Part shown: piece by piece, positions 1 to 44,407 of the stretch
Layout of the letters: each line of letters begins with the position of its first letter
Position numbering within the stretch: the stretch's first letter is position 1
Source: Thermoanaerobaculia bacterium
GTDB lineage: Bacteria; Acidobacteriota; Thermoanaerobaculia; JALWYX01
Assembly: GCA_027078415.1 (NCBI GenBank)
Contig: JALWYX010000055.1
Location: forward strand, 1 to 44,407
Reading direction: 5' to 3'
DNA length: 44,407 bases
Program-made: the position numbers and the translations under genes
Notes under the pieces: model-generated
Database searches by the model: none
What the model was told of the DNA's origin: nothing
The model's input: the letters and a program-made list of their open reading frames with translations, nothing else

Positions 1-1
1 C

Positions 2-577
2 AGTTTTTGCTTCTTCTATTTTTTTAGAAATAGTATTTGTTCCTTCATGAAAACCAATTACAGTTCCAACGGTTACCTTAGCATTTGCTTTTTTTATGAG
101 TTTTGCTGCGTATTTTATTTTTTTTATATCTAAATCTATTGTTGTTATAAGAGCTATATCTATATTTTTGAGAGTTTTTAGTGAAGCCCTTCTTATTAGA
201 GGTATTGGATTGTGATAAGGGAAAAGAACTATATCTATATCCCTTTTAACAGGGTGCGTTAATGCGTCGTCTAATATTATTATTTCAGGTGGATCTTCTG
301 TTTCTTCTAATTTTCTAATCGCTTCTTCTCTTTTCTCTGCTACTATGACTTTAGCTGATTTTAGTTCTTTAGCTATCATGTAGGCTTCATCGCCGAACTT
401 TTTCCAGCCGTCTTTTCCAACTTCTACTGTTAACATCCCTTTAGAACTTCTTTTGTATCCCCTAAGAATTACTGCTACTGAGTATCTTTTGTCCAATAAT
501 ATTTTTGAGAGAAAAATAACGAATGGAGTTTTGCCTGTTCCTCCAAAGTGTATATTTCCTACGCTTATTATGACCAT
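2..577 (-). CDS. lpxK: Tetraacyldisaccharide 4'-kinase (LpxK), 3' part outside the window
   Basis: LpxK phosphorylates the 4' position of the lipid A precursor at the inner membrane. The first 192 residues lie in the window and the C-terminus runs off the left edge. The P-loop GGTGKT is at residues 12-17, preceded by SVGN as usual in LpxK, and is followed by an LRGYKRSSKG segment and an acidic DDALTHPVKRDIDIVL stretch that matches the family's Walker B region (usually DDGxQH). The ATG at 577-575 overlaps the end of waaA by 10 nt, and the frame meets a stop at 619-617 with no other start codon between. The P-loop is therefore very near the N-terminus: the roughly 40-residue membrane-associated N-terminal segment of typical LpxK is missing. 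AGAGG lies directly before the ATG, which is close for a Shine-Dalgarno site. Family assignment is confident; the short N-terminus is an observation that needs comparison. Confidence 0.88.
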   Translation of the reverse strand, partial: MVIISVGNIHFGGTGKTPFVIFLSKILLDKRYSVAVILRGYKRSSKGMLTVEVGKDGWKKFGDEAYMIAKELKSAKVIVAEKREEAIRKLEETEDPPEIIILDDALTHPVKRDIDIVLFPYHNPIPLIRRASLKTLKNIDIALITTIDLDIKKIKYAAKLIKKANAKVTVGTVIGFHEGTNTISKKIEEAKT

Positions 578-1776
578 TCCTCTTTTAAAATATTTATTGT
601 TTTTATTACAGCTCCTTTATTTTGCTTCACTATTTCGTAGGCTTTTGCTCCTATTTTGTTGGCTAACTTGTCATCTTCTAGGAGGAGGTTTATGGAGTGT
701 TCTAGAGAATCAAAAGAGCTCCTTAACCACGCTTGAGCCCTATCAAATTCTTTTTCTATATCTGGGAAGTTGTTCATATGTTGACCTACTATTATAGGTT
801 TTTTCCATAAAGACGGTTCTATCGGGTTATGCCCTCCTTTCTTTATAAATGAACCCCCTATAATAGCTATGTCTCCTAGTTTGTAGAGGCTTGGAAGCTC
901 TCCTATAGAGTTTAGAATAAGAAGGTCGGCATCTTTTTTTTGGTTTCTAGTAGAGTACTTTATACCCTCCTTTTTTGCTAAATTTTCAGAAAAAATAAAC
1001 TCTTCAGGTTTTCTCGGTGCTATTACAATAAGAGCTTTACTTTTTATCTTTTGTGCTATTTTTATTACTCTTTTTATCTCTTCTCCTATAAGAGATCCTG
1101 CTACTACTACTTTTCTTCCTTTTTTATGGATATTTACCCAGTCAACAAGATCTTTTGTAGGGGATGCTATAGAAATATCAAATTTAATATTTCCCGTTAC
1201 TCTCAGTTTTTTTTCTGGAATGCCTAGCTTTTCAAATAGATGTTTGCTATTTTTGTTTTGACAAAGAAAAAGGTCTATTTCCAAGAGAGTTTTTATGTAG
1301 AACCTTGACATTCTAGCCAAGTTGAATGCTTTTGGAGTTATTCTTGCGTTTACTACCGCTATTTTGCCTTTTTTCCTTTTTATTTTTCTTACCAGAAATG
1401 GCCATATATCTCCTTCTATAAGTATCAGATTTGTGGTTTGTTTGTTCTTTAGAAATTTGTTAACACTCGTGAATATGTCGAATGGTAGCAGTTGAACTTT
1501 AAGGTGTGGAAATATACTCTTAGCCCTCTCACATCCACTTTTTGTTGTAGATGTGATGATTAGGGTGTCTTTATCCATGCAATCTACTATCGGTTTTGCT
1601 GAATTTATTTCTCCAACTGAAGCACCGTGGATTATTGTCTTAACTTCCTTAGGTATATGTTTCGGAAATAGCTTTTTCGTGAACCATCCTATTCTGGAGC
1701 CGGGTTTTAGAATTGCCCATAGAAATGTAGCAGGTAATGCTACAGCTATAAGTATTATTTGGTAGATAATAATCAT
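568..1776 (-). CDS. waaA: 3-deoxy-D-manno-octulosonic acid (Kdo) transferase
   Basis: WaaA/KdtA transfers Kdo from CMP-Kdo to lipid IVA at the cytoplasmic face of the inner membrane. The 402-residue protein has a hydrophobic N-terminal anchor (residues 1-23). It then has the GT-B N-terminal domain with HGASVGEI at 50-57, which contains the catalytic Glu. Next come EGDIWPF and NARIT, equivalent to the ETELWPN and NARLS blocks of E. coli WaaA, and a C-terminal domain with the GGSF and HNPIEP nucleotide-sugar motifs. Length is slightly below the 425 residues of E. coli. It is followed by lpxK with a 10-nt overlap, so the two are probably co-transcribed and cover successive steps of lipid A/Kdo assembly. 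No clear Shine-Dalgarno site precedes the ATG. Whether it adds one or two Kdo residues cannot be told from sequence. Confidence 0.93.
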   Translation of the reverse strand: MIIIYQIILIAVALPATFLWAILKPGSRIGWFTKKLFPKHIPKEVKTIIHGASVGEINSAKPIVDCMDKDTLIITSTTKSGCERAKSIFPHLKVQLLPFDIFTSVNKFLKNKQTTNLILIEGDIWPFLVRKIKRKKGKIAVVNARITPKAFNLARMSRFYIKTLLEIDLFLCQNKNSKHLFEKLGIPEKKLRVTGNIKFDISIASPTKDLVDWVNIHKKGRKVVVAGSLIGEEIKRVIKIAQKIKSKALIVIAPRKPEEFIFSENLAKKEGIKYSTRNQKKDADLLILNSIGELPSLYKLGDIAIIGGSFIKKGGHNPIEPSLWKKPIIVGQHMNNFPDIEKEFDRAQAWLRSSFDSLEHSINLLLEDDKLANKIGAKAYEIVKQNKGAVIKTINILKEEWS

Positions 1777-1870
1777 GATTGAAGAAATGATAATACAAAT
1801 TTGAATATATTATTAATTTTGGACATATTATTAATAATGAGCGTAATTATCTAATGGGGGTCTTGTTATA
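1777..1870. promoter_or_regulatory. Divergent intergenic control region, waaA / ECF sigma
   Basis: This 94-bp AT-rich spacer separates two divergent transcription units and must hold both promoters. The 11-mer ATATTATTAAT occurs twice, at 1807-1817 and 1825-1835, with starts 18 bp apart. The second copy overlaps a perfect 12-bp palindrome, ATTATTAATAAT, at 1827-1838. These could be operator half-sites or simply AT-rich promoter sequence. A GGGGG ribosome-binding site at 1856-1860 supports the GTG start of the sigma gene. No -35/-10 pair is convincing. Confidence 0.4.
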
Positions 1871-2473
1871 GTGAAACTAAAGAGATTAGGATGTTATATA
1901 GAAGAAAGTAGGTGTGAAGATCTTTTTGAAAAGGCTAAAGGCGGTGATGAAGCGGCGTTTGAAGAGATTGTTAGGAGGAAGAGCAATTCACTTTTTAGAA
2001 CCATATACAAGATAGTAGGTGATCAAGAAGAAGCTAAGGATATTGTCCAGATGACATTTATGAAGGTTTGGCAGCATAGAGATACTTACAACAGTTCTTA
2101 TTCGTTCAATACGTGGCTATATAGGATAGCAACCAATATTGCTATAGATTTTCTGAGAAAGAAGAGAGAAAAAGTGTCAATAGAAAGGATATCTAATCTA
2201 CGGCTCGTCGCTGATGAAGAGAGATACATAAATAATTTAAAAGAGAAAGAAGTTTTTAAAATATTTGAAAAGCTCTCCGAATATCTAAGTCATAGGCAGA
2301 AAATAGCTTTTGTGTTGAGAGAAGTTGAATGTTTGCCATCTTCTGAAGTAGCTTCTATTCTGGGATGTAGTGAATCTACAGTAAGAAATCATATCTTCAG
2401 CGCACGCAAGATTTTAAGAAAAAAGATAGAAGAGCTCTATCCCGAATACTTGCCTTCCAGGGAGGAAAAATGA
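1871..2473 (+). CDS. ECF-type RNA polymerase sigma factor (RpoE-like)
   Basis: This 200-residue sigma-70 family protein has only regions 2 and 4, as in extracytoplasmic-function sigma factors. Region 2 (about residues 20-95) contains the DxxDIVQxTFxKVW core-binding helix and the FNTWLYRIATNIAIDFLR DNA-melting/-10 segment. Region 4 (about 130-185) has a helix-turn-helix around SEVASILGCSESTVRNHIFSARK. The GTG start at 1871 is chosen because GGGGG lies 10 nt upstream and an upstream ATG at 1853 is closed by a stop. The stop overlaps the next gene's ATG (ATGA), typical of a coupled sigma/anti-sigma pair. It probably directs RNA polymerase to envelope-related promoters and may control the secretion genes just downstream; that link is inferred from position only. 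Confidence 0.93.
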   Translation: MKLKRLGCYIEESRCEDLFEKAKGGDEAAFEEIVRRKSNSLFRTIYKIVGDQEEAKDIVQMTFMKVWQHRDTYNSSYSFNTWLYRIATNIAIDFLRKKREKVSIERISNLRLVADEERYINNLKEKEVFKIFEKLSEYLSHRQKIAFVLREVECLPSSEVASILGCSESTVRNHIFSARKILRKKIEELYPEYLPSREEK

Positions 2474-2910
2474 GTTGCTACAACTGGAAAAAGATTGTAG
2501 AGGATCATTTGAACGGCTCTTTGGAAGGAGAGGAGTGGAGAAAATATCTGCAACATTTAAAGGTGTGTAGTAGCTGCAAGTTGGACGTTTCTTCATTCGA
2601 TCCTATTATGCTTTTCTTGTTGTCCGATGATACTCTACCAGACGTAAGTGAAGAGATGGTATATAGATGGCGTGGTAGTAAGGTGGATTTTAAGGAAGTA
2701 AGGAAAATTAGGTTCGCTGTTATTGTAATAGCTCTTTTGGTTTATATGACGTTTCTTCTACCCTCACCAGCTATATCTCCAACTATCAGTAGAGCTGATA
2801 TTATGTCGGTAAACAGAATAGATAGTTTTGATAGAAGGAAGAACTTTAAAGCGATAGAAATAGTAGAAGAACAAGTTAGATTTGTTCTTTTCCATGAGGA
2901 TAATTTCTGA
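2470..2910 (+). CDS. Zinc-finger (zf-HC2/ZAS) transmembrane anti-sigma factor
   Basis: The 146-residue protein carries an N-terminal anti-sigma domain with the HxxxCxxC zinc motif (HLKVCSSC, about residues 30-37) after an amphipathic helical stretch. One membrane segment follows near residues 80-100, and a short periplasmic tail of about 45 residues. This is the standard design of a membrane-bound anti-sigma factor that holds an ECF sigma factor until an envelope signal triggers its release or proteolysis. Its start overlaps the sigma stop by 4 nt. The periplasmic tail is too short to be a full RsiW-like sensor and gives no clue to the signal. The next gene begins immediately after its stop codon. 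Confidence 0.85.
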   Translation: MSCYNWKKIVEDHLNGSLEGEEWRKYLQHLKVCSSCKLDVSSFDPIMLFLLSDDTLPDVSEEMVYRWRGSKVDFKEVRKIRFAVIVIALLVYMTFLLPSPAISPTISRADIMSVNRIDSFDRRKNFKAIEIVEEQVRFVLFHEDNF

Positions 2911-3564
2911 ATGGTTTTATTTTACATATTTTTACTGTTTTTTCCTCTGAATTCATTAGCTGCAGATCACTATTTTTACAAAGAGATAGTGTTTAAAGTT
3001 GATAAAACGAAGATAGGGGAAACAGTAGATATGCTTGTACCTATTCTTTCTTCTAAAGGAAAGATAGTTGTGTATCCTAGTACGGGTAGAATTGTGGTAA
3101 GTGACGATGAGAAAAACGTTAAAAAAGCGGAGATAAGAGTTAAGGGACGTAAAAAGGTAGCTAAGATACAATTGTGGCTTCTTGAGGCGTATAAAAGTGT
3201 AGAGTCTGATGTGTTAGATAAACTACCTACTTCTTTACCAAAAGCTGTAGTAGATAAGCTTACTTCTATTCTGTCATTCAAGCATTACTTTCTTAAGGCT
3301 TACGCTGAGATTTTTGTGCGGCACAATAGAAAAGAGTTTATCGTTTTGGGAAACTATTCGGTGGACTTTACTCCCTTCGTAAATAGGATTAGGAAAGAGG
3401 TTACTTTTAAGCCTTTTATGGTTATAGACGGTAAGAAAAAGTTTTGGAAGAGTCAACTATCTTTGGAGCTGGGTGTACCTGTTGTGGTGATGCCTCCTTC
3501 AGAAAAGCTTGCTTACGGTGGGGGCAAATATCAACTTATAGTTTTTCTCTATACCGATAGCTAG
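2911..3564 (+). CDS. Exported protein of unknown function, possibly secretin-N-domain-like
   Basis: I do not recognise a specific family for this 217-residue protein. It begins with a clear signal peptide (hydrophobic core at residues 2-16, cleavage near LAA at 16-18). Residues about 25-80 contain a stretch ending in YPSTGRIVVSDDEKNVKKAE. This resembles the NolW/short secretin N-domain pattern (an unstructured site, a hydrophobic strand, a D/N turn, then a helix) by eye only. The C-terminal part is beta-rich with no cysteine pairs or catalytic motif. The gene starts directly after the anti-sigma stop and ends 20 nt before gspF, so it sits in the secretion operon. A periplasmic accessory subunit of the secretion machine is a reasonable guess; a co-sensor for the anti-sigma factor is the main alternative. 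Confidence 0.6.
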   Translation: MVLFYIFLLFFPLNSLAADHYFYKEIVFKVDKTKIGETVDMLVPILSSKGKIVVYPSTGRIVVSDDEKNVKKAEIRVKGRKKVAKIQLWLLEAYKSVESDVLDKLPTSLPKAVVDKLTSILSFKHYFLKAYAEIFVRHNRKEFIVLGNYSVDFTPFVNRIRKEVTFKPFMVIDGKKKFWKSQLSLELGVPVVVMPPSEKLAYGGGKYQLIVFLYTDS

Positions 3565-3584
3565 GTATATGGTATTTTAGGAGT

Positions 3585-4805
3585 ATGCAGTATTACTGTA
3601 GGGTAGGAACTCAAGAAGGAAAAATAGTTGAAGGGTATTTTGAAGGTGAGAGCGAAGATCTTTTAAGGCAGGAGCTTATTAGGAAAGGTTATCACGTATT
3701 TGAGATTAGAAGGAGGGGAGTTTCTCTCGATTTTCTAACTTCATTTTTCAGAGGGGTAAAAAGGAGGAAAAGAGTAGATCCTGAGAAGTTTCTTATTTTT
3801 AATAAAGAGCTGGCTGTTCTTTTGAGAGCTGGTATTCCTTTGCTTCAGACGCTAGAGATTTTAAAAGAGAGGGTGGAAGATCCGGAATTTAGGCAGGTTA
3901 TAGAAGATGTTTACGATGATGTAAAAAGTGGATCGGATCTCTCAGCAGCTTTTGAGAGGCACGGGGATGTGGTTCCTAGAGTTTATCCTGCTACTCTTAA
4001 GGCTGGCGAAAGAACAGGTGAGCTTAGCAGAGTTATAGAGAGATTTGCCTACTATTACCAGTTGCTTATCGACGCTAGGAGTAAAATAATTAGTGCTCTA
4101 GTTTATCCTATTGTACTTATAATGCTTTCTTTTGGCATGCTGGTAATAATGGGTGTTTACGTAGTTCCTAAGTTTAACGCTTTTTTTGCCGATCTGGAAG
4201 TAGAGTTGCCTTGGCTTACCGTAGCTATAATAGCTGCTGGCTCTTTTGTCAATAGAAATATTTTTTACATAATATTTGTCGCGTTTATTATCTGGTTGGC
4301 TATGAGAAACTGGCTAAGGTCTCCTAGGGGTAAAAGATTGGTTGATTACTATAAGTTGAAGATCCCTTTAGTAGGTGAGATGCTCCGAGACTTTTTTATA
4401 TCGGAGTATTGTAGGTCATTAGCTACTTTATTGGATGGTGGTTTGCCTTTAGTTGAATCTTTGAGAATAGCTACTTCCTCTTTAAGCAATTGGTACATTC
4501 AGGATAAACTACAACCTGTTATTGAGAAGGTGAAAGAAGGTAAAGCTTTGTACGAGAGTTTGGAAGCTACCTCTTTGTTCGAAGGGGCTGCTATAGATAT
4601 GGTAAGGGTAGGGGAAGCTACCGGTTCCCTCGGAGAAATGCTACATAATATCTCTACTTTTATAGATCAGCAGGTGGAAATGCGAATGAGAAGGATATTG
4701 TCTTTAATAGAGCCTTTGATGTTGGTGATTATGGGTGTAATTATAGGGATTTTACTCATAGCTATATACGTTCCTATGTTTACAGCTATAGGTAATCTTA
4801 GGTAA
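3585..4805 (+). CDS. gspF: Type II secretion / type IV pilus inner-membrane platform protein GspF/PilC
   Basis: This polytopic protein forms the inner-membrane platform on which the secretion ATPase acts. At 406 residues it is the usual family size. An N-terminal short domain (YxCRVGTQEGKIVEGYFEGES, as in GspF) is followed by two copies of the T2SSF domain, about residues 70-195 and 275-400. Each starts with a FxxELAxLLxxGxPLxxxLE-type motif and ends in hydrophobic membrane segments (about 165-190, 215-240, 370-395). AGGAG sits only one base before the ATG at 3585, which is unusually close. The start is kept because the N-terminus aligns with known GspF. The next gene, gspE, follows after 11 nt. 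Confidence 0.93.
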   Translation: MQYYCRVGTQEGKIVEGYFEGESEDLLRQELIRKGYHVFEIRRRGVSLDFLTSFFRGVKRRKRVDPEKFLIFNKELAVLLRAGIPLLQTLEILKERVEDPEFRQVIEDVYDDVKSGSDLSAAFERHGDVVPRVYPATLKAGERTGELSRVIERFAYYYQLLIDARSKIISALVYPIVLIMLSFGMLVIMGVYVVPKFNAFFADLEVELPWLTVAIIAAGSFVNRNIFYIIFVAFIIWLAMRNWLRSPRGKRLVDYYKLKIPLVGEMLRDFFISEYCRSLATLLDGGLPLVESLRIATSSLSNWYIQDKLQPVIEKVKEGKALYESLEATSLFEGAAIDMVRVGEATGSLGEMLHNISTFIDQQVEMRMRRILSLIEPLMLVIMGVIIGILLIAIYVPMFTAIGNLR

Positions 4806-4816
4806 GGAGGTTATAT

Positions 4817-6457
4817 ATGGAGAGAGGGACAAAGGCGTCTATATCTAAAGATATTTTGGAACATACAAAATTGAGGATAGTGCAAGAGACAGAGGAAGCA
4901 AAGAGAATCGCCTCTATGTACGGTTTGGACTTTGTAGACGTTACTCGCTTTAGGATAGACAACGATCTTTTTAGATCTATTCCTTTCGATCTTATGCTTC
5001 GTTACACATTTATACCTGAGAAGAGGGAAAATGGGAAGTTGCACATAGTAATTGCGGACCCTACCGATGTTGGCAAAATAGATGAGATAGAGATGGTACT
5101 TGGGGAGCCGGTTGAAGTTAAAGTAGGAGCAAAGGGTGGAATAGAAGAGATTTTGCAAAAATCTGAGAGTGTCCAAAGAGTTTTGGACGAGGCTAGTGAA
5201 GATTTTAAAATGCAACTTGTACAAGAGGATGAGGAAGGGGAGGAAGTACTTTCGTTAGATAGAATAGCTGCAGATACCAGCCCTATTGTTAAATTAGTCG
5301 ATACAGTTATATTCAACGCTATACAGAGGAGGGCTAGCGATATACATATAGAGACAAGGGATAGCGAGGTTATAATAAAGTACAGGATAGATGGAGCTCT
5401 TTACCAGGCTATGGAGCCTATAGATAAAAGACACCATCAGACAATAATAAGCAGGATAAAAGTTATGGCTGAACTCGACATAGCTGAAAAGAGAATACCC
5501 CAAGATGGTAGGTTCAAACTTAGAGTTAAAAAAAGAACGATAGATTTCAGGGTCTCTATACTTCCTACTGTGCATGGAGAAGATTGCGTTATAAGGATTC
5601 TCGATAAAGAATCTATGAGTAAAGAGTTTGCTAAACTCAGCTTAGATGTTTTGGGAATAGATGAAGAGACTATAAAAAAGTTGAGGAAACATATAAGAGA
5701 ACCTTACGGTATGATTTTGGTAACAGGCCCTACAGGTTCTGGTAAAACTACAACGCTTTACGCTTGTCTTTCTGAGATTCAATCTTCTGAAGACAAAATA
5801 ATAACTATAGAAGACCCTGTAGAATATCAACTAAAAGGTATAACTCAGATACCTGTAAATGAGAAAAAAGGATTAACGTTTGCTAAAGGACTTAGAGCTA
5901 TACTTCGTCATGATCCAGATAAGATAATGGTGGGGGAGATAAGAGATGAAGAAACAGCTCAGATAGCCGTTCAGGCTGCTCTCACAGGGCATCTTCTTTT
6001 TACAACTGTACATGCCAACAACGTTTTTGATGTTATTGGTAGATTTCTTAACATGAATGTAGATCTTTACAATTTCGTTTCGGCTCTTAATTGTGTTCTA
6101 GCTCAAAGGTTGGTTAGAAAGATATGTGACAATTGTAAAACTCCTGTTGAAATAAGTGACGAGGAGTTGGATAGAAACGGCTTAGATCCATCTGTATACC
6201 GGGACTTTACTTTTTACGAAGGTTCCGGCTGTATAGAATGCGATGGTACGGGATTTAGAGGAAGATTAGCTATAGCGGAGCTTTTAGATGTATCTGATAG
6301 TATTAAAGAACTTATAATGGAAAAGAGGCCAGCTTCTGAGATAAAGAGGGTAGCTAGAGAAGAGGGTATGGTTTTCTTAAGAGAAGCTGCATTGGAAAAA
6401 CTTTTTGAGGGGGTTACAACTTTACATGAGATCAATAAAGTTACCTTCGTGGAGTAG
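4817..6457 (+). CDS. gspE: Secretion/pilus assembly ATPase GspE/PilB
   Basis: This hexameric cytoplasmic ATPase powers pseudopilus or pilus extension. Its 546 residues comprise an N-terminal MshEN/T2SSE-N domain (about 30-110) and a linker rich in Glu. The RecA-like motor domain follows, with Walker A GPTGSGKTTTLY near 303-314, an Asp box around IEDPVEY, Walker B IMVGEIRDEET near 370-380, and a His box LTGHLLFTTVHANN. The tetracysteine zinc motif of GspE/PilB is present as CDNC near 437 and CIEC near 472. A strong AAGGAGG site lies 6 nt before the ATG. It is placed between the platform protein and the PilM-like gene. The sequence cannot separate a secretion ATPase from a pilus one; the neighbouring pseudopilins favour secretion or a short pseudopilus. 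Confidence 0.95.
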   Translation: MERGTKASISKDILEHTKLRIVQETEEAKRIASMYGLDFVDVTRFRIDNDLFRSIPFDLMLRYTFIPEKRENGKLHIVIADPTDVGKIDEIEMVLGEPVEVKVGAKGGIEEILQKSESVQRVLDEASEDFKMQLVQEDEEGEEVLSLDRIAADTSPIVKLVDTVIFNAIQRRASDIHIETRDSEVIIKYRIDGALYQAMEPIDKRHHQTIISRIKVMAELDIAEKRIPQDGRFKLRVKKRTIDFRVSILPTVHGEDCVIRILDKESMSKEFAKLSLDVLGIDEETIKKLRKHIREPYGMILVTGPTGSGKTTTLYACLSEIQSSEDKIITIEDPVEYQLKGITQIPVNEKKGLTFAKGLRAILRHDPDKIMVGEIRDEETAQIAVQAALTGHLLFTTVHANNVFDVIGRFLNMNVDLYNFVSALNCVLAQRLVRKICDNCKTPVEISDEELDRNGLDPSVYRDFTFYEGSGCIECDGTGFRGRLAIAELLDVSDSIKELIMEKRPASEIKRVAREEGMVFLREAALEKLFEGVTTLHEINKVTFVE

Positions 6458-7394
6458 AAAACTTTTGGGGTTCTACCCTGTTAAAGTACCTCCTAACGTG
6501 GTGGTGGTGGACGAAAGTGGCTTTGGGGCGGTTAAGTTTGTGAGAGAGAAGGAAAGTATCTTCGTTTTAGTATCTAACTACCTATCTATACCTGAGGGTA
6601 GACTTTTTGAAAAAATGCCTTTGGGTGGAAGATTGGAAAAGAAAGAAGAGGCTAGAGAGTTATTCTCTTCTCTAATCGAAAGAGTAGGAAAGATCGACGC
6701 GGTTGTTTTGTTAGTGCCAGATGTTTGGTATAGACTGGCTATAATAGAAGTGGAAAATTTTCCCCATGATGAAGATACTAGATTGGATGTAATAAGATGG
6801 AAACTTAAGAAATCTGTACCTGTTAGACCTGAAGAACTTAGGATAGATTATGAGATATTAAGAGAGGATAAGGGAATAACCAAGCTATTGCTGGGATTTT
6901 GCTCGGAACAGTTTCTTTCCGATTTGGAAAACCTTTTGGAATCTTTCGATATTAAAGTAGGTTGGATAACTAACGAGACTGTGTCCGCTTACAGGGCAGT
7001 TAAATCTATAATAGACACTTTTTCTGTATCTTCTCTTCTTCTAGCTTCTAAGAGATACTATACTCTTACGGTGTTTAATGAACGTAGACCTGTGATATAT
7101 AGGTTTAAAAAGATGGTTAAGGAATTGGATGAGGAGGAGAAAAGTATAAGACGAGATTTGCGGTTAACAGCAGTTTATATACGTGAGAAGTTAGGTATAA
7201 ATCTTCCCGAAAGAAACTTGGTAGTTGCAGAACAGAAAACATCTTCTAGGTGGGGAGAGCTTTTAAAGAGAGAATTGGGAGGTGAGGTTGAGATACCACC
7301 TCTTCCAATACCTCCAACTCAGGAGACTTTGGCTCAATATTCTTTCAGAGAACTACTACCTCTTATGGGTGCTGCTATGCTGGAGGTTGAGTAG
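6426..7394 (+). CDS. pilM: PilM/GspL-like actin-fold assembly protein
   Basis: The 322-residue protein looks like a PilM/GspL cytoplasmic actin-fold domain. It has a VVVVDESGFGAVKFV strand-turn-strand near residue 28, as in the phosphate-1 region of PilM. It also has a middle segment (LLVPDVWYRLAIIEVENFP, then IRWKLKKSVPVRPEELRIDYEIL) that matches the conserved PilM block in which the protein contacts its partners. ATP-binding glycines are poorly conserved, so nucleotide binding is uncertain. I chose the ATG at 6426 over a TTG at 6405; it overlaps gspE by 32 nt and has GAGGGGG about 12 nt upstream. PilM-type proteins bind the cytoplasmic tail of PilN and couple the ATPase to the inner-membrane complex; pilN follows directly. 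Confidence 0.8.
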   Translation: MRSIKLPSWSRKLLGFYPVKVPPNVVVVDESGFGAVKFVREKESIFVLVSNYLSIPEGRLFEKMPLGGRLEKKEEARELFSSLIERVGKIDAVVLLVPDVWYRLAIIEVENFPHDEDTRLDVIRWKLKKSVPVRPEELRIDYEILREDKGITKLLLGFCSEQFLSDLENLLESFDIKVGWITNETVSAYRAVKSIIDTFSVSSLLLASKRYYTLTVFNERRPVIYRFKKMVKELDEEEKSIRRDLRLTAVYIREKLGINLPERNLVVAEQKTSSRWGELLKRELGGEVEIPPLPIPPTQETLAQYSFRELLPLMGAAMLEVE

Positions 7395-7994
7395 ATGAAT
7401 ATAAATCTGGCAAGGAAACCTTTTATAAATAGAAAACCTGTGATTAGGGTAAGCGTGATACTGTGGCTATTAGCATTTTTAATGACTTTCTTTAACGTGA
7501 GTTTGTATCTTAAATATATGGAAGGTTTTAGCAAAAGATTTGAAGAAGCAGCAATCCTTAAGGATAAAATAGAAAAGGATAGAGAAACTATTAGAGAACT
7601 TTCGGATAGACTCTCCAAGATGAGACTCAAGAAGCTTAACAAGAAGGTAAAATTTATAAATTCTCTTATAAGGCAGAGAACTTTGAAGTGGACCGCGATA
7701 TTTAGCAAGTTGGGTGAAATTTTGCCTGTAGAAGTTAGACTTGTTTCTCTTTCTCCCCGAGTAAAAAGCAGCAGGCAATATGCGAAAATGAAGCATCTGG
7801 AAGAAATATCTTTGGGATTGGTAGGTGTTGCTAAAGGCAGTGAATCTCTTTATAAATTTTTGGATAGTCTTTATAAAGATCCCCATTTTTTTAATCCTTC
7901 ACTCCAAGGAGAGAGTACTCAGCAAGACGGAGTTGTTTTTAATATGAATACTATCTTTGTGTTACCTCAAGGAGGTATAGACGGTGAGAAATAA
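7395..7994 (+). CDS. pilN: PilN-like inner-membrane assembly protein
   Basis: This 199-residue bitopic protein starts with the INLARKPFINRK motif characteristic of PilN, the short cytoplasmic peptide that docks onto PilM. A membrane helix follows (about residues 18-36), then a coiled coil rich in Lys/Glu (about 48-88), and a periplasmic ferredoxin-like domain. GGAGG lies 8 nt before the ATG, which directly follows the pilM stop. PilN and PilO form a periplasmic scaffold linking the platform to the secretin; GspL plus GspM fill the equivalent roles in type II secretion. The gene overlaps pilO by 11 nt. Identification rests on the N-terminal motif, topology and gene order. Confidence 0.8.
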   Translation: MNINLARKPFINRKPVIRVSVILWLLAFLMTFFNVSLYLKYMEGFSKRFEEAAILKDKIEKDRETIRELSDRLSKMRLKKLNKKVKFINSLIRQRTLKWTAIFSKLGEILPVEVRLVSLSPRVKSSRQYAKMKHLEEISLGLVGVAKGSESLYKFLDSLYKDPHFFNPSLQGESTQQDGVVFNMNTIFVLPQGGIDGEK

Positions 7995-8547
7995 GTGGAG
8001 GTTTTATTGGAAATACTGGGTTATACCTCTAATTGTCGTTATAGTAAATCTGGTTTTTCTAGGAGCTCACAAATTTGTTATAGAAGGAAGATTAGCTTCG
8101 CTAGAATCCCAGTTGAAGAACCGTAGGGAAGTTTCTGCAGAGCTTGCTTTATTGCGGAAGGAACTGGAGAAGAGGTTATCCTTGGCCAAAGATGCGGAGA
8201 GAGGGATTAACTACTTTTACAAAGAGGTTCTTGGAAAAGAGAAAGACAGATTTACAGAGCTTGTTAGGGAACTTAGAAAGATTGCTAGGGATAGCGGGTT
8301 GAGTATTTCCTCTATAAGTTATCCTGAAACAGAGATAAAAGAATTTTCTCTAGAGAGAAAATTCTTTACTTTTGGTGTAGTTGGTAACTACAGGCAGCTT
8401 TTTGACTTTGTCTCTCGTATAGAAGTTAGCGATTACTTCTTTTACATAGATAAGATTGCTGTATCTCAAAGGGATGGAGGTTTATTGGATATAAGTATGG
8501 TTATTGCTACTTTTTTTGAAGCGGAAAAGAGGAAAAAAGATATATGA
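7984..8547 (+). CDS. pilO: PilO/GspM-like inner-membrane assembly protein
   Basis: The 187-residue protein has one N-terminal membrane helix (about residues 10-30), a coiled coil of roughly 50 residues, and a small periplasmic alpha/beta domain, which is the PilO plan. The periplasmic part holds LVRELRKIARDSGLSISSI and a GNYRQLFDFVSRIE helix that match the PilO ferredoxin-like domain. It starts with GTG at 7984 inside the end of pilN, supported by AAGGAGG 8 nt upstream. It heterodimerises with PilN in known systems. Its stop overlaps the next start as ATGA, which suggests translational coupling across pilN-pilO-pilP. Primary sequence is weakly conserved in this family, so context carries part of the assignment. 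Confidence 0.78.
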   Translation: MRNKWRFYWKYWVIPLIVVIVNLVFLGAHKFVIEGRLASLESQLKNRREVSAELALLRKELEKRLSLAKDAERGINYFYKEVLGKEKDRFTELVRELRKIARDSGLSISSISYPETEIKEFSLERKFFTFGVVGNYRQLFDFVSRIEVSDYFFYIDKIAVSQRDGGLLDISMVIATFFEAEKRKKDI

Positions 8548-9110
8548 GCGGAAGAACTAAATTCCTTGCAGCTATTTTAATATTTGCAATTGTTGTGTAT
8601 TTAGGAAACCGCTTAAAAGTAGGTAATTTGTTGGGTTATTTTCTTCCCTCTACTCTTATACCTTTGGCTAAAGGTGACGATGTGGATGTTGATCTAGATA
8701 AGCTTGAAGTGGTAGAGCTTAGGCTAGATCTTCTTTCTAGAGTTGATAAGAAGAGTAGTCCGAATATAGGACGTGATCCTTGGAGGTACGGCCAGATTGT
8801 CTCTCGTATAGATACACCACCACCTCCTCCTCCTAAACCTAAGAAAGTTGAGCCTCCTAAAGTCGTAGAAAAGGAAGATGAAGGTCCACGTTTGCCTTCA
8901 TTATCTGGTATATCGTTTTTAGGAAGTTTTGGTCCCGATTATAAGAGGGTTGCTGTTTTTAAGTTTGGTGATGGAACCTTGGAGATTGTTCCAGAGGGGG
9001 ATACTTTTGGAAGAGAGTTTATTGTCAGAAGAGTAGATTATGAGTGGGTTGAGATAGGTTTTGTTAACTTCCCAAATGCACCTACTAGAAAGATATTTGT
9101 TGGAGGATAG
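8544..9110 (+). CDS. PilP/GspC-like protein connecting inner-membrane complex and secretin
   Basis: This 188-residue protein has an N-terminal membrane helix (about residues 7-24) followed by a charged segment. A proline-rich linker (TPPPPPPKPKKVEPPKVVEK, about 91-110) follows. A C-terminal beta domain (about 118-188) has the hydrophobic strand pattern SGISFLGSF...RVAVFKFGDGTLEIVPEGDTF...RVDYEWVEIGF. That is the layout of the homology region of GspC and PilP, which contacts the secretin N0/N1 domains across the periplasm. Unlike PilP it lacks a lipobox and keeps a membrane anchor, so it is closer to GspC in topology. It overlaps pilO by 4 nt and precedes the secretin. Assignment relies on topology, fold pattern and position. 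Confidence 0.72.
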   Translation: MSGRTKFLAAILIFAIVVYLGNRLKVGNLLGYFLPSTLIPLAKGDDVDVDLDKLEVVELRLDLLSRVDKKSSPNIGRDPWRYGQIVSRIDTPPPPPPKPKKVEPPKVVEKEDEGPRLPSLSGISFLGSFGPDYKRVAVFKFGDGTLEIVPEGDTFGREFIVRRVDYEWVEIGFVNFPNAPTRKIFVGG

Positions 9111-9129
9111 TTGGTTGGAGGGAGAATAG

Positions 9130-10890
9130 ATGAAGAAATTTGCATTTTTAGCTGTTTTTCTATTTTTTGCAACTGGGTGTAGGTACCATTATATTCATAA
9201 GCAAGCTAGGTTAGCAGAGCAAAGTGGAGATTACGCAAGGGCAGTAGTATTGTATGAAGAGCTAGTTAAGGCTTATCCTGACAATTTGAGTTATAGAGCT
9301 TCCTTGCGTCAAGTTAGATTTAAGGCTTCTCAATTTCATTTCCGCAGAGGACAGAAATATCAAAGAGTAGGAGAGTACGAAAAGGCTTTAGTAGAGTTTA
9401 GGAAAGCCTTGGAACTTGATCCTACCAATCAGTACGCTAAATCGGAGTTTATGAAGGTAAAAGATATTCTTTCTGGAGACGAGGAGGCTAAAGAAACTCT
9501 GGAAGATATAAAAAAGAGAGTATTGAGAGATGTTAAGCCTCCCACTCTAGATCCACGTTCCCCTGAACCTATAGATCTTAGATTTCCTGAACCAGTTTCT
9601 GTTTTCGATATATACAACGCTCTTGGTAAAGCGTTTGGTATAAATATAGTATTTGATCCTGAGTTAAGGGAAGAGGAGATCTCTATAGAATTGGAAGATG
9701 TGACAGCAGAAGAGGCTCTCGAGATACTTATGCAAGCGGTAGGTCATTTTTACAAAGTTATAGATGAGCACACTATCCTTATAGCTCAGGATACTCCTCA
9801 AAATAGGAAGGCTTATGAATCGTTAGTTATGCAGGTTTATTTTCTTTCTAACGCCGATGCTAAATCTTTGATAAGTCTTCTTAGAACTTTAGTGGATATG
9901 AGAAAAGTCGTGGCTGTAGAAGATTTAAACGCTATAGCTATGAGGGATACTGCTAACAAGGCTAAAATAGCGGAAAGGCTTATCGGTCTTATAGATAAGT
10001 CGAAAGCCGAAGTAGTTGTAGATGTCGAACTGATCCAGATAGATTCTCAAAGTTTGACAGAGTTAGGTGTAAATTTATCGTCTTACTCTATAGTTCAGGG
10101 GCTTGACTTAGGTGAGGAAGGAGGAACTGTAACTATATCGGATATACCTAATATAAGCAGGCAGTGGTGGAGTTTGACATTACCCAGTTTTATTTACAAT
10201 TTTCTTAAACAAAATACCAATGCTGAAGTTCTTGCTAGGCCACAGTTGAGGATATCTGAGAATGAAAAGGCAACTTTGCATATAGGTGATAAGGTGCCTG
10301 TACCTGTTACTCAATTTAACACTGCTCAGACGGTAGGTGGTAATATAGTTCCTATAACCTCTTTTCAGTACCAGGATGTGGGTATAAAAATAGATATAAC
10401 GCCTAGAGTGCATCATAATTTCGAGATAACCTTGGATGTTAAGATAGAAGTGTCGAATATATCTGGATTTGTGGAAGGGGGAGGAGGTCAAAATCTGCCC
10501 AGAATATCTACGAGAAAGATAGAGACAACTATAAGGCTAAAAGACGGAGAAACCAATTTGTTGGCCGGTCTTATACGGGATGATAGTACCTTTTCTAACA
10601 CAGGTGTACCAGGGATAACTGAGATACCTATATTAGGTAGGTTATTTTCAAACTCTCGTAGAGATTCTCAACGCACCGAGCTGGTTTTAACATTAACTCC
10701 CCACATAATACGTAAACCGGATATAACGGAAGAGGATCTATTGCCGTTGTGGATAGGTACTGAGAGAAATCTGTCTTTAAGAGGTTTTAGCCCGCGTGTA
10801 GATTCACCCGTGAAGGGGCCTTTTGATAATAGCGAGAGAGAAGATAAGCTCAAGAAACATTTACAAAAAATTATGAGTAAAGGCAGATAG
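9130..10890 (+). CDS. gspD: Secretin lipoprotein (GspD/PilQ) with N-terminal TPR repeats
   Basis: This is the outer-membrane channel of the system. It has 586 residues. A lipoprotein signal ends in FFATGC (Cys17). Two or three TPR-like repeats follow at about 27-110, with YARAVVLYEELVKAYPDN and YEKALVEFRKALELDPTN as typical TPR helices. An STN/N0 domain follows (about 135-220), then one NolW-type N domain (about 228-290). The C-terminal secretin domain (about 330-550) contains ARPQLRISENEKATLHIGDKVPVPV and the final VPGITEIPILGRLF motif. The multiple N domains of classic GspD are reduced to one. Built-in lipidation and TPRs probably replace a separate pilotin. GGAGGGAG precedes the ATG. The next genes, after 39 nt, encode pseudopilins. 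Confidence 0.92.
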   Translation: MKKFAFLAVFLFFATGCRYHYIHKQARLAEQSGDYARAVVLYEELVKAYPDNLSYRASLRQVRFKASQFHFRRGQKYQRVGEYEKALVEFRKALELDPTNQYAKSEFMKVKDILSGDEEAKETLEDIKKRVLRDVKPPTLDPRSPEPIDLRFPEPVSVFDIYNALGKAFGINIVFDPELREEEISIELEDVTAEEALEILMQAVGHFYKVIDEHTILIAQDTPQNRKAYESLVMQVYFLSNADAKSLISLLRTLVDMRKVVAVEDLNAIAMRDTANKAKIAERLIGLIDKSKAEVVVDVELIQIDSQSLTELGVNLSSYSIVQGLDLGEEGGTVTISDIPNISRQWWSLTLPSFIYNFLKQNTNAEVLARPQLRISENEKATLHIGDKVPVPVTQFNTAQTVGGNIVPITSFQYQDVGIKIDITPRVHHNFEITLDVKIEVSNISGFVEGGGGQNLPRISTRKIETTIRLKDGETNLLAGLIRDDSTFSNTGVPGITEIPILGRLFSNSRRDSQRTELVLTLTPHIIRKPDITEEDLLPLWIGTERNLSLRGFSPRVDSPVKGPFDNSEREDKLKKHLQKIMSKGR

Positions 10891-10929
10891 ATGGGATGAA
10901 AAATTTTTCGTAAACTTTTTTTGTGAAGG

Positions 10930-11385
10930 ATGATGAGAGAAAAAGGTTATTCGTTAGCAGAGTTGGTTATGGTAACCTCTATTCTTGCTATACTAGCTTC
11001 AATAGCTCTTCCTTCTATAAAGTATACTAACAGAAGGTTAAAAGAGGCTGAGCTTAGGCAGGCTTTAAGAAGTATGAGAAACGCTATAGATGAGTTTAAA
11101 AGGTATTCCGATCTTGGTTTAATATCACCTGACTTTGGGACAGACGGTTATCCTAAAGATTTAGAGGTTCTTGTGGAAGGTGTCCCTTTGGTGGGAATGA
11201 TAGACAAAAAAATACGTTTTCTTAGAAAAATACCTGTAGATCCAATGACAGGAAAGGCTGAGTGGGGTCTTAGAAGCTATCAAGATGAATGGAACTCTAC
11301 TAGCTGGGGAGGAGAAAACGTGTACGATGTTTACTCTTTGAGTGAAGGCGTTGGGTTAAATGGTATACCTTACAGGGAGTGGTGA
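10930..11385 (+). CDS. GspG-like pseudopilin 1
   Basis: The protein (151 residues from this ATG; a second ATG at 10933 is equally possible) has a prepilin leader ending in EKG before YSLAELV. Cleavage and methylation would be at Gly6/Tyr7 by a prepilin peptidase, which is not in this window. Glu is present at mature position 5. The hydrophobic N-terminal helix runs to about residue 30, followed by the LRxALRSMRNAIDEFKRYSD helix usual in GspG. The RKIPVDPMTGKAEWGLRSY segment resembles the calcium-loop region of GspG. The C-terminus ends at NGIPYREW. The next pseudopilin starts 4 nt after the stop. The 39 nt before the gene contain GAAAAATTTTTC and a T-run but no proper hairpin. Confidence 0.85.
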   Translation: MMREKGYSLAELVMVTSILAILASIALPSIKYTNRRLKEAELRQALRSMRNAIDEFKRYSDLGLISPDFGTDGYPKDLEVLVEGVPLVGMIDKKIRFLRKIPVDPMTGKAEWGLRSYQDEWNSTSWGGENVYDVYSLSEGVGLNGIPYREW

Positions 11386-11389
11386 GATT

Positions 11390-11803
11390 ATGCGTGGAGA
11401 AAAAGGTTTTACCTTGATGGAGCTTATAATAGTTATAGCTATAATAGGAATTCTCGCTACTGTGGCTATGCCTAGAATGCTCCATCTGCCAAAAAAGGCG
11501 AAGGAAGCAGCTCTTAAGACAGATCTGCTGGTTATGAGAGACGCTATAGATCAGTATTACGGTGATAAGGGACACTACCCTCCTTCTCTAGAAGCTCTTG
11601 TTGAAGAAGGATATTTGAGAAAGATTCCTGTAGATCCCTTTACTAAGAGGAACGACACGTGGGTTGTAGTATATGAAGAGCAAGATCTAGAAGAACCTCC
11701 TCCGGAGACCGAAGTGCCTGAAACAGGAGAAGTAGGCATAATAGATGTTCACTCGGGTTACGAGGGGAAAGCTCTCGATGGTTCGCTTATAAGCGAGTGG
11801 TGA
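11390..11803 (+). CDS. gspG: GspG-like major pseudopilin 2
   Basis: Starting at the ATG at 11390, this 137-residue protein begins MRGEKG followed by FTLMELIIVIAIIGILATVAMP, the most canonical prepilin leader of the three here. Cleavage falls after Gly6 and Glu is at mature position 5. The helix continues to ALKTDLLVMRDAIDQYYGDKGHYPPSLEALVEEGY, a classical GspG block. RKIPVDPFTKRNDTW follows, the equivalent of the GspG calcium-binding region. It is the best candidate for the major pseudopilin. An upstream in-frame start would add a non-leader extension and is rejected. It ends in SEW and its last codons overlap the GTG start of the third pseudopilin by 7 nt. Confidence 0.88.
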   Translation: MRGEKGFTLMELIIVIAIIGILATVAMPRMLHLPKKAKEAALKTDLLVMRDAIDQYYGDKGHYPPSLEALVEEGYLRKIPVDPFTKRNDTWVVVYEEQDLEEPPPETEVPETGEVGIIDVHSGYEGKALDGSLISEW

Positions 11804-12609
11804 AAAGAGAGAAAGGTTATAGCCTGGCTTATTTGATAGTTGCTATTACTGTACTTAACGTGGTGGTAGCTACAGCGTTGCCGGTTTGGAGTACTTTCAT
11901 AAAGAGAGAAAAGGAGGAAGAACTGATATTTAGAGGGCTACAATACGCGGAAGCTATAAGGGTTTTTAAGAGAAGATTTGGAAGATATCCTAACAAGTTG
12001 GAAGAGTTGTTGAAAAATGAACCTAGATCTATAAGGCAACTTTGGAGAGACCCTATGACTGGAAAAGTTGATTGGGTACCTATAGTGGCAATAGGGTCTC
12101 AAGGTGGGCCTGCAGGTATTCCTGGAGGAGTGAAACCTCCTAAGGGAGGAAAAGGTGGAGGGTTACCTCCTATTTTGGGAGGAGGTAAACTTGGTCCCAA
12201 ACTGATGCAGATGCCCAAAGGTGATCTTCCCTTAAGGGATAAAGGTTTACCTTCTGTTGGGGATGGAGATATGGATGATTCCTTTGGTGATACAGATAAA
12301 AAACTTATAACGGGACCTATAAAAGGTGTTAGAAGTAGGAGTAAAGGAAAAGCTATGAAGATATTTTTAGGAAAAGATCGGTACAATCAGTGGGCGTTTA
12401 CCGAAGAGCTGCTTCTTTATCCTGTAGGAATAGGTAAGGACGGGGGTGTTCCCAGATTGAATGCTATCTGGATAGGTAGACCTCTTAGGCCAGGTTTAGC
12501 TACTCCGCAACCTGGAGGCAAGCCTGGAGCTCCTCCTACAGGTGGTCCTTTGCCTCCACCTCCTCCTGGAGTGCCAAAAGGAGACCTACCTTTACCTCCT
12601 AAAAGATAG
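11797..12609 (+). CDS. GspG-related pseudopilin 3, Glu5-less, with Gly/Pro-rich extension
   Basis: This 270-residue protein starts with GTG (11797, or the adjacent GTG at 11800). Its prepilin leader is KREKG followed by YSLAYLIVAITVLNVVVATALP. Mature position 5 is Tyr where Glu is nearly invariant; GspK-type tip pseudopilins also lack Glu5. A GspG-like helix and LWRDPMTGKVDW follow. The chain then becomes Gly/Pro/Lys-rich over about residues 100-185, returns to an ordered segment (DRYNQWAFTEELLLYPVGIG, about 195-230), and ends in a proline-rich tail with repeated KGDLPL. The low-complexity regions are about 40% of the protein. It may sit at the pseudopilus tip or act in substrate contact, by analogy only. 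dut begins 1 nt after its stop. Confidence 0.78.
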   Translation: MVKREKGYSLAYLIVAITVLNVVVATALPVWSTFIKREKEEELIFRGLQYAEAIRVFKRRFGRYPNKLEELLKNEPRSIRQLWRDPMTGKVDWVPIVAIGSQGGPAGIPGGVKPPKGGKGGGLPPILGGGKLGPKLMQMPKGDLPLRDKGLPSVGDGDMDDSFGDTDKKLITGPIKGVRSRSKGKAMKIFLGKDRYNQWAFTEELLLYPVGIGKDGGVPRLNAIWIGRPLRPGLATPQPGGKPGAPPTGGPLPPPPPGVPKGDLPLPPKR

Positions 12610-12610
12610 A

Positions 12611-13057
12611 ATGTCTATCGTTGTAAAGATAAAAACTCTACCTCATGCCGAAAATTTGGATTTACCAGCTAAAGCTACTTCTCTCAGTTCTGGGTACGAC
12701 TTATACGCAGCTGTAGAAGAAGAAGTTGTAATACCACCTTCTCAGATAGCTTTGATTCCTACGGGTATATCTTTGGAAATACCTAGAGGCTACGAAGCAC
12801 AAGTGCGCCCTAGAAGTGGTTTGGCTATCAAACACGGCATAACTTTGCTTAATTCACCAGGTACAATAGATGCCGATTATAGAGGAGAGATAAAAGTTAT
12901 AGTTATTAACTTAGGAAAGGAAAATTTTATCGTTAGAAGAGGTGACAGAATAGCTCAAATGGTTTTTATGAGGGTTGAAGAAGTCGAATTTAAAAAGGTT
13001 GATTCGCTAACGGGCACCTCAAGAGGTAATAAAGGATTTGGATCTACTGGTATTTGA
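12611..13057 (+). CDS. dut: dUTP pyrophosphatase (trimeric dUTPase)
   Basis: Dut hydrolyses dUTP to dUMP and pyrophosphate, keeping uracil out of DNA and feeding dTMP synthesis. The 148-residue protein has all five trimeric dUTPase motifs: SGYDLYAA (motif 1), RPRSGLAIKHG (2), GTIDADYRGEIKV (3, with the catalytic Asp/Tyr), RGDRIAQMV (4) and RGNKGFGSTG (5, the C-terminal phosphate-binding arm). The ATG at 12611 gives a standard N-terminus. An upstream in-frame ATG at 12542 would lie inside the pseudopilin gene and is not used. It follows that gene after 1 nt, so it is probably the last gene of the secretion transcript although its function is unrelated. Confidence 0.96.
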   Translation: MSIVVKIKTLPHAENLDLPAKATSLSSGYDLYAAVEEEVVIPPSQIALIPTGISLEIPRGYEAQVRPRSGLAIKHGITLLNSPGTIDADYRGEIKVIVINLGKENFIVRRGDRIAQMVFMRVEEVEFKKVDSLTGTSRGNKGFGSTGI

Positions 13058-13497
13058 ACTTCTTTCTTCTCTATAAATAAAGTGTTTTTTGCTTTATCTG
13101 TTATATTTTTATTGTGTTTTATTGTGTATAGAAAGGATAGCTGGAATTATTAAAAAGTCAACGTTTTGCATGATCTTGGAATAGAAACAATTTTATAACT
13201 TGAATTTAGCGAGGAAAGTTTGGTGCCTGTTTATTTACTTTTGTCAGTTTTATATGGAAAGGGCATTGAGAGCAGCTTTTGTTTTTATTTTTATATTGCG
13301 CTTGGTTATTAGATGTTCGTTGAGTTTCATAGTAGTGCTAAAAGTGAAGTAGGTTGGAATGTAAAAGGTTGTATGTGTATTTATCATATCGGCGTTTATT
13401 TTCTATGTGTTGCAGCGTTTTATATGTAAAGGGTATGTAGATTTGTTGTGGATATAAGGTTGTTAGCAATTTGCAAATTAATTTCAAATCAAGTTTT
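13058..13497. other. 440-bp gene-free AT-rich spacer between convergent dut and lepA
   Basis: This is the only gap above 300 bp in the window. I see no tRNA and no convincing protein gene. The longest suggestive frame is a 32-codon hydrophobic ORF at 13254-13352 (starting MERALRAAFVF) with no Shine-Dalgarno site. A weak 6-bp inverted repeat, ATAAAG/CTTTAT (13077-13082 and 13092-13097), lies just after dut and might be part of an inefficient terminator. A perfect palindrome, AATTTGCAAATT, sits at 13468-13479, just beyond the lepA stop. A 25-bp imperfect repeat pair is listed separately. The stretch could be a decayed gene or an unrecognised small RNA. Confidence 0.5.
13247..13441. repeat. Imperfect direct repeat pair inside the dut-lepA spacer
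   Basis: GTTTTATATG followed by one variable base and AAAGGG occurs at 13247-13263 and again at 13417-13433. Similarity continues weakly to 13271 and 13441, giving roughly 20 matches in 25 bases by eye. The starts are 170 bp apart. Two copies are too few to call an array, and no terminal inverted repeats or transposase remnants accompany them. Confidence 0.35.
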
Positions 13498-15294
13498 CTA
13501 TTTATCTTTTACTTTAAGGATTGCGAGAAAAGCTTCTTGAGGAATTTCCACTTTACCAACCATTTTCATTCTTTTTTTTCCTTCTTTTTGTTTTTCAAGG
13601 AGTTTCTTTTTACGTGTTACATCTCCACCGTAGCATTTAGCTAAGACGTTTTTTCTCAGAGGTTTTATTGTTTCTCTCGCTATAACTCTTGAACCTATTG
13701 CTGCTTGTATTGCGACTTCAAACAGTTGTCTGGGTATTATCTCTTTCATTTTTTCTACCAGTTGTCTTCCTTTTTGATACGCTTTTTCTTTGTGAACTAT
13801 TACTGACAAAGCGTCTACAGGTTTACCGTTTACAAGTATGTCTAGCTTTACAAGAGAACTACGTTTGTAGCCTGCTATTTCGTAGTCTAAGGATGCGTAG
13901 CCTCGTGATATAGATTTTAGTTCGTCGTAAAAATCGAAAACGATTTCTGCTAATGGTAGTTCGTATTCCAACACAGCACGTTCTTTATCTGGGTAGTATA
14001 TACTTTTTTGAACTCCTCTTCTTTTTTGACAAAGTGTTATTATGGCGCCTACATATTCAGCTTTTGAGATAATGGTAGCGTTTATGTAAGGTTCTTCCAT
14101 AAATAGAATATCGTTTGCAGGAGGAAGCTTACTAGGGTTATCTATTTCTATAATATCTTTCTTTTTAGTATGTACTCTGTATCTAACACCTGGGGCTGTT
14201 ACTATTAGTGGGATACCAAATTCTCGTTCTAAACGAGATTTTACAATGTCGAGATGAAGTAAGCCCAGGAAACCGCATCTAAATCCGAATCCGAGAGCGT
14301 TTGAGTTTTCCGGCTCAAAAGAGAAGGCGGCGTCATTTAGTTTGAGTTTTTCTACAGCGTCGCGTAACTGTTGGTAATCGTCGGAATTTATGGGGAAGAG
14401 ACCTGCGAATACCATAGGTTTTATTTCTCTAAATCCGGGAAGCGGTTCTTTAGCTGGTTTAATTGCGTGCGTTACTGTATCACCTACTCTCGCATTGGCG
14501 ATCTCTTTTATGCCAGCGAAAAAGTATCCCACTTCGCCTGCTGCAAGTTTTGTTACCTTGGAAGGTTTAGGCGTGAAAACCCCAACTTCATCGACCTCGT
14601 ATTCTTTTTGGGTGGAAAATAGTTTGATCTTGTCACCTGTTTTTATTTCACCTTCAAATACTCGTATTAAGCATCCTACTCCTCTATAAGAGTCGTACCA
14701 TGAGTCTATAATCAATGCTCTTAAAGGGGCATTTATCTCTCCTTTAGGAGGTGGTATGTAAGTTATTATGGCTTCTAATAATTCTTCTATCCCTATTCCT
14801 TTTTTTGCTGAGGTCAATACCGCATTTTCAGCGGGTATACCTATTACTTCTTCAATCTCTTCTCTTATTTTGTCAGGGTTGCTAGAGGGCAGATCTATTT
14901 TGTTTATTACTGGAACTATTTCTAGACCTTCGTTTACTGCCAAGTAAGCGTTTGCTAGTGTTTGGGCTTGTACTCCCTGTATTGCGTCTACTACTAGCAG
15001 TGCTCCTTCACATGCTGCTAAACTACGAGATACTTCGTAAGTAAAGTCTACATGTCCAGGTGTATCTATTAGATTCAATATGTAATTTTCTCCGTCTTTT
15101 GAAACGTAAGGAATTCTAACTGTTCTAGACTTTATAGTTATACCGCGTTCTCTTTCAAGCTCCATATCGTCGAGTAACTGGTCTACCATTTCTCGTTCAC
15201 TAACCACTCCTGTTTTTTCTAAGATTCTGTCTGCAAGGGTAGATTTTCCGTGATCTATATGTGCTATTATAGAAAAATTTCTTATCTTTTCCAT
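13498..15294 (-). CDS. lepA: Elongation factor 4 (LepA) GTPase
   Basis: LepA/EF4 is a ribosome-binding GTPase related to EF-G, linked to back-translocation and 30S assembly. The 598-residue protein is full length. G1 is [13 protein letters not shown] at the N-terminus, G3 is DTPGHVDF and G4 is [11 protein letters not shown]-like domains II, III and V follow, and the LepA-specific C-terminal domain has [26 protein letters not shown] and the closing [12 protein letters not shown]. The start overlaps the upstream tsaD stop by 13 nt, so it is translated from the same message. It is the last gene of a four-gene minus-strand unit and is followed by the 440-bp spacer. Confidence 0.97.
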
Positions 15295-16334
15295 TTTTTT
15301 ACATATTCTGAAATACTGCTTACTTCTGCTGATATGTCAGAGCTTTTTTCCTTGCCCTTTAGCTTTAGGAGAGCTGCGAATCCTATTATTGCCGCGTTGT
15401 CAGCTGCGTACTCTAAGTTTACTAAATTTAACTCTATCCCGTTTGATACAGCCCATTCGGTCAATCTTTTTCTAAGTAGAGCATTCGCAGCTGCACCGCC
15501 CGAGACTGCTAAGTAGTTTATACCAGTAGATCTTTTAAGCCTTTCTAATCTGGACAATATTTGCTCTACAGCTGCAGCTCTAAAGGATGCTAATATATCT
15601 AGTATTTCTTGGGGGAATTTTCCTTCTTGTGGGTTTTCTACTCTCTGTTCTGGAATAAATTTTGTTTTATCTATTGCTCTTATAGCGGCACTTTTTAGGC
15701 CAGAAAACGAAAAATCCAGTTCGCCTTCCATATAAGGGATTGTAAATCTAATCTTTTCCTGTCCCAAATTGGCTAAATAGTCTACTTTAGGTCCCTGCGG
15801 GTAAGCTAGTCCTATTTTTTTACCTATTTTGTCAAACACCTCTCCAAAAGCGTCATCTCGTGTAGTTGAAATTAGTTTTATAGATAAATTATTAATTGTA
15901 AAAAGAGCTGTGTGTCCCCCTGATACTACTAGTGCTACAAACTTATCTGGTATGTGATCAGGTTTTTCTGGATATGGTTTGAGGAAAGGAGAGAATATAT
16001 GTCCTTCGAGATGATCTACAGCTATAAAACGTTTATTTGCTCCGAAAGCTAATGCCTTTGCGAAGCAAAATCCTACTAGCAAGGATCCAACTAAACCTGG
16101 AGCGCGAGTTGCCGCTATAGTATCTATTGTGCTGAGTTTTTTGCTGTCTACGACTGCTTTGAACAGCGTTGGGAGGTTTATTAAATGTTCTCTGGATGCT
16201 ACTTCTGGTATTATTCCCCCGTATGGGATGTGCTTTTCGATTTGTCGCGCTAATAGATTTTGAAGAACTACGCCTTCTTCTGATAGTAGTGCTATGCCTA
16301 AGTCGTCGCACGAGGATTCAAATGCTAGTATCAT
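15282..16334 (-). CDS. tsaD: tRNA N6-threonylcarbamoyladenosine (t6A37) transferase subunit TsaD
   Basis: TsaD, with TsaB and TsaE, transfers the threonylcarbamoyl group from TC-AMP to A37 of ANN-reading tRNAs. This 350-residue ASKH-fold protein shows the family pattern: [13 protein letters not shown] at the N-terminus (usually ETSCDE), [27 protein letters not shown], metal-binding [13 protein letters not shown], and a C-terminal [16 protein letters not shown]. It overlaps the upstream aldehyde dehydrogenase by 4 nt (ATGA) and lepA by 13 nt. tsaE lies about 11 kb away in another unit; tsaB and tsaC are not in the window. Because AUA is used heavily for Ile here, t6A on ANN-decoding tRNAs should matter, but that is inference. 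Confidence 0.96.
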
Positions 16335-17710
16335 AGTTTATCGACAACTACGGTTTTTATGTTTGTAAAGGCTATAAGGCCATATTCTCCTAGTTCTCTA
16401 CCGTAGCCAGAATTTTTGATCCCTCCAAAAGGTGTTCTAGGATCCGATTTTACTACAGAATTTACAAAACAGTTTCCTGCATCTAGTTTATAACGAGCTA
16501 TTTTTTCTCCTTTTTCAATATCACTTGTTATAACGCAAGCTCCTAGGCCGTAATCGGTTGAATTTGCCACTTCTAATGCTTCTTTTTCGTTATCCACAAT
16601 TATCACGCTGGCTACAGGGCCAAAGATCTCTTCGCACGATAAGGGTAGATTGTAATAAGAGTCGTTGTTTACCACGAGTAAAGTAGGAGGGTAAAAAAAG
16701 CCTTTTCCCTGGGGTATTTCTCCTCCCATAAGTAATTTTGCTCCCAATTGCACACTTTTTATTACCTGTTTATGTAAATTTGATCTAAGGTCTTCTCTTG
16801 CTAAAGGACCTAGATCGGTATTGGTATCTAAGGGATCCCCCACTTTCAGAAGTGATATTTTTTCCATAACTGTGTCTATAAATTTATCTGATGATTTTTT
16901 GGATATGATCCACCGTTTTGCTGCTATACATGTTTGGCCTGTGTTGTTGAAACGACTTTTTACACATATGGTTGCAGCTTTTTCTATATTTGCATCATCT
17001 AGTATTATGTAAGGATCACTACCACCTAGTTCGAGTAAAGATGGTTTTATTGCTTCACCTGCGCTTTTTGCTACCTCTCTCCCAGCTCTAACGCTTCCTG
17101 TCAATGCTACACCTTTTATTCTACGATCTTTTATAAGGGAATGAATCGTTGGTATATCTATTCTAACAGTTTGAAAGACTCCTTCAGGTAAACCACTTTC
17201 TATAAACAACTTTTCTATTTGCAATGAGATCGTTGTTACGTTCTCTGCGTGTTTGAGTAACATTGTGTTTCCTGCTATAAGAGTAGGAGCTGCAAGTCTA
17301 ACAACTTGCCAAAGAGGAAAATTCCACGGCATTATTGCTAGTATTGTTCCTAAGGGTTCAAAATGTACATAACTTTTTAAATGTTCTGTCTCAACCGGTT
17401 TGTCCTTTAAAAGTGTAGGAGCAACGTTAGCGTAGAAATCGAAGTTGCGTGCCGATTTTTCTACCTCCGCTAGAGCCTGTTTTATAGGTTTACCCATCTC
17501 TAAAGTTATTATTTTGGCAAGCTCTTCTTTTCTATCGATAAGCGCTTTAGCTATTTCGCGCCATATTGTTGCTTTTTCCTCTATAGGGATTCTCCTCCAC
17601 TCAAGAAATGTTGTGACAGACTTTTCAACCCTTGCATCCACTTCCCTATTATCCATAATAGGGTATCTTTCTATAGTTTCACCGGTTGTAGGATTTATGC
17701 TTATGAACAC
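16331..17710 (-). CDS. NAD(P)-dependent aldehyde dehydrogenase, succinate-semialdehyde dehydrogenase-like
   Basis: The 459-residue protein belongs to the aldehyde dehydrogenase superfamily. It has MPWNFPLWQVVR (cofactor/substrate tunnel), TGSVRAG (NAD-binding), LLELGGSDPYIIL with the catalytic Glu, FNNTGQTCIAAKR with the nucleophile Cys, EEIFGPVASV, and the C-terminal FGGIKNSGYGRELGEYG. The N-terminus SINPTTGETIERYP and overall length match the short GabD1/succinate-semialdehyde group, about 455-460 residues, so oxidation of succinate semialdehyde or a related aldehyde to the acid is likely. Substrate is not proven by sequence. It starts with GTG preceded by AAGGAGG, 15 nt after the sulfatase-fold gene, and overlaps tsaD by 4 nt. 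Confidence 0.85.
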   Translation of the reverse strand: MFISINPTTGETIERYPIMDNREVDARVEKSVTTFLEWRRIPIEEKATIWREIAKALIDRKEELAKIITLEMGKPIKQALAEVEKSARNFDFYANVAPTLLKDKPVETEHLKSYVHFEPLGTILAIMPWNFPLWQVVRLAAPTLIAGNTMLLKHAENVTTISLQIEKLFIESGLPEGVFQTVRIDIPTIHSLIKDRRIKGVALTGSVRAGREVAKSAGEAIKPSLLELGGSDPYIILDDANIEKAATICVKSRFNNTGQTCIAAKRWIISKKSSDKFIDTVMEKISLLKVGDPLDTNTDLGPLAREDLRSNLHKQVIKSVQLGAKLLMGGEIPQGKGFFYPPTLLVVNNDSYYNLPLSCEEIFGPVASVIIVDNEKEALEVANSTDYGLGACVITSDIEKGEKIARYKLDAGNCFVNSVVKSDPRTPFGGIKNSGYGRELGEYGLIAFTNIKTVVVDKL

Positions 17711-17725
17711 CTTGCTACCTCCTTA

Positions 17726-19849
17726 TTATAAGTATCCAAGCGCTTTTAGACTCTCTATAGTCTCTTCTTTTAGTGGTTCATCTCCCCTTGGGGTTTTGAA
17801 ATAGAGAGTTTGTTCGTGTTTGAACCCTGCTTCTATCCATTTTAGCAATCTCGCTTTGAGGTAGTAAACCTCTAGCGGTAAGAGTCTATTGCTTATTTTA
17901 TTTCGCATCTCTTTCGGATCGGAAAGTGTGTCAAAGAAATACTCGTTATCTCGATCTCGACCTATCCCTTCTCCCATTCCCCACCTAGGAGACCATATAT
18001 ATTTATAATTTCGATATTTTATTGAGAAAATTCCTGGGTCTATACTAGAAGCAGCTGCAAACGAAAAGTAAGGGTCTTCCGTTTCTGCATCAGATATCAA
18101 CTGCCATATCCTAGTTTCTCTATTACGGGTTATAAGGGATTGTAAAAATAGATACAGATCTCTAGTTGTTGTTCCACGTGATATAACTTTTGGTTCGAGG
18201 TGAGCTCCGCGGATTATAAGGGGTATTTTTATTTGTTCTTCGTATAATGTATATCCATGTAGTAATCCTCCATGGTCGAATAGCTCTTCTCCGTGATCTG
18301 AGGTTAGAATGAATAAAGTATCTTTAGGGTTTAGTATGCGATCTAAAAGGTGTATAAACTCTCGGAGTTTGTAATCAGCGAAAGCTAGGTTTGCTTTATA
18401 AAGTACTTTTATAACGTTTTTTTCTTGCTCAGATATAGGTAGTTTGCCTCTTTTTATCTTTAGGAGGGTAGAGGTTTTTCCATCTATTTTTGTAGAAAAA
18501 GCTGTGGGAAGAAACCGTTCTCTAAAAGATGTAGGAGGCCAGTAAGGATTGTGAGGAGATACTACATGTATGTAAAGGAACAACTTTTCTCGCTTGTTTT
18601 TTGCTAACCACTTTACGACACTTTCATTTACCTCTTCGGGAGACCTGTTTTCTGCATCTGGATTTTTAAACAGGAGCCCTTTTTCCACGTGGATAAAGCC
18701 GCGCGCTAGGCCAAAATCTTCTGATGCATAACCGCTGGAGGAGAAGAATGCGGTAGTATATCCAGCTTTAGAAAATAGCTCAGCTATTGTCTCTGGGTGG
18801 GTATTAGGTAATTTCCAACCACCTGTTTTCCAGAAATATTCTCCTGTAAATAAGGTTTTTACAGAGGGTAACGTGTTTGGAGCCGTTGAAAAATGATTGA
18901 GAAAACGCACTCCGTTTTTAGCTAATTGAGTAATGTTGGGTGCTACATCTTTATCTATATAGTCGTCTCTCAAAGCGTCTAGTATGTATACTATTACGTT
19001 TCTAGGTTCTAGTAACTGTTGTAGTTCTTTTTTAATTGTTTGTTGCTGTTGTTTCCTGAATATTATACCGAGATCTTTGAGTTCTACTTTTGCATATGAA
19101 TTGGCTATAAGAGTTAACTTTGCGAAACCTTTCTCTAATTCGGGTGATAGAAAAGTAAAAATTTTTCCTCTACTAGATTTTCTTTTTATTGAAAATTTCT
19201 TACCGTTTCTATCTTTTATAGAGATGTATATAGTGCTATTTGGAGGCATATTTATAGTTCCTTCTATTTTCGATCTATAGTTATTGAAGAAAGGAATAAT
19301 AACACCTGCGAAGCCTTCAATAATTATAGTTCCTTCTTTATAAAATACTTTTCCACCGTACGCTTCTTTTACTGCTACTTTGCTTATAGAGAAGGTGCAT
19401 CCTTCTTTTTTGAAGAATTTTACTATGTTTGTACCTGGATTTATTTTCTCTTTTGCTATTTCTATTTCGGTGAGCCCGATTTTTTCGATAGTTTTAATGA
19501 AATGATTGTTAATCCATACATTTATTTTGCAGTTGTCCGTTAACTCTTTTACTTCTATACCCAGTTTCCTAGGTGAGAGATTTACTATTTCTAATGTCAT
19601 TGATGCTGTGGGTTTTACCTGAGTCAAAAACATCTCCTTTTCTTTTTGTACTGGCCACCATCCACTTAAAAATCTAGAACCTTCATAGGAAGGAGGAAAC
19701 GACATCTCTGAGCGTTCCAATATTTTAAGGGGAACAATTTCAGGAGTTGGTAAGGAAATTTTTTTTGGCTCTCTACAGGATAATATATAAATAATGAGAA
19801 AGAGCAATCTAATTTTATCTATTGTTGTTTTTCTTCCTTTCCAACTCAT
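17726..19849 (-). CDS. Sulfatase-fold (alkaline phosphatase superfamily) lipoprotein, Thr-type
   Basis: This 707-residue protein begins with a lipoprotein-type signal (LLFLIIYILSC, Cys25). A beta-rich N-terminal region of about 240 residues follows, then an alkaline-phosphatase-superfamily domain. That domain has VYILDALRDD (first metal-binding Asp), STAPNTLPSV with Thr326 at the nucleophile position, HVVSPHNPY, and SDHGEELFDHGG (second metal site). The classic sulfatase signature C/S-x-P-x-R is absent: Thr replaces Cys/Ser and no Arg follows. It is therefore not a formylglycine sulfatase and may be a phosphatase or phosphotransferase such as a phosphoethanolamine-transferase relative. It ends in SLKALGYL, a tail shared with the protein at 32906-34975. 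The start at 19849 has GAGGAG about 11 nt upstream and overlaps the divergent gene by 56 nt. Confidence 0.8.
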   Translation of the reverse strand: MSWKGRKTTIDKIRLLFLIIYILSCREPKKISLPTPEIVPLKILERSEMSFPPSYEGSRFLSGWWPVQKEKEMFLTQVKPTASMTLEIVNLSPRKLGIEVKELTDNCKINVWINNHFIKTIEKIGLTEIEIAKEKINPGTNIVKFFKKEGCTFSISKVAVKEAYGGKVFYKEGTIIIEGFAGVIIPFFNNYRSKIEGTINMPPNSTIYISIKDRNGKKFSIKRKSSRGKIFTFLSPELEKGFAKLTLIANSYAKVELKDLGIIFRKQQQQTIKKELQQLLEPRNVIVYILDALRDDYIDKDVAPNITQLAKNGVRFLNHFSTAPNTLPSVKTLFTGEYFWKTGGWKLPNTHPETIAELFSKAGYTTAFFSSSGYASEDFGLARGFIHVEKGLLFKNPDAENRSPEEVNESVVKWLAKNKREKLFLYIHVVSPHNPYWPPTSFRERFLPTAFSTKIDGKTSTLLKIKRGKLPISEQEKNVIKVLYKANLAFADYKLREFIHLLDRILNPKDTLFILTSDHGEELFDHGGLLHGYTLYEEQIKIPLIIRGAHLEPKVISRGTTTRDLYLFLQSLITRNRETRIWQLISDAETEDPYFSFAAASSIDPGIFSIKYRNYKYIWSPRWGMGEGIGRDRDNEYFFDTLSDPKEMRNKISNRLLPLEVYYLKARLLKWIEAGFKHEQTLYFKTPRGDEPLKEETIESLKALGYL

Positions 19850-20867
19850 GGGGAAAAGTTCTCCTCATTCGTTTCTCTTGATTAGTTATACCGGTTTATC
19901 ACTGTCTGCCGTTGAGCAGGATTACATTTACGATAAAGTATATAGGATTTTTTTCTCTTTAAAAAAGAAAGGGACACTCAGATCTGCCTTTTCTCCTTCC
20001 CCTAATGTGGCATCTGCTATAAAATTTTTCTTCACAGGTGACTTGTCTCAAGTGTTCAGTGATAAGGTCTCTACTAGAGTCGATAATATAGTTCTACCTT
20101 TCACTAAAGCAAACTATAGAACAGTTCTCTCTATTCATAATATAAAAGTAGCGAGAGATCTTGGAATAGATTTCTTTTTCGATAAGATTATCGATCTTAA
20201 TTTCGATTTGATAGCAGCTGAATTAATGGAAAGAAAAACTTTTGTTTGGGTTATAATACCGTCGCCCGATTATCCTTTATGGAGAGTTGATACAAAAAAG
20301 ATAGCTGGAGTTGATCACGATCTATTTGAAGGATTACCTAAAAAGATAACTGTTGATTTTATGAAAAAAGGTTTTCTTCCTGTAGATAGAGTTAAAGAAA
20401 TCTACCTTACCAACGTAGCTACTTTAGAATTTTTCCTAGGTAAACTCTTATCAACTATTGATCTATCTACTACTACAGTTGTTGTGACCTCCGTTACAGG
20501 TTTTTCTGTTGATGGGGAAGAGAATTTGAGCTATGAACGGCTTTTCGTTCCTTTTTTTGTTGTAGATAATCCCCGGTTTCTAGATGTAGATTTTATAGAT
20601 ATTCCTTTCCCTCTACATCTATTTATAGATCTTATATATAACTCTTTTAACTTGGAAAAAACTTCTATTAACGATATAGAGTTCCCTATAGCGATAAGTA
20701 AGAAAGGTAACGGGTATAAAGTGGCTATCTTTAGAAATAAAAATTTAGGTATTTATCTATTTGATAATTATCCTTTTAAGGGAAACGGATACCTGGATAA
20801 ACGACTTTGGAAGATGTTGTTTAAACTTGTTCCCCCCTGCTTCTTTTTTGATAAAAATTGCTCTTAA
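19794..20867 (+). CDS. Catalytically degenerate sulfatase-fold protein, exported
   Basis: The 357-residue protein has a signal peptide (hydrophobic residues 5-18) and a chain that aligns by eye with the catalytic domain of the divergent sulfatase-fold protein. Every functional block is eroded. The metal-site segment ILDALRDD corresponds to LISYTGLS. The nucleophile block APNTLPSVKTLFTG corresponds to SPNVASAIKFFFTG, with Val72 in place of Thr. HVVSPHNPY corresponds to IIPSPDYPL, and SDHGEE to SVTGFS. The frame is intact over more than 1 kb, so this is a pseudoenzyme rather than a broken gene. It lacks the N-terminal beta-rich region and the LKALGY tail. Its first 56 nt overlap the start of the opposite-strand gene. 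It may bind a glycan or lipid, or regulate its active relatives; no direct evidence shows which. Confidence 0.65.
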   Translation: MRKSNLILSIVVFLPFQLMGKSSPHSFLLISYTGLSLSAVEQDYIYDKVYRIFFSLKKKGTLRSAFSPSPNVASAIKFFFTGDLSQVFSDKVSTRVDNIVLPFTKANYRTVLSIHNIKVARDLGIDFFFDKIIDLNFDLIAAELMERKTFVWVIIPSPDYPLWRVDTKKIAGVDHDLFEGLPKKITVDFMKKGFLPVDRVKEIYLTNVATLEFFLGKLLSTIDLSTTTVVVTSVTGFSVDGEENLSYERLFVPFFVVDNPRFLDVDFIDIPFPLHLFIDLIYNSFNLEKTSINDIEFPIAISKKGNGYKVAIFRNKNLGIYLFDNYPFKGNGYLDKRLWKMLFKLVPPCFFFDKNCS

Positions 20868-20913
20868 AACTGTTAGAAAAGTGCTAATGTGAGTTATTAG
20901 GGTGCTTCAGATA

Positions 20914-20943
20914 TTGTAAGTTGGAGAGTTGTTGAGTTAAAAT
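20914..20943 (+). promoter_or_regulatory. Candidate sigma-70-type promoter before lolA
   Basis: TTGTAA at 20914-20919 and TAAAAT at 20938-20943 are separated by 18 bp, an acceptable -35/-10 arrangement. It lies in the 115-bp gap between the pseudo-sulfatase gene and lolA, and about 40 bp before the lolA start. It would drive the long plus-strand gene train that follows. Matches of this quality occur by chance in AT-rich DNA. Confidence 0.35.
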
Positions 20944-20982
20944 GAGCTTGGTTTCTTGATTAGTTTATCTAAGGATACTGAA

Positions 20983-21678
20983 ATGGTTTTGAAGAAACGA
21001 AGATACACTTTTTTTTTGTTCTACTGTTTCGCTACTGTTTTATTTGGTGATAGTAAGGTTGAAAGACTTATATCTGAGATAAAAAGCAAACGATCTCAGA
21101 TAAGGAGTTTGGTAGCCTCTTTTGAACAAAGAAAAAAGTCACCTCTTTTTAAAGAGCCGCAGGTAGCTGAAGGTACCCTTTATTTTATTCAACCTGATAG
21201 AGTCAAGATAGAATATCTTGAGCCTGTAAGTGTTGTTGTTCTTATTTCTCAGAGGAAGATGATAACTTACTATAAGGATTTGAAAAGAGCGGAAATTATA
21301 GATGTTGGTGCTTCTATAGATAGGATTTTATACTATTTTAGTCCTGCTAGTGGGATTGATACTTTAAAGAAGTACTTTTCCTTGAAACTGTTTTATCCTT
21401 CCAACGATAGTGATCCTATTGTTATCGATTTAACACCTGTTTCTATCAAACTAAAAAAAGTTTTAAAAAGGGTGGTTTTGAGTTTAGATCCTAAAGTTTA
21501 TTATTTTCCTGTAAGAATTGAGATATACAACAAGAATGGAAGCGAGTCTTTATATACTTTTGAAAAAGTAAGTATAAACAAAGAGATAGATGAGTCAGTT
21601 TTCAAGCTCGAGCTTCCTGAAGACGTTGATCTTGTGAAAGTCTCTGGTGTGAGCTTGGACTATGACGACGAACTTTAG
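20983..21678 (+). CDS. lolA: LolA-family outer-membrane lipoprotein carrier protein
   Basis: LolA shuttles lipoproteins from the LolCDE complex through the periplasm to the outer membrane. From the ATG at 20983 the protein has 231 residues. The N-terminus has a signal peptide (RRYTFFLFYCFATVLFG). SLVASFEQRKKSPLF follows, equivalent to LolA's signature strand, and then AEGTLYFIQPDRVKIEYLEP, the most conserved part of the family. The remainder is beta-rich, as expected for the half-barrel. AAGGA lies 7 nt before this ATG, so it is preferred to an upstream in-frame TTG at 20956. Its end overlaps tgt by 17 nt. Several lipoproteins in this window would be clients. LolA and the related LolA-like proteins of unknown role are hard to separate by sequence. 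Confidence 0.82.
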   Translation: MVLKKRRYTFFLFYCFATVLFGDSKVERLISEIKSKRSQIRSLVASFEQRKKSPLFKEPQVAEGTLYFIQPDRVKIEYLEPVSVVVLISQRKMITYYKDLKRAEIIDVGASIDRILYYFSPASGIDTLKKYFSLKLFYPSNDSDPIVIDLTPVSIKLKKVLKRVVLSLDPKVYYFPVRIEIYNKNGSESLYTFEKVSINKEIDESVFKLELPEDVDLVKVSGVSLDYDDEL

Positions 21679-22786
21679 ATATATAAGATTTGGACGTTCC
21701 AGGTTAGGTAGGCTTACCTTTTCTAAAGGTGAAATCACAACTCCTCTATTTATGCCTGTTGCTACTAAAGGTTCTGTTAAAGGAATTCTAAATTGCGATA
21801 TAGAAAAGATGGATTTTGAGCTTCTGTTGCATAATCTTTATCATTTAGCGATAAGGCCTGGTGTCGATGTTATAGAATCTCTGGGAGGTATTCACAAATT
21901 TGTTGGATGGAAGCGGTTTATATTGACAGATTCCGGTGGATACCAGGTTTTTAGTCTGGCTAAATTTAGGCGTATTACTGCAGAAGGAGTAGAATTTAGA
22001 AGTTACGTCGATGGTAGTAAGTTTTTTCTTTCTCCCGAGCTGGTTGTCGAATATCAGGAGAGAATAGGTGTTGATATAGCAATGGTGTTGGATGTATGTC
22101 CTGAATGGGGTGCTTCGTTTGATGATGTTAGTTGGGCTACGAATTTAAGTAATTTGTGGGCGGTGCGTTCAATAGAGACTTGGAAAGGATTTTCTTTATT
22201 GTTTGCGATTGTTCAAGGAGGAGAATACTTAAACTTGCGTGAGAAAGCGGTAAAGTATCTATCTGAGTTACCTTTTTCTGGGTACGCTATTGGCGGTGTA
22301 TCTGTAGGAGAGCCACGAGAAATACAATGGAAAGTTGTTGAATATACGGCTAAGTTACTTCCTGAAGATAGACCTCGCTATCTTATGGGAGTAGGCTATC
22401 CTGTAGATATTTTATTTGCAGTATTGAACGGCGTAGATATGTTTGACTGTGTATTGCCTTCCCGTAATGGTAGGCACGGTGTTGCCTTTGTTAGAAAAGG
22501 AACGATAAAGGTAACAAACTCAAGGTTCGCAAAGGATTTATCTCCTTTGGATAGCAAATGCGAGTGTAAAGTGTGCAAAAACTTCACAAAGGCGTTTATT
22601 TTCCATATGGCTAAAGTAGATCCTTACTCTGCTGGTGTGTATGTTAGTTATCACAATTTGTATTTTTACAGTGATTTTGTTCATAATCTCAGGAAAGCTA
22701 TACGAGATGAAGATGTAGAGAGTTTTGCTAATGAGTGGTTGAGCGACGAGGATATTATTTTATTAAAAGGTAGGGGAGTGTTATGA
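21662..22786 (+). CDS. tgt: Queuine tRNA-ribosyltransferase (tRNA-guanine transglycosylase)
   Basis: Tgt replaces guanine-34 with preQ1 in GUN-anticodon tRNAs, a step of queuosine synthesis. The 374-residue TIM-barrel protein has LTDSGGYQVFSL with the general-base Asp near residue 90. FDCVLPSRNGRHG around 260 contains the nucleophile Asp and the tRNA-contacting loop; E. coli-type enzymes have TRNARNG there. A zinc site is formed by CECKVC near 300 and a His near 330. The ATG at 21662 lies within the end of lolA; no strong Shine-Dalgarno site is seen, so translation may be coupled. It overlaps yajC by 4 nt, reproducing the widespread tgt-yajC-secD-secF order. Confidence 0.96.
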   Translation: MTTNFRYIRFGRSRLGRLTFSKGEITTPLFMPVATKGSVKGILNCDIEKMDFELLLHNLYHLAIRPGVDVIESLGGIHKFVGWKRFILTDSGGYQVFSLAKFRRITAEGVEFRSYVDGSKFFLSPELVVEYQERIGVDIAMVLDVCPEWGASFDDVSWATNLSNLWAVRSIETWKGFSLLFAIVQGGEYLNLREKAVKYLSELPFSGYAIGGVSVGEPREIQWKVVEYTAKLLPEDRPRYLMGVGYPVDILFAVLNGVDMFDCVLPSRNGRHGVAFVRKGTIKVTNSRFAKDLSPLDSKCECKVCKNFTKAFIFHMAKVDPYSAGVYVSYHNLYFYSDFVHNLRKAIRDEDVESFANEWLSDEDIILLKGRGVL

Positions 22787-23079
22787 GCATTTTTGTATTA
22801 CAAACAACGTTGGTTCAAACTCTCTTTAATCTTATGCCGATATTCATTATGATACTTATATTCTACTTTTTAGTTTTATATCCTGCATCTAAAAGACAAC
22901 GTAAATTAGAGGAAATGAGGAGAAACCTAAAAAAGGGAGACAAAGTTTTAACTTCAGGAGGTATCTACGGAGAGGTGAAAAAGACAGAGGAAGATGTTGT
23001 GTATCTTAAAGTTGCAGATAACGTTACTATAAAAGTTTCTCGTACCGCTATAGTTCATAAGTTAGAAGGGGGTAAGTGA
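22783..23079 (+). CDS. yajC: Preprotein translocase accessory subunit YajC
   Basis: YajC is a small single-pass membrane protein that associates with SecDF and SecYEG. The 98-residue product has one membrane helix at about residues 15-35. The family motif FYFLVLYPASKRQRKLEEM follows (usually FYFLLIRPQ+KR.K), then a conserved LKKGDKVLTSGGIYGEV segment and a small beta domain to the C-terminus. Its start overlaps the tgt stop and its stop overlaps the GTG start of secD, both by 4 nt, so all three are tightly coupled. Length and motif order are typical. Confidence 0.95.
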   Translation: MSIFVLQTTLVQTLFNLMPIFIMILIFYFLVLYPASKRQRKLEEMRRNLKKGDKVLTSGGIYGEVKKTEEDVVYLKVADNVTIKVSRTAIVHKLEGGK

Positions 23080-24653
23080 AAGTGCTGAAGATTAAACCTG
23101 TGACTTGGATGAAAGTAGGTGTTATAGTAGCTGTTGTAGGTTTCTTTGTATATAAGGCTTATCCTCTAGAGGAAAAAGTTACTCTTGGTCTAGATTTGCA
23201 GGGCGGTATGCATCTTGTTCTAGAGGTGAAGATTGAAGACGCACTGAGAGCGGAGAGAGACAGAGTGTTAGACGCCGTTGTGCGTTTTCTGAAGGAAAGC
23301 GGTGCTGATGATGTGAATAGACGTCTTATAGATGATATCTCATTTGAGGTGAGCGGGGTTTCTAATGACTCTTTGACTAAGGTTGCTAAATGGCTTCGAG
23401 ATAATTACCCCGATTGGGAGATGGAAAGAAAGGACGGTTTGGCTATTTTTAAGCTGTCTGGAGAAGGAGTTTCCAGAATTACAAGGCAGACCAGTGCTCA
23501 AGCTGAGCAAACTATAAGGAGAAGAATAGACGCTTTTGGAGTGGCAGAACCTATAATTCAGCGACAGACTATAGGTGTGGGTAATAGGATAATAGTTCAG
23601 CTGCCGGGGGCAGATGATCCGGAGAGAATAAAATCTTTACTTAAAAAAACGGCTCGGTTGGAACTAAAGCTAGTTGATAGTGTTGCATCTACTAAGGAGG
23701 AGTTGTTAGCCCAATATGGGGGAAAATTGCCTGATAATTTAGAGATGATAGAAGAGGATATATGGGATCATAGTGGTAAATTAGTAGGAAAAAGGTTTTA
23801 CGCTCTGGAAAAACAAAGTATTATAACGGGACAAGATCTACGTAACGCGGTAAGAAGTGTAGATGAATACGGAAGACCCGCTATATCTTTTACATTAACA
23901 CCTGAGGCTGGCAAGAGGTTCGGTAAATTTACTGCTGAAAACATAGGTAAGTTGTTAGCGATAGTGTTGGATAATAAAGTTCAGTCAGCTCCAGAGATTA
24001 GAGCGAGGATAACTGATCAAGGTATAATAACAGGTGCTTTTACTGTAGAAGAGGCAGAGGATCTTGCAACGGCTCTTAGGGCAGGAGCTCTGCCAGCCTC
24101 TCTTGTTATATTGGAGGAACGTACTGTAGGTCCATCGTTAGGTCACGATTCTATAAGAAGCGGTGTGAGAGCTTCCGCTGTAGGGCTTATGTTAGTTGCC
24201 CTCTCCATGCTAGTTTTTTACAAACTTGTAGGGTTTGTTGCTATAATAGCGCTCGTTCTAGATATAGCTATTATGATAGGAGCATTGGCATCTATGGGTG
24301 CTGCTTTAACTTTACCTGGTATAGCAGGATTTATACTGACTATAGGTATGGCTGTTGATGCAAATATTCTTATTTTTGAAAGAATAAAAGAGGAACTAAG
24401 AGCTGGTAAACCTGCAAAAGCAGCGGTTTTTGACGGTTTTAATAGGTCCTGGAGTGCTATATTTGATGCCAATGTGACAACTCTTCTAGCTGCAATTATA
24501 CTGTTTCAGTTTGGGACTGGTCCTATTAAAGGTTTTGCAGTGACTTTGAGTGTAGGTATACTTGCATCTCTGTTTACTGCTGTTTTTGTAGGGAAGGTTA
24601 TCTTTGAAGTTGTGTTCTCTTTGCTTCCTAAGGTAGAAAAAATTTATATATAG
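23076..24653 (+). CDS. secD: Protein translocase subunit SecD
   Basis: SecD with SecF uses the proton-motive force to complete protein export at the periplasmic side. The 525-residue protein has an N-terminal membrane helix and TLGLDLQGGMHLVLEV (the D1 motif). A large periplasmic P1 domain includes RRRIDAFGVAEPIIQRQ and IITGAFTVEEAEDLATALRAGALP. Five membrane segments follow, with RTVGPSLGHDSIRSG and TIGMAVDANILIFERIKEE, the conserved SecD/RND proton-relay region. It starts with GTG overlapping yajC and ends 10 nt before secF. It is shorter than E. coli SecD (615), as in many bacteria. Confidence 0.97.
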   Translation: MKVLKIKPVTWMKVGVIVAVVGFFVYKAYPLEEKVTLGLDLQGGMHLVLEVKIEDALRAERDRVLDAVVRFLKESGADDVNRRLIDDISFEVSGVSNDSLTKVAKWLRDNYPDWEMERKDGLAIFKLSGEGVSRITRQTSAQAEQTIRRRIDAFGVAEPIIQRQTIGVGNRIIVQLPGADDPERIKSLLKKTARLELKLVDSVASTKEELLAQYGGKLPDNLEMIEEDIWDHSGKLVGKRFYALEKQSIITGQDLRNAVRSVDEYGRPAISFTLTPEAGKRFGKFTAENIGKLLAIVLDNKVQSAPEIRARITDQGIITGAFTVEEAEDLATALRAGALPASLVILEERTVGPSLGHDSIRSGVRASAVGLMLVALSMLVFYKLVGFVAIIALVLDIAIMIGALASMGAALTLPGIAGFILTIGMAVDANILIFERIKEELRAGKPAKAAVFDGFNRSWSAIFDANVTTLLAAIILFQFGTGPIKGFAVTLSVGILASLFTAVFVGKVIFEVVFSLLPKVEKIYI

Positions 24654-24663
24654 GTGATACGTT

Positions 24664-25809
24664 ATGGTTAGAGAGATAAAACCCTTTCCGTTTATAAAGT
24701 ACGCAAAAATATTTCTCATATTTTCCGGAGCTCTTATGATTTTTTCTATTTACGTGCTTTTTAACGGTCATCTTAATATGGGTATAGATTTTACTGGAGG
24801 AGCTCAGATAATAGTTAGATTCCAAGATCCTCTAGATATAGAAAAGATGAGAAAATTGTTTAAAGAGAAGGGGTTGGAGGTATGGCTGCAGCAGTTTGGA
24901 GATGAAGGATCTAGAGATATTCTTATAAGAATTCCTCTTAAAAAAGGTCAAGAGGAAGCTTCAGCTATAGCTAAGGATGTAGAAAATATATTGGCTGACC
25001 ACTTTGGCTCTGGTGAAGGAATAGATATCAATAGAGCTAGTAAGGAGGTTATAGCAGATTTTCTTTACTCAGGAGATCCTCTTGATCTAAAAGAGGCTGA
25101 TCCGGACGCAGCTAGAGAACATTATGGTTCTATTGCGGATAAAATAGTGAATTCTCGTAAAGATATAGGTGTTTTTAAAAATTGGGATCAGCTGGGTTTA
25201 AGTGATAATAAAGTGGTTGAATTTTTGAAAGAACGAGCCCACTTGGGCCAGTTTGCAGTTATTTCTGTCGAAGGAGTTGGTTCCACTATAGGAGCAGAAC
25301 TTAGAAGAAAGGGGGTTTTGTCAGTAATATTTGCTCTGATAGCTATGCTGTTGTATATAACTTTTAGGTTTGAGTTCAGATACGCCGTAGGAGCGATAGC
25401 AGCTTTGGTTCATGACGTTACCGTAGCATTGGGAATGTTCGCATTTTTGGGTTATGAATTCAATCTTTCAACTATAGCAGCTTTTCTTACCTTGGTAGGA
25501 TATTCTATCAACGATACCGTAGTAGTTTTTGATAGAGTTCGGGAAAATTTAACTAGGATAGCGAGAAAGTCGTTCGAGTATATATTGGATCTAAGTATAA
25601 CACAAACAATAAAGAGATCTATCCTAACTTCTTTTACCACTTTATTGGCTGTAGGTAGTTTACTTTTCTTGGGTGGACCTGTTTTAAGAGGGTTTTCGTT
25701 TGTTCTGTTTATGGGAATATTGGTTGGAACCTATTCATCTATAGTTATTGCTTCTCCTATAACTTTGGCGTGGGAGAAATATAAAGAAAGAAAAAAGGGG
25801 GAGAAGTGA
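24664..25809 (+). CDS. secF: Protein translocase subunit SecF with an enlarged periplasmic region
   Basis: SecF pairs with SecD. The 381-residue protein begins with a membrane helix followed by NMGIDFTGGAQIIVRF, the SecF signature. Its C-terminal half has RRKGVLSVIFALIAMLLYITFRFE, HDVTVALGMFAF and GYSINDTVVVFDRVREN, the conserved transport core. It is longer than E. coli SecF (323). The extra length is an inserted segment at about residues 118-196 that begins INRASKEVIADFL, resembling a helix-hairpin-helix start, and is rich in charged residues. Similar expansions occur in some other bacterial SecF proteins as far as I recall. It is followed directly by icd with no gap. Confidence 0.95.
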   Translation: MVREIKPFPFIKYAKIFLIFSGALMIFSIYVLFNGHLNMGIDFTGGAQIIVRFQDPLDIEKMRKLFKEKGLEVWLQQFGDEGSRDILIRIPLKKGQEEASAIAKDVENILADHFGSGEGIDINRASKEVIADFLYSGDPLDLKEADPDAAREHYGSIADKIVNSRKDIGVFKNWDQLGLSDNKVVEFLKERAHLGQFAVISVEGVGSTIGAELRRKGVLSVIFALIAMLLYITFRFEFRYAVGAIAALVHDVTVALGMFAFLGYEFNLSTIAAFLTLVGYSINDTVVVFDRVRENLTRIARKSFEYILDLSITQTIKRSILTSFTTLLAVGSLLFLGGPVLRGFSFVLFMGILVGTYSSIVIASPITLAWEKYKERKKGEK

Positions 25810-27048
25810 ATGAGCAGTCTATTTACTCAAGGACAAAAAATAGAGTTTGTGGATGGTAAGTTGGTAGTTCCAGATAACCCGATAATTCCTTTTATAGAGG
25901 GAGACGGGATAGGAGTTGATATAACTCCTGTTATGCGTAAAGTTGTAGATGCGGCCGTTACAAAAGCGTATGGAAACAGGAAGAAAATATTTTGGAAAGA
26001 AATTTTAGCTGGAGAGAAGGCTTTTAAAACAGTAGGTGAATGGTTGCCAGAAGAGACAATAGAAAGTATAAGAGAACATAAAGTTGCAATAAAAGGACCT
26101 TTGACGACTCCTGTAGGAGGAGGTATTCGATCGCTTAACGTTACTTTAAGGCAAGTGCTTGATCTTTTCGTGTGTGTTAGACCTGTGCGCTGGTTTAAAG
26201 GTGTGCCTTCTCCTGTGAAAGAACCTTGGAAGGTTAATATGGTAGTGTTTCGAGAAAATTCTGAAGATCTATACGCTGGTATAGAATGGGAGGCTGGTAG
26301 TCCTGAAGCCGACAAGATTATAAATTTTCTGCAAAAAGAGATGGGGGTTAACAAAATTCGTTTCCCAAAAATGTGTGGTATAGGTATTAAACCTATATCT
26401 GAAGAAGGTTCTAAGAGGTTAGTTAAGAAAGCTATAGAATATGCTATAGATAGGGATCTGCCTTCAGTTACTCTCGTACACAAAGGCAACATAATGAAAT
26501 TTACCGAAGGTGCTTTTAGAAATTGGGGGTATGAAGTAGCGAGGGATGAATTTGGTGCTGTAGAATTAGAAGGGGGTTGGTACAAGCTAGAAAATCCTAA
26601 AACGGGGAGAGATATAATAATAAAAGATGTGATAGCTGACGCTATGTTCCAACAGATTCTCACTAGACCAGCAGAGTATAGCGTTATAGCAACTATGAAT
26701 TTAAACGGTGATTATATATCTGATGCTTTAGCTGCTCAAGTTGGAGGTATAGGTATAGCTCCTGGAGCTAATATATCCTATGAGATAGCTCTATTTGAAG
26801 CCACACACGGCACAGCACCTAAATACGCTGGACAAAACAAAGTTAATCCTAGCTCTATAATACTTTCTTCAGAGATGATGTTACGCCATATGGGGTGGAT
26901 AGAAGCGGCAGATTTAATAATAAAAGGAATGGAAAGAACTATAGAGAAAAAGATAGTTACTTACGATTTTGCTAGACTTATGGAAAATGTCACTCCTGTA
27001 TCTACCTCAGAGTTTGGAGAATCTATAATTAGAGAAATGGATGACTAA
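25810..27048 (+). CDS. icd: NADP-dependent isocitrate dehydrogenase
   Basis: Icd converts isocitrate to 2-oxoglutarate and CO2 in the TCA cycle. The 412-residue protein is very close to E. coli Icd in length and sequence pattern. It has the [13 protein letters not shown] block containing the substrate-binding Ser that AceK phosphorylates in E. coli, [16 protein letters not shown], the catalytic region [15 protein letters not shown], and [29 protein letters not shown] supplies the Lys/Tyr pair for NADP, and [11 protein letters not shown] keeps the Tyr and Arg that contact the NADP 2'-phosphate. NADP specificity is thus well supported. It follows secF directly and overlaps tsaE by 8 nt, an unusual location for a TCA-cycle gene. 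No kinase/phosphatase gene is nearby. Confidence 0.97.
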
Positions 27049-27472
27049 AAAGACAAGTTTGTATTTTTTCTCGTTTTCGCCTTTAGAGACAAAAAATGTT
27101 GCAGCTAAAGTAGTAGAACTTCTAGGGTGGGATAGAACTATGTTTCTTATAGGCGATCTTGGCTCTGGTAAAACAACTTTCGTCAAAGGTATAGCTGAGA
27201 AAGCTAATTTAGGTGGAGAACTTTCTTCTCCTTCATTTACCCTTGTTAATGAGTATAAAAATAGTAACTTTCAAGTAATACATATAGACTTGTACAGGTT
27301 GGAAAGAAGCGAAATAGAAACTATCTTTATAGATGAACTTTTAGCCTCAAACGGTTTAAAAGTAGTTGAATGGGCAGATAAATTACCAAAGATAGAAGAG
27401 TACGATGGAGTTGTTAAAGTATTTTTCAGGATAATTGGCGATACCGAGAGACTAGTGAAGGTCTCTTTTTAG
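27041..27472 (+). CDS. tsaE: tRNA t6A synthesis ATPase TsaE
   Basis: TsaE is the small P-loop ATPase that resets the TsaBD complex during t6A synthesis. The 143-residue protein has Walker [17 protein letters not shown] near residues 40-55, then [13 protein letters not shown] and HIDLYRLE, which are diagnostic of TsaE, and [10 protein letters not shown] near the C-terminus (the conserved E-W region). The ATG lies inside the end of icd (8-nt overlap). The next gene has its own strong ribosome-binding site 15 nt later. Its partner tsaD is on the opposite strand at 15282-16334. Confidence 0.93.
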
Positions 27473-27487
27473 CAGGAGGGGTTTTAT

Positions 27488-28336
27488 ATGGAAAAAGTAG
27501 GGGTAGTGGGTTTTGGTGTCATGGGCACCGGTATAGTGGAAGTTGTTGCTAGTAAGGGATATACAGTTATAGTTAGAGATATTTCAGATACTGTTTTGCA
27601 AAAAGGTATGGAAAAGGTACGCAATTCCTTAAATAGAATCGTTGCTAAAGGCGATATAAGCGCAGAATCTATGGAAGAGATAATTAGTAGAATCTCTGTA
27701 ACTACTAGTCTTGAATCTTTGGCTGATTGCGATATTGTTATAGAGGCTGCTAGTGAGAACTTAGAGGTAAAATTGACTCTGTTTGAGCAGTTGGATAGAT
27801 TAGTAAAGAGTAACGCTATTTTTGCTTCTAATACCTCTTCTATACCTATAGGTAGATTAGCTGGGGCGGTTGAGAGAAAAGATAGGTTTTTAGGACTACA
27901 TTTTTTTAATCCGGTACCGGTTATGAAACTAGTGGAGGTTATAAAAACTCTTCTTGTTTCGGATGAGGTTTTAAATAAAGCTATAGCCTTTGTAGAGAAA
28001 TTGGGTAAGAAAGCAATAGTTTGTAAGGATGTAGCAGGTTTTGTTGTAAATAGATTGCTTGTTCCTTATCTCTTAGATGCTGTGAGGGCTTATGAAAGTG
28101 GATTAGCTTCCATAGAAGATATAGATAACGCTATGAAATTAGGTTGTGGATATCCTATGGGCCCTTTTACTTTACTCGATTTTGTGGGTCTTGATACTGT
28201 TCTCTCTGTAGCGGAAATAATGTTTGAAGAGTTTAAAGATCCACGTTACGCTCCTCCTCCTTTGCTTAGACAGTTGGTGTATGCTGGCAGGTTGGGAAGA
28301 AAAAGTGGTAGAGGTTTTTACGAATATGAAAAATAA
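27488..28336 (+). CDS. 3-hydroxyacyl-CoA (3-hydroxybutyryl-CoA) dehydrogenase
   Basis: This 282-residue NAD(P)-dependent enzyme interconverts 3-hydroxyacyl-CoA and 3-oxoacyl-CoA. It has the Rossmann motif GFGVMGTGI at residues 8-16, EAASENLEVK, and SNTSSIPI. HFFNPVPVMKLVEVI holds the catalytic His, with the dyad Glu in the preceding block. The helical dimerisation domain contains KDVAGFVVNRLLVPYL and LGCGYPMGPFTLLDFVGLD, and the protein ends with GRKSGRGFYEYEK. Length fits the single-domain PaaH/Hbd type. AGGAGGGG precedes the ATG. It sits between tsaE and phoH; no other acyl-CoA enzyme is nearby, so whether it serves beta-oxidation, butyrate formation or polyester synthesis cannot be told. 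It overlaps phoH by 11 nt. Confidence 0.93.
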   Translation: MEKVGVVGFGVMGTGIVEVVASKGYTVIVRDISDTVLQKGMEKVRNSLNRIVAKGDISAESMEEIISRISVTTSLESLADCDIVIEAASENLEVKLTLFEQLDRLVKSNAIFASNTSSIPIGRLAGAVERKDRFLGLHFFNPVPVMKLVEVIKTLLVSDEVLNKAIAFVEKLGKKAIVCKDVAGFVVNRLLVPYLLDAVRAYESGLASIEDIDNAMKLGCGYPMGPFTLLDFVGLDTVLSVAEIMFEEFKDPRYAPPPLLRQLVYAGRLGRKSGRGFYEYEK

Positions 28337-29285
28337 TGTTCTGCATGAGGTGCGAGATAGTTTTCGTGCAGTTTTTGAGGGAAAAGACAAGTATATAGAG
28401 AAGATAGAAGAGGTTTTCGAAGTTAGGATAACGTATAGAGGAGATGTACTGAAAATCGAAGGAGAGCAAAGTAACATTGAGAAAGTCGAAAATCTGTTCA
28501 AACAAGTAGATACTTTGTACAATAAAGGTTTCAGATTGGGAGGACAAGAAATATTAGCTGTTATAAGGATAGTGCGAGAAAATCCACATGTTTCTTTGTT
28601 AGATATATTTACTAAAGGAAGTGTAGAGGTTAGGGGCAGATACAGGGTACTACCACGGAGTTTGACTCAATATTTGTATATACAAGCTATAAGAGAGTAT
28701 GACATAGTTATAAGTATAGGTCCTGCTGGTACAGGGAAAACCTACATGGCTGTGGCTGCAGCTGTATCTTCTTTTCTCGATAAGGAAGTAGATAGAATAG
28801 TTCTTTGCAGACCTGCAGTGGAAGCAGGAGAAAAGTTGGGCTTTCTGCCAGGAGATATAGTAGCTAAAGTGGATCCTTACTTACGTCCTCTCTATGACGC
28901 TCTGTATGATTTAGTAGGCTTTGAAAAAGTTGGAAGATTGATCGATAGGGGTGCTATCGAAATAGCGCCTTTGGCTTTTATGAGAGGACGAACTTTAAAT
29001 AGGAGTTTCGTTATTCTAGATGAGGCTCAAAATACTACTAGTGAACAAATGAAAATGTTTTTAACTAGAATAGGGTTTGGCTCAAAGGCAGTTATAACTG
29101 GAGATATTACTCAAATAGATTTGCCAATGGGTAAAGTCTCTGGACTAAAGGAAGTTCAGGAGATATTAAGCGGTATAGAAGGTATAAAATTTGTAAACTT
29201 TTCTCAGCACGATGTCGTTAGACATCCACTCGTGCAGTCAATTATAGAAGCTTACGAAAAGTATCAAAGGAAAAAGGAGAATTGA
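28326..29285 (+). CDS. phoH: PhoH-like ATPase (YbeZ type)
   Basis: PhoH/YbeZ is a P-loop ATPase linked to RNA metabolism and functionally coupled to YbeY in 16S rRNA processing. From the ATG at 28326 the protein has 319 residues. An N-terminal KH-like segment (about residues 17-60, VFEVRITYRGDVLKIEGEQ) precedes the ATPase domain, with Walker A GPAGTGKTYMAVAAA near 132-146, then RPAVEAGEKLGFLPGD and DPYLRPLYDAL. RGRTLNRSFVILDEAQNTT carries Walker B and TGDITQIDLP follows. The start is set inside the end of the dehydrogenase gene; an upstream in-frame ATG would add unrelated residues. The gene ends 1 nt into the next start. Confidence 0.95.
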   Translation: MKNNVLHEVRDSFRAVFEGKDKYIEKIEEVFEVRITYRGDVLKIEGEQSNIEKVENLFKQVDTLYNKGFRLGGQEILAVIRIVRENPHVSLLDIFTKGSVEVRGRYRVLPRSLTQYLYIQAIREYDIVISIGPAGTGKTYMAVAAAVSSFLDKEVDRIVLCRPAVEAGEKLGFLPGDIVAKVDPYLRPLYDALYDLVGFEKVGRLIDRGAIEIAPLAFMRGRTLNRSFVILDEAQNTTSEQMKMFLTRIGFGSKAVITGDITQIDLPMGKVSGLKEVQEILSGIEGIKFVNFSQHDVVRHPLVQSIIEAYEKYQRKKEN

Positions 29286-31585
29286 TGAAGGATGCCAATA
29301 CAGGTAAAACCTCGCGGCAGATAGAGATCAAAAAAGAAACTATAACGAGTAAAATTAGAAGACTTTGGTTTAAGCTGCTAGATAAGTCTAACTTTTGGAT
29401 AGCGGTTTTTTGTGTTGTATCTTTTTTGCTCGTTTTGCCTGAAAATACTCAATACATTGAGGCAAAAGAAGGTGAAGTTGCACTTGTAGATTATATAGCA
29501 CCTTATGATGTCGATATACCCGATGAGGAAACAACAGCTCAGAAAAAGAAAGAAGCACGGGACAACATACCTATCTACTATCGCTTGGATAGAAACCTTG
29601 AAAATAGAATAATTGAAAAAATAGAAAGTTTTTTTGTAGCAGGACGAGAATGGTTGGAAGAGATCGGTCACAGTGATGTAGATAAAGAAGCGATTCAAGT
29701 TCTTAGAGAAAGAATAGTAAATACCATTTCTCTCTCCGGAGAAGTTCTTACAGATGAGTTGCTTTCTTTCTTTATAGAAAGAGAGTTTGATACTGCACTT
29801 GAAGAGGATTTGAAAAAGTTAATCACTGTTATATATGAAAACGGTATAGTTTCCGCTTCTATATGGCAGGAGAAAGAGAAAAAGTTTGTGCTTTACGATA
29901 GTTTGACAGGGATAGAGAAACCCTTGGAAGAACTAAATAAGCCTCTTGTTTATCCTGTTCAAGTGGGTAATAGGATAGAAGAAGAACTTCGTGGTTGGAA
30001 ACTCTCCGCTAGAGATAGAGCTGTTTTAAAAGATTTTTTGGTATCTTTAATAGAGCCTAACGTTACTTTTGATCAAGAACTGACGTTGCAGCGGGAAAAA
30101 GAAGCTGAAGAAAGTGTAGGAGTTGTTTTTATAAAGGTTAAAAAAGGACAGGTTATAGCCAGAAGGGGAGATCTTCTTACAAAAAAACAGGTAAAGATAA
30201 TAGATCATATAAGGAAACGTCAAGAGCTTAATATAAATGTTATGGTTATAATAGGGTACCTTGTGTTTATTTTTATACTTGCTTTGTTGATGAGTAGTGT
30301 AAAGTTTTTACCGGAATTGGTAGGGATAAGACGGGAATCGAGAGTAGGGGAATTGGTAATAATTTTATTATCTGTTGTGGTAGTTATAGACATTTTACAA
30401 GATTTTATGACGCGGTTTTCTACTTTTGCTTCAGCTGAAATATTACGACCAGAAAATCTAGTCTACGGTTTGCCTCTTTTTATGCCTGGTATTCTTATGT
30501 CTATTTTTTATGGTCGTAGAGCAGCATTTTTTGTTTCTACAATCTTTGCCATGTTTGTACCAGTTTTGTTGAGAGAACATGAGTTCGATTTTTTCTTCTA
30601 CCTTTTGGTGGGCAATGCTGCAGCTGCTCTAATGTTGGATACCCATATATTTAAACAAAGGATGGTTATAGTTAAAGCGATATTGATGGTAGCTGTGCTT
30701 AGCATAATAGCTGTTGTGTCTGGAACACTTATAAATTTAGGTAGAGGAGAGGGACTCTACCATACTCTATATTATAGAGTTGGCTGGTCAGTAGGTAACG
30801 CATTATTATCAGGAGCTTTAGCTAGTTTTTTTATTCCCGTGTTTGAAGTTTTGCTGGGAGTTACTACTGGTATGAAGTTACTAGAACTATCGAACACCAA
30901 TTTGCCTCTGCTTAGAGAATTGGCATTTGAGGCTCCTGGTACTTTTCAGCATTCTCTTGTGGTAGCTAACTTGGCTAAGGCTGCTGCAGAAGCTGTAGGT
31001 GAAGATCCTGTCTATTCTTATACTGCAGCTTTGTATCATGATGTGGGTAAAGTGGTAAGACCTAGCTATTTTATAGAAAATCAGCGAGGTATTCGTAATC
31101 CTCATGACAAACTTAAACCTTCAATAAGTGCTATGGTTATAGTTAACCATGTGAAAGATGGAGTTAAACTTGCTAATAAGTATAATTTGCCTAAGTCTAT
31201 AATAGACGTGATAGAACAACACCACGGAACTTCTTTGATTAAGTATTTCTATGAAAAAGCTTTGAAAAATGAGGAACAAGTAGAAGAGGAAAGATTTAGA
31301 TATCCAGGACCTAAACCGCAGAACAAGGTTGCGGGTATAATTATGCTGGCAGATGGAGTTGAAGCAGCTTTTCAATCGTTGAGAGATCCTAATAAACAAG
31401 ATATAGATAACCTAGTAGAGAAAATAGTTGATAATACAATAAAAGATCATCAATTGGATGAAACCGATTTGACTATAGGAGATATAGATAAGATAAAAAA
31501 CGTATTCAAGAGGATTCTGGAACATATACGTCATAAAAGGGTGGATTATCCCGGTTTTAATTTTAAAGAAAGCAAAAGTGCATAA
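29285..31585 (+). CDS. 7TM-HD domain phosphohydrolase (PgpH-like)
   Basis: The 766-residue membrane protein has the 7TMR-HD architecture: an N-terminal anchor (about residues 33-52), a large extracytoplasmic domain (about 55-310), seven membrane helices (about 315-545), and a cytoplasmic HD domain (about 550-720). The HD domain has FQHSLVVANLAK, YHDVGK near 585 and IEQHHG. In Gram-positives PgpH with this plan hydrolyses c-di-AMP; in Gram-negatives the substrate is less clear. AAGGAG lies 5 nt before the ATG at 29285, better than the TTG at 29282. The phoH-HD-ybeY-era order is widely conserved, which ties it to RNA/ribosome maturation genes by context. No diadenylate cyclase gene is in the window. 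Confidence 0.92.
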   Translation: MKDANTGKTSRQIEIKKETITSKIRRLWFKLLDKSNFWIAVFCVVSFLLVLPENTQYIEAKEGEVALVDYIAPYDVDIPDEETTAQKKKEARDNIPIYYRLDRNLENRIIEKIESFFVAGREWLEEIGHSDVDKEAIQVLRERIVNTISLSGEVLTDELLSFFIEREFDTALEEDLKKLITVIYENGIVSASIWQEKEKKFVLYDSLTGIEKPLEELNKPLVYPVQVGNRIEEELRGWKLSARDRAVLKDFLVSLIEPNVTFDQELTLQREKEAEESVGVVFIKVKKGQVIARRGDLLTKKQVKIIDHIRKRQELNINVMVIIGYLVFIFILALLMSSVKFLPELVGIRRESRVGELVIILLSVVVVIDILQDFMTRFSTFASAEILRPENLVYGLPLFMPGILMSIFYGRRAAFFVSTIFAMFVPVLLREHEFDFFFYLLVGNAAAALMLDTHIFKQRMVIVKAILMVAVLSIIAVVSGTLINLGRGEGLYHTLYYRVGWSVGNALLSGALASFFIPVFEVLLGVTTGMKLLELSNTNLPLLRELAFEAPGTFQHSLVVANLAKAAAEAVGEDPVYSYTAALYHDVGKVVRPSYFIENQRGIRNPHDKLKPSISAMVIVNHVKDGVKLANKYNLPKSIIDVIEQHHGTSLIKYFYEKALKNEEQVEEERFRYPGPKPQNKVAGIIMLADGVEAAFQSLRDPNKQDIDNLVEKIVDNTIKDHQLDETDLTIGDIDKIKNVFKRILEHIRHKRVDYPGFNFKESKSA

Positions 31586-32000
31586 CGAAATATCGGTAGT
31601 GTATGAATATAACCACTCTGTAGCGAAGGAAGATATTTCCAACTTTTTGGGTCAAGTTATGAATTTTCTAGGAGTTTCCTGCGATATCTTAGAGGTAGCG
31701 TTCGTTTCTAAAGAAAAGATTAAAGATTTAAATCGAACCTTTAGACAAAAGGACAAACCTACCGATGTGTTATCTTTTCGAGGAGAGAATACTGTTGATG
31801 GTTATTTGTTGGGTACTATTGTTATTTCTCCTGAAGTGGTAGTTGAAAATGAAAAAATTTTTTGTATGCAATATGAAAAGCTGCTGAAATTAGTTTTAAT
31901 ACATGGTTTGCTGCACCTTTTAGGTTACGATCATGAGAATGATTATGGTGAAATGGAAACTTTAGAAGATTTATTGATAAGAATTTTTATTGAGGAGTAA
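31578..32000 (+). CDS. ybeY: Endoribonuclease YbeY (16S rRNA maturation)
   Basis: YbeY is a zinc-dependent endoribonuclease needed for 16S rRNA 3' processing and ribosome quality control. The 140-residue protein has the zinc motif H-x3-H-x5-H as HGLLHLLGYDH near residues 108-118. The upstream TDVLSFRGE block (usually TDVLSFP) is followed by LGTIVISPEV. The GTG start at 31578 overlaps the end of the HD-domain gene by 8 nt. Its coding end overlaps the ribosome-binding region of era. The gene sits between its usual neighbours. Confidence 0.95.
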   Translation: MHNEISVVYEYNHSVAKEDISNFLGQVMNFLGVSCDILEVAFVSKEKIKDLNRTFRQKDKPTDVLSFRGENTVDGYLLGTIVISPEVVVENEKIFCMQYEKLLKLVLIHGLLHLLGYDHENDYGEMETLEDLLIRIFIEE

Positions 32001-32004
32001 TCAG

Positions 32005-32928
32005 ATGGATGATGAAAAGATGAAACGGTCTGGTTTTGTGGCCCTTATGGGTAGACCTAATGCAGGAAAGTCTACTCTGTTAAATCGTATAGTGGGTGAA
32101 AAGATAGCAATAGTTACACAAAAACCCCAAACTACCCGTAATAGGATTATAGCTATTTATACAGAAGAGAGAGGTCAAATAATATTTACAGATACTCCAG
32201 GGATACATAAACCTGAACATACTATGAATAGAGAAATGGTTTCTGATGCTCTTAAAGCAGCAAAAGAATCTGATATAGTGACAGTTATAATAGATGTATC
32301 TGTCAAAATAGGAAGAGGTGACGAGTATCTAGTAGGTTTGGTAGAGGAGATAAAAAAACCAAGAATATTATTACTTAATAAGATAGACCTTATCAAAAAG
32401 TCTGAGTTGCTTCCTATAATTGATAGATTTGCGGAAAAGGAAACATTCAATGAAATTATTCCTTTATCTGCTGCTGAAGGGGATGGTGTGGATATTTTTA
32501 TAGATAAGATTTTTGAATACCTGCCTATATCACCGCCTTTGTACGACGAGGAACTAGTTACTCTTCATACCGAACGATTTTTGGTGGCCGAATATATTCG
32601 GGAAAAGATATTGAATTTAACTAGAGAAGAGATTCCTTATTCTACTGCGGTCATAATTGACAGCTGGGAAGAAGAGGAAAATCTTGTGAAGATATATGCC
32701 TCTATAATTGTAGAAAGAGACTCCCAGAAAGGAATACTTATAGGTAAAAACGGTAGAATGATAAAAGAAATAGGGACAAGAGCCCGGGTTGATATAGAAG
32801 CTCTTTTGGGTAAAAAAGTTTTCCTAGATCTGCACGTTAAATGTAGGCCTAAATGGAGAGAGAATTTAAACCTTATAAAGCAATTAAAGCAGCAAGCTCT
32901 TCCTCATGCTCGTAAAGAGGAAGATTAG
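32005..32928 (+). CDS. era: GTPase Era
   Basis: Era is a GTPase that binds the 3' end of 16S rRNA and helps assemble the 30S subunit. The 307-residue protein has G1 GRPNAGKST, a switch segment KPQTTRNRI, G3 DTPGIHKPEH, G4 NKIDL and a C-terminal KH domain with the GKNGRMIKEIGTRAR loop. The ATG at 32005 is preceded by GAGGAG with 7-nt spacing, so it is preferred to a TTG at 31990 inside ybeY. The last 23 nt overlap the next gene. Confidence 0.96.
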   Translation: MDDEKMKRSGFVALMGRPNAGKSTLLNRIVGEKIAIVTQKPQTTRNRIIAIYTEERGQIIFTDTPGIHKPEHTMNREMVSDALKAAKESDIVTVIIDVSVKIGRGDEYLVGLVEEIKKPRILLLNKIDLIKKSELLPIIDRFAEKETFNEIIPLSAAEGDGVDIFIDKIFEYLPISPPLYDEELVTLHTERFLVAEYIREKILNLTREEIPYSTAVIIDSWEEEENLVKIYASIIVERDSQKGILIGKNGRMIKEIGTRARVDIEALLGKKVFLDLHVKCRPKWRENLNLIKQLKQQALPHARKEED

Positions 32929-34975
32929 ATCGTTTCTATTGCTAATTCTCTCCTTAGGGTGTAAAGAGAATGTAAGAGATGTAGTAAGACCGCTGGAAGA
33001 GCGAGAATTTCCCGTAACGTACATTGAAAAGAATGGAGTTAGAGAGAGATCGTATCTGTTGAAAGAAGGTGTTTATACTTTTGATTTGGAAAGAGATAGG
33101 AATCGAGTACATTTAAGATTTGCTCTAGATGGAAACTCTGAATACGCTGTTGTTCAGTTAGAGGTTTCCTCCTGGGGTGGTTATAAAGAAGTTGTAGTTA
33201 ATGAAAAATTGGATAGTGGTAGTTCATGGGTTACTAGAGTTGTGAATATTGAAGTAGCAGATAATGCTAAATTGACACTTAGAGTAGTGGGTGGTACGGT
33301 GGCTTTTTCCACTTTGAGAATAGGATCTTCTGAAGCAGGGAAAGGGTTGGTGTTTATACTGGTGGATACTCTAAGGCAAGATATTGGTTATAGTGTGCTT
33401 AGTTTGGAGAGATATTTAAGCACAAACTATTGGCGTTTTGACAATGCGTTTGCCCCATCACCTTGGACCTTACCCTCTGTTGCTTCTATTTTTGTAGGAC
33501 AAGACCCTACTTTTATAGGCGGTGTAGTACATCCTTCTAGCTTTAAGATAGACGACCAATTTTTTACTCTTGCCGAATATTTTCGGGAAAATAACTATAA
33601 AACAGCTGCTTTTGTAGCTAATGCTATAGTTACACCTATGGTTGGTTTTGATCAAGGATTTGATACTTTCTACTATCCTCCATCAACAGAGAATGACAAT
33701 TCTTGGCTTCTTTTAGGAGCTGATGATCTTTTGTATAAGGTTTCCCAGTGGATAGAGGCAAATAGAGGAGAAAAATATTTTCTTTACATACACCTACTTG
33801 ATCCACATGCACCTTATTTGAATAGTTTGGTAGAGAACGATATCTATCCTTACAAAAAGGATATATACAAAGGGGACCTAAACCCATTTTCTGCTCATGG
33901 GTTGCTTCTAGGGCGTCAGAGTGTAAGTGGCCAAGAGGATGTAGATTACCTGAGATCGCTTTACTCTTCGGAAGTTTTTTTCTTAGACAGGTACTTGGAT
34001 TTTTTCTTAGGTAGGTTTGAAAAAGAATTTGAATCTAAGGTGGTTGTGTTAACTTCGGATCATGGGGAGGAGTTCTACGACCATGGTGGATTTTCGCACG
34101 GACGATCTTTGTTTAATGAGCAGCTTAAGGTTCCCCTTGTTGTATGGAAAAAAGGGATAGGAAAAAAAATTGTAAAGGATCCTGTAACGGTAAAAGATAT
34201 AGGATATTTTTTACTTAAAATGTTAGATGAAAAAGGGTATAAGCATTGGGAACCTCGTTCTCTCCAAAAAATAGCTGGCAGCAAAAACAGAATCTATTTT
34301 TCTGCTCTAAATGGTGCTCCTCGTAGAGTGGCCCTTTTAAGTTACCCATTTAAGCTGATTTTGAACAATTTGAATGGAGAGTTTTCTTTTATCAACGAGT
34401 ATGACAAAACTGTTTTTAACTTGGAGCGACCTAGATTAGACGTATTTTACCTATTTAACATCTTGAAAGACCCTTATGAGAAAACTAATTTAGCTGCGTT
34501 GTTTCCTACAAAGGTAGAAGGTGGTGTAAAGATGTTATACAAGCGTATATTTGCGGAAGAGGGAGGTCTTTTTGTTTTGTTAAATGAAGGAGATCTAAAA
34601 ATTAAAATATCACCACGAGGTGATAGGAAATTAAGATTTACTCCTCTGTTTCTGGTGGATAACGATAGAGTAATTGAAGATAATTTTGTGATAGAGATCT
34701 CACTTTCAAGTGGTATGGGTAATTTCCCACGAGGTGTGCGAATATGGAGTGAATGGGATAATTTTGTACTTTTAGAAGCACCGCCAAAGAGTAAAAAGTT
34801 TTTTGGATCCACTCCTATAGAAGTGGGGCAAGTAATTGGTTACGATGAGTTGTATCCCCTATATTTAAGCGAAGCGGATGTTTTTATATGGAACGGTAGA
34901 TATAAGACAAGGAGTGACAGTGTTAGTGATAGTGATCAACTTAGAAGACTTAAAGCTTTAGGGTATATAGATTGA
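32906..34975 (+). CDS. Sulfatase-fold (alkaline phosphatase superfamily) lipoprotein, Thr-type, second copy
   Basis: This 689-residue protein starts with a lipoprotein signal (SFLLLILSLGC, Cys19). It has a beta-rich N-terminal part of about 125 residues, then the catalytic domain. GLVFILVDTLRQD carries the first metal Asp, FAPSPWTLPSVASIFVG the nucleophile block with Thr188, and YIHLLDPHAPY the His/Asp pair. SDHGEEFYDHGGFSHGRSLFNE supplies the second metal site. As in the copy at 17726-19849, Thr stands where sulfatases have Cys or Ser and the following Arg is Val. The C-terminus is RRLKALGYID, nearly the same tail. Metal ligands look intact, so it is probably active as a phosphatase, phosphotransferase or other esterase outside the cytoplasm. 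It overlaps era by 23 nt, an odd partner for a surface enzyme. Confidence 0.8.
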   Translation: MLVKRKIRSFLLLILSLGCKENVRDVVRPLEEREFPVTYIEKNGVRERSYLLKEGVYTFDLERDRNRVHLRFALDGNSEYAVVQLEVSSWGGYKEVVVNEKLDSGSSWVTRVVNIEVADNAKLTLRVVGGTVAFSTLRIGSSEAGKGLVFILVDTLRQDIGYSVLSLERYLSTNYWRFDNAFAPSPWTLPSVASIFVGQDPTFIGGVVHPSSFKIDDQFFTLAEYFRENNYKTAAFVANAIVTPMVGFDQGFDTFYYPPSTENDNSWLLLGADDLLYKVSQWIEANRGEKYFLYIHLLDPHAPYLNSLVENDIYPYKKDIYKGDLNPFSAHGLLLGRQSVSGQEDVDYLRSLYSSEVFFLDRYLDFFLGRFEKEFESKVVVLTSDHGEEFYDHGGFSHGRSLFNEQLKVPLVVWKKGIGKKIVKDPVTVKDIGYFLLKMLDEKGYKHWEPRSLQKIAGSKNRIYFSALNGAPRRVALLSYPFKLILNNLNGEFSFINEYDKTVFNLERPRLDVFYLFNILKDPYEKTNLAALFPTKVEGGVKMLYKRIFAEEGGLFVLLNEGDLKIKISPRGDRKLRFTPLFLVDNDRVIEDNFVIEISLSSGMGNFPRGVRIWSEWDNFVLLEAPPKSKKFFGSTPIEVGQVIGYDELYPLYLSEADVFIWNGRYKTRSDSVSDSDQLRRLKALGYID

Positions 34976-35000
34976 CAACGTTGCATCAAAGTGTTACTTT
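34972..35000 (+). promoter_or_regulatory. Weak candidate promoter before the receiver gene
   Basis: A perfect TTGACA hexamer lies at 34972-34977, overlapping the stop codon of the preceding gene. The best -10 at 17-bp spacing, TACTTT (34995-35000), matches only half of the consensus. GGAGG at 35008-35012 is the ribosome-binding site for the next ATG. This could restart transcription inside the long gene train. Confidence 0.25.
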
Positions 35001-35021
35001 TCTCAATGGAGGATCTGTAGA

Positions 35022-35861
35022 ATGAGCGAAAAAATTCTTGTCATCGATGATACTTTTACTATTCACAAAATGATTGAGTTAGTTTGTAGTGAGGTTGAAG
35101 TTGAAATTTTTTCAGCTTTTGATGGGCAAGAAGGATTATCTAAGTTTGAAGAATTGAAACCTGACGTTGTAGTTTGTGACGTTCATATGCCGGGTAAGAT
35201 GAACGGCTATGAAGTTATTGAGAAAATAAATTCTGTATCTCCACGTACACCCGTTATTATGTTGATAGGGATATTTGAACCTTTTGATAAGGAAAAGACG
35301 GAGAAGTTGAATGTGTATAAGGTTATCAAAAAACCATTTTCTTCCGATGAAATGCTTGAAGTTTTGAGGGAAGCTATAGAGGTTAGTAAGAAAAAAGATC
35401 TCTATGAAAGAGAAGAAGAGGTATATAGCACAATGCAAGTAGAATCGGTAACTTCTCTTAGACCTCCTCCGCCTGCTGTAGAAACAGAACTTTCAGTTTC
35501 TACCGCGGAACAATCGGTTGCAGAGGAAGCACTTTTTAAGGAGAGTGAAGAGGCTTCTGATATAAAACTAGATAGTAAAGAAAATTACTTAGTTGAGGCG
35601 GATAGCGTGGAGAAAGAGGAAGATGTTTTTTCTCTTGGGGAGAAGGATTATGAGAAGGAAAAAGAAGAAGCTGCCTCGGTAGAGGGGCAAGTTAAAGGTG
35701 TGATTAAATTATCGGACGAAGATATAGAACGTATAGCTAGACGTGTTGTTGAGCTTATGAGTAGAGATGTAATAGAAGATATAGCGTGGGAAGTTATACC
35801 TGATATGGCGGAAATTGTAATAAAAGAGAGGATAGCGGAGCTTGAAAAGCAGATAGATTAG
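35022..35861 (+). CDS. Receiver-domain protein with C-terminal helical tail
   Basis: The 279-residue protein has an N-terminal CheY-like receiver (about 1-125) with the acidic pair Asp9/Asp10, the phospho-acceptor Asp53 (VVVCDVHMPG) and Lys104 (VIKKPF). The usual Thr/Ser of strand 4 is Ile82 (VIMLIGIFEPFD). A Glu-rich, poorly ordered linker (about 130-225) leads to a conserved-looking C-terminal helical segment, DEDIERIARRVVELM...IAWEVIPDMAEIVIKERIAELE. I recall that segment from receiver proteins of deltaproteobacteria and relatives, where its role is unknown. There is no DNA-binding domain, so output would be by protein contact. No histidine kinase is in the window. It lies between the sulfatase-fold gene and valS. 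Confidence 0.85.
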   Translation: MSEKILVIDDTFTIHKMIELVCSEVEVEIFSAFDGQEGLSKFEELKPDVVVCDVHMPGKMNGYEVIEKINSVSPRTPVIMLIGIFEPFDKEKTEKLNVYKVIKKPFSSDEMLEVLREAIEVSKKKDLYEREEEVYSTMQVESVTSLRPPPPAVETELSVSTAEQSVAEEALFKESEEASDIKLDSKENYLVEADSVEKEEDVFSLGEKDYEKEKEEAASVEGQVKGVIKLSDEDIERIARRVVELMSRDVIEDIAWEVIPDMAEIVIKERIAELEKQID

Positions 35862-35892
35862 TATCTTTTCTGTATTTTTCCTAAACTCTGTG

Positions 35893-35908
35893 TTAAAAGG
35901 TGTTTTAA
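35893..35908 (+). promoter_or_regulatory. Small hairpin enclosing the valS ribosome-binding site
   Basis: TTAAAA-GGTG-TTTTAA forms a 6-bp stem with a 4-nt loop directly before the valS ATG at 35910. The likely Shine-Dalgarno bases AAGGTG lie in the stem and loop. An all-A/U stem is weak, so any thermosensor or masking role is speculative. No T-box signature is seen in the short gap. Confidence 0.2.
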
Positions 35909-35909
35909 G

Positions 35910-38519
35910 ATGAAAAAAAGCTTTGAGCCTGAAAGTTATGAATCTAAGTGGCAGAAATATTGGGAGAGTAAGAGATTTTTTGTAGCTAGAGCTCCTTACC
36001 CTCATGAAAAATCTTTTTGTATTATGATTCCTCCTCCTAATGTTACAGGTACTTTACATATGGGGCATGCTTTGCAAACAACTTTGCAAGATACTCTTAC
36101 TCGTTGGAAAAGGATGCAAGGGTTTAATGCACTCTGGTTACCTGGTACCGATCACGCTGGTATCGCTACACAACTTATGGTAGAAAAAGAGCTCGCTAAA
36201 GAAGGTTTAACGAGATGGGATTTGGGAAGAGAAGAGTTTCTCAAAAGAGTTTGGAAATGGAAAGACAAATACCATGATAATATTAAGAAACAGCTACAGC
36301 GCCTAGGAGCCAGCTGTGATTGGACACGTGAAAAATTTACCTTAGATGCACAACTTTCTAGGGCCGTTAAAATTGCTTTCGTAAGGTTGTACAGAGAAGG
36401 ATTTATATATAGAGGAGAATATATGGTGAATTGGTCTCCTGTGCTTAGAACAGCTATTTCAGATTTAGAAGTTGAAATGCGGCCCGTTAAAGGTAAGTTG
36501 TACTACATAAAGTATCCTGTAGAAGGTAGAGATGAGTTCGTAGTTGTTGCTACTACCCGTCCTGAGACTATGTTGGGGGATACTGCAGTGGCAGTAAATC
36601 CATCAGACGATAGATTTTCTCATCTTATAGGGACTAAAGTGATACTTCCCTTAGTTGGCCGTAAGATACCAGTTATAGCAGATGAGAGAGTAGATATGGA
36701 GTTTGGCACTGGAGCTGTTAAAGTTACACCGGCTCATGATCCTTTGGACTTTGAGATAGGAAATAAGCACAATCTACCTTTTATTAAAGTGATAGATGAA
36801 GCGGGTAAGATTACTTCTGAGGGGGGTGAGTGGGAAGGGCTTGATCGCTTTGAAGCTCGAGAAAGAATAGTAGAAGCTTTGAAAGATAAAGGGTTTTTAG
36901 AAAAGATTGAAGATTATGAACATAACGTAGGTTTTAGTCAACGTAGCGGAGAACCTATTGAGCCTCTTTTGTCTAGACAATGGTTTCTCGATGTAAAAGA
37001 GATGGCTCATCAAGCATTAAGTGCTGTTGAGAGTGGCATAGTTAAGTTTTATCCTGAAACGTGGAATAAAACCTGGAACCATTGGCTTTCTAACGTTAAA
37101 CCGTGGTGCATCTCTCGTCAGATATGGTGGGGACATAGAATTCCAGCTTGGTACGACGCTGATGGTAGGGTCATAGTAGCTCACGATTTTGACGAAGCTA
37201 GCAGATTAGCAGGTACTTCTGAATTAGAGCAGGATCCTGATGTGTTAGATACGTGGTTTTCTTCAGCTTTATGGCCTTTCTCTACCCTTGGTTGGCCAGA
37301 TTACACGGATGATTTTGTGACCTTTTATCCTACCACTTCTCTTATAACAGGGTTTGATATTCTGTTTTTTTGGGTGGCAAGAATGATGATGATGGGTCTG
37401 CACTTTACGGGTAGAGAACCTTTTAAACAGGTACATCTTACTGGACTAATAAGGGATGCACAAGGACAAAAAATGTCTAAAACTAAAGGCAACACCTTAG
37501 ATCCAGAAGATATGATAGATAAATACGGTGCAGACGCGGTTAGGTTTACCTTAGCTGCTCTCGATAGTCCTGGAAGAGATATACCTCTAGATGAAAAGCA
37601 GATGGCTGGCTATAGAGCTTTTTGTAATAAAATTTGGAATGCAGGACGATTTATTTTAACAAACGCTTCTTCGGCTCAGGTTAAACTTACTATAGATATA
37701 GATAACTACTCTAAGCCCACTAAGTGGATATTCTCTAAACTTTCAAAGGTTAGCTACAAAGCTAACAACTATTTGGAAGATTTCAGGTTCGATGAGTACT
37801 GTAAAGTACTGTATCACTTTTTCTGGCATGAATTTTGTGACTGGTATATAGAGTTTTCCAAATCTTTGATAAAGACCGATCTAAAAAACGAAATAACCGA
37901 AGCTCTGATTAACGTTTTTGAACGTTCGCTTAGACTGCTTCATCCGGTTATCCCACACATAACAGAGGAGTTGTGGCAAATGCTCCCAAACAGTGAGGTT
38001 GTAAACCCAGAAACTATTTCGTTGACTCCTTATCCTGTACGAGATAAAAAATGGGAAAATGAACTGCTCGAAAAGGAGATAGATAATCTAAGGGAGATAG
38101 TAACAAAGATTAGGAACTTGAGAAGTTTACTAGGTTTTCCACCTAATTTTGGTGGTAAAGTATATATAAATTACGATGGTGATGAATATGTTCAAATAGC
38201 TGTAAAAGGAGTTTTACATCCGCTAAGCGTAACGTTTACTCCTTTTGAAGGCCAAGTAATTAGGGATACTTTGGAGGGTATAGAGTTTGGTATTGAGATC
38301 GATAAAGAAACTGTAAAGCTCGCCGTTGAAAATATAGGTAAAGAGCTGGAAGAGGTAAATTCTCACATAGAAAGAATATCTTCGTTGTTGAACAACAATC
38401 AATTTCTAGCAAAGGCTCCAAAACACGTAATTGAAAGTAATAAAAAGAGGTTAGAGGATCTTGTTTTACGTAAGGAGAAGTTACATGTGAACCAGAAGTT
38501 ATTAATAGAACAAATATGA
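35910..38519 (+). CDS. valS: Valyl-tRNA synthetase
   Basis: ValS charges tRNA-Val and edits misactivated threonine. The 869-residue class I enzyme has the HIGH motif as HMGHA near residue 50 within IPPPNVTGTLHMGHALQ. The editing (CP1) domain includes VVATTRPETMLGDTAVAVNP, and WFSSALWPFSTLGWP follows. KMSKTKGNTLDP carries the KMSKS motif, then come an anticodon-binding helical domain and the ValS-specific C-terminal coiled coil (about 810-869). Length is typical. The stop overlaps the birA start (ATGA). Confidence 0.98.
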   Translation: MKKSFEPESYESKWQKYWESKRFFVARAPYPHEKSFCIMIPPPNVTGTLHMGHALQTTLQDTLTRWKRMQGFNALWLPGTDHAGIATQLMVEKELAKEGLTRWDLGREEFLKRVWKWKDKYHDNIKKQLQRLGASCDWTREKFTLDAQLSRAVKIAFVRLYREGFIYRGEYMVNWSPVLRTAISDLEVEMRPVKGKLYYIKYPVEGRDEFVVVATTRPETMLGDTAVAVNPSDDRFSHLIGTKVILPLVGRKIPVIADERVDMEFGTGAVKVTPAHDPLDFEIGNKHNLPFIKVIDEAGKITSEGGEWEGLDRFEARERIVEALKDKGFLEKIEDYEHNVGFSQRSGEPIEPLLSRQWFLDVKEMAHQALSAVESGIVKFYPETWNKTWNHWLSNVKPWCISRQIWWGHRIPAWYDADGRVIVAHDFDEASRLAGTSELEQDPDVLDTWFSSALWPFSTLGWPDYTDDFVTFYPTTSLITGFDILFFWVARMMMMGLHFTGREPFKQVHLTGLIRDAQGQKMSKTKGNTLDPEDMIDKYGADAVRFTLAALDSPGRDIPLDEKQMAGYRAFCNKIWNAGRFILTNASSAQVKLTIDIDNYSKPTKWIFSKLSKVSYKANNYLEDFRFDEYCKVLYHFFWHEFCDWYIEFSKSLIKTDLKNEITEALINVFERSLRLLHPVIPHITEELWQMLPNSEVVNPETISLTPYPVRDKKWENELLEKEIDNLREIVTKIRNLRSLLGFPPNFGGKVYINYDGDEYVQIAVKGVLHPLSVTFTPFEGQVIRDTLEGIEFGIEIDKETVKLAVENIGKELEEVNSHIERISSLLNNNQFLAKAPKHVIESNKKRLEDLVLRKEKLHVNQKLLIEQI

Positions 38520-39268
38520 AAAACTACTGGGAGAATGTAGTATCAACTATAATAAGTAAGCAATGGTCTTTTATTAAAATTTCAGAAGTAAATTCCACAA
38601 ACGAGTTAGGAAAGAAGATTATAAAGAAGTATAAGGAAAATGGCAACTATATTCCTTCTTGTGTAGTAATAGCTGAAGGGCAAAAGTCTGGTAGAGGTAG
38701 GAGTGGGAGAGTATGGATAAGTCCTAAAAATATGGGACTTTATGTAAGCTTTGTATTTCCATATTCATCTGAATCGATTTCTTCACTACCTTATAGGATA
38801 GGAGTAGCGGTAGCAGATACTATTTCAGGGTTGGGCATAAGCGATGTAAGGGTAAAATGGCCTAATGATGTGTATATAAACGGAGCTAAGGTTGCTGGTT
38901 CCTTGATAGAAGTTATATATCCTGGACCTTCATGTATAGTAGGTGTGGGAATTAACGTGTCTCCACAAAATCTAGAATTGGATAGGGAAATAGCTTTTGT
39001 AAATCAATTTTTGAAAGAAGAAATCACTATCTCTGAGCTTCTGTTGAAGCTATTTAAAAGTTTTTTAAAAGTATTAGAAAGTAGTAGGGAAGAGGTGTTC
39101 AAAAGTTACAGAAGTTTTTTACGTTTAAGATCTGGAGAAGCTATTAAGGTTAGAATAGGTAGTAAGATTGTAGATGCAACGTTTGTCAATCTTACTGATG
39201 ATGGGAGGTTTATAGTAAAAGTTGGAGAAGAAGAACGTGTTCTCTTGGCAGAAGAAGTGATAGAGTAA
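38516..39268 (+). CDS. birA: Biotin--[acetyl-CoA-carboxylase] ligase (no HTH domain)
   Basis: BirA forms biotinyl-5'-AMP and attaches biotin to carboxylase carrier proteins. The 250-residue protein begins with a short helix and EVNSTNELGKKI, then GQKSGRGRSGRVWISP (biotin/ATP loop), MGLYVSFVFP, KWPNDVYINGAKVAGSLIEV with the catalytic Lys region, GVGINVS, and a C-terminal SH3-like domain (about 205-250). The N-terminal winged helix of bifunctional BirA is missing, so this is a ligase without a repressor role. It overlaps valS by 4 nt and is followed without a gap by coaX, a pairing seen in many genomes. Confidence 0.95.
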   Translation: MKNYWENVVSTIISKQWSFIKISEVNSTNELGKKIIKKYKENGNYIPSCVVIAEGQKSGRGRSGRVWISPKNMGLYVSFVFPYSSESISSLPYRIGVAVADTISGLGISDVRVKWPNDVYINGAKVAGSLIEVIYPGPSCIVGVGINVSPQNLELDREIAFVNQFLKEEITISELLLKLFKSFLKVLESSREEVFKSYRSFLRLRSGEAIKVRIGSKIVDATFVNLTDDGRFIVKVGEEERVLLAEEVIE

Positions 39269-40060
39269 GTGAATAGAAAAACGGTACTTTTGATAGATAT
39301 TGGTAATACCACTACTGTTATTGGTGTTTTAGAGTTTGATCAGATTATTCATTCCTTTAGGGTATCTACATCTAAAAAACGACCCGCAGATGAATGGGCC
39401 GCTCTGCTTATTCCTTTATTGCAGAATGTGGGTATTAGTAAAGATGATATTAAAGGGATAGTTGTATCTTCGGTTGTACCTGCAGTTGATGCTAATATGA
39501 AGGAACTGGCAAAGAGTTTTTTTTGCTGCGAATATCTTTTCGTTGAGCCTGGAATAAAAACAGGAATATCTATCAAGTATAAGAACCCTGCTGAAGTAGG
39601 TGCAGATAGAGTAGTTAACGCGGTAGCAGCTAAGGAAATGTACGGAGTTCCTGCGATAGTTGTAGACTTTGGAACAGCGATAACTTTTGATCTTATCAAT
39701 TTTAAAGGAGATTATATAGGTGGGGTTATCTTTCCAGGTGTTTCTGTGGGTATGAAAGCGTTAGCTACTTACGCAGCAAAACTTTACGAGGTGGATTTGG
39801 ATGGTCCTACTCCTCCTCTTATAGGTGCATCTACTACAGAATCTATTAGGTCTGGAATATTAAACGGTTATCTGGAGCTTATAAAAGGTTTACTTACAAG
39901 ATTGAAGTTGGAGATAGGAGCAAAGGTAGTAGTAGCTACTGGAGGAGATGCACAGTTATTTAAAGATATTTGTCCCCTTATAACCTTTTTCGATGAGGAT
40001 TTGACTCTTAAAGGTCTTAAAATTATATACTTTAAAAATGTTAACCGATTCTCCGTTTGA
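39269..40060 (+). CDS. coaX: Type III pantothenate kinase
   Basis: CoaX performs the first step of coenzyme A synthesis, pantothenate phosphorylation. The 263-residue ASKH-fold protein has the PHOSPHATE motif LLIDIGNTTTVIGV at the N-terminus, the SSVVPAVD block, GADRVVNAVAA (substrate-binding Asp/Arg), and VDFGTAITFDLI. GGVIFPGVSVGMKALATYAAKL follows, then STTESIRSGILNGYLELIKGLL and TGGDAQ. The GTG start directly follows the birA stop. Its end overlaps the next gene by 23 nt. Confidence 0.96.
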   Translation: MNRKTVLLIDIGNTTTVIGVLEFDQIIHSFRVSTSKKRPADEWAALLIPLLQNVGISKDDIKGIVVSSVVPAVDANMKELAKSFFCCEYLFVEPGIKTGISIKYKNPAEVGADRVVNAVAAKEMYGVPAIVVDFGTAITFDLINFKGDYIGGVIFPGVSVGMKALATYAAKLYEVDLDGPTPPLIGASTTESIRSGILNGYLELIKGLLTRLKLEIGAKVVVATGGDAQLFKDICPLITFFDEDLTLKGLKIIYFKNVNRFSV

Positions 40061-40622
40061 ATTTTTCAAAGAGATAGAAAGGCATTTTATACGAGCTAGG
40101 GGTACACCTTTGCTTCTTTCGCCCGATGACTATAGAGTTGCTAAAGGGTGGTTTGAAGCCGGTATACCGCTGGAGATTGTAATTGAAGTGCTGTACGAAT
40201 TTTTTACTGAAAATAAAAAATTTGCCCCTCTTAGAGTTTTAGATAAAAAAGTAAAAAAGAAATATGCAATTATCGGTGGTGGAAGGGATGCTTGTAGAAG
40301 TAAAGAGCAAAGATTTAATTTTAAAGACCTTGAGGATTATTTGCGAAAAAAAGGTTTTTACGATTTTATTGATGAGTTGCACATTATAAGAACCGATAGG
40401 GCTGATATATACGATAAAGAGAAAAAGTTGTTTTCCTTGGGTGTTAAGGTTGCAAAACGATTAATTTCTACTCTTCCAGAAGGAGAGAGAACGCAGTTTT
40501 TTAGAAAACTAAAAACGCAGCTTGCCAAATTACCTTTGGCAGAGCGTAGAGAGATGGAAGCGTTACTTATTTACAAATATGCCCGTACCAACCTGGGATT
40601 ACCCTCTTTTACTCTGAGGTAG
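40038..40622 (+). CDS. Conserved hypothetical protein
   Basis: I cannot assign a function to this 194-residue basic protein. The N-terminal part, HFIRARGTPLLLSPDDYRVAKGWFEAGIPLEIVIEVL, resembles a segment I recall from Acidobacteriota-type hypothetical proteins (R-RGTP-x-LLSP-x-D, then W-x-GIPL). It then has a Lys-rich stretch (about 52-80) and two long helical regions. The C-terminus contains EGERTQFFRKLKTQLAKLPLAERREMEALLIYKYARTNLGLPSFTL. There is no signal peptide, membrane segment or cysteine cluster. The start lies inside the end of coaX (23-nt overlap), and the 3' end overlaps the convergent peptidase gene by 14 nt. The basic, helical character would suit nucleic-acid or protein binding. 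Confidence 0.75.
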   Translation: MLTDSPFEFFKEIERHFIRARGTPLLLSPDDYRVAKGWFEAGIPLEIVIEVLYEFFTENKKFAPLRVLDKKVKKKYAIIGGGRDACRSKEQRFNFKDLEDYLRKKGFYDFIDELHIIRTDRADIYDKEKKLFSLGVKVAKRLISTLPEGERTQFFRKLKTQLAKLPLAERREMEALLIYKYARTNLGLPSFTLR

Positions 40623-42654
40623 ATTCTTCATCGTCTTCAGCTATCTTTAAGTCGAGTTCTTTGTAATAATCTATTTCATAAGGAGGTAACTCTTTTTGGT
40701 CGTTTAGTACAAAGTGTTCCATCCATCTTATTAATCTGAGAGCTAGATCTATCCTAGATGCTGTTCTTCTATTTCCGTGTTTTTCTCCTGGATAAAAAAC
40801 TAATCTCACAGGCACTTTACCGTACAGCTTTAAGTAACGATACATTTCAAGACTTTGTTCTGGATGTACTCTAGGGTCTTTATCACCGTGTAGGATAAGT
40901 AGAGGGGTTCTGGCGTTTTTAATGTGATATATTGGACTTCTCTCGAGAAAAAATTGCCAATCTTCCCAGGGATATTTACGCCAGTGAACGTAATACATCT
41001 CCTTTGGTATATCTGTTGTACCTGTTTTTGAAATCTGATTGCTTATTCCTACAAACATTACTCCTGCTCTGTAATGTTCACTCAATGCTGTTGCGCCCCA
41101 TGCAGTAGCGTACCCTCCGTATGAACCTCCTGTTATACCTACCTTATTTCTATCTACTAACCCTTTCCTGACTAAGTATTCTTTACCATCTACTATATCG
41201 TCGAACTCTTTACCACCTCCATCTCCCTGGTGTAGTTTAGTAAATGCAACACCCCTACCTGTGCTACCTCTGTAATTGGGAAAAAACACAAAGAAACCTC
41301 GTGATGCTAAAGGTTGTGCTGGATTGGCGTATCTAGTAAGCCACCCGTTTCTAAAATGTGCTTCGGGTCCTCCGTGAACAACTATTACCATAGGATAGCG
41401 CTTGCCTTTTTTGTACTCTAAGGGATATACTAAAAGAGCGTCTATTTCAAGCCCGTCTCTAGCTTTGTAAGTTATATACTCCTGTTTTGCAAGTTTTTTA
41501 TCGCTAAGCCACTCGTTAGAATTTGTTATACGGATAGGCTTATTTTTTTCCATTATAAATACTTCTCGGGGGTGATACGGAGACTCTCCTACTAAAACTA
41601 TAGTGCCTTTAGCAAAAGTTAAATCTACAAAAACCGGTGGAGATGCAGGTTCGTAAATTAACTCTTCTTGCCCCGTTTCTATATCTATTGTTGCTATTTT
41701 GGTGTATACGCGCCAATCGGCAAGGTATACTATACGTCTTTCGTTGATCCACCTTATTCTTGATACATGCCCTTCGAAATCGGGAAGTATATTTTTTACC
41801 TCACCATTTAAAGACGCTACCATAAGTCTGCCTGGTGCTGGATCGTTTATATTTTCACCTGAGATGAATGCAATTCTTTTACCTGAGGGAGACCATTCTA
41901 TTTGATCCAGTTTACCTTCGTTAGGTATTTTTACTATAGTCTTACCATCTTTAGATATTACTACTATTTTTTGAGCTACATATTGATCATCTATAGCCGG
42001 AGTCGGTGTTGTAGTTATAACAAGTTTGTCTCCAGAAGGAGACCATTTTACAGTTGAAACGTGTTGTTCTAGCGGTAGTTTCCTGGGTGATTCGTTTTTT
42101 TTGTCTAACGACTTGATAAATAATTTATTAAATTTCCAATCCTCTTCGAAGATTTTTTGATTAAAGCCTAGTTTTTTTAGCCTTTTCTCTTCTTTACCAT
42201 CTTTTTCTGTAGCTATAAAGGCTATCTCCTTTCCATCCGGTGATAGAGAAAAACCTCTTATGCTAGTATCAAATTCTACTATTTTTTCGGCTTCTCCGCC
42301 ATCGACAGCTATTCTGTATATAGAACTTTTCTTCTCTTTATCGCGTTTTGCAAGAAAATATATAAACTTGCTATCTTTTGACCATTCATAGTAAGTTATA
42401 AAAGTTTTGGAGATAAATTTTCTACTGTGTCCCTTTTTGTCGGTTATCATCAAGTCTATCCACATAGGACCGTCTTTTTCGTTTGATAAGTCTCTGTGAT
42501 AATAAATTCTGTAAGCTATAAGATTACCCCCTGGAGATACCTTCGCATCTAACACCGTTTTGACTTTTAGAAGATCTTTTGTGGTAAAAGATTTATTCGC
42601 GAATAATATCTGAGGTAGTACCATTACGATTGATAAAAAGGCATACTTTTTCAT
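40609..42654 (-). CDS. Secreted S9-family (prolyl oligopeptidase-type) serine peptidase
   Basis: The 681-residue protein has a signal peptide (YAFLSIVMVLPQILFA, cleavage near residue 19). A WD40-like beta-propeller (about 25-400) contains repeats such as SPGGNLIAY, SPDGKEIAF, SPSGDKLVI and SPSGKRIAF, and an alpha/beta-hydrolase domain follows. The catalytic Ser lies in GGSYGGYATAWGA (about 508-512), Asp in LHGDKDPRVHPEQS (about 588), and His in PGEKHGNRR (about 623). This matches the S9C acylaminoacyl/dipeptidyl peptidase group, which cleaves oligopeptides. An acidic tail (EDDEESTSE) ends the chain. AAGGAG precedes the ATG. It follows the zinc-ribbon gene by 36 nt and may be the last gene of that unit. 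Confidence 0.93.
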   Translation of the reverse strand: MKKYAFLSIVMVLPQILFANKSFTTKDLLKVKTVLDAKVSPGGNLIAYRIYYHRDLSNEKDGPMWIDLMITDKKGHSRKFISKTFITYYEWSKDSKFIYFLAKRDKEKKSSIYRIAVDGGEAEKIVEFDTSIRGFSLSPDGKEIAFIATEKDGKEEKRLKKLGFNQKIFEEDWKFNKLFIKSLDKKNESPRKLPLEQHVSTVKWSPSGDKLVITTTPTPAIDDQYVAQKIVVISKDGKTIVKIPNEGKLDQIEWSPSGKRIAFISGENINDPAPGRLMVASLNGEVKNILPDFEGHVSRIRWINERRIVYLADWRVYTKIATIDIETGQEELIYEPASPPVFVDLTFAKGTIVLVGESPYHPREVFIMEKNKPIRITNSNEWLSDKKLAKQEYITYKARDGLEIDALLVYPLEYKKGKRYPMVIVVHGGPEAHFRNGWLTRYANPAQPLASRGFFVFFPNYRGSTGRGVAFTKLHQGDGGGKEFDDIVDGKEYLVRKGLVDRNKVGITGGSYGGYATAWGATALSEHYRAGVMFVGISNQISKTGTTDIPKEMYYVHWRKYPWEDWQFFLERSPIYHIKNARTPLLILHGDKDPRVHPEQSLEMYRYLKLYGKVPVRLVFYPGEKHGNRRTASRIDLALRLIRWMEHFVLNDQKELPPYEIDYYKELDLKIAEDDEESTSE

Positions 42655-42690
42655 ATCAATTTTTCTCCTTATCTATTGTTTCCTAATATG

Positions 42691-43920
42691 TTAAAAAATT
42701 TTGCTTTTTAAGTGAATATCTATGAATTTAGAAACTAAAGAGATCATGGTACCGGAGAGAAAATAGCGATACCGTTTTTTTTCAAATGGGATGAAAATAA
42801 GAGAAGATTTAAAAATTTCTATCTTTTTTGGGATTTCTATAGCTTTCCCTCTTCTAGAGAATTCTAGTAGAAGTAAAGTTATAGCGTCTTTTGATTCTTC
42901 TTCTGGTACCTTTACAGGGAACAGATATTGTGTGATATCTTCCGATATATCTTCTTTAACTTTTCTCTGGGTTGGATTTGCTAAAGTAACACTTTGGATA
43001 GTTTTTATAAAGTTGTTAGGGGGAGTTATAAAAGCTGGAATTAATAGCTTTAGCTTTTCTTGTTTGTTTTTTTTAACAAAAGTCAATGAGTGAAAAATAT
43101 CTTGTAGAAAGTGAAAGATCGCAGAGGGTTTGAATTCTTCTATTAACCAGAAAGGCATATATAACACATTTTCGTTTTTTGTTTCTAAGATGATGAAATT
43201 TTTTTCTGTTAATAGCCCGTTGTTTATATACCATCCTGTTGTACAGTTGTAACATATAAAGAAAAGAGAATTTGAATAGCCATGTAGAAGATCTCCACAT
43301 TTAGGACAGAGGGAATAGAGCGGTTTTGCTATTTTTTGATTTGGGGTTGTAAAATATTTTTCGCTTAATTCTATATATTGACCTATCTTCTTGTTAGTAA
43401 GAGTTTCTATAAGGTAGCTGTCTTGTATACCTAAAATTAGGTAGATTAAATGTTTGCTTTCTCCTATGAATACTGTGTGTAGCGGTTTTTTGTGCTTTGG
43501 ATATTTCTTTATAGTTATTGTGTTAAAAGGGATAGGTGTTAGGAGTTGGGCGTTTTTTAAGGGTTTCAAGAATGATAGCGGTTGTGTTTGGGCTCTTATA
43601 CCTAGAGATTTGTGGTAAAACCTTTCTTCTATCGCAACTAAAGCGTGAAACAGTTGTTCATCTATTGCTATAACGTTTATATCGAAGAGATATCCTGATG
43701 TTTGCGTTTTAAATATATCGAAACCTAGTCCTTTTAACCTCCAGTAAGGTATTAGTAGATGTTTATCGAATGTAAAGCGTCCTAAAGTATATACGGGGGG
43801 ATTAGAGCGGGCTACAATTATGTTGGTTTTACAGAATTTGCATTTTGTTAGGTAAATAGCTTCGCTTATTTCTATTGGAGCACTACAGTGAGGGCAGTCG
43901 TTTCTTATTAAATATTCCAA
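42691..43920 (-). CDS. Zinc-ribbon protein of unknown function, paired with the SPFH protein
   Basis: I do not recognise a named family. The 409-residue protein has an N-terminal zinc ribbon (CPHC at about 9-12 and CKFC at about 27-30), then VYTLGRFTFDKHLLIPYWRLKGLGFDIF. A second ribbon has CPKC near 204 and CYNC near 222. Between and after them are beta-rich regions with no enzyme motif. There is no signal peptide or membrane helix, so it is cytoplasmic. It starts with TTG two bases after the stop of the SPFH gene and no better start lies downstream, so translation is probably coupled. Membrane-surface stress response or protein-quality control would fit the SPFH partner, but this is inference. 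Confidence 0.72.
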   Translation of the reverse strand: MEYLIRNDCPHCSAPIEISEAIYLTKCKFCKTNIIVARSNPPVYTLGRFTFDKHLLIPYWRLKGLGFDIFKTQTSGYLFDINVIAIDEQLFHALVAIEERFYHKSLGIRAQTQPLSFLKPLKNAQLLTPIPFNTITIKKYPKHKKPLHTVFIGESKHLIYLILGIQDSYLIETLTNKKIGQYIELSEKYFTTPNQKIAKPLYSLCPKCGDLLHGYSNSLFFICYNCTTGWYINNGLLTEKNFIILETKNENVLYMPFWLIEEFKPSAIFHFLQDIFHSLTFVKKNKQEKLKLLIPAFITPPNNFIKTIQSVTLANPTQRKVKEDISEDITQYLFPVKVPEEESKDAITLLLLEFSRRGKAIEIPKKIEIFKSSLIFIPFEKKRYRYFLSGTMISLVSKFIDIHLKSKIF

Positions 43921-43922
43921 CG

Positions 43923-44407
43923 TTAATCTAGTTTCTCACCGCAGAAATTGCAGAATTTAGCTTCTTTTATATTTTTGGATTTGCAATTTCTACATATTTT
44001 TTCTTCTGGAGCTCCCACTTTACTTCCACATTTAAAGCAGAAGATAGCTTCTGGAGTTAGTTGAGCTGAACAGTTGGGACATCTGAGAATTTCAATTATC
44101 TGATTTCCACAGTGAGGACAGAATCTAGCTTCTTCACTAATAGGTTTATGACAACTAGGACACTCGATCTTAGTTGTTTGAATCTGTTTGTTTGTTTGGC
44201 TGTGTTGGAAGAGATGCGGTAATAAGAAACCTACTCCTACACCTAGAGCTGCTGTTTCTCCTGCGCTTCCAGGGTTTTCTGCTATTTTTTCTAAAGCAGA
44301 GGCGGCTTTTAACTTAATCAGATGATCTAATTTATCTATTACTCCTAATCTGCTTCTATCATCTATAGTTTTCTGTACTTCAGGGGGTGGAGTTATAGAA
44401 TTTATAT
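43923..44407 (-). CDS. SPFH/band-7 protein with C-terminal zinc ribbons (5' end outside window)
   Basis: Only the C-terminal 160 or so residues are in the window. They begin with ITPPPEVQKTIDDRSRLGVI, then DKLDHLIKLKAASALEKIAENPG and a Gly-rich GETAALGVGVGFLLPHLF. This is the usual C-terminal end of bacterial SPFH domain proteins that carry zinc ribbons, as I recall. Six CxxC pairs follow (CPSC, CPHC, CPNC, CFKC, CRNC, CNFC), consistent with three tandem zinc ribbons and ending in FCNFCGEKLD. SPFH proteins scaffold membrane microdomains. The downstream gene starts 2 nt after the stop. The N-terminal SPFH domain itself is outside the window, so the name rests on the tail pattern. Confidence 0.75.
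   Translation of the reverse strand, partial: INSITPPPEVQKTIDDRSRLGVIDKLDHLIKLKAASALEKIAENPGSAGETAALGVGVGFLLPHLFQHSQTNKQIQTTKIECPSCHKPISEEARFCPHCGNQIIEILRCPNCSAQLTPEAIFCFKCGSKVGAPEEKICRNCKSKNIKEAKFCNFCGEKLD

Follow-up and report, generated by a model that had tools for sequence, protein, structure and literature searches.

The Question Raised by the Locus

The window, which is the whole 44,407-nucleotide stretch analyzed here, carries a type II secretion (T2SS) cassette with the gene order gspC-secretin-PP1-PP2-PP3. The last gene, PP3, encodes a pseudopilin that lacks the glutamate found at mature position 5 (Glu5) in the two pseudopilins upstream of it, and its product is extended by long Gly/Pro-rich segments. 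The locus therefore raises the question of what kind of subunit PP3 is and which position it could take in the pseudopilus. The reading favored here, with a probability of roughly 65%, is that the T2SS has three pseudopilins, of which PP3 is the conserved third, and that PP3 is, by comparison with published systems, most likely the topmost, first subunit of the pseudopilus. The features of the locus are as follows.

3585..4805, + strand: GspF/PilC-type platform protein (from sequence and position; same place in Janthinobacterium)
4817..6457, + strand: GspE/PilB-type ATPase (Walker motif GPTGSGKTT; homologs beside PP3 in other loci)
6405..7394, + strand: probable PilM/GspL-like protein, start uncertain (from position; no family match)
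7395..7994, + strand: PilN-like protein (PF05137, 0.0025, under the cut-off, together with position)
7984..8547, + strand: PilO-like protein (PF04350, 1.5e-5)
8544..9110, + strand: GspC/PilP-like inner-membrane protein (cassette position, proline-rich linker, homologs in the same place; no Pfam match)
9130..10890, + strand: secretin with N-terminal TPR repeats (Secretin 4.1e-44, TPR_2 5e-13)
10930..11385, + strand: PP1, pseudopilin with Glu5 (N_methyl over cut-off; Glu5 in 102 of 102 readable homologs, under a search pattern that itself requires it)
11390..11803, + strand: PP2, GspG-like pseudopilin with Glu5 (TIGR01710 E 4.5e-16, below the curated cut-off; N_methyl over cut-off; Glu5 in 107 of 107, under the same kind of pattern)
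11797..12609, + strand: PP3, third pseudopilin, without Glu5, with a GspG-like core and a disordered insert and tail (open reading frame, leader, homologs, model)
11818..11979, + strand: mature N-terminal helix of PP3, residues 1-54, with Tyr5 (AlphaFold helix 2-54; Glu5 absent in 110 homologs)
12076..12312, + strand: Gly/Pro-rich insert of PP3, residues 87-165, between strands 1 and 2 (pLDDT, composition)
12313..12405, + strand: conserved C-terminal half of the PP3 pilin domain, GPIKGVRSRS...YNQWAFT (alignments)
12406..12606, + strand: Gly/Pro-rich tail of PP3 with a conserved IG[RK]P[FL] motif (motif in 54 of 110 homologs)

PP2 is the probable major pseudopilin, and its mature product is 131 residues long, as against 263 for PP3. 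Besides its TPR repeats, the secretin carries a lipoprotein-like signal (ATGC), as though a PilF/Tgl-type TPR pilotin had been joined to it.

Sequence Features of PP3

The PP3 open reading frame starts with GTG and encodes a prepilin of 270 amino acids. An equally good start is the GTG at 11800, which overlaps the PP2 stop codon as GTGA. The leader reads MVKREKG/YSLAYLIVAI (the slash marks the prepilin cleavage site), which places Tyr at mature position 5, whereas the leaders of the upstream neighbors (KG/YSLAE and KG/FTLME) both place Glu there, as had been read in the preliminary description. The long Gly/Pro-rich insert and tail noted there are equally borne out by composition, since Gly and Pro make up 39% of the insert (79 residues) and 48% of the tail (67 residues) but 10% of the core. 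The repeats reported within these segments proved less general. PKGDLPL is present in only two copies, at 12214 in the insert and at 12574 in the tail, whose DNA shows five synonymous differences in 21 bases; a 7-mer repeat arises at a frequency of 0.27% when insert and tail are shuffled, and no repeat of this type is prominent in PP3 homologs.

A sequencing frameshift had been named as a possible source of the tail. It was looked for and not found, as the conserved blocks GPIxGVxSxS...YxxWxFT and PRLxxxWIGRPxxPG continue 3' of the insert in the same frame. On the evidence of these blocks the insert and the tail are not products of a frameshift, and this origin of the tail is rejected. PP3 has no Pfam match at E values up to 1.

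Conservation and Position 5

PP3 homologs were found in 59 of 61 class-mate genomes and, across the phylum, in 161 of the 199 genomes sampled. The named relatives are Acidobacteriota, many of them labelled Thermoanaerobaculia or Holophagales. Most loci show the order secretin-PP1-PP2-PP3, except for two with PP3 near gspE (L096 and L112) and some with contig ends or a gap before PP3. In all 107 of 107 loci PP3 is longer than PP2. The features of PP3 are neither peculiar to one genome nor an artefact.

Tyr5 had been proposed for a conservation check, and it is not the feature that is conserved. Among 110 homologs, position 5 is occupied by Ala (56), Val (19), Ile (13), Met (10), Gly (4), Leu (3), Thr (3), Phe (1), and Tyr (1), the last being PP3 of the window itself, so Tyr5 was rejected as a conserved feature. 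Homologs with Glu at this position were searched for in the same set and none was found (0 of 110); it is the absence of Glu5 that is conserved. Glu5 is present in all readable PP1 (102) and PP2 (107) proteins, counts obtained with a search pattern that itself requires Glu at position 5, and the three hits outside this pattern are PP1 fragments truncated at the end of a contig.

The Gly/Pro-rich segments are conserved more loosely. In the 88 homologs with both insert boundaries readable, the insert is 35-97 residues long (median 53.5) with a median Gly and Pro content of 34%, while in Aminicenantes the insert region is poor in these residues. The IG[RK]P[FL] motif of the tail is kept in 54 of the 110 homologs. 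At the other end of the protein, three homologs (L042, L043, and L087) have Ala in place of the Gly before the prepilin cleavage site (DA/FTLV).

Predicted Structure

The AlphaFold model of the window PP3 has a confident core, and its insert and tail are unstructured. Strand 1 spans residues 87-90 and strand 2 residues 168-172, with the insert in between; blocks from residue 91 to residue 160 have mean pLDDT values of 42-55, so that the chain is predicted to be disordered after strand 1. The model matches best to five GspG/PulG structures (Z 8.2-8.6 over 87-97 aligned residues), and the rest of the match list, below these, consists of type IV pilins; the Z scores were obtained by re-examining Foldseek's own match list and cover the families in that list. 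A Z score near 8 is only moderate, but the top five matches all belong to one family. The model of a compact homolog (L117) reached a pLDDT of 92; a Foldseek search with it gave no match better than E 1.7, and the plausible ones were pilins only. A phmmer search against solved structures returned weak pilin matches only.

The preliminary label of GspG-like can thus be kept for the predicted core, which resembles GspG (PulG, EpsG) in fold. Beyond the fold the likeness does not extend, as PP3 lacks Glu5, is much longer, and falls into a separate clade.

Origin of PP3

Profile comparison showed that PP1, PP2, and PP3 are all homologous, with a probability of 98.9 for the PP3-PP2 pair. In a tree of the three pseudopilins, PP3 forms one clade (SH-aLRT 99) that also includes Aminicenantes and three Burkholderiales proteins; the tree was built by a quick method on 124 columns, and its deep order is unsure. 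Since PP3 has its own clade reaching into Burkholderiales, the tree indicates that it is an ancient paralog rather than a recently copied GspG. The earlier proposal that PP3 was built from a duplicated GspG could therefore apply to an ancient event only; a copy of the local PP2 does not agree with a clade that spans Acidobacteriota, Aminicenantes, and Burkholderiales, and recent duplication was rejected as the origin on the basis of this phylum-wide separation. Because the insert region is poor in Gly and Pro in Aminicenantes and only about ten residues long in Burkholderiales, the insert would most simply be read as a single loop that was lengthened within the phylum.

Comparison With Described Secretion Systems

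The nearest described system is the second T2SS of Geobacter (Pul/Oxp), which has three pseudopilins, PulG, OxpG, and TklG. The Geobacteraceae Pul system is reported to be needed for secreting the multicopper oxidase OmpB, in a passage of PMC3543383 that cites Mehta et al. (2006). The window cassette, likened to this system by description, would resemble it in having GspF, GspE, putative PilMNO-like proteins, GspC, a secretin, PP1, PP2, and PP3. Of these, the three pseudopilins and PilO are seen in the window, whereas PilN remains under its cut-off and PilM is without a match. No multicopper oxidase was identified beside the window cassette. On the megaplasmid of Cupriavidus metallidurans CH34, a multicopper oxidase gene lies directly 3' of the PP3 homolog (L129, about 7230-8742). 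This echoes the Geobacter Pul substrate and is suggestive of a link to that system.

Burkholderiales plasmids carry a 'type II secretion system protein' in loci (L126, L127, L128, and L135) with the same gene order as the window cassette. Glu5 is absent in the four PP3 homologs that were read from this order (L126-L129), three of which belong to the PP3 clade. These proteins differ from the window PP3 in having no Gly/Pro insert. As they lack it, the insert cannot be required for the core function of the protein. In the literature, a paper on the Burkholderia vietnamiensis T2SS deals with the canonical Gsp operon, and a survey of type IV filaments built its trees without minor pilins.

Proposed Role at the Pseudopilus Tip

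Through Glu5 a subunit pairs with the N-terminus of its upper neighbor, and the subunit that caps a tip complex lacks Glu5 (PMC10191384). Proposed signatures of a first subunit are a hydrophobic residue at position 5, a size larger than that of the major pilin, and a gene at the 3' end of the cluster (PMC5207764). All three are found in PP3, although residue 5 is Tyr here and not an aliphatic residue. The suggestion in the preliminary description that PP3 is a tip subunit agrees with these hallmarks, and it is from them that we infer its place atop a three-subunit pseudopilus.

On this model, prepilin peptidase, of which one was found genome-wide (beside two secretins), would cut PP3 after Gly. 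PP3 would then prime assembly as the first, topmost subunit with nothing above it. With no upper subunit whose N-terminus must be paired, it would need no Glu5, so position 5 would be free to vary between uncharged residues. Beneath PP3, first PP1 and next PP2, each bearing Glu5, would be added and push the substrate through the secretin. The bulk of PP3, namely the insert between strands 1 and 2 and the tail, would be held at the tip, where it may touch the substrate or the secretin gate. More tentatively, with the odds against it, the cassette could be a minimal T2SS in which a single GspG-derived, Glu5-less subunit replaces the GspH-I-J-K tip, and in which, in Acidobacteriota, the long disordered Gly/Pro insert and tail capture the substrate or gate the secretin. 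Against a tip role for PP3, the genome encodes other Glu5-less pilins that could serve as tips, a PilX-like protein on contig C5 and a small K-like protein on C60. The predicted disorder of the insert, so unlike the extra domain of GspK, and its absence from the Burkholderiales homologs also speak against this role.

Among the alternatives, the one that survives best, though we regard it as improbable, is that PP3 is processed and membrane-anchored but stays outside the filament as a periplasmic substrate receptor or adaptor, having lost Glu5 because polymerization is unneeded. Glu5 matters for recruitment to the assembly platform, going by the title of Nivaskumar (2016) as cited in PMC5207764, and long disordered parts would suit binding more than packing. 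However, the pilin core and the leader of PP3 are well conserved, its predicted fold is that of a pseudopilin, and the known Glu5-less minor pilins cap filaments (PMC10191384; PMC5207764).

More doubtful still is that a separate set of minor pilins caps the pseudopilus and leaves PP3 as a shaft or accessory subunit. Two sets could be considered. C60 (L120:6885-8108) has three short, overlapping prepilin genes in a row, an I/J/K-like triad whose last member lacks Glu5, and C5 (L119:1833-8912) encodes FimT, PilV, a PilW-like protein, and the Glu5-less PilX-like protein beside PilY1. The K-like protein of C60 had no match in 40 relatives, whereas PP3 is near universal there; it is therefore unpromising as a conserved tip, though divergence may hide the homologs of such a short protein. 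The C5 set carries PilY1, the hallmark of a type IV pilus, and a second secretin is encoded in the genome. Moreover, the Burkholderiales operons contain three pseudopilins, to which one operon adds an extra GspG. The PilY1 of C5 has a possible VWA domain.

That PP3 is a GspK ortholog which has diverged strongly appears very unlikely, even though PP3 shares with GspK (XcpX, PulK) the lack of Glu5, a bulk exceeding that of the major pilin, the last place in the cluster, and an insertion between strands 1 and 2, where the additional domain of GspK sits (PMC5207764). In GspK this segment is a rigid domain of helices, and it has been proposed to arrest GspK at the secretin; the PP3 insert is predicted to be disordered and not alpha-helical. 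PP3 also has no match to the Pfam T2SSK family at E values up to 1, and its core matches solved structures of GspG and not of GspK, the last being a weak point since a missing match excludes nothing. A search for GspK with the PF03934 profile gave nothing in the genome itself; in 37 of 61 class-mates it gave hits that were weak and fell mostly on other short prepilins, so that they are no guide to which genomes encode a GspK.

Finally, production of the PP3 gene by a frameshift or by recent local duplication of the adjoining gspG can be dismissed, for although PP3 adjoins a gspG-like gene and has a DPMTG motif in common with PP1, the conserved in-frame blocks after the insert and the phylum-wide clade already refute it.

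Implications

PP3 belongs to a known kind of pseudopilin and carries a lineage-specific insert that is predicted to be disordered. As the family is near universal in the phylum, where secretion has received little study, and PP3 is without a Pfam match, naming it would improve the annotation of many genomes. If the tip role is true, three pseudopilins would do the job of five in the textbook T2SS, and the cassette would offer a simple model of pseudopilus initiation and of the contacts made at the tip.

Follow-up and report, generated by a model that had tools for sequence, protein, structure and literature searches.

The open reading frame at positions 19794 to 20867 of the window probably encodes a pseudoenzyme of the alkaline phosphatase superfamily that is secreted, either into the periplasm or with a membrane anchor, and that is a paralog, specific to this lineage, of the Thr-dependent PF00884 proteins; the probability of this reading is put at about 60%. 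The window, which is the whole stretch of 44,407 nucleotides that was analysed, has a GC content of 37% and belongs to a 1.96-Mb genome of the Thermoanaerobaculia (Acidobacteriota) that is 97% complete in 80 contigs. In the search for relatives, this genome was the sole member of its own family.

Gene and genomic setting

The candidate gene is an open frame of 357 codons (357 aa) on the plus strand. It begins with an ATG at 19794, and an in-frame TAA stop lies just 5' of this ATG. A PF00884 gene that looks active starts on the opposite strand within the candidate, so that the two coding sequences lie head-to-head and share 56 bp. The start of this neighbour is backed by an AGGAGA motif that can be read within the codons of the candidate. 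The preliminary description had reported an intact gene that is divergent from an apparently active relative and overlaps its start; its coordinates, frame, and length were right, as was the overlap. A promoter scan at the candidate returned no promoter that stands out. The features of the region are as follows.

17726 to 19849, minus strand: neighbour, an active-looking paralog found class-wide, with lipobox Cys25, an N-terminal domain, and a PF00884 domain carrying D291, T326, H433, D518, H519, and H531
19794 to 19849, both strands: head-to-head overlap of the candidate and neighbour coding sequences
19794 to 20867, plus strand: candidate, a coding sequence for a degenerate paralog with a predicted alkaline-phosphatase fold (open frame, profile, alignment, fold model)
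19794 to 19856, plus strand: putative N-terminal signal peptide or anchor, MRKSNLILSIVVFLPFQLMGK, read from the sequence; secretion is predicted
19863 to 19922, plus strand: first strand with the loop that would have held the metal Asp, PHSFLLISYTGLSLSAVEQD versus PRNVIVYILDALRDDYID (alignment)
20007 to 20009, plus strand: GTG codon of Val72, which replaces the nucleophile Thr326 (profile and alignment)
20268 to 20270, plus strand: Asp159 at the position of His433, where the PH-PY block has become PDYPL (alignment)
20487 to 20501, plus strand: TSVTG in place of TSDHG, with metal ligands D518 and H519 replaced by V234 and T235 (alignment)
20532 to 20534, plus strand: Tyr247 at the position of metal ligand His531 (alignment, gapped here, with a less certain register)
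20956 to 21678, plus strand: lolA, the next gene 3' of the candidate, followed by tgt-yajC-secD-secF
32906 to 34975, plus strand: second active-looking PF00884 protein of the window

The TTG start listed for lolA at 20956 is probably wrong, and an ATG at 20983, which yields a clean signal peptide, is likelier.

Homology and predicted fold

Pfam and NCBIfam searches with the candidate found no family reaching E 1, PF00884 included, and a sequence search of the PDB gave nothing useful. Evidence of homology comes from a sulfatase profile built from 67 domains of the source genome and its class, with the candidate left out. The candidate scored 22.6 bits on this profile, and 2,000 shuffles of its sequence scored at most 6.9 bits. 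On a longer profile it scored 20.1 bits, and the maximum of 5,000 shuffles was 5.5. ORFs unrelated to the superfamily peaked at 2.9 and 5.6 bits in the two comparisons, and the ORFs ranked adjacent to the candidate in the profile lists were truncated true members or superfamily relatives. Because the score on a candidate-free profile far exceeds those of the shuffles and of unrelated ORFs, the similarity is real; judged from the profiles, the candidate is homologous to the sulfatase domain (PF00884) of the alkaline phosphatase superfamily. The single sequences closest to it are the neighbour and the orthologs of the neighbour, at 21-23% identity, and the neighbour is also its sole other match in its own genome.

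Further evidence comes from structure prediction, which the preliminary description had proposed as a check and which returned a fold related to the alkaline phosphatase superfamily in a model that leans on the alignment of paralogs. AlphaFold2 without an alignment gave the candidate a pLDDT of 34. With the paralog alignment the pTM was 0.72, a value to be read with the bias toward the PF00884 family that such an alignment brings. Residues 23-262 of this model mostly have a pLDDT above 70, many of them above 90, and the last 95 residues (263-357) fall below 50. Foldseek found 289 PDB matches to the model at E ≤ 0.001 (top E 2.8e-9), the best of which all belong to the alkaline phosphatase superfamily; the matches include choline sulfatase, sulfamidase, LtaP, EptC, and YejM. 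The top match, choline sulfatase (6g5z, 6fny), has a TM-score of ~0.56 by query length and, unlike the candidate, is a formylglycine enzyme whose active site is complete. According to the predicted model, the candidate is compatible with the alpha/beta core fold of the superfamily.

Loss of the active site

Catalytic positions were read from a MAFFT alignment of 58 sequences and numbered by the neighbour. None of the six catalytic and metal-binding residues (D291, T326, H433, D518, H519, H531) is kept in the candidate. In other words, the nucleophile position is not occupied by Thr, Ser, or Cys, and the metal ligands D291, D518, H519, and H531 are absent. D291 aligns with S38 in the MAFFT alignment and with T33 in a gapless hand alignment, and it is lost in both. 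The formylglycine motif C/S-x-P-x-R is also absent, and VASAI stands in its place. The candidate keeps 16 of 58 conserved columns. These are mostly structural, and the structural residues kept are T366, G380, F385, F424, P435, Y484, T516, S517, G520, P543, and D564 in the numbering of the neighbour.

The earlier statement that all catalytic residues are lost, with Val72 in place of the nucleophile Thr, thus agrees with the 58-sequence alignment. By our own arithmetic from this alignment, the chance of losing all six catalytic columns at the overall divergence of the candidate is ~0.13. Since a loss of all six is to be expected at this divergence, the pattern is evidence of lacking catalysis and not of targeted loss.

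Paralogs in the same genome

The source genome has 19 PF00884-type members, in which the nucleophile is Thr (15), Ser (2), or Val (2). The 17 non-degenerate copies account for all of the Thr and Ser cases, and the formylglycine motif is absent from them, as it is from all 19 members. The active copies have Thr or Ser nucleophiles without this motif, and 'sulfatase' is therefore a Pfam label only. Judging by their residues, the 'sulfatase' genes of this genome likely encode Thr-dependent phospho- or sulfo-ester enzymes. One weak FGE-like match was found in the genome, within an 886-aa frame.

The second Val copy (C34:92692-94080, minus strand; the same gene as L188:8690-10081, minus strand) is a lipoprotein of 463 aa in which the metal Asp has become Ser, the nucleophile Thr has become Val, PH has become LA, and DH has become DY. 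Four active-looking copies form the array in which it sits, genes for peptidases M32 and M28 lie nearby, and one active copy of the array is its sister (support 98/92). Like the candidate, it has lost a metal Asp and has Val for the nucleophile, and it adjoins active copies. Unlike the candidate, it still has one metal Asp, one His, a lipobox, a PF00884 match of 65 bits, and a known sister. The retention of a dead copy is not unique to the candidate here, because this copy is degenerate as well. Among 189 profile-matching ORFs (13 gapped at the nucleophile position), only these two carry another residue there in place of Thr, Ser, or Cys; the sample was taken from all fetched loci, mostly around active seeds, and under-represents degenerate copies.

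Distribution and phylogeny

No ortholog of the candidate was found in the 61 nearest relatives, in 396 genomes of the phylum, across GTDB (searched with peptide patterns), or in viral contigs. Two weak matches in the phylum (E 0.02-0.04) were rejected as orthologs, one being a chance match and the other an ordinary sulfatase. The family of the neighbour is conserved across the Thermoanaerobaculia, with an invariant lipobox Cys25 and a Thr nucleophile. Its members share a conserved N-terminal domain of ~250 residues, and above the Pfam cut-off only their sulfatase region was matched.

In the loci of relatives that were examined, no degenerate partner stands beside the orthologs of the neighbour. 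Large proteins that adjoin these orthologs were considered as partners and proved to be a permease, peptidases, a D-Ala ligase, and others. No similar gene was found 5' of lolA-tgt among the relatives examined; in the sole case identified, folK occupies this place. The head-to-head layout was seen in one genome only. The candidate, with a sulfatase gene on one side and the lolA operon on the other, is therefore specific to its lineage. Its terminal branch is 5.8 changes per column long, and the tree did not place it. The candidate may descend from the family of the neighbour; this was not rejected (p-AU 0.33), on a branch too long to show it.

Retention or decay of the gene

Could the candidate be a decaying duplicate under relaxed selection, whose frame is open by chance and has no present function? 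The long branch and an odd amino-acid make-up, which is also a trait of decaying genes, favour decay, as do the presence in a single genome and the general loss of conserved columns beyond the catalytic residues. However, the state of the reading frame argues against it. When the domain of the neighbour was randomly mutated to 21% identity over 348 codons, the 300 runs left a mean of 20.6 stops and a minimum of 8, and the candidate has none. Its codon log-odds are typical at 0.134 per codon (0.110 for the neighbour, 0.11-0.31 for neighbouring genes), and the signal peptide and strand pattern persist. Decay is judged unlikely. Because neutral drift to ~21% identity would give ~20 stops, the frame has probably been maintained, which supports a retained coding function and is no measure of current selection. 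The preliminary description had proposed selection for a non-catalytic role. The open frame at ~21% identity speaks for that part of the proposal, but the idea that the protein inhibits or binds the neighbour is unsupported.

That idea is a special case of the pseudoenzyme reading, in which the candidate would specifically inhibit or chaperone the neighbouring lipoprotein enzyme and be co-regulated with it via the overlapping starts. It draws on the 56-bp overlap and on the neighbour being the closest match in the same genome. Yet the neighbour occurs class-wide with the partner absent beside it in the loci examined, and divergent genes are not on one transcript, which leaves this special case quite improbable. 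An active enzyme with a site re-built on the old fold from other acidic residues for a different chemistry is highly improbable, since, although several such residues (e.g., E41, D43, D159, E242, and E243) align near former active-site positions, the nucleophile position lacks Thr, Ser, and Cys alike, none of the metal positions has a His, and we know of no re-building of this kind in the superfamily.

A putative binding protein of the cell envelope

The pseudoenzyme reading would run as follows. The PF00884 proteins are expanded in this Thermoanaerobaculia genome, and the candidate would be a paralog of them. Its metal ligands, nucleophile, and acid/base histidines are lost, and it has neither the lipid anchor nor the N-terminal domain that the neighbour carries. 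The protein would still be expressed, fold, and be retained as a non-catalytic protein, which in the cell envelope may bind either a ligand or one of the active paralogs. In other words, the candidate probably binds rather than cuts, as an envelope binding or regulatory protein. Against this reading stand the long branch and odd amino-acid make-up, the lack of orthologs in the genomes searched, the unconserved synteny, the low confidence of the last 95 residues, the dependence of the fold model on paralogs, and the lack of a promoter that stands out.

Compared with the Thr-nucleophile PF00884 proteins of the Thermoanaerobaculia, the candidate shares the core fold, the pattern of strands and helices, and the secretion signal, but lacks the catalytic residues, the ~250-residue N-terminal domain, the lipobox Cys, and detection by Pfam. 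The best analogy may be of the YejM/LapC type. The periplasmic domain of YejM/PbgA/LapC (5i5d, 6vat, 6v8q) has an alkaline-phosphatase fold and an envelope location, which for the candidate is predicted. The main role of YejM/LapC is widely held to be regulatory rather than catalytic, and its catalysis is disputed (PMC7773988 versus PMC7576196). YejM keeps Thr302 and the metal site, and Mg-dependent phosphatase activity has been reported for it (PMC7576196). YejM also has a membrane domain of five helices, whereas the candidate has a single N-terminal hydrophobic stretch only.

Implications

Enzyme copies that have lost their catalytic residues are known from other cases. A search of the open literature for 'pseudosulfatase' and related terms gave no published example. 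It is conceivable, though doubtful, that the lineage retains several dead proteins of the alkaline-phosphatase fold beside active paralogs, dedicated to binding or regulation in the envelope, and that these make up a new pseudoenzyme family. Counts of 'sulfatases' based on Pfam overlook dead copies that are highly divergent. If the candidate is kept by selection, it would show clearly how the fold of a metal-dependent hydrolase can be reused purely for binding while active copies stand beside it, and it could help to settle the non-catalytic capacity of the alkaline-phosphatase fold, the subject of the open argument over YejM.
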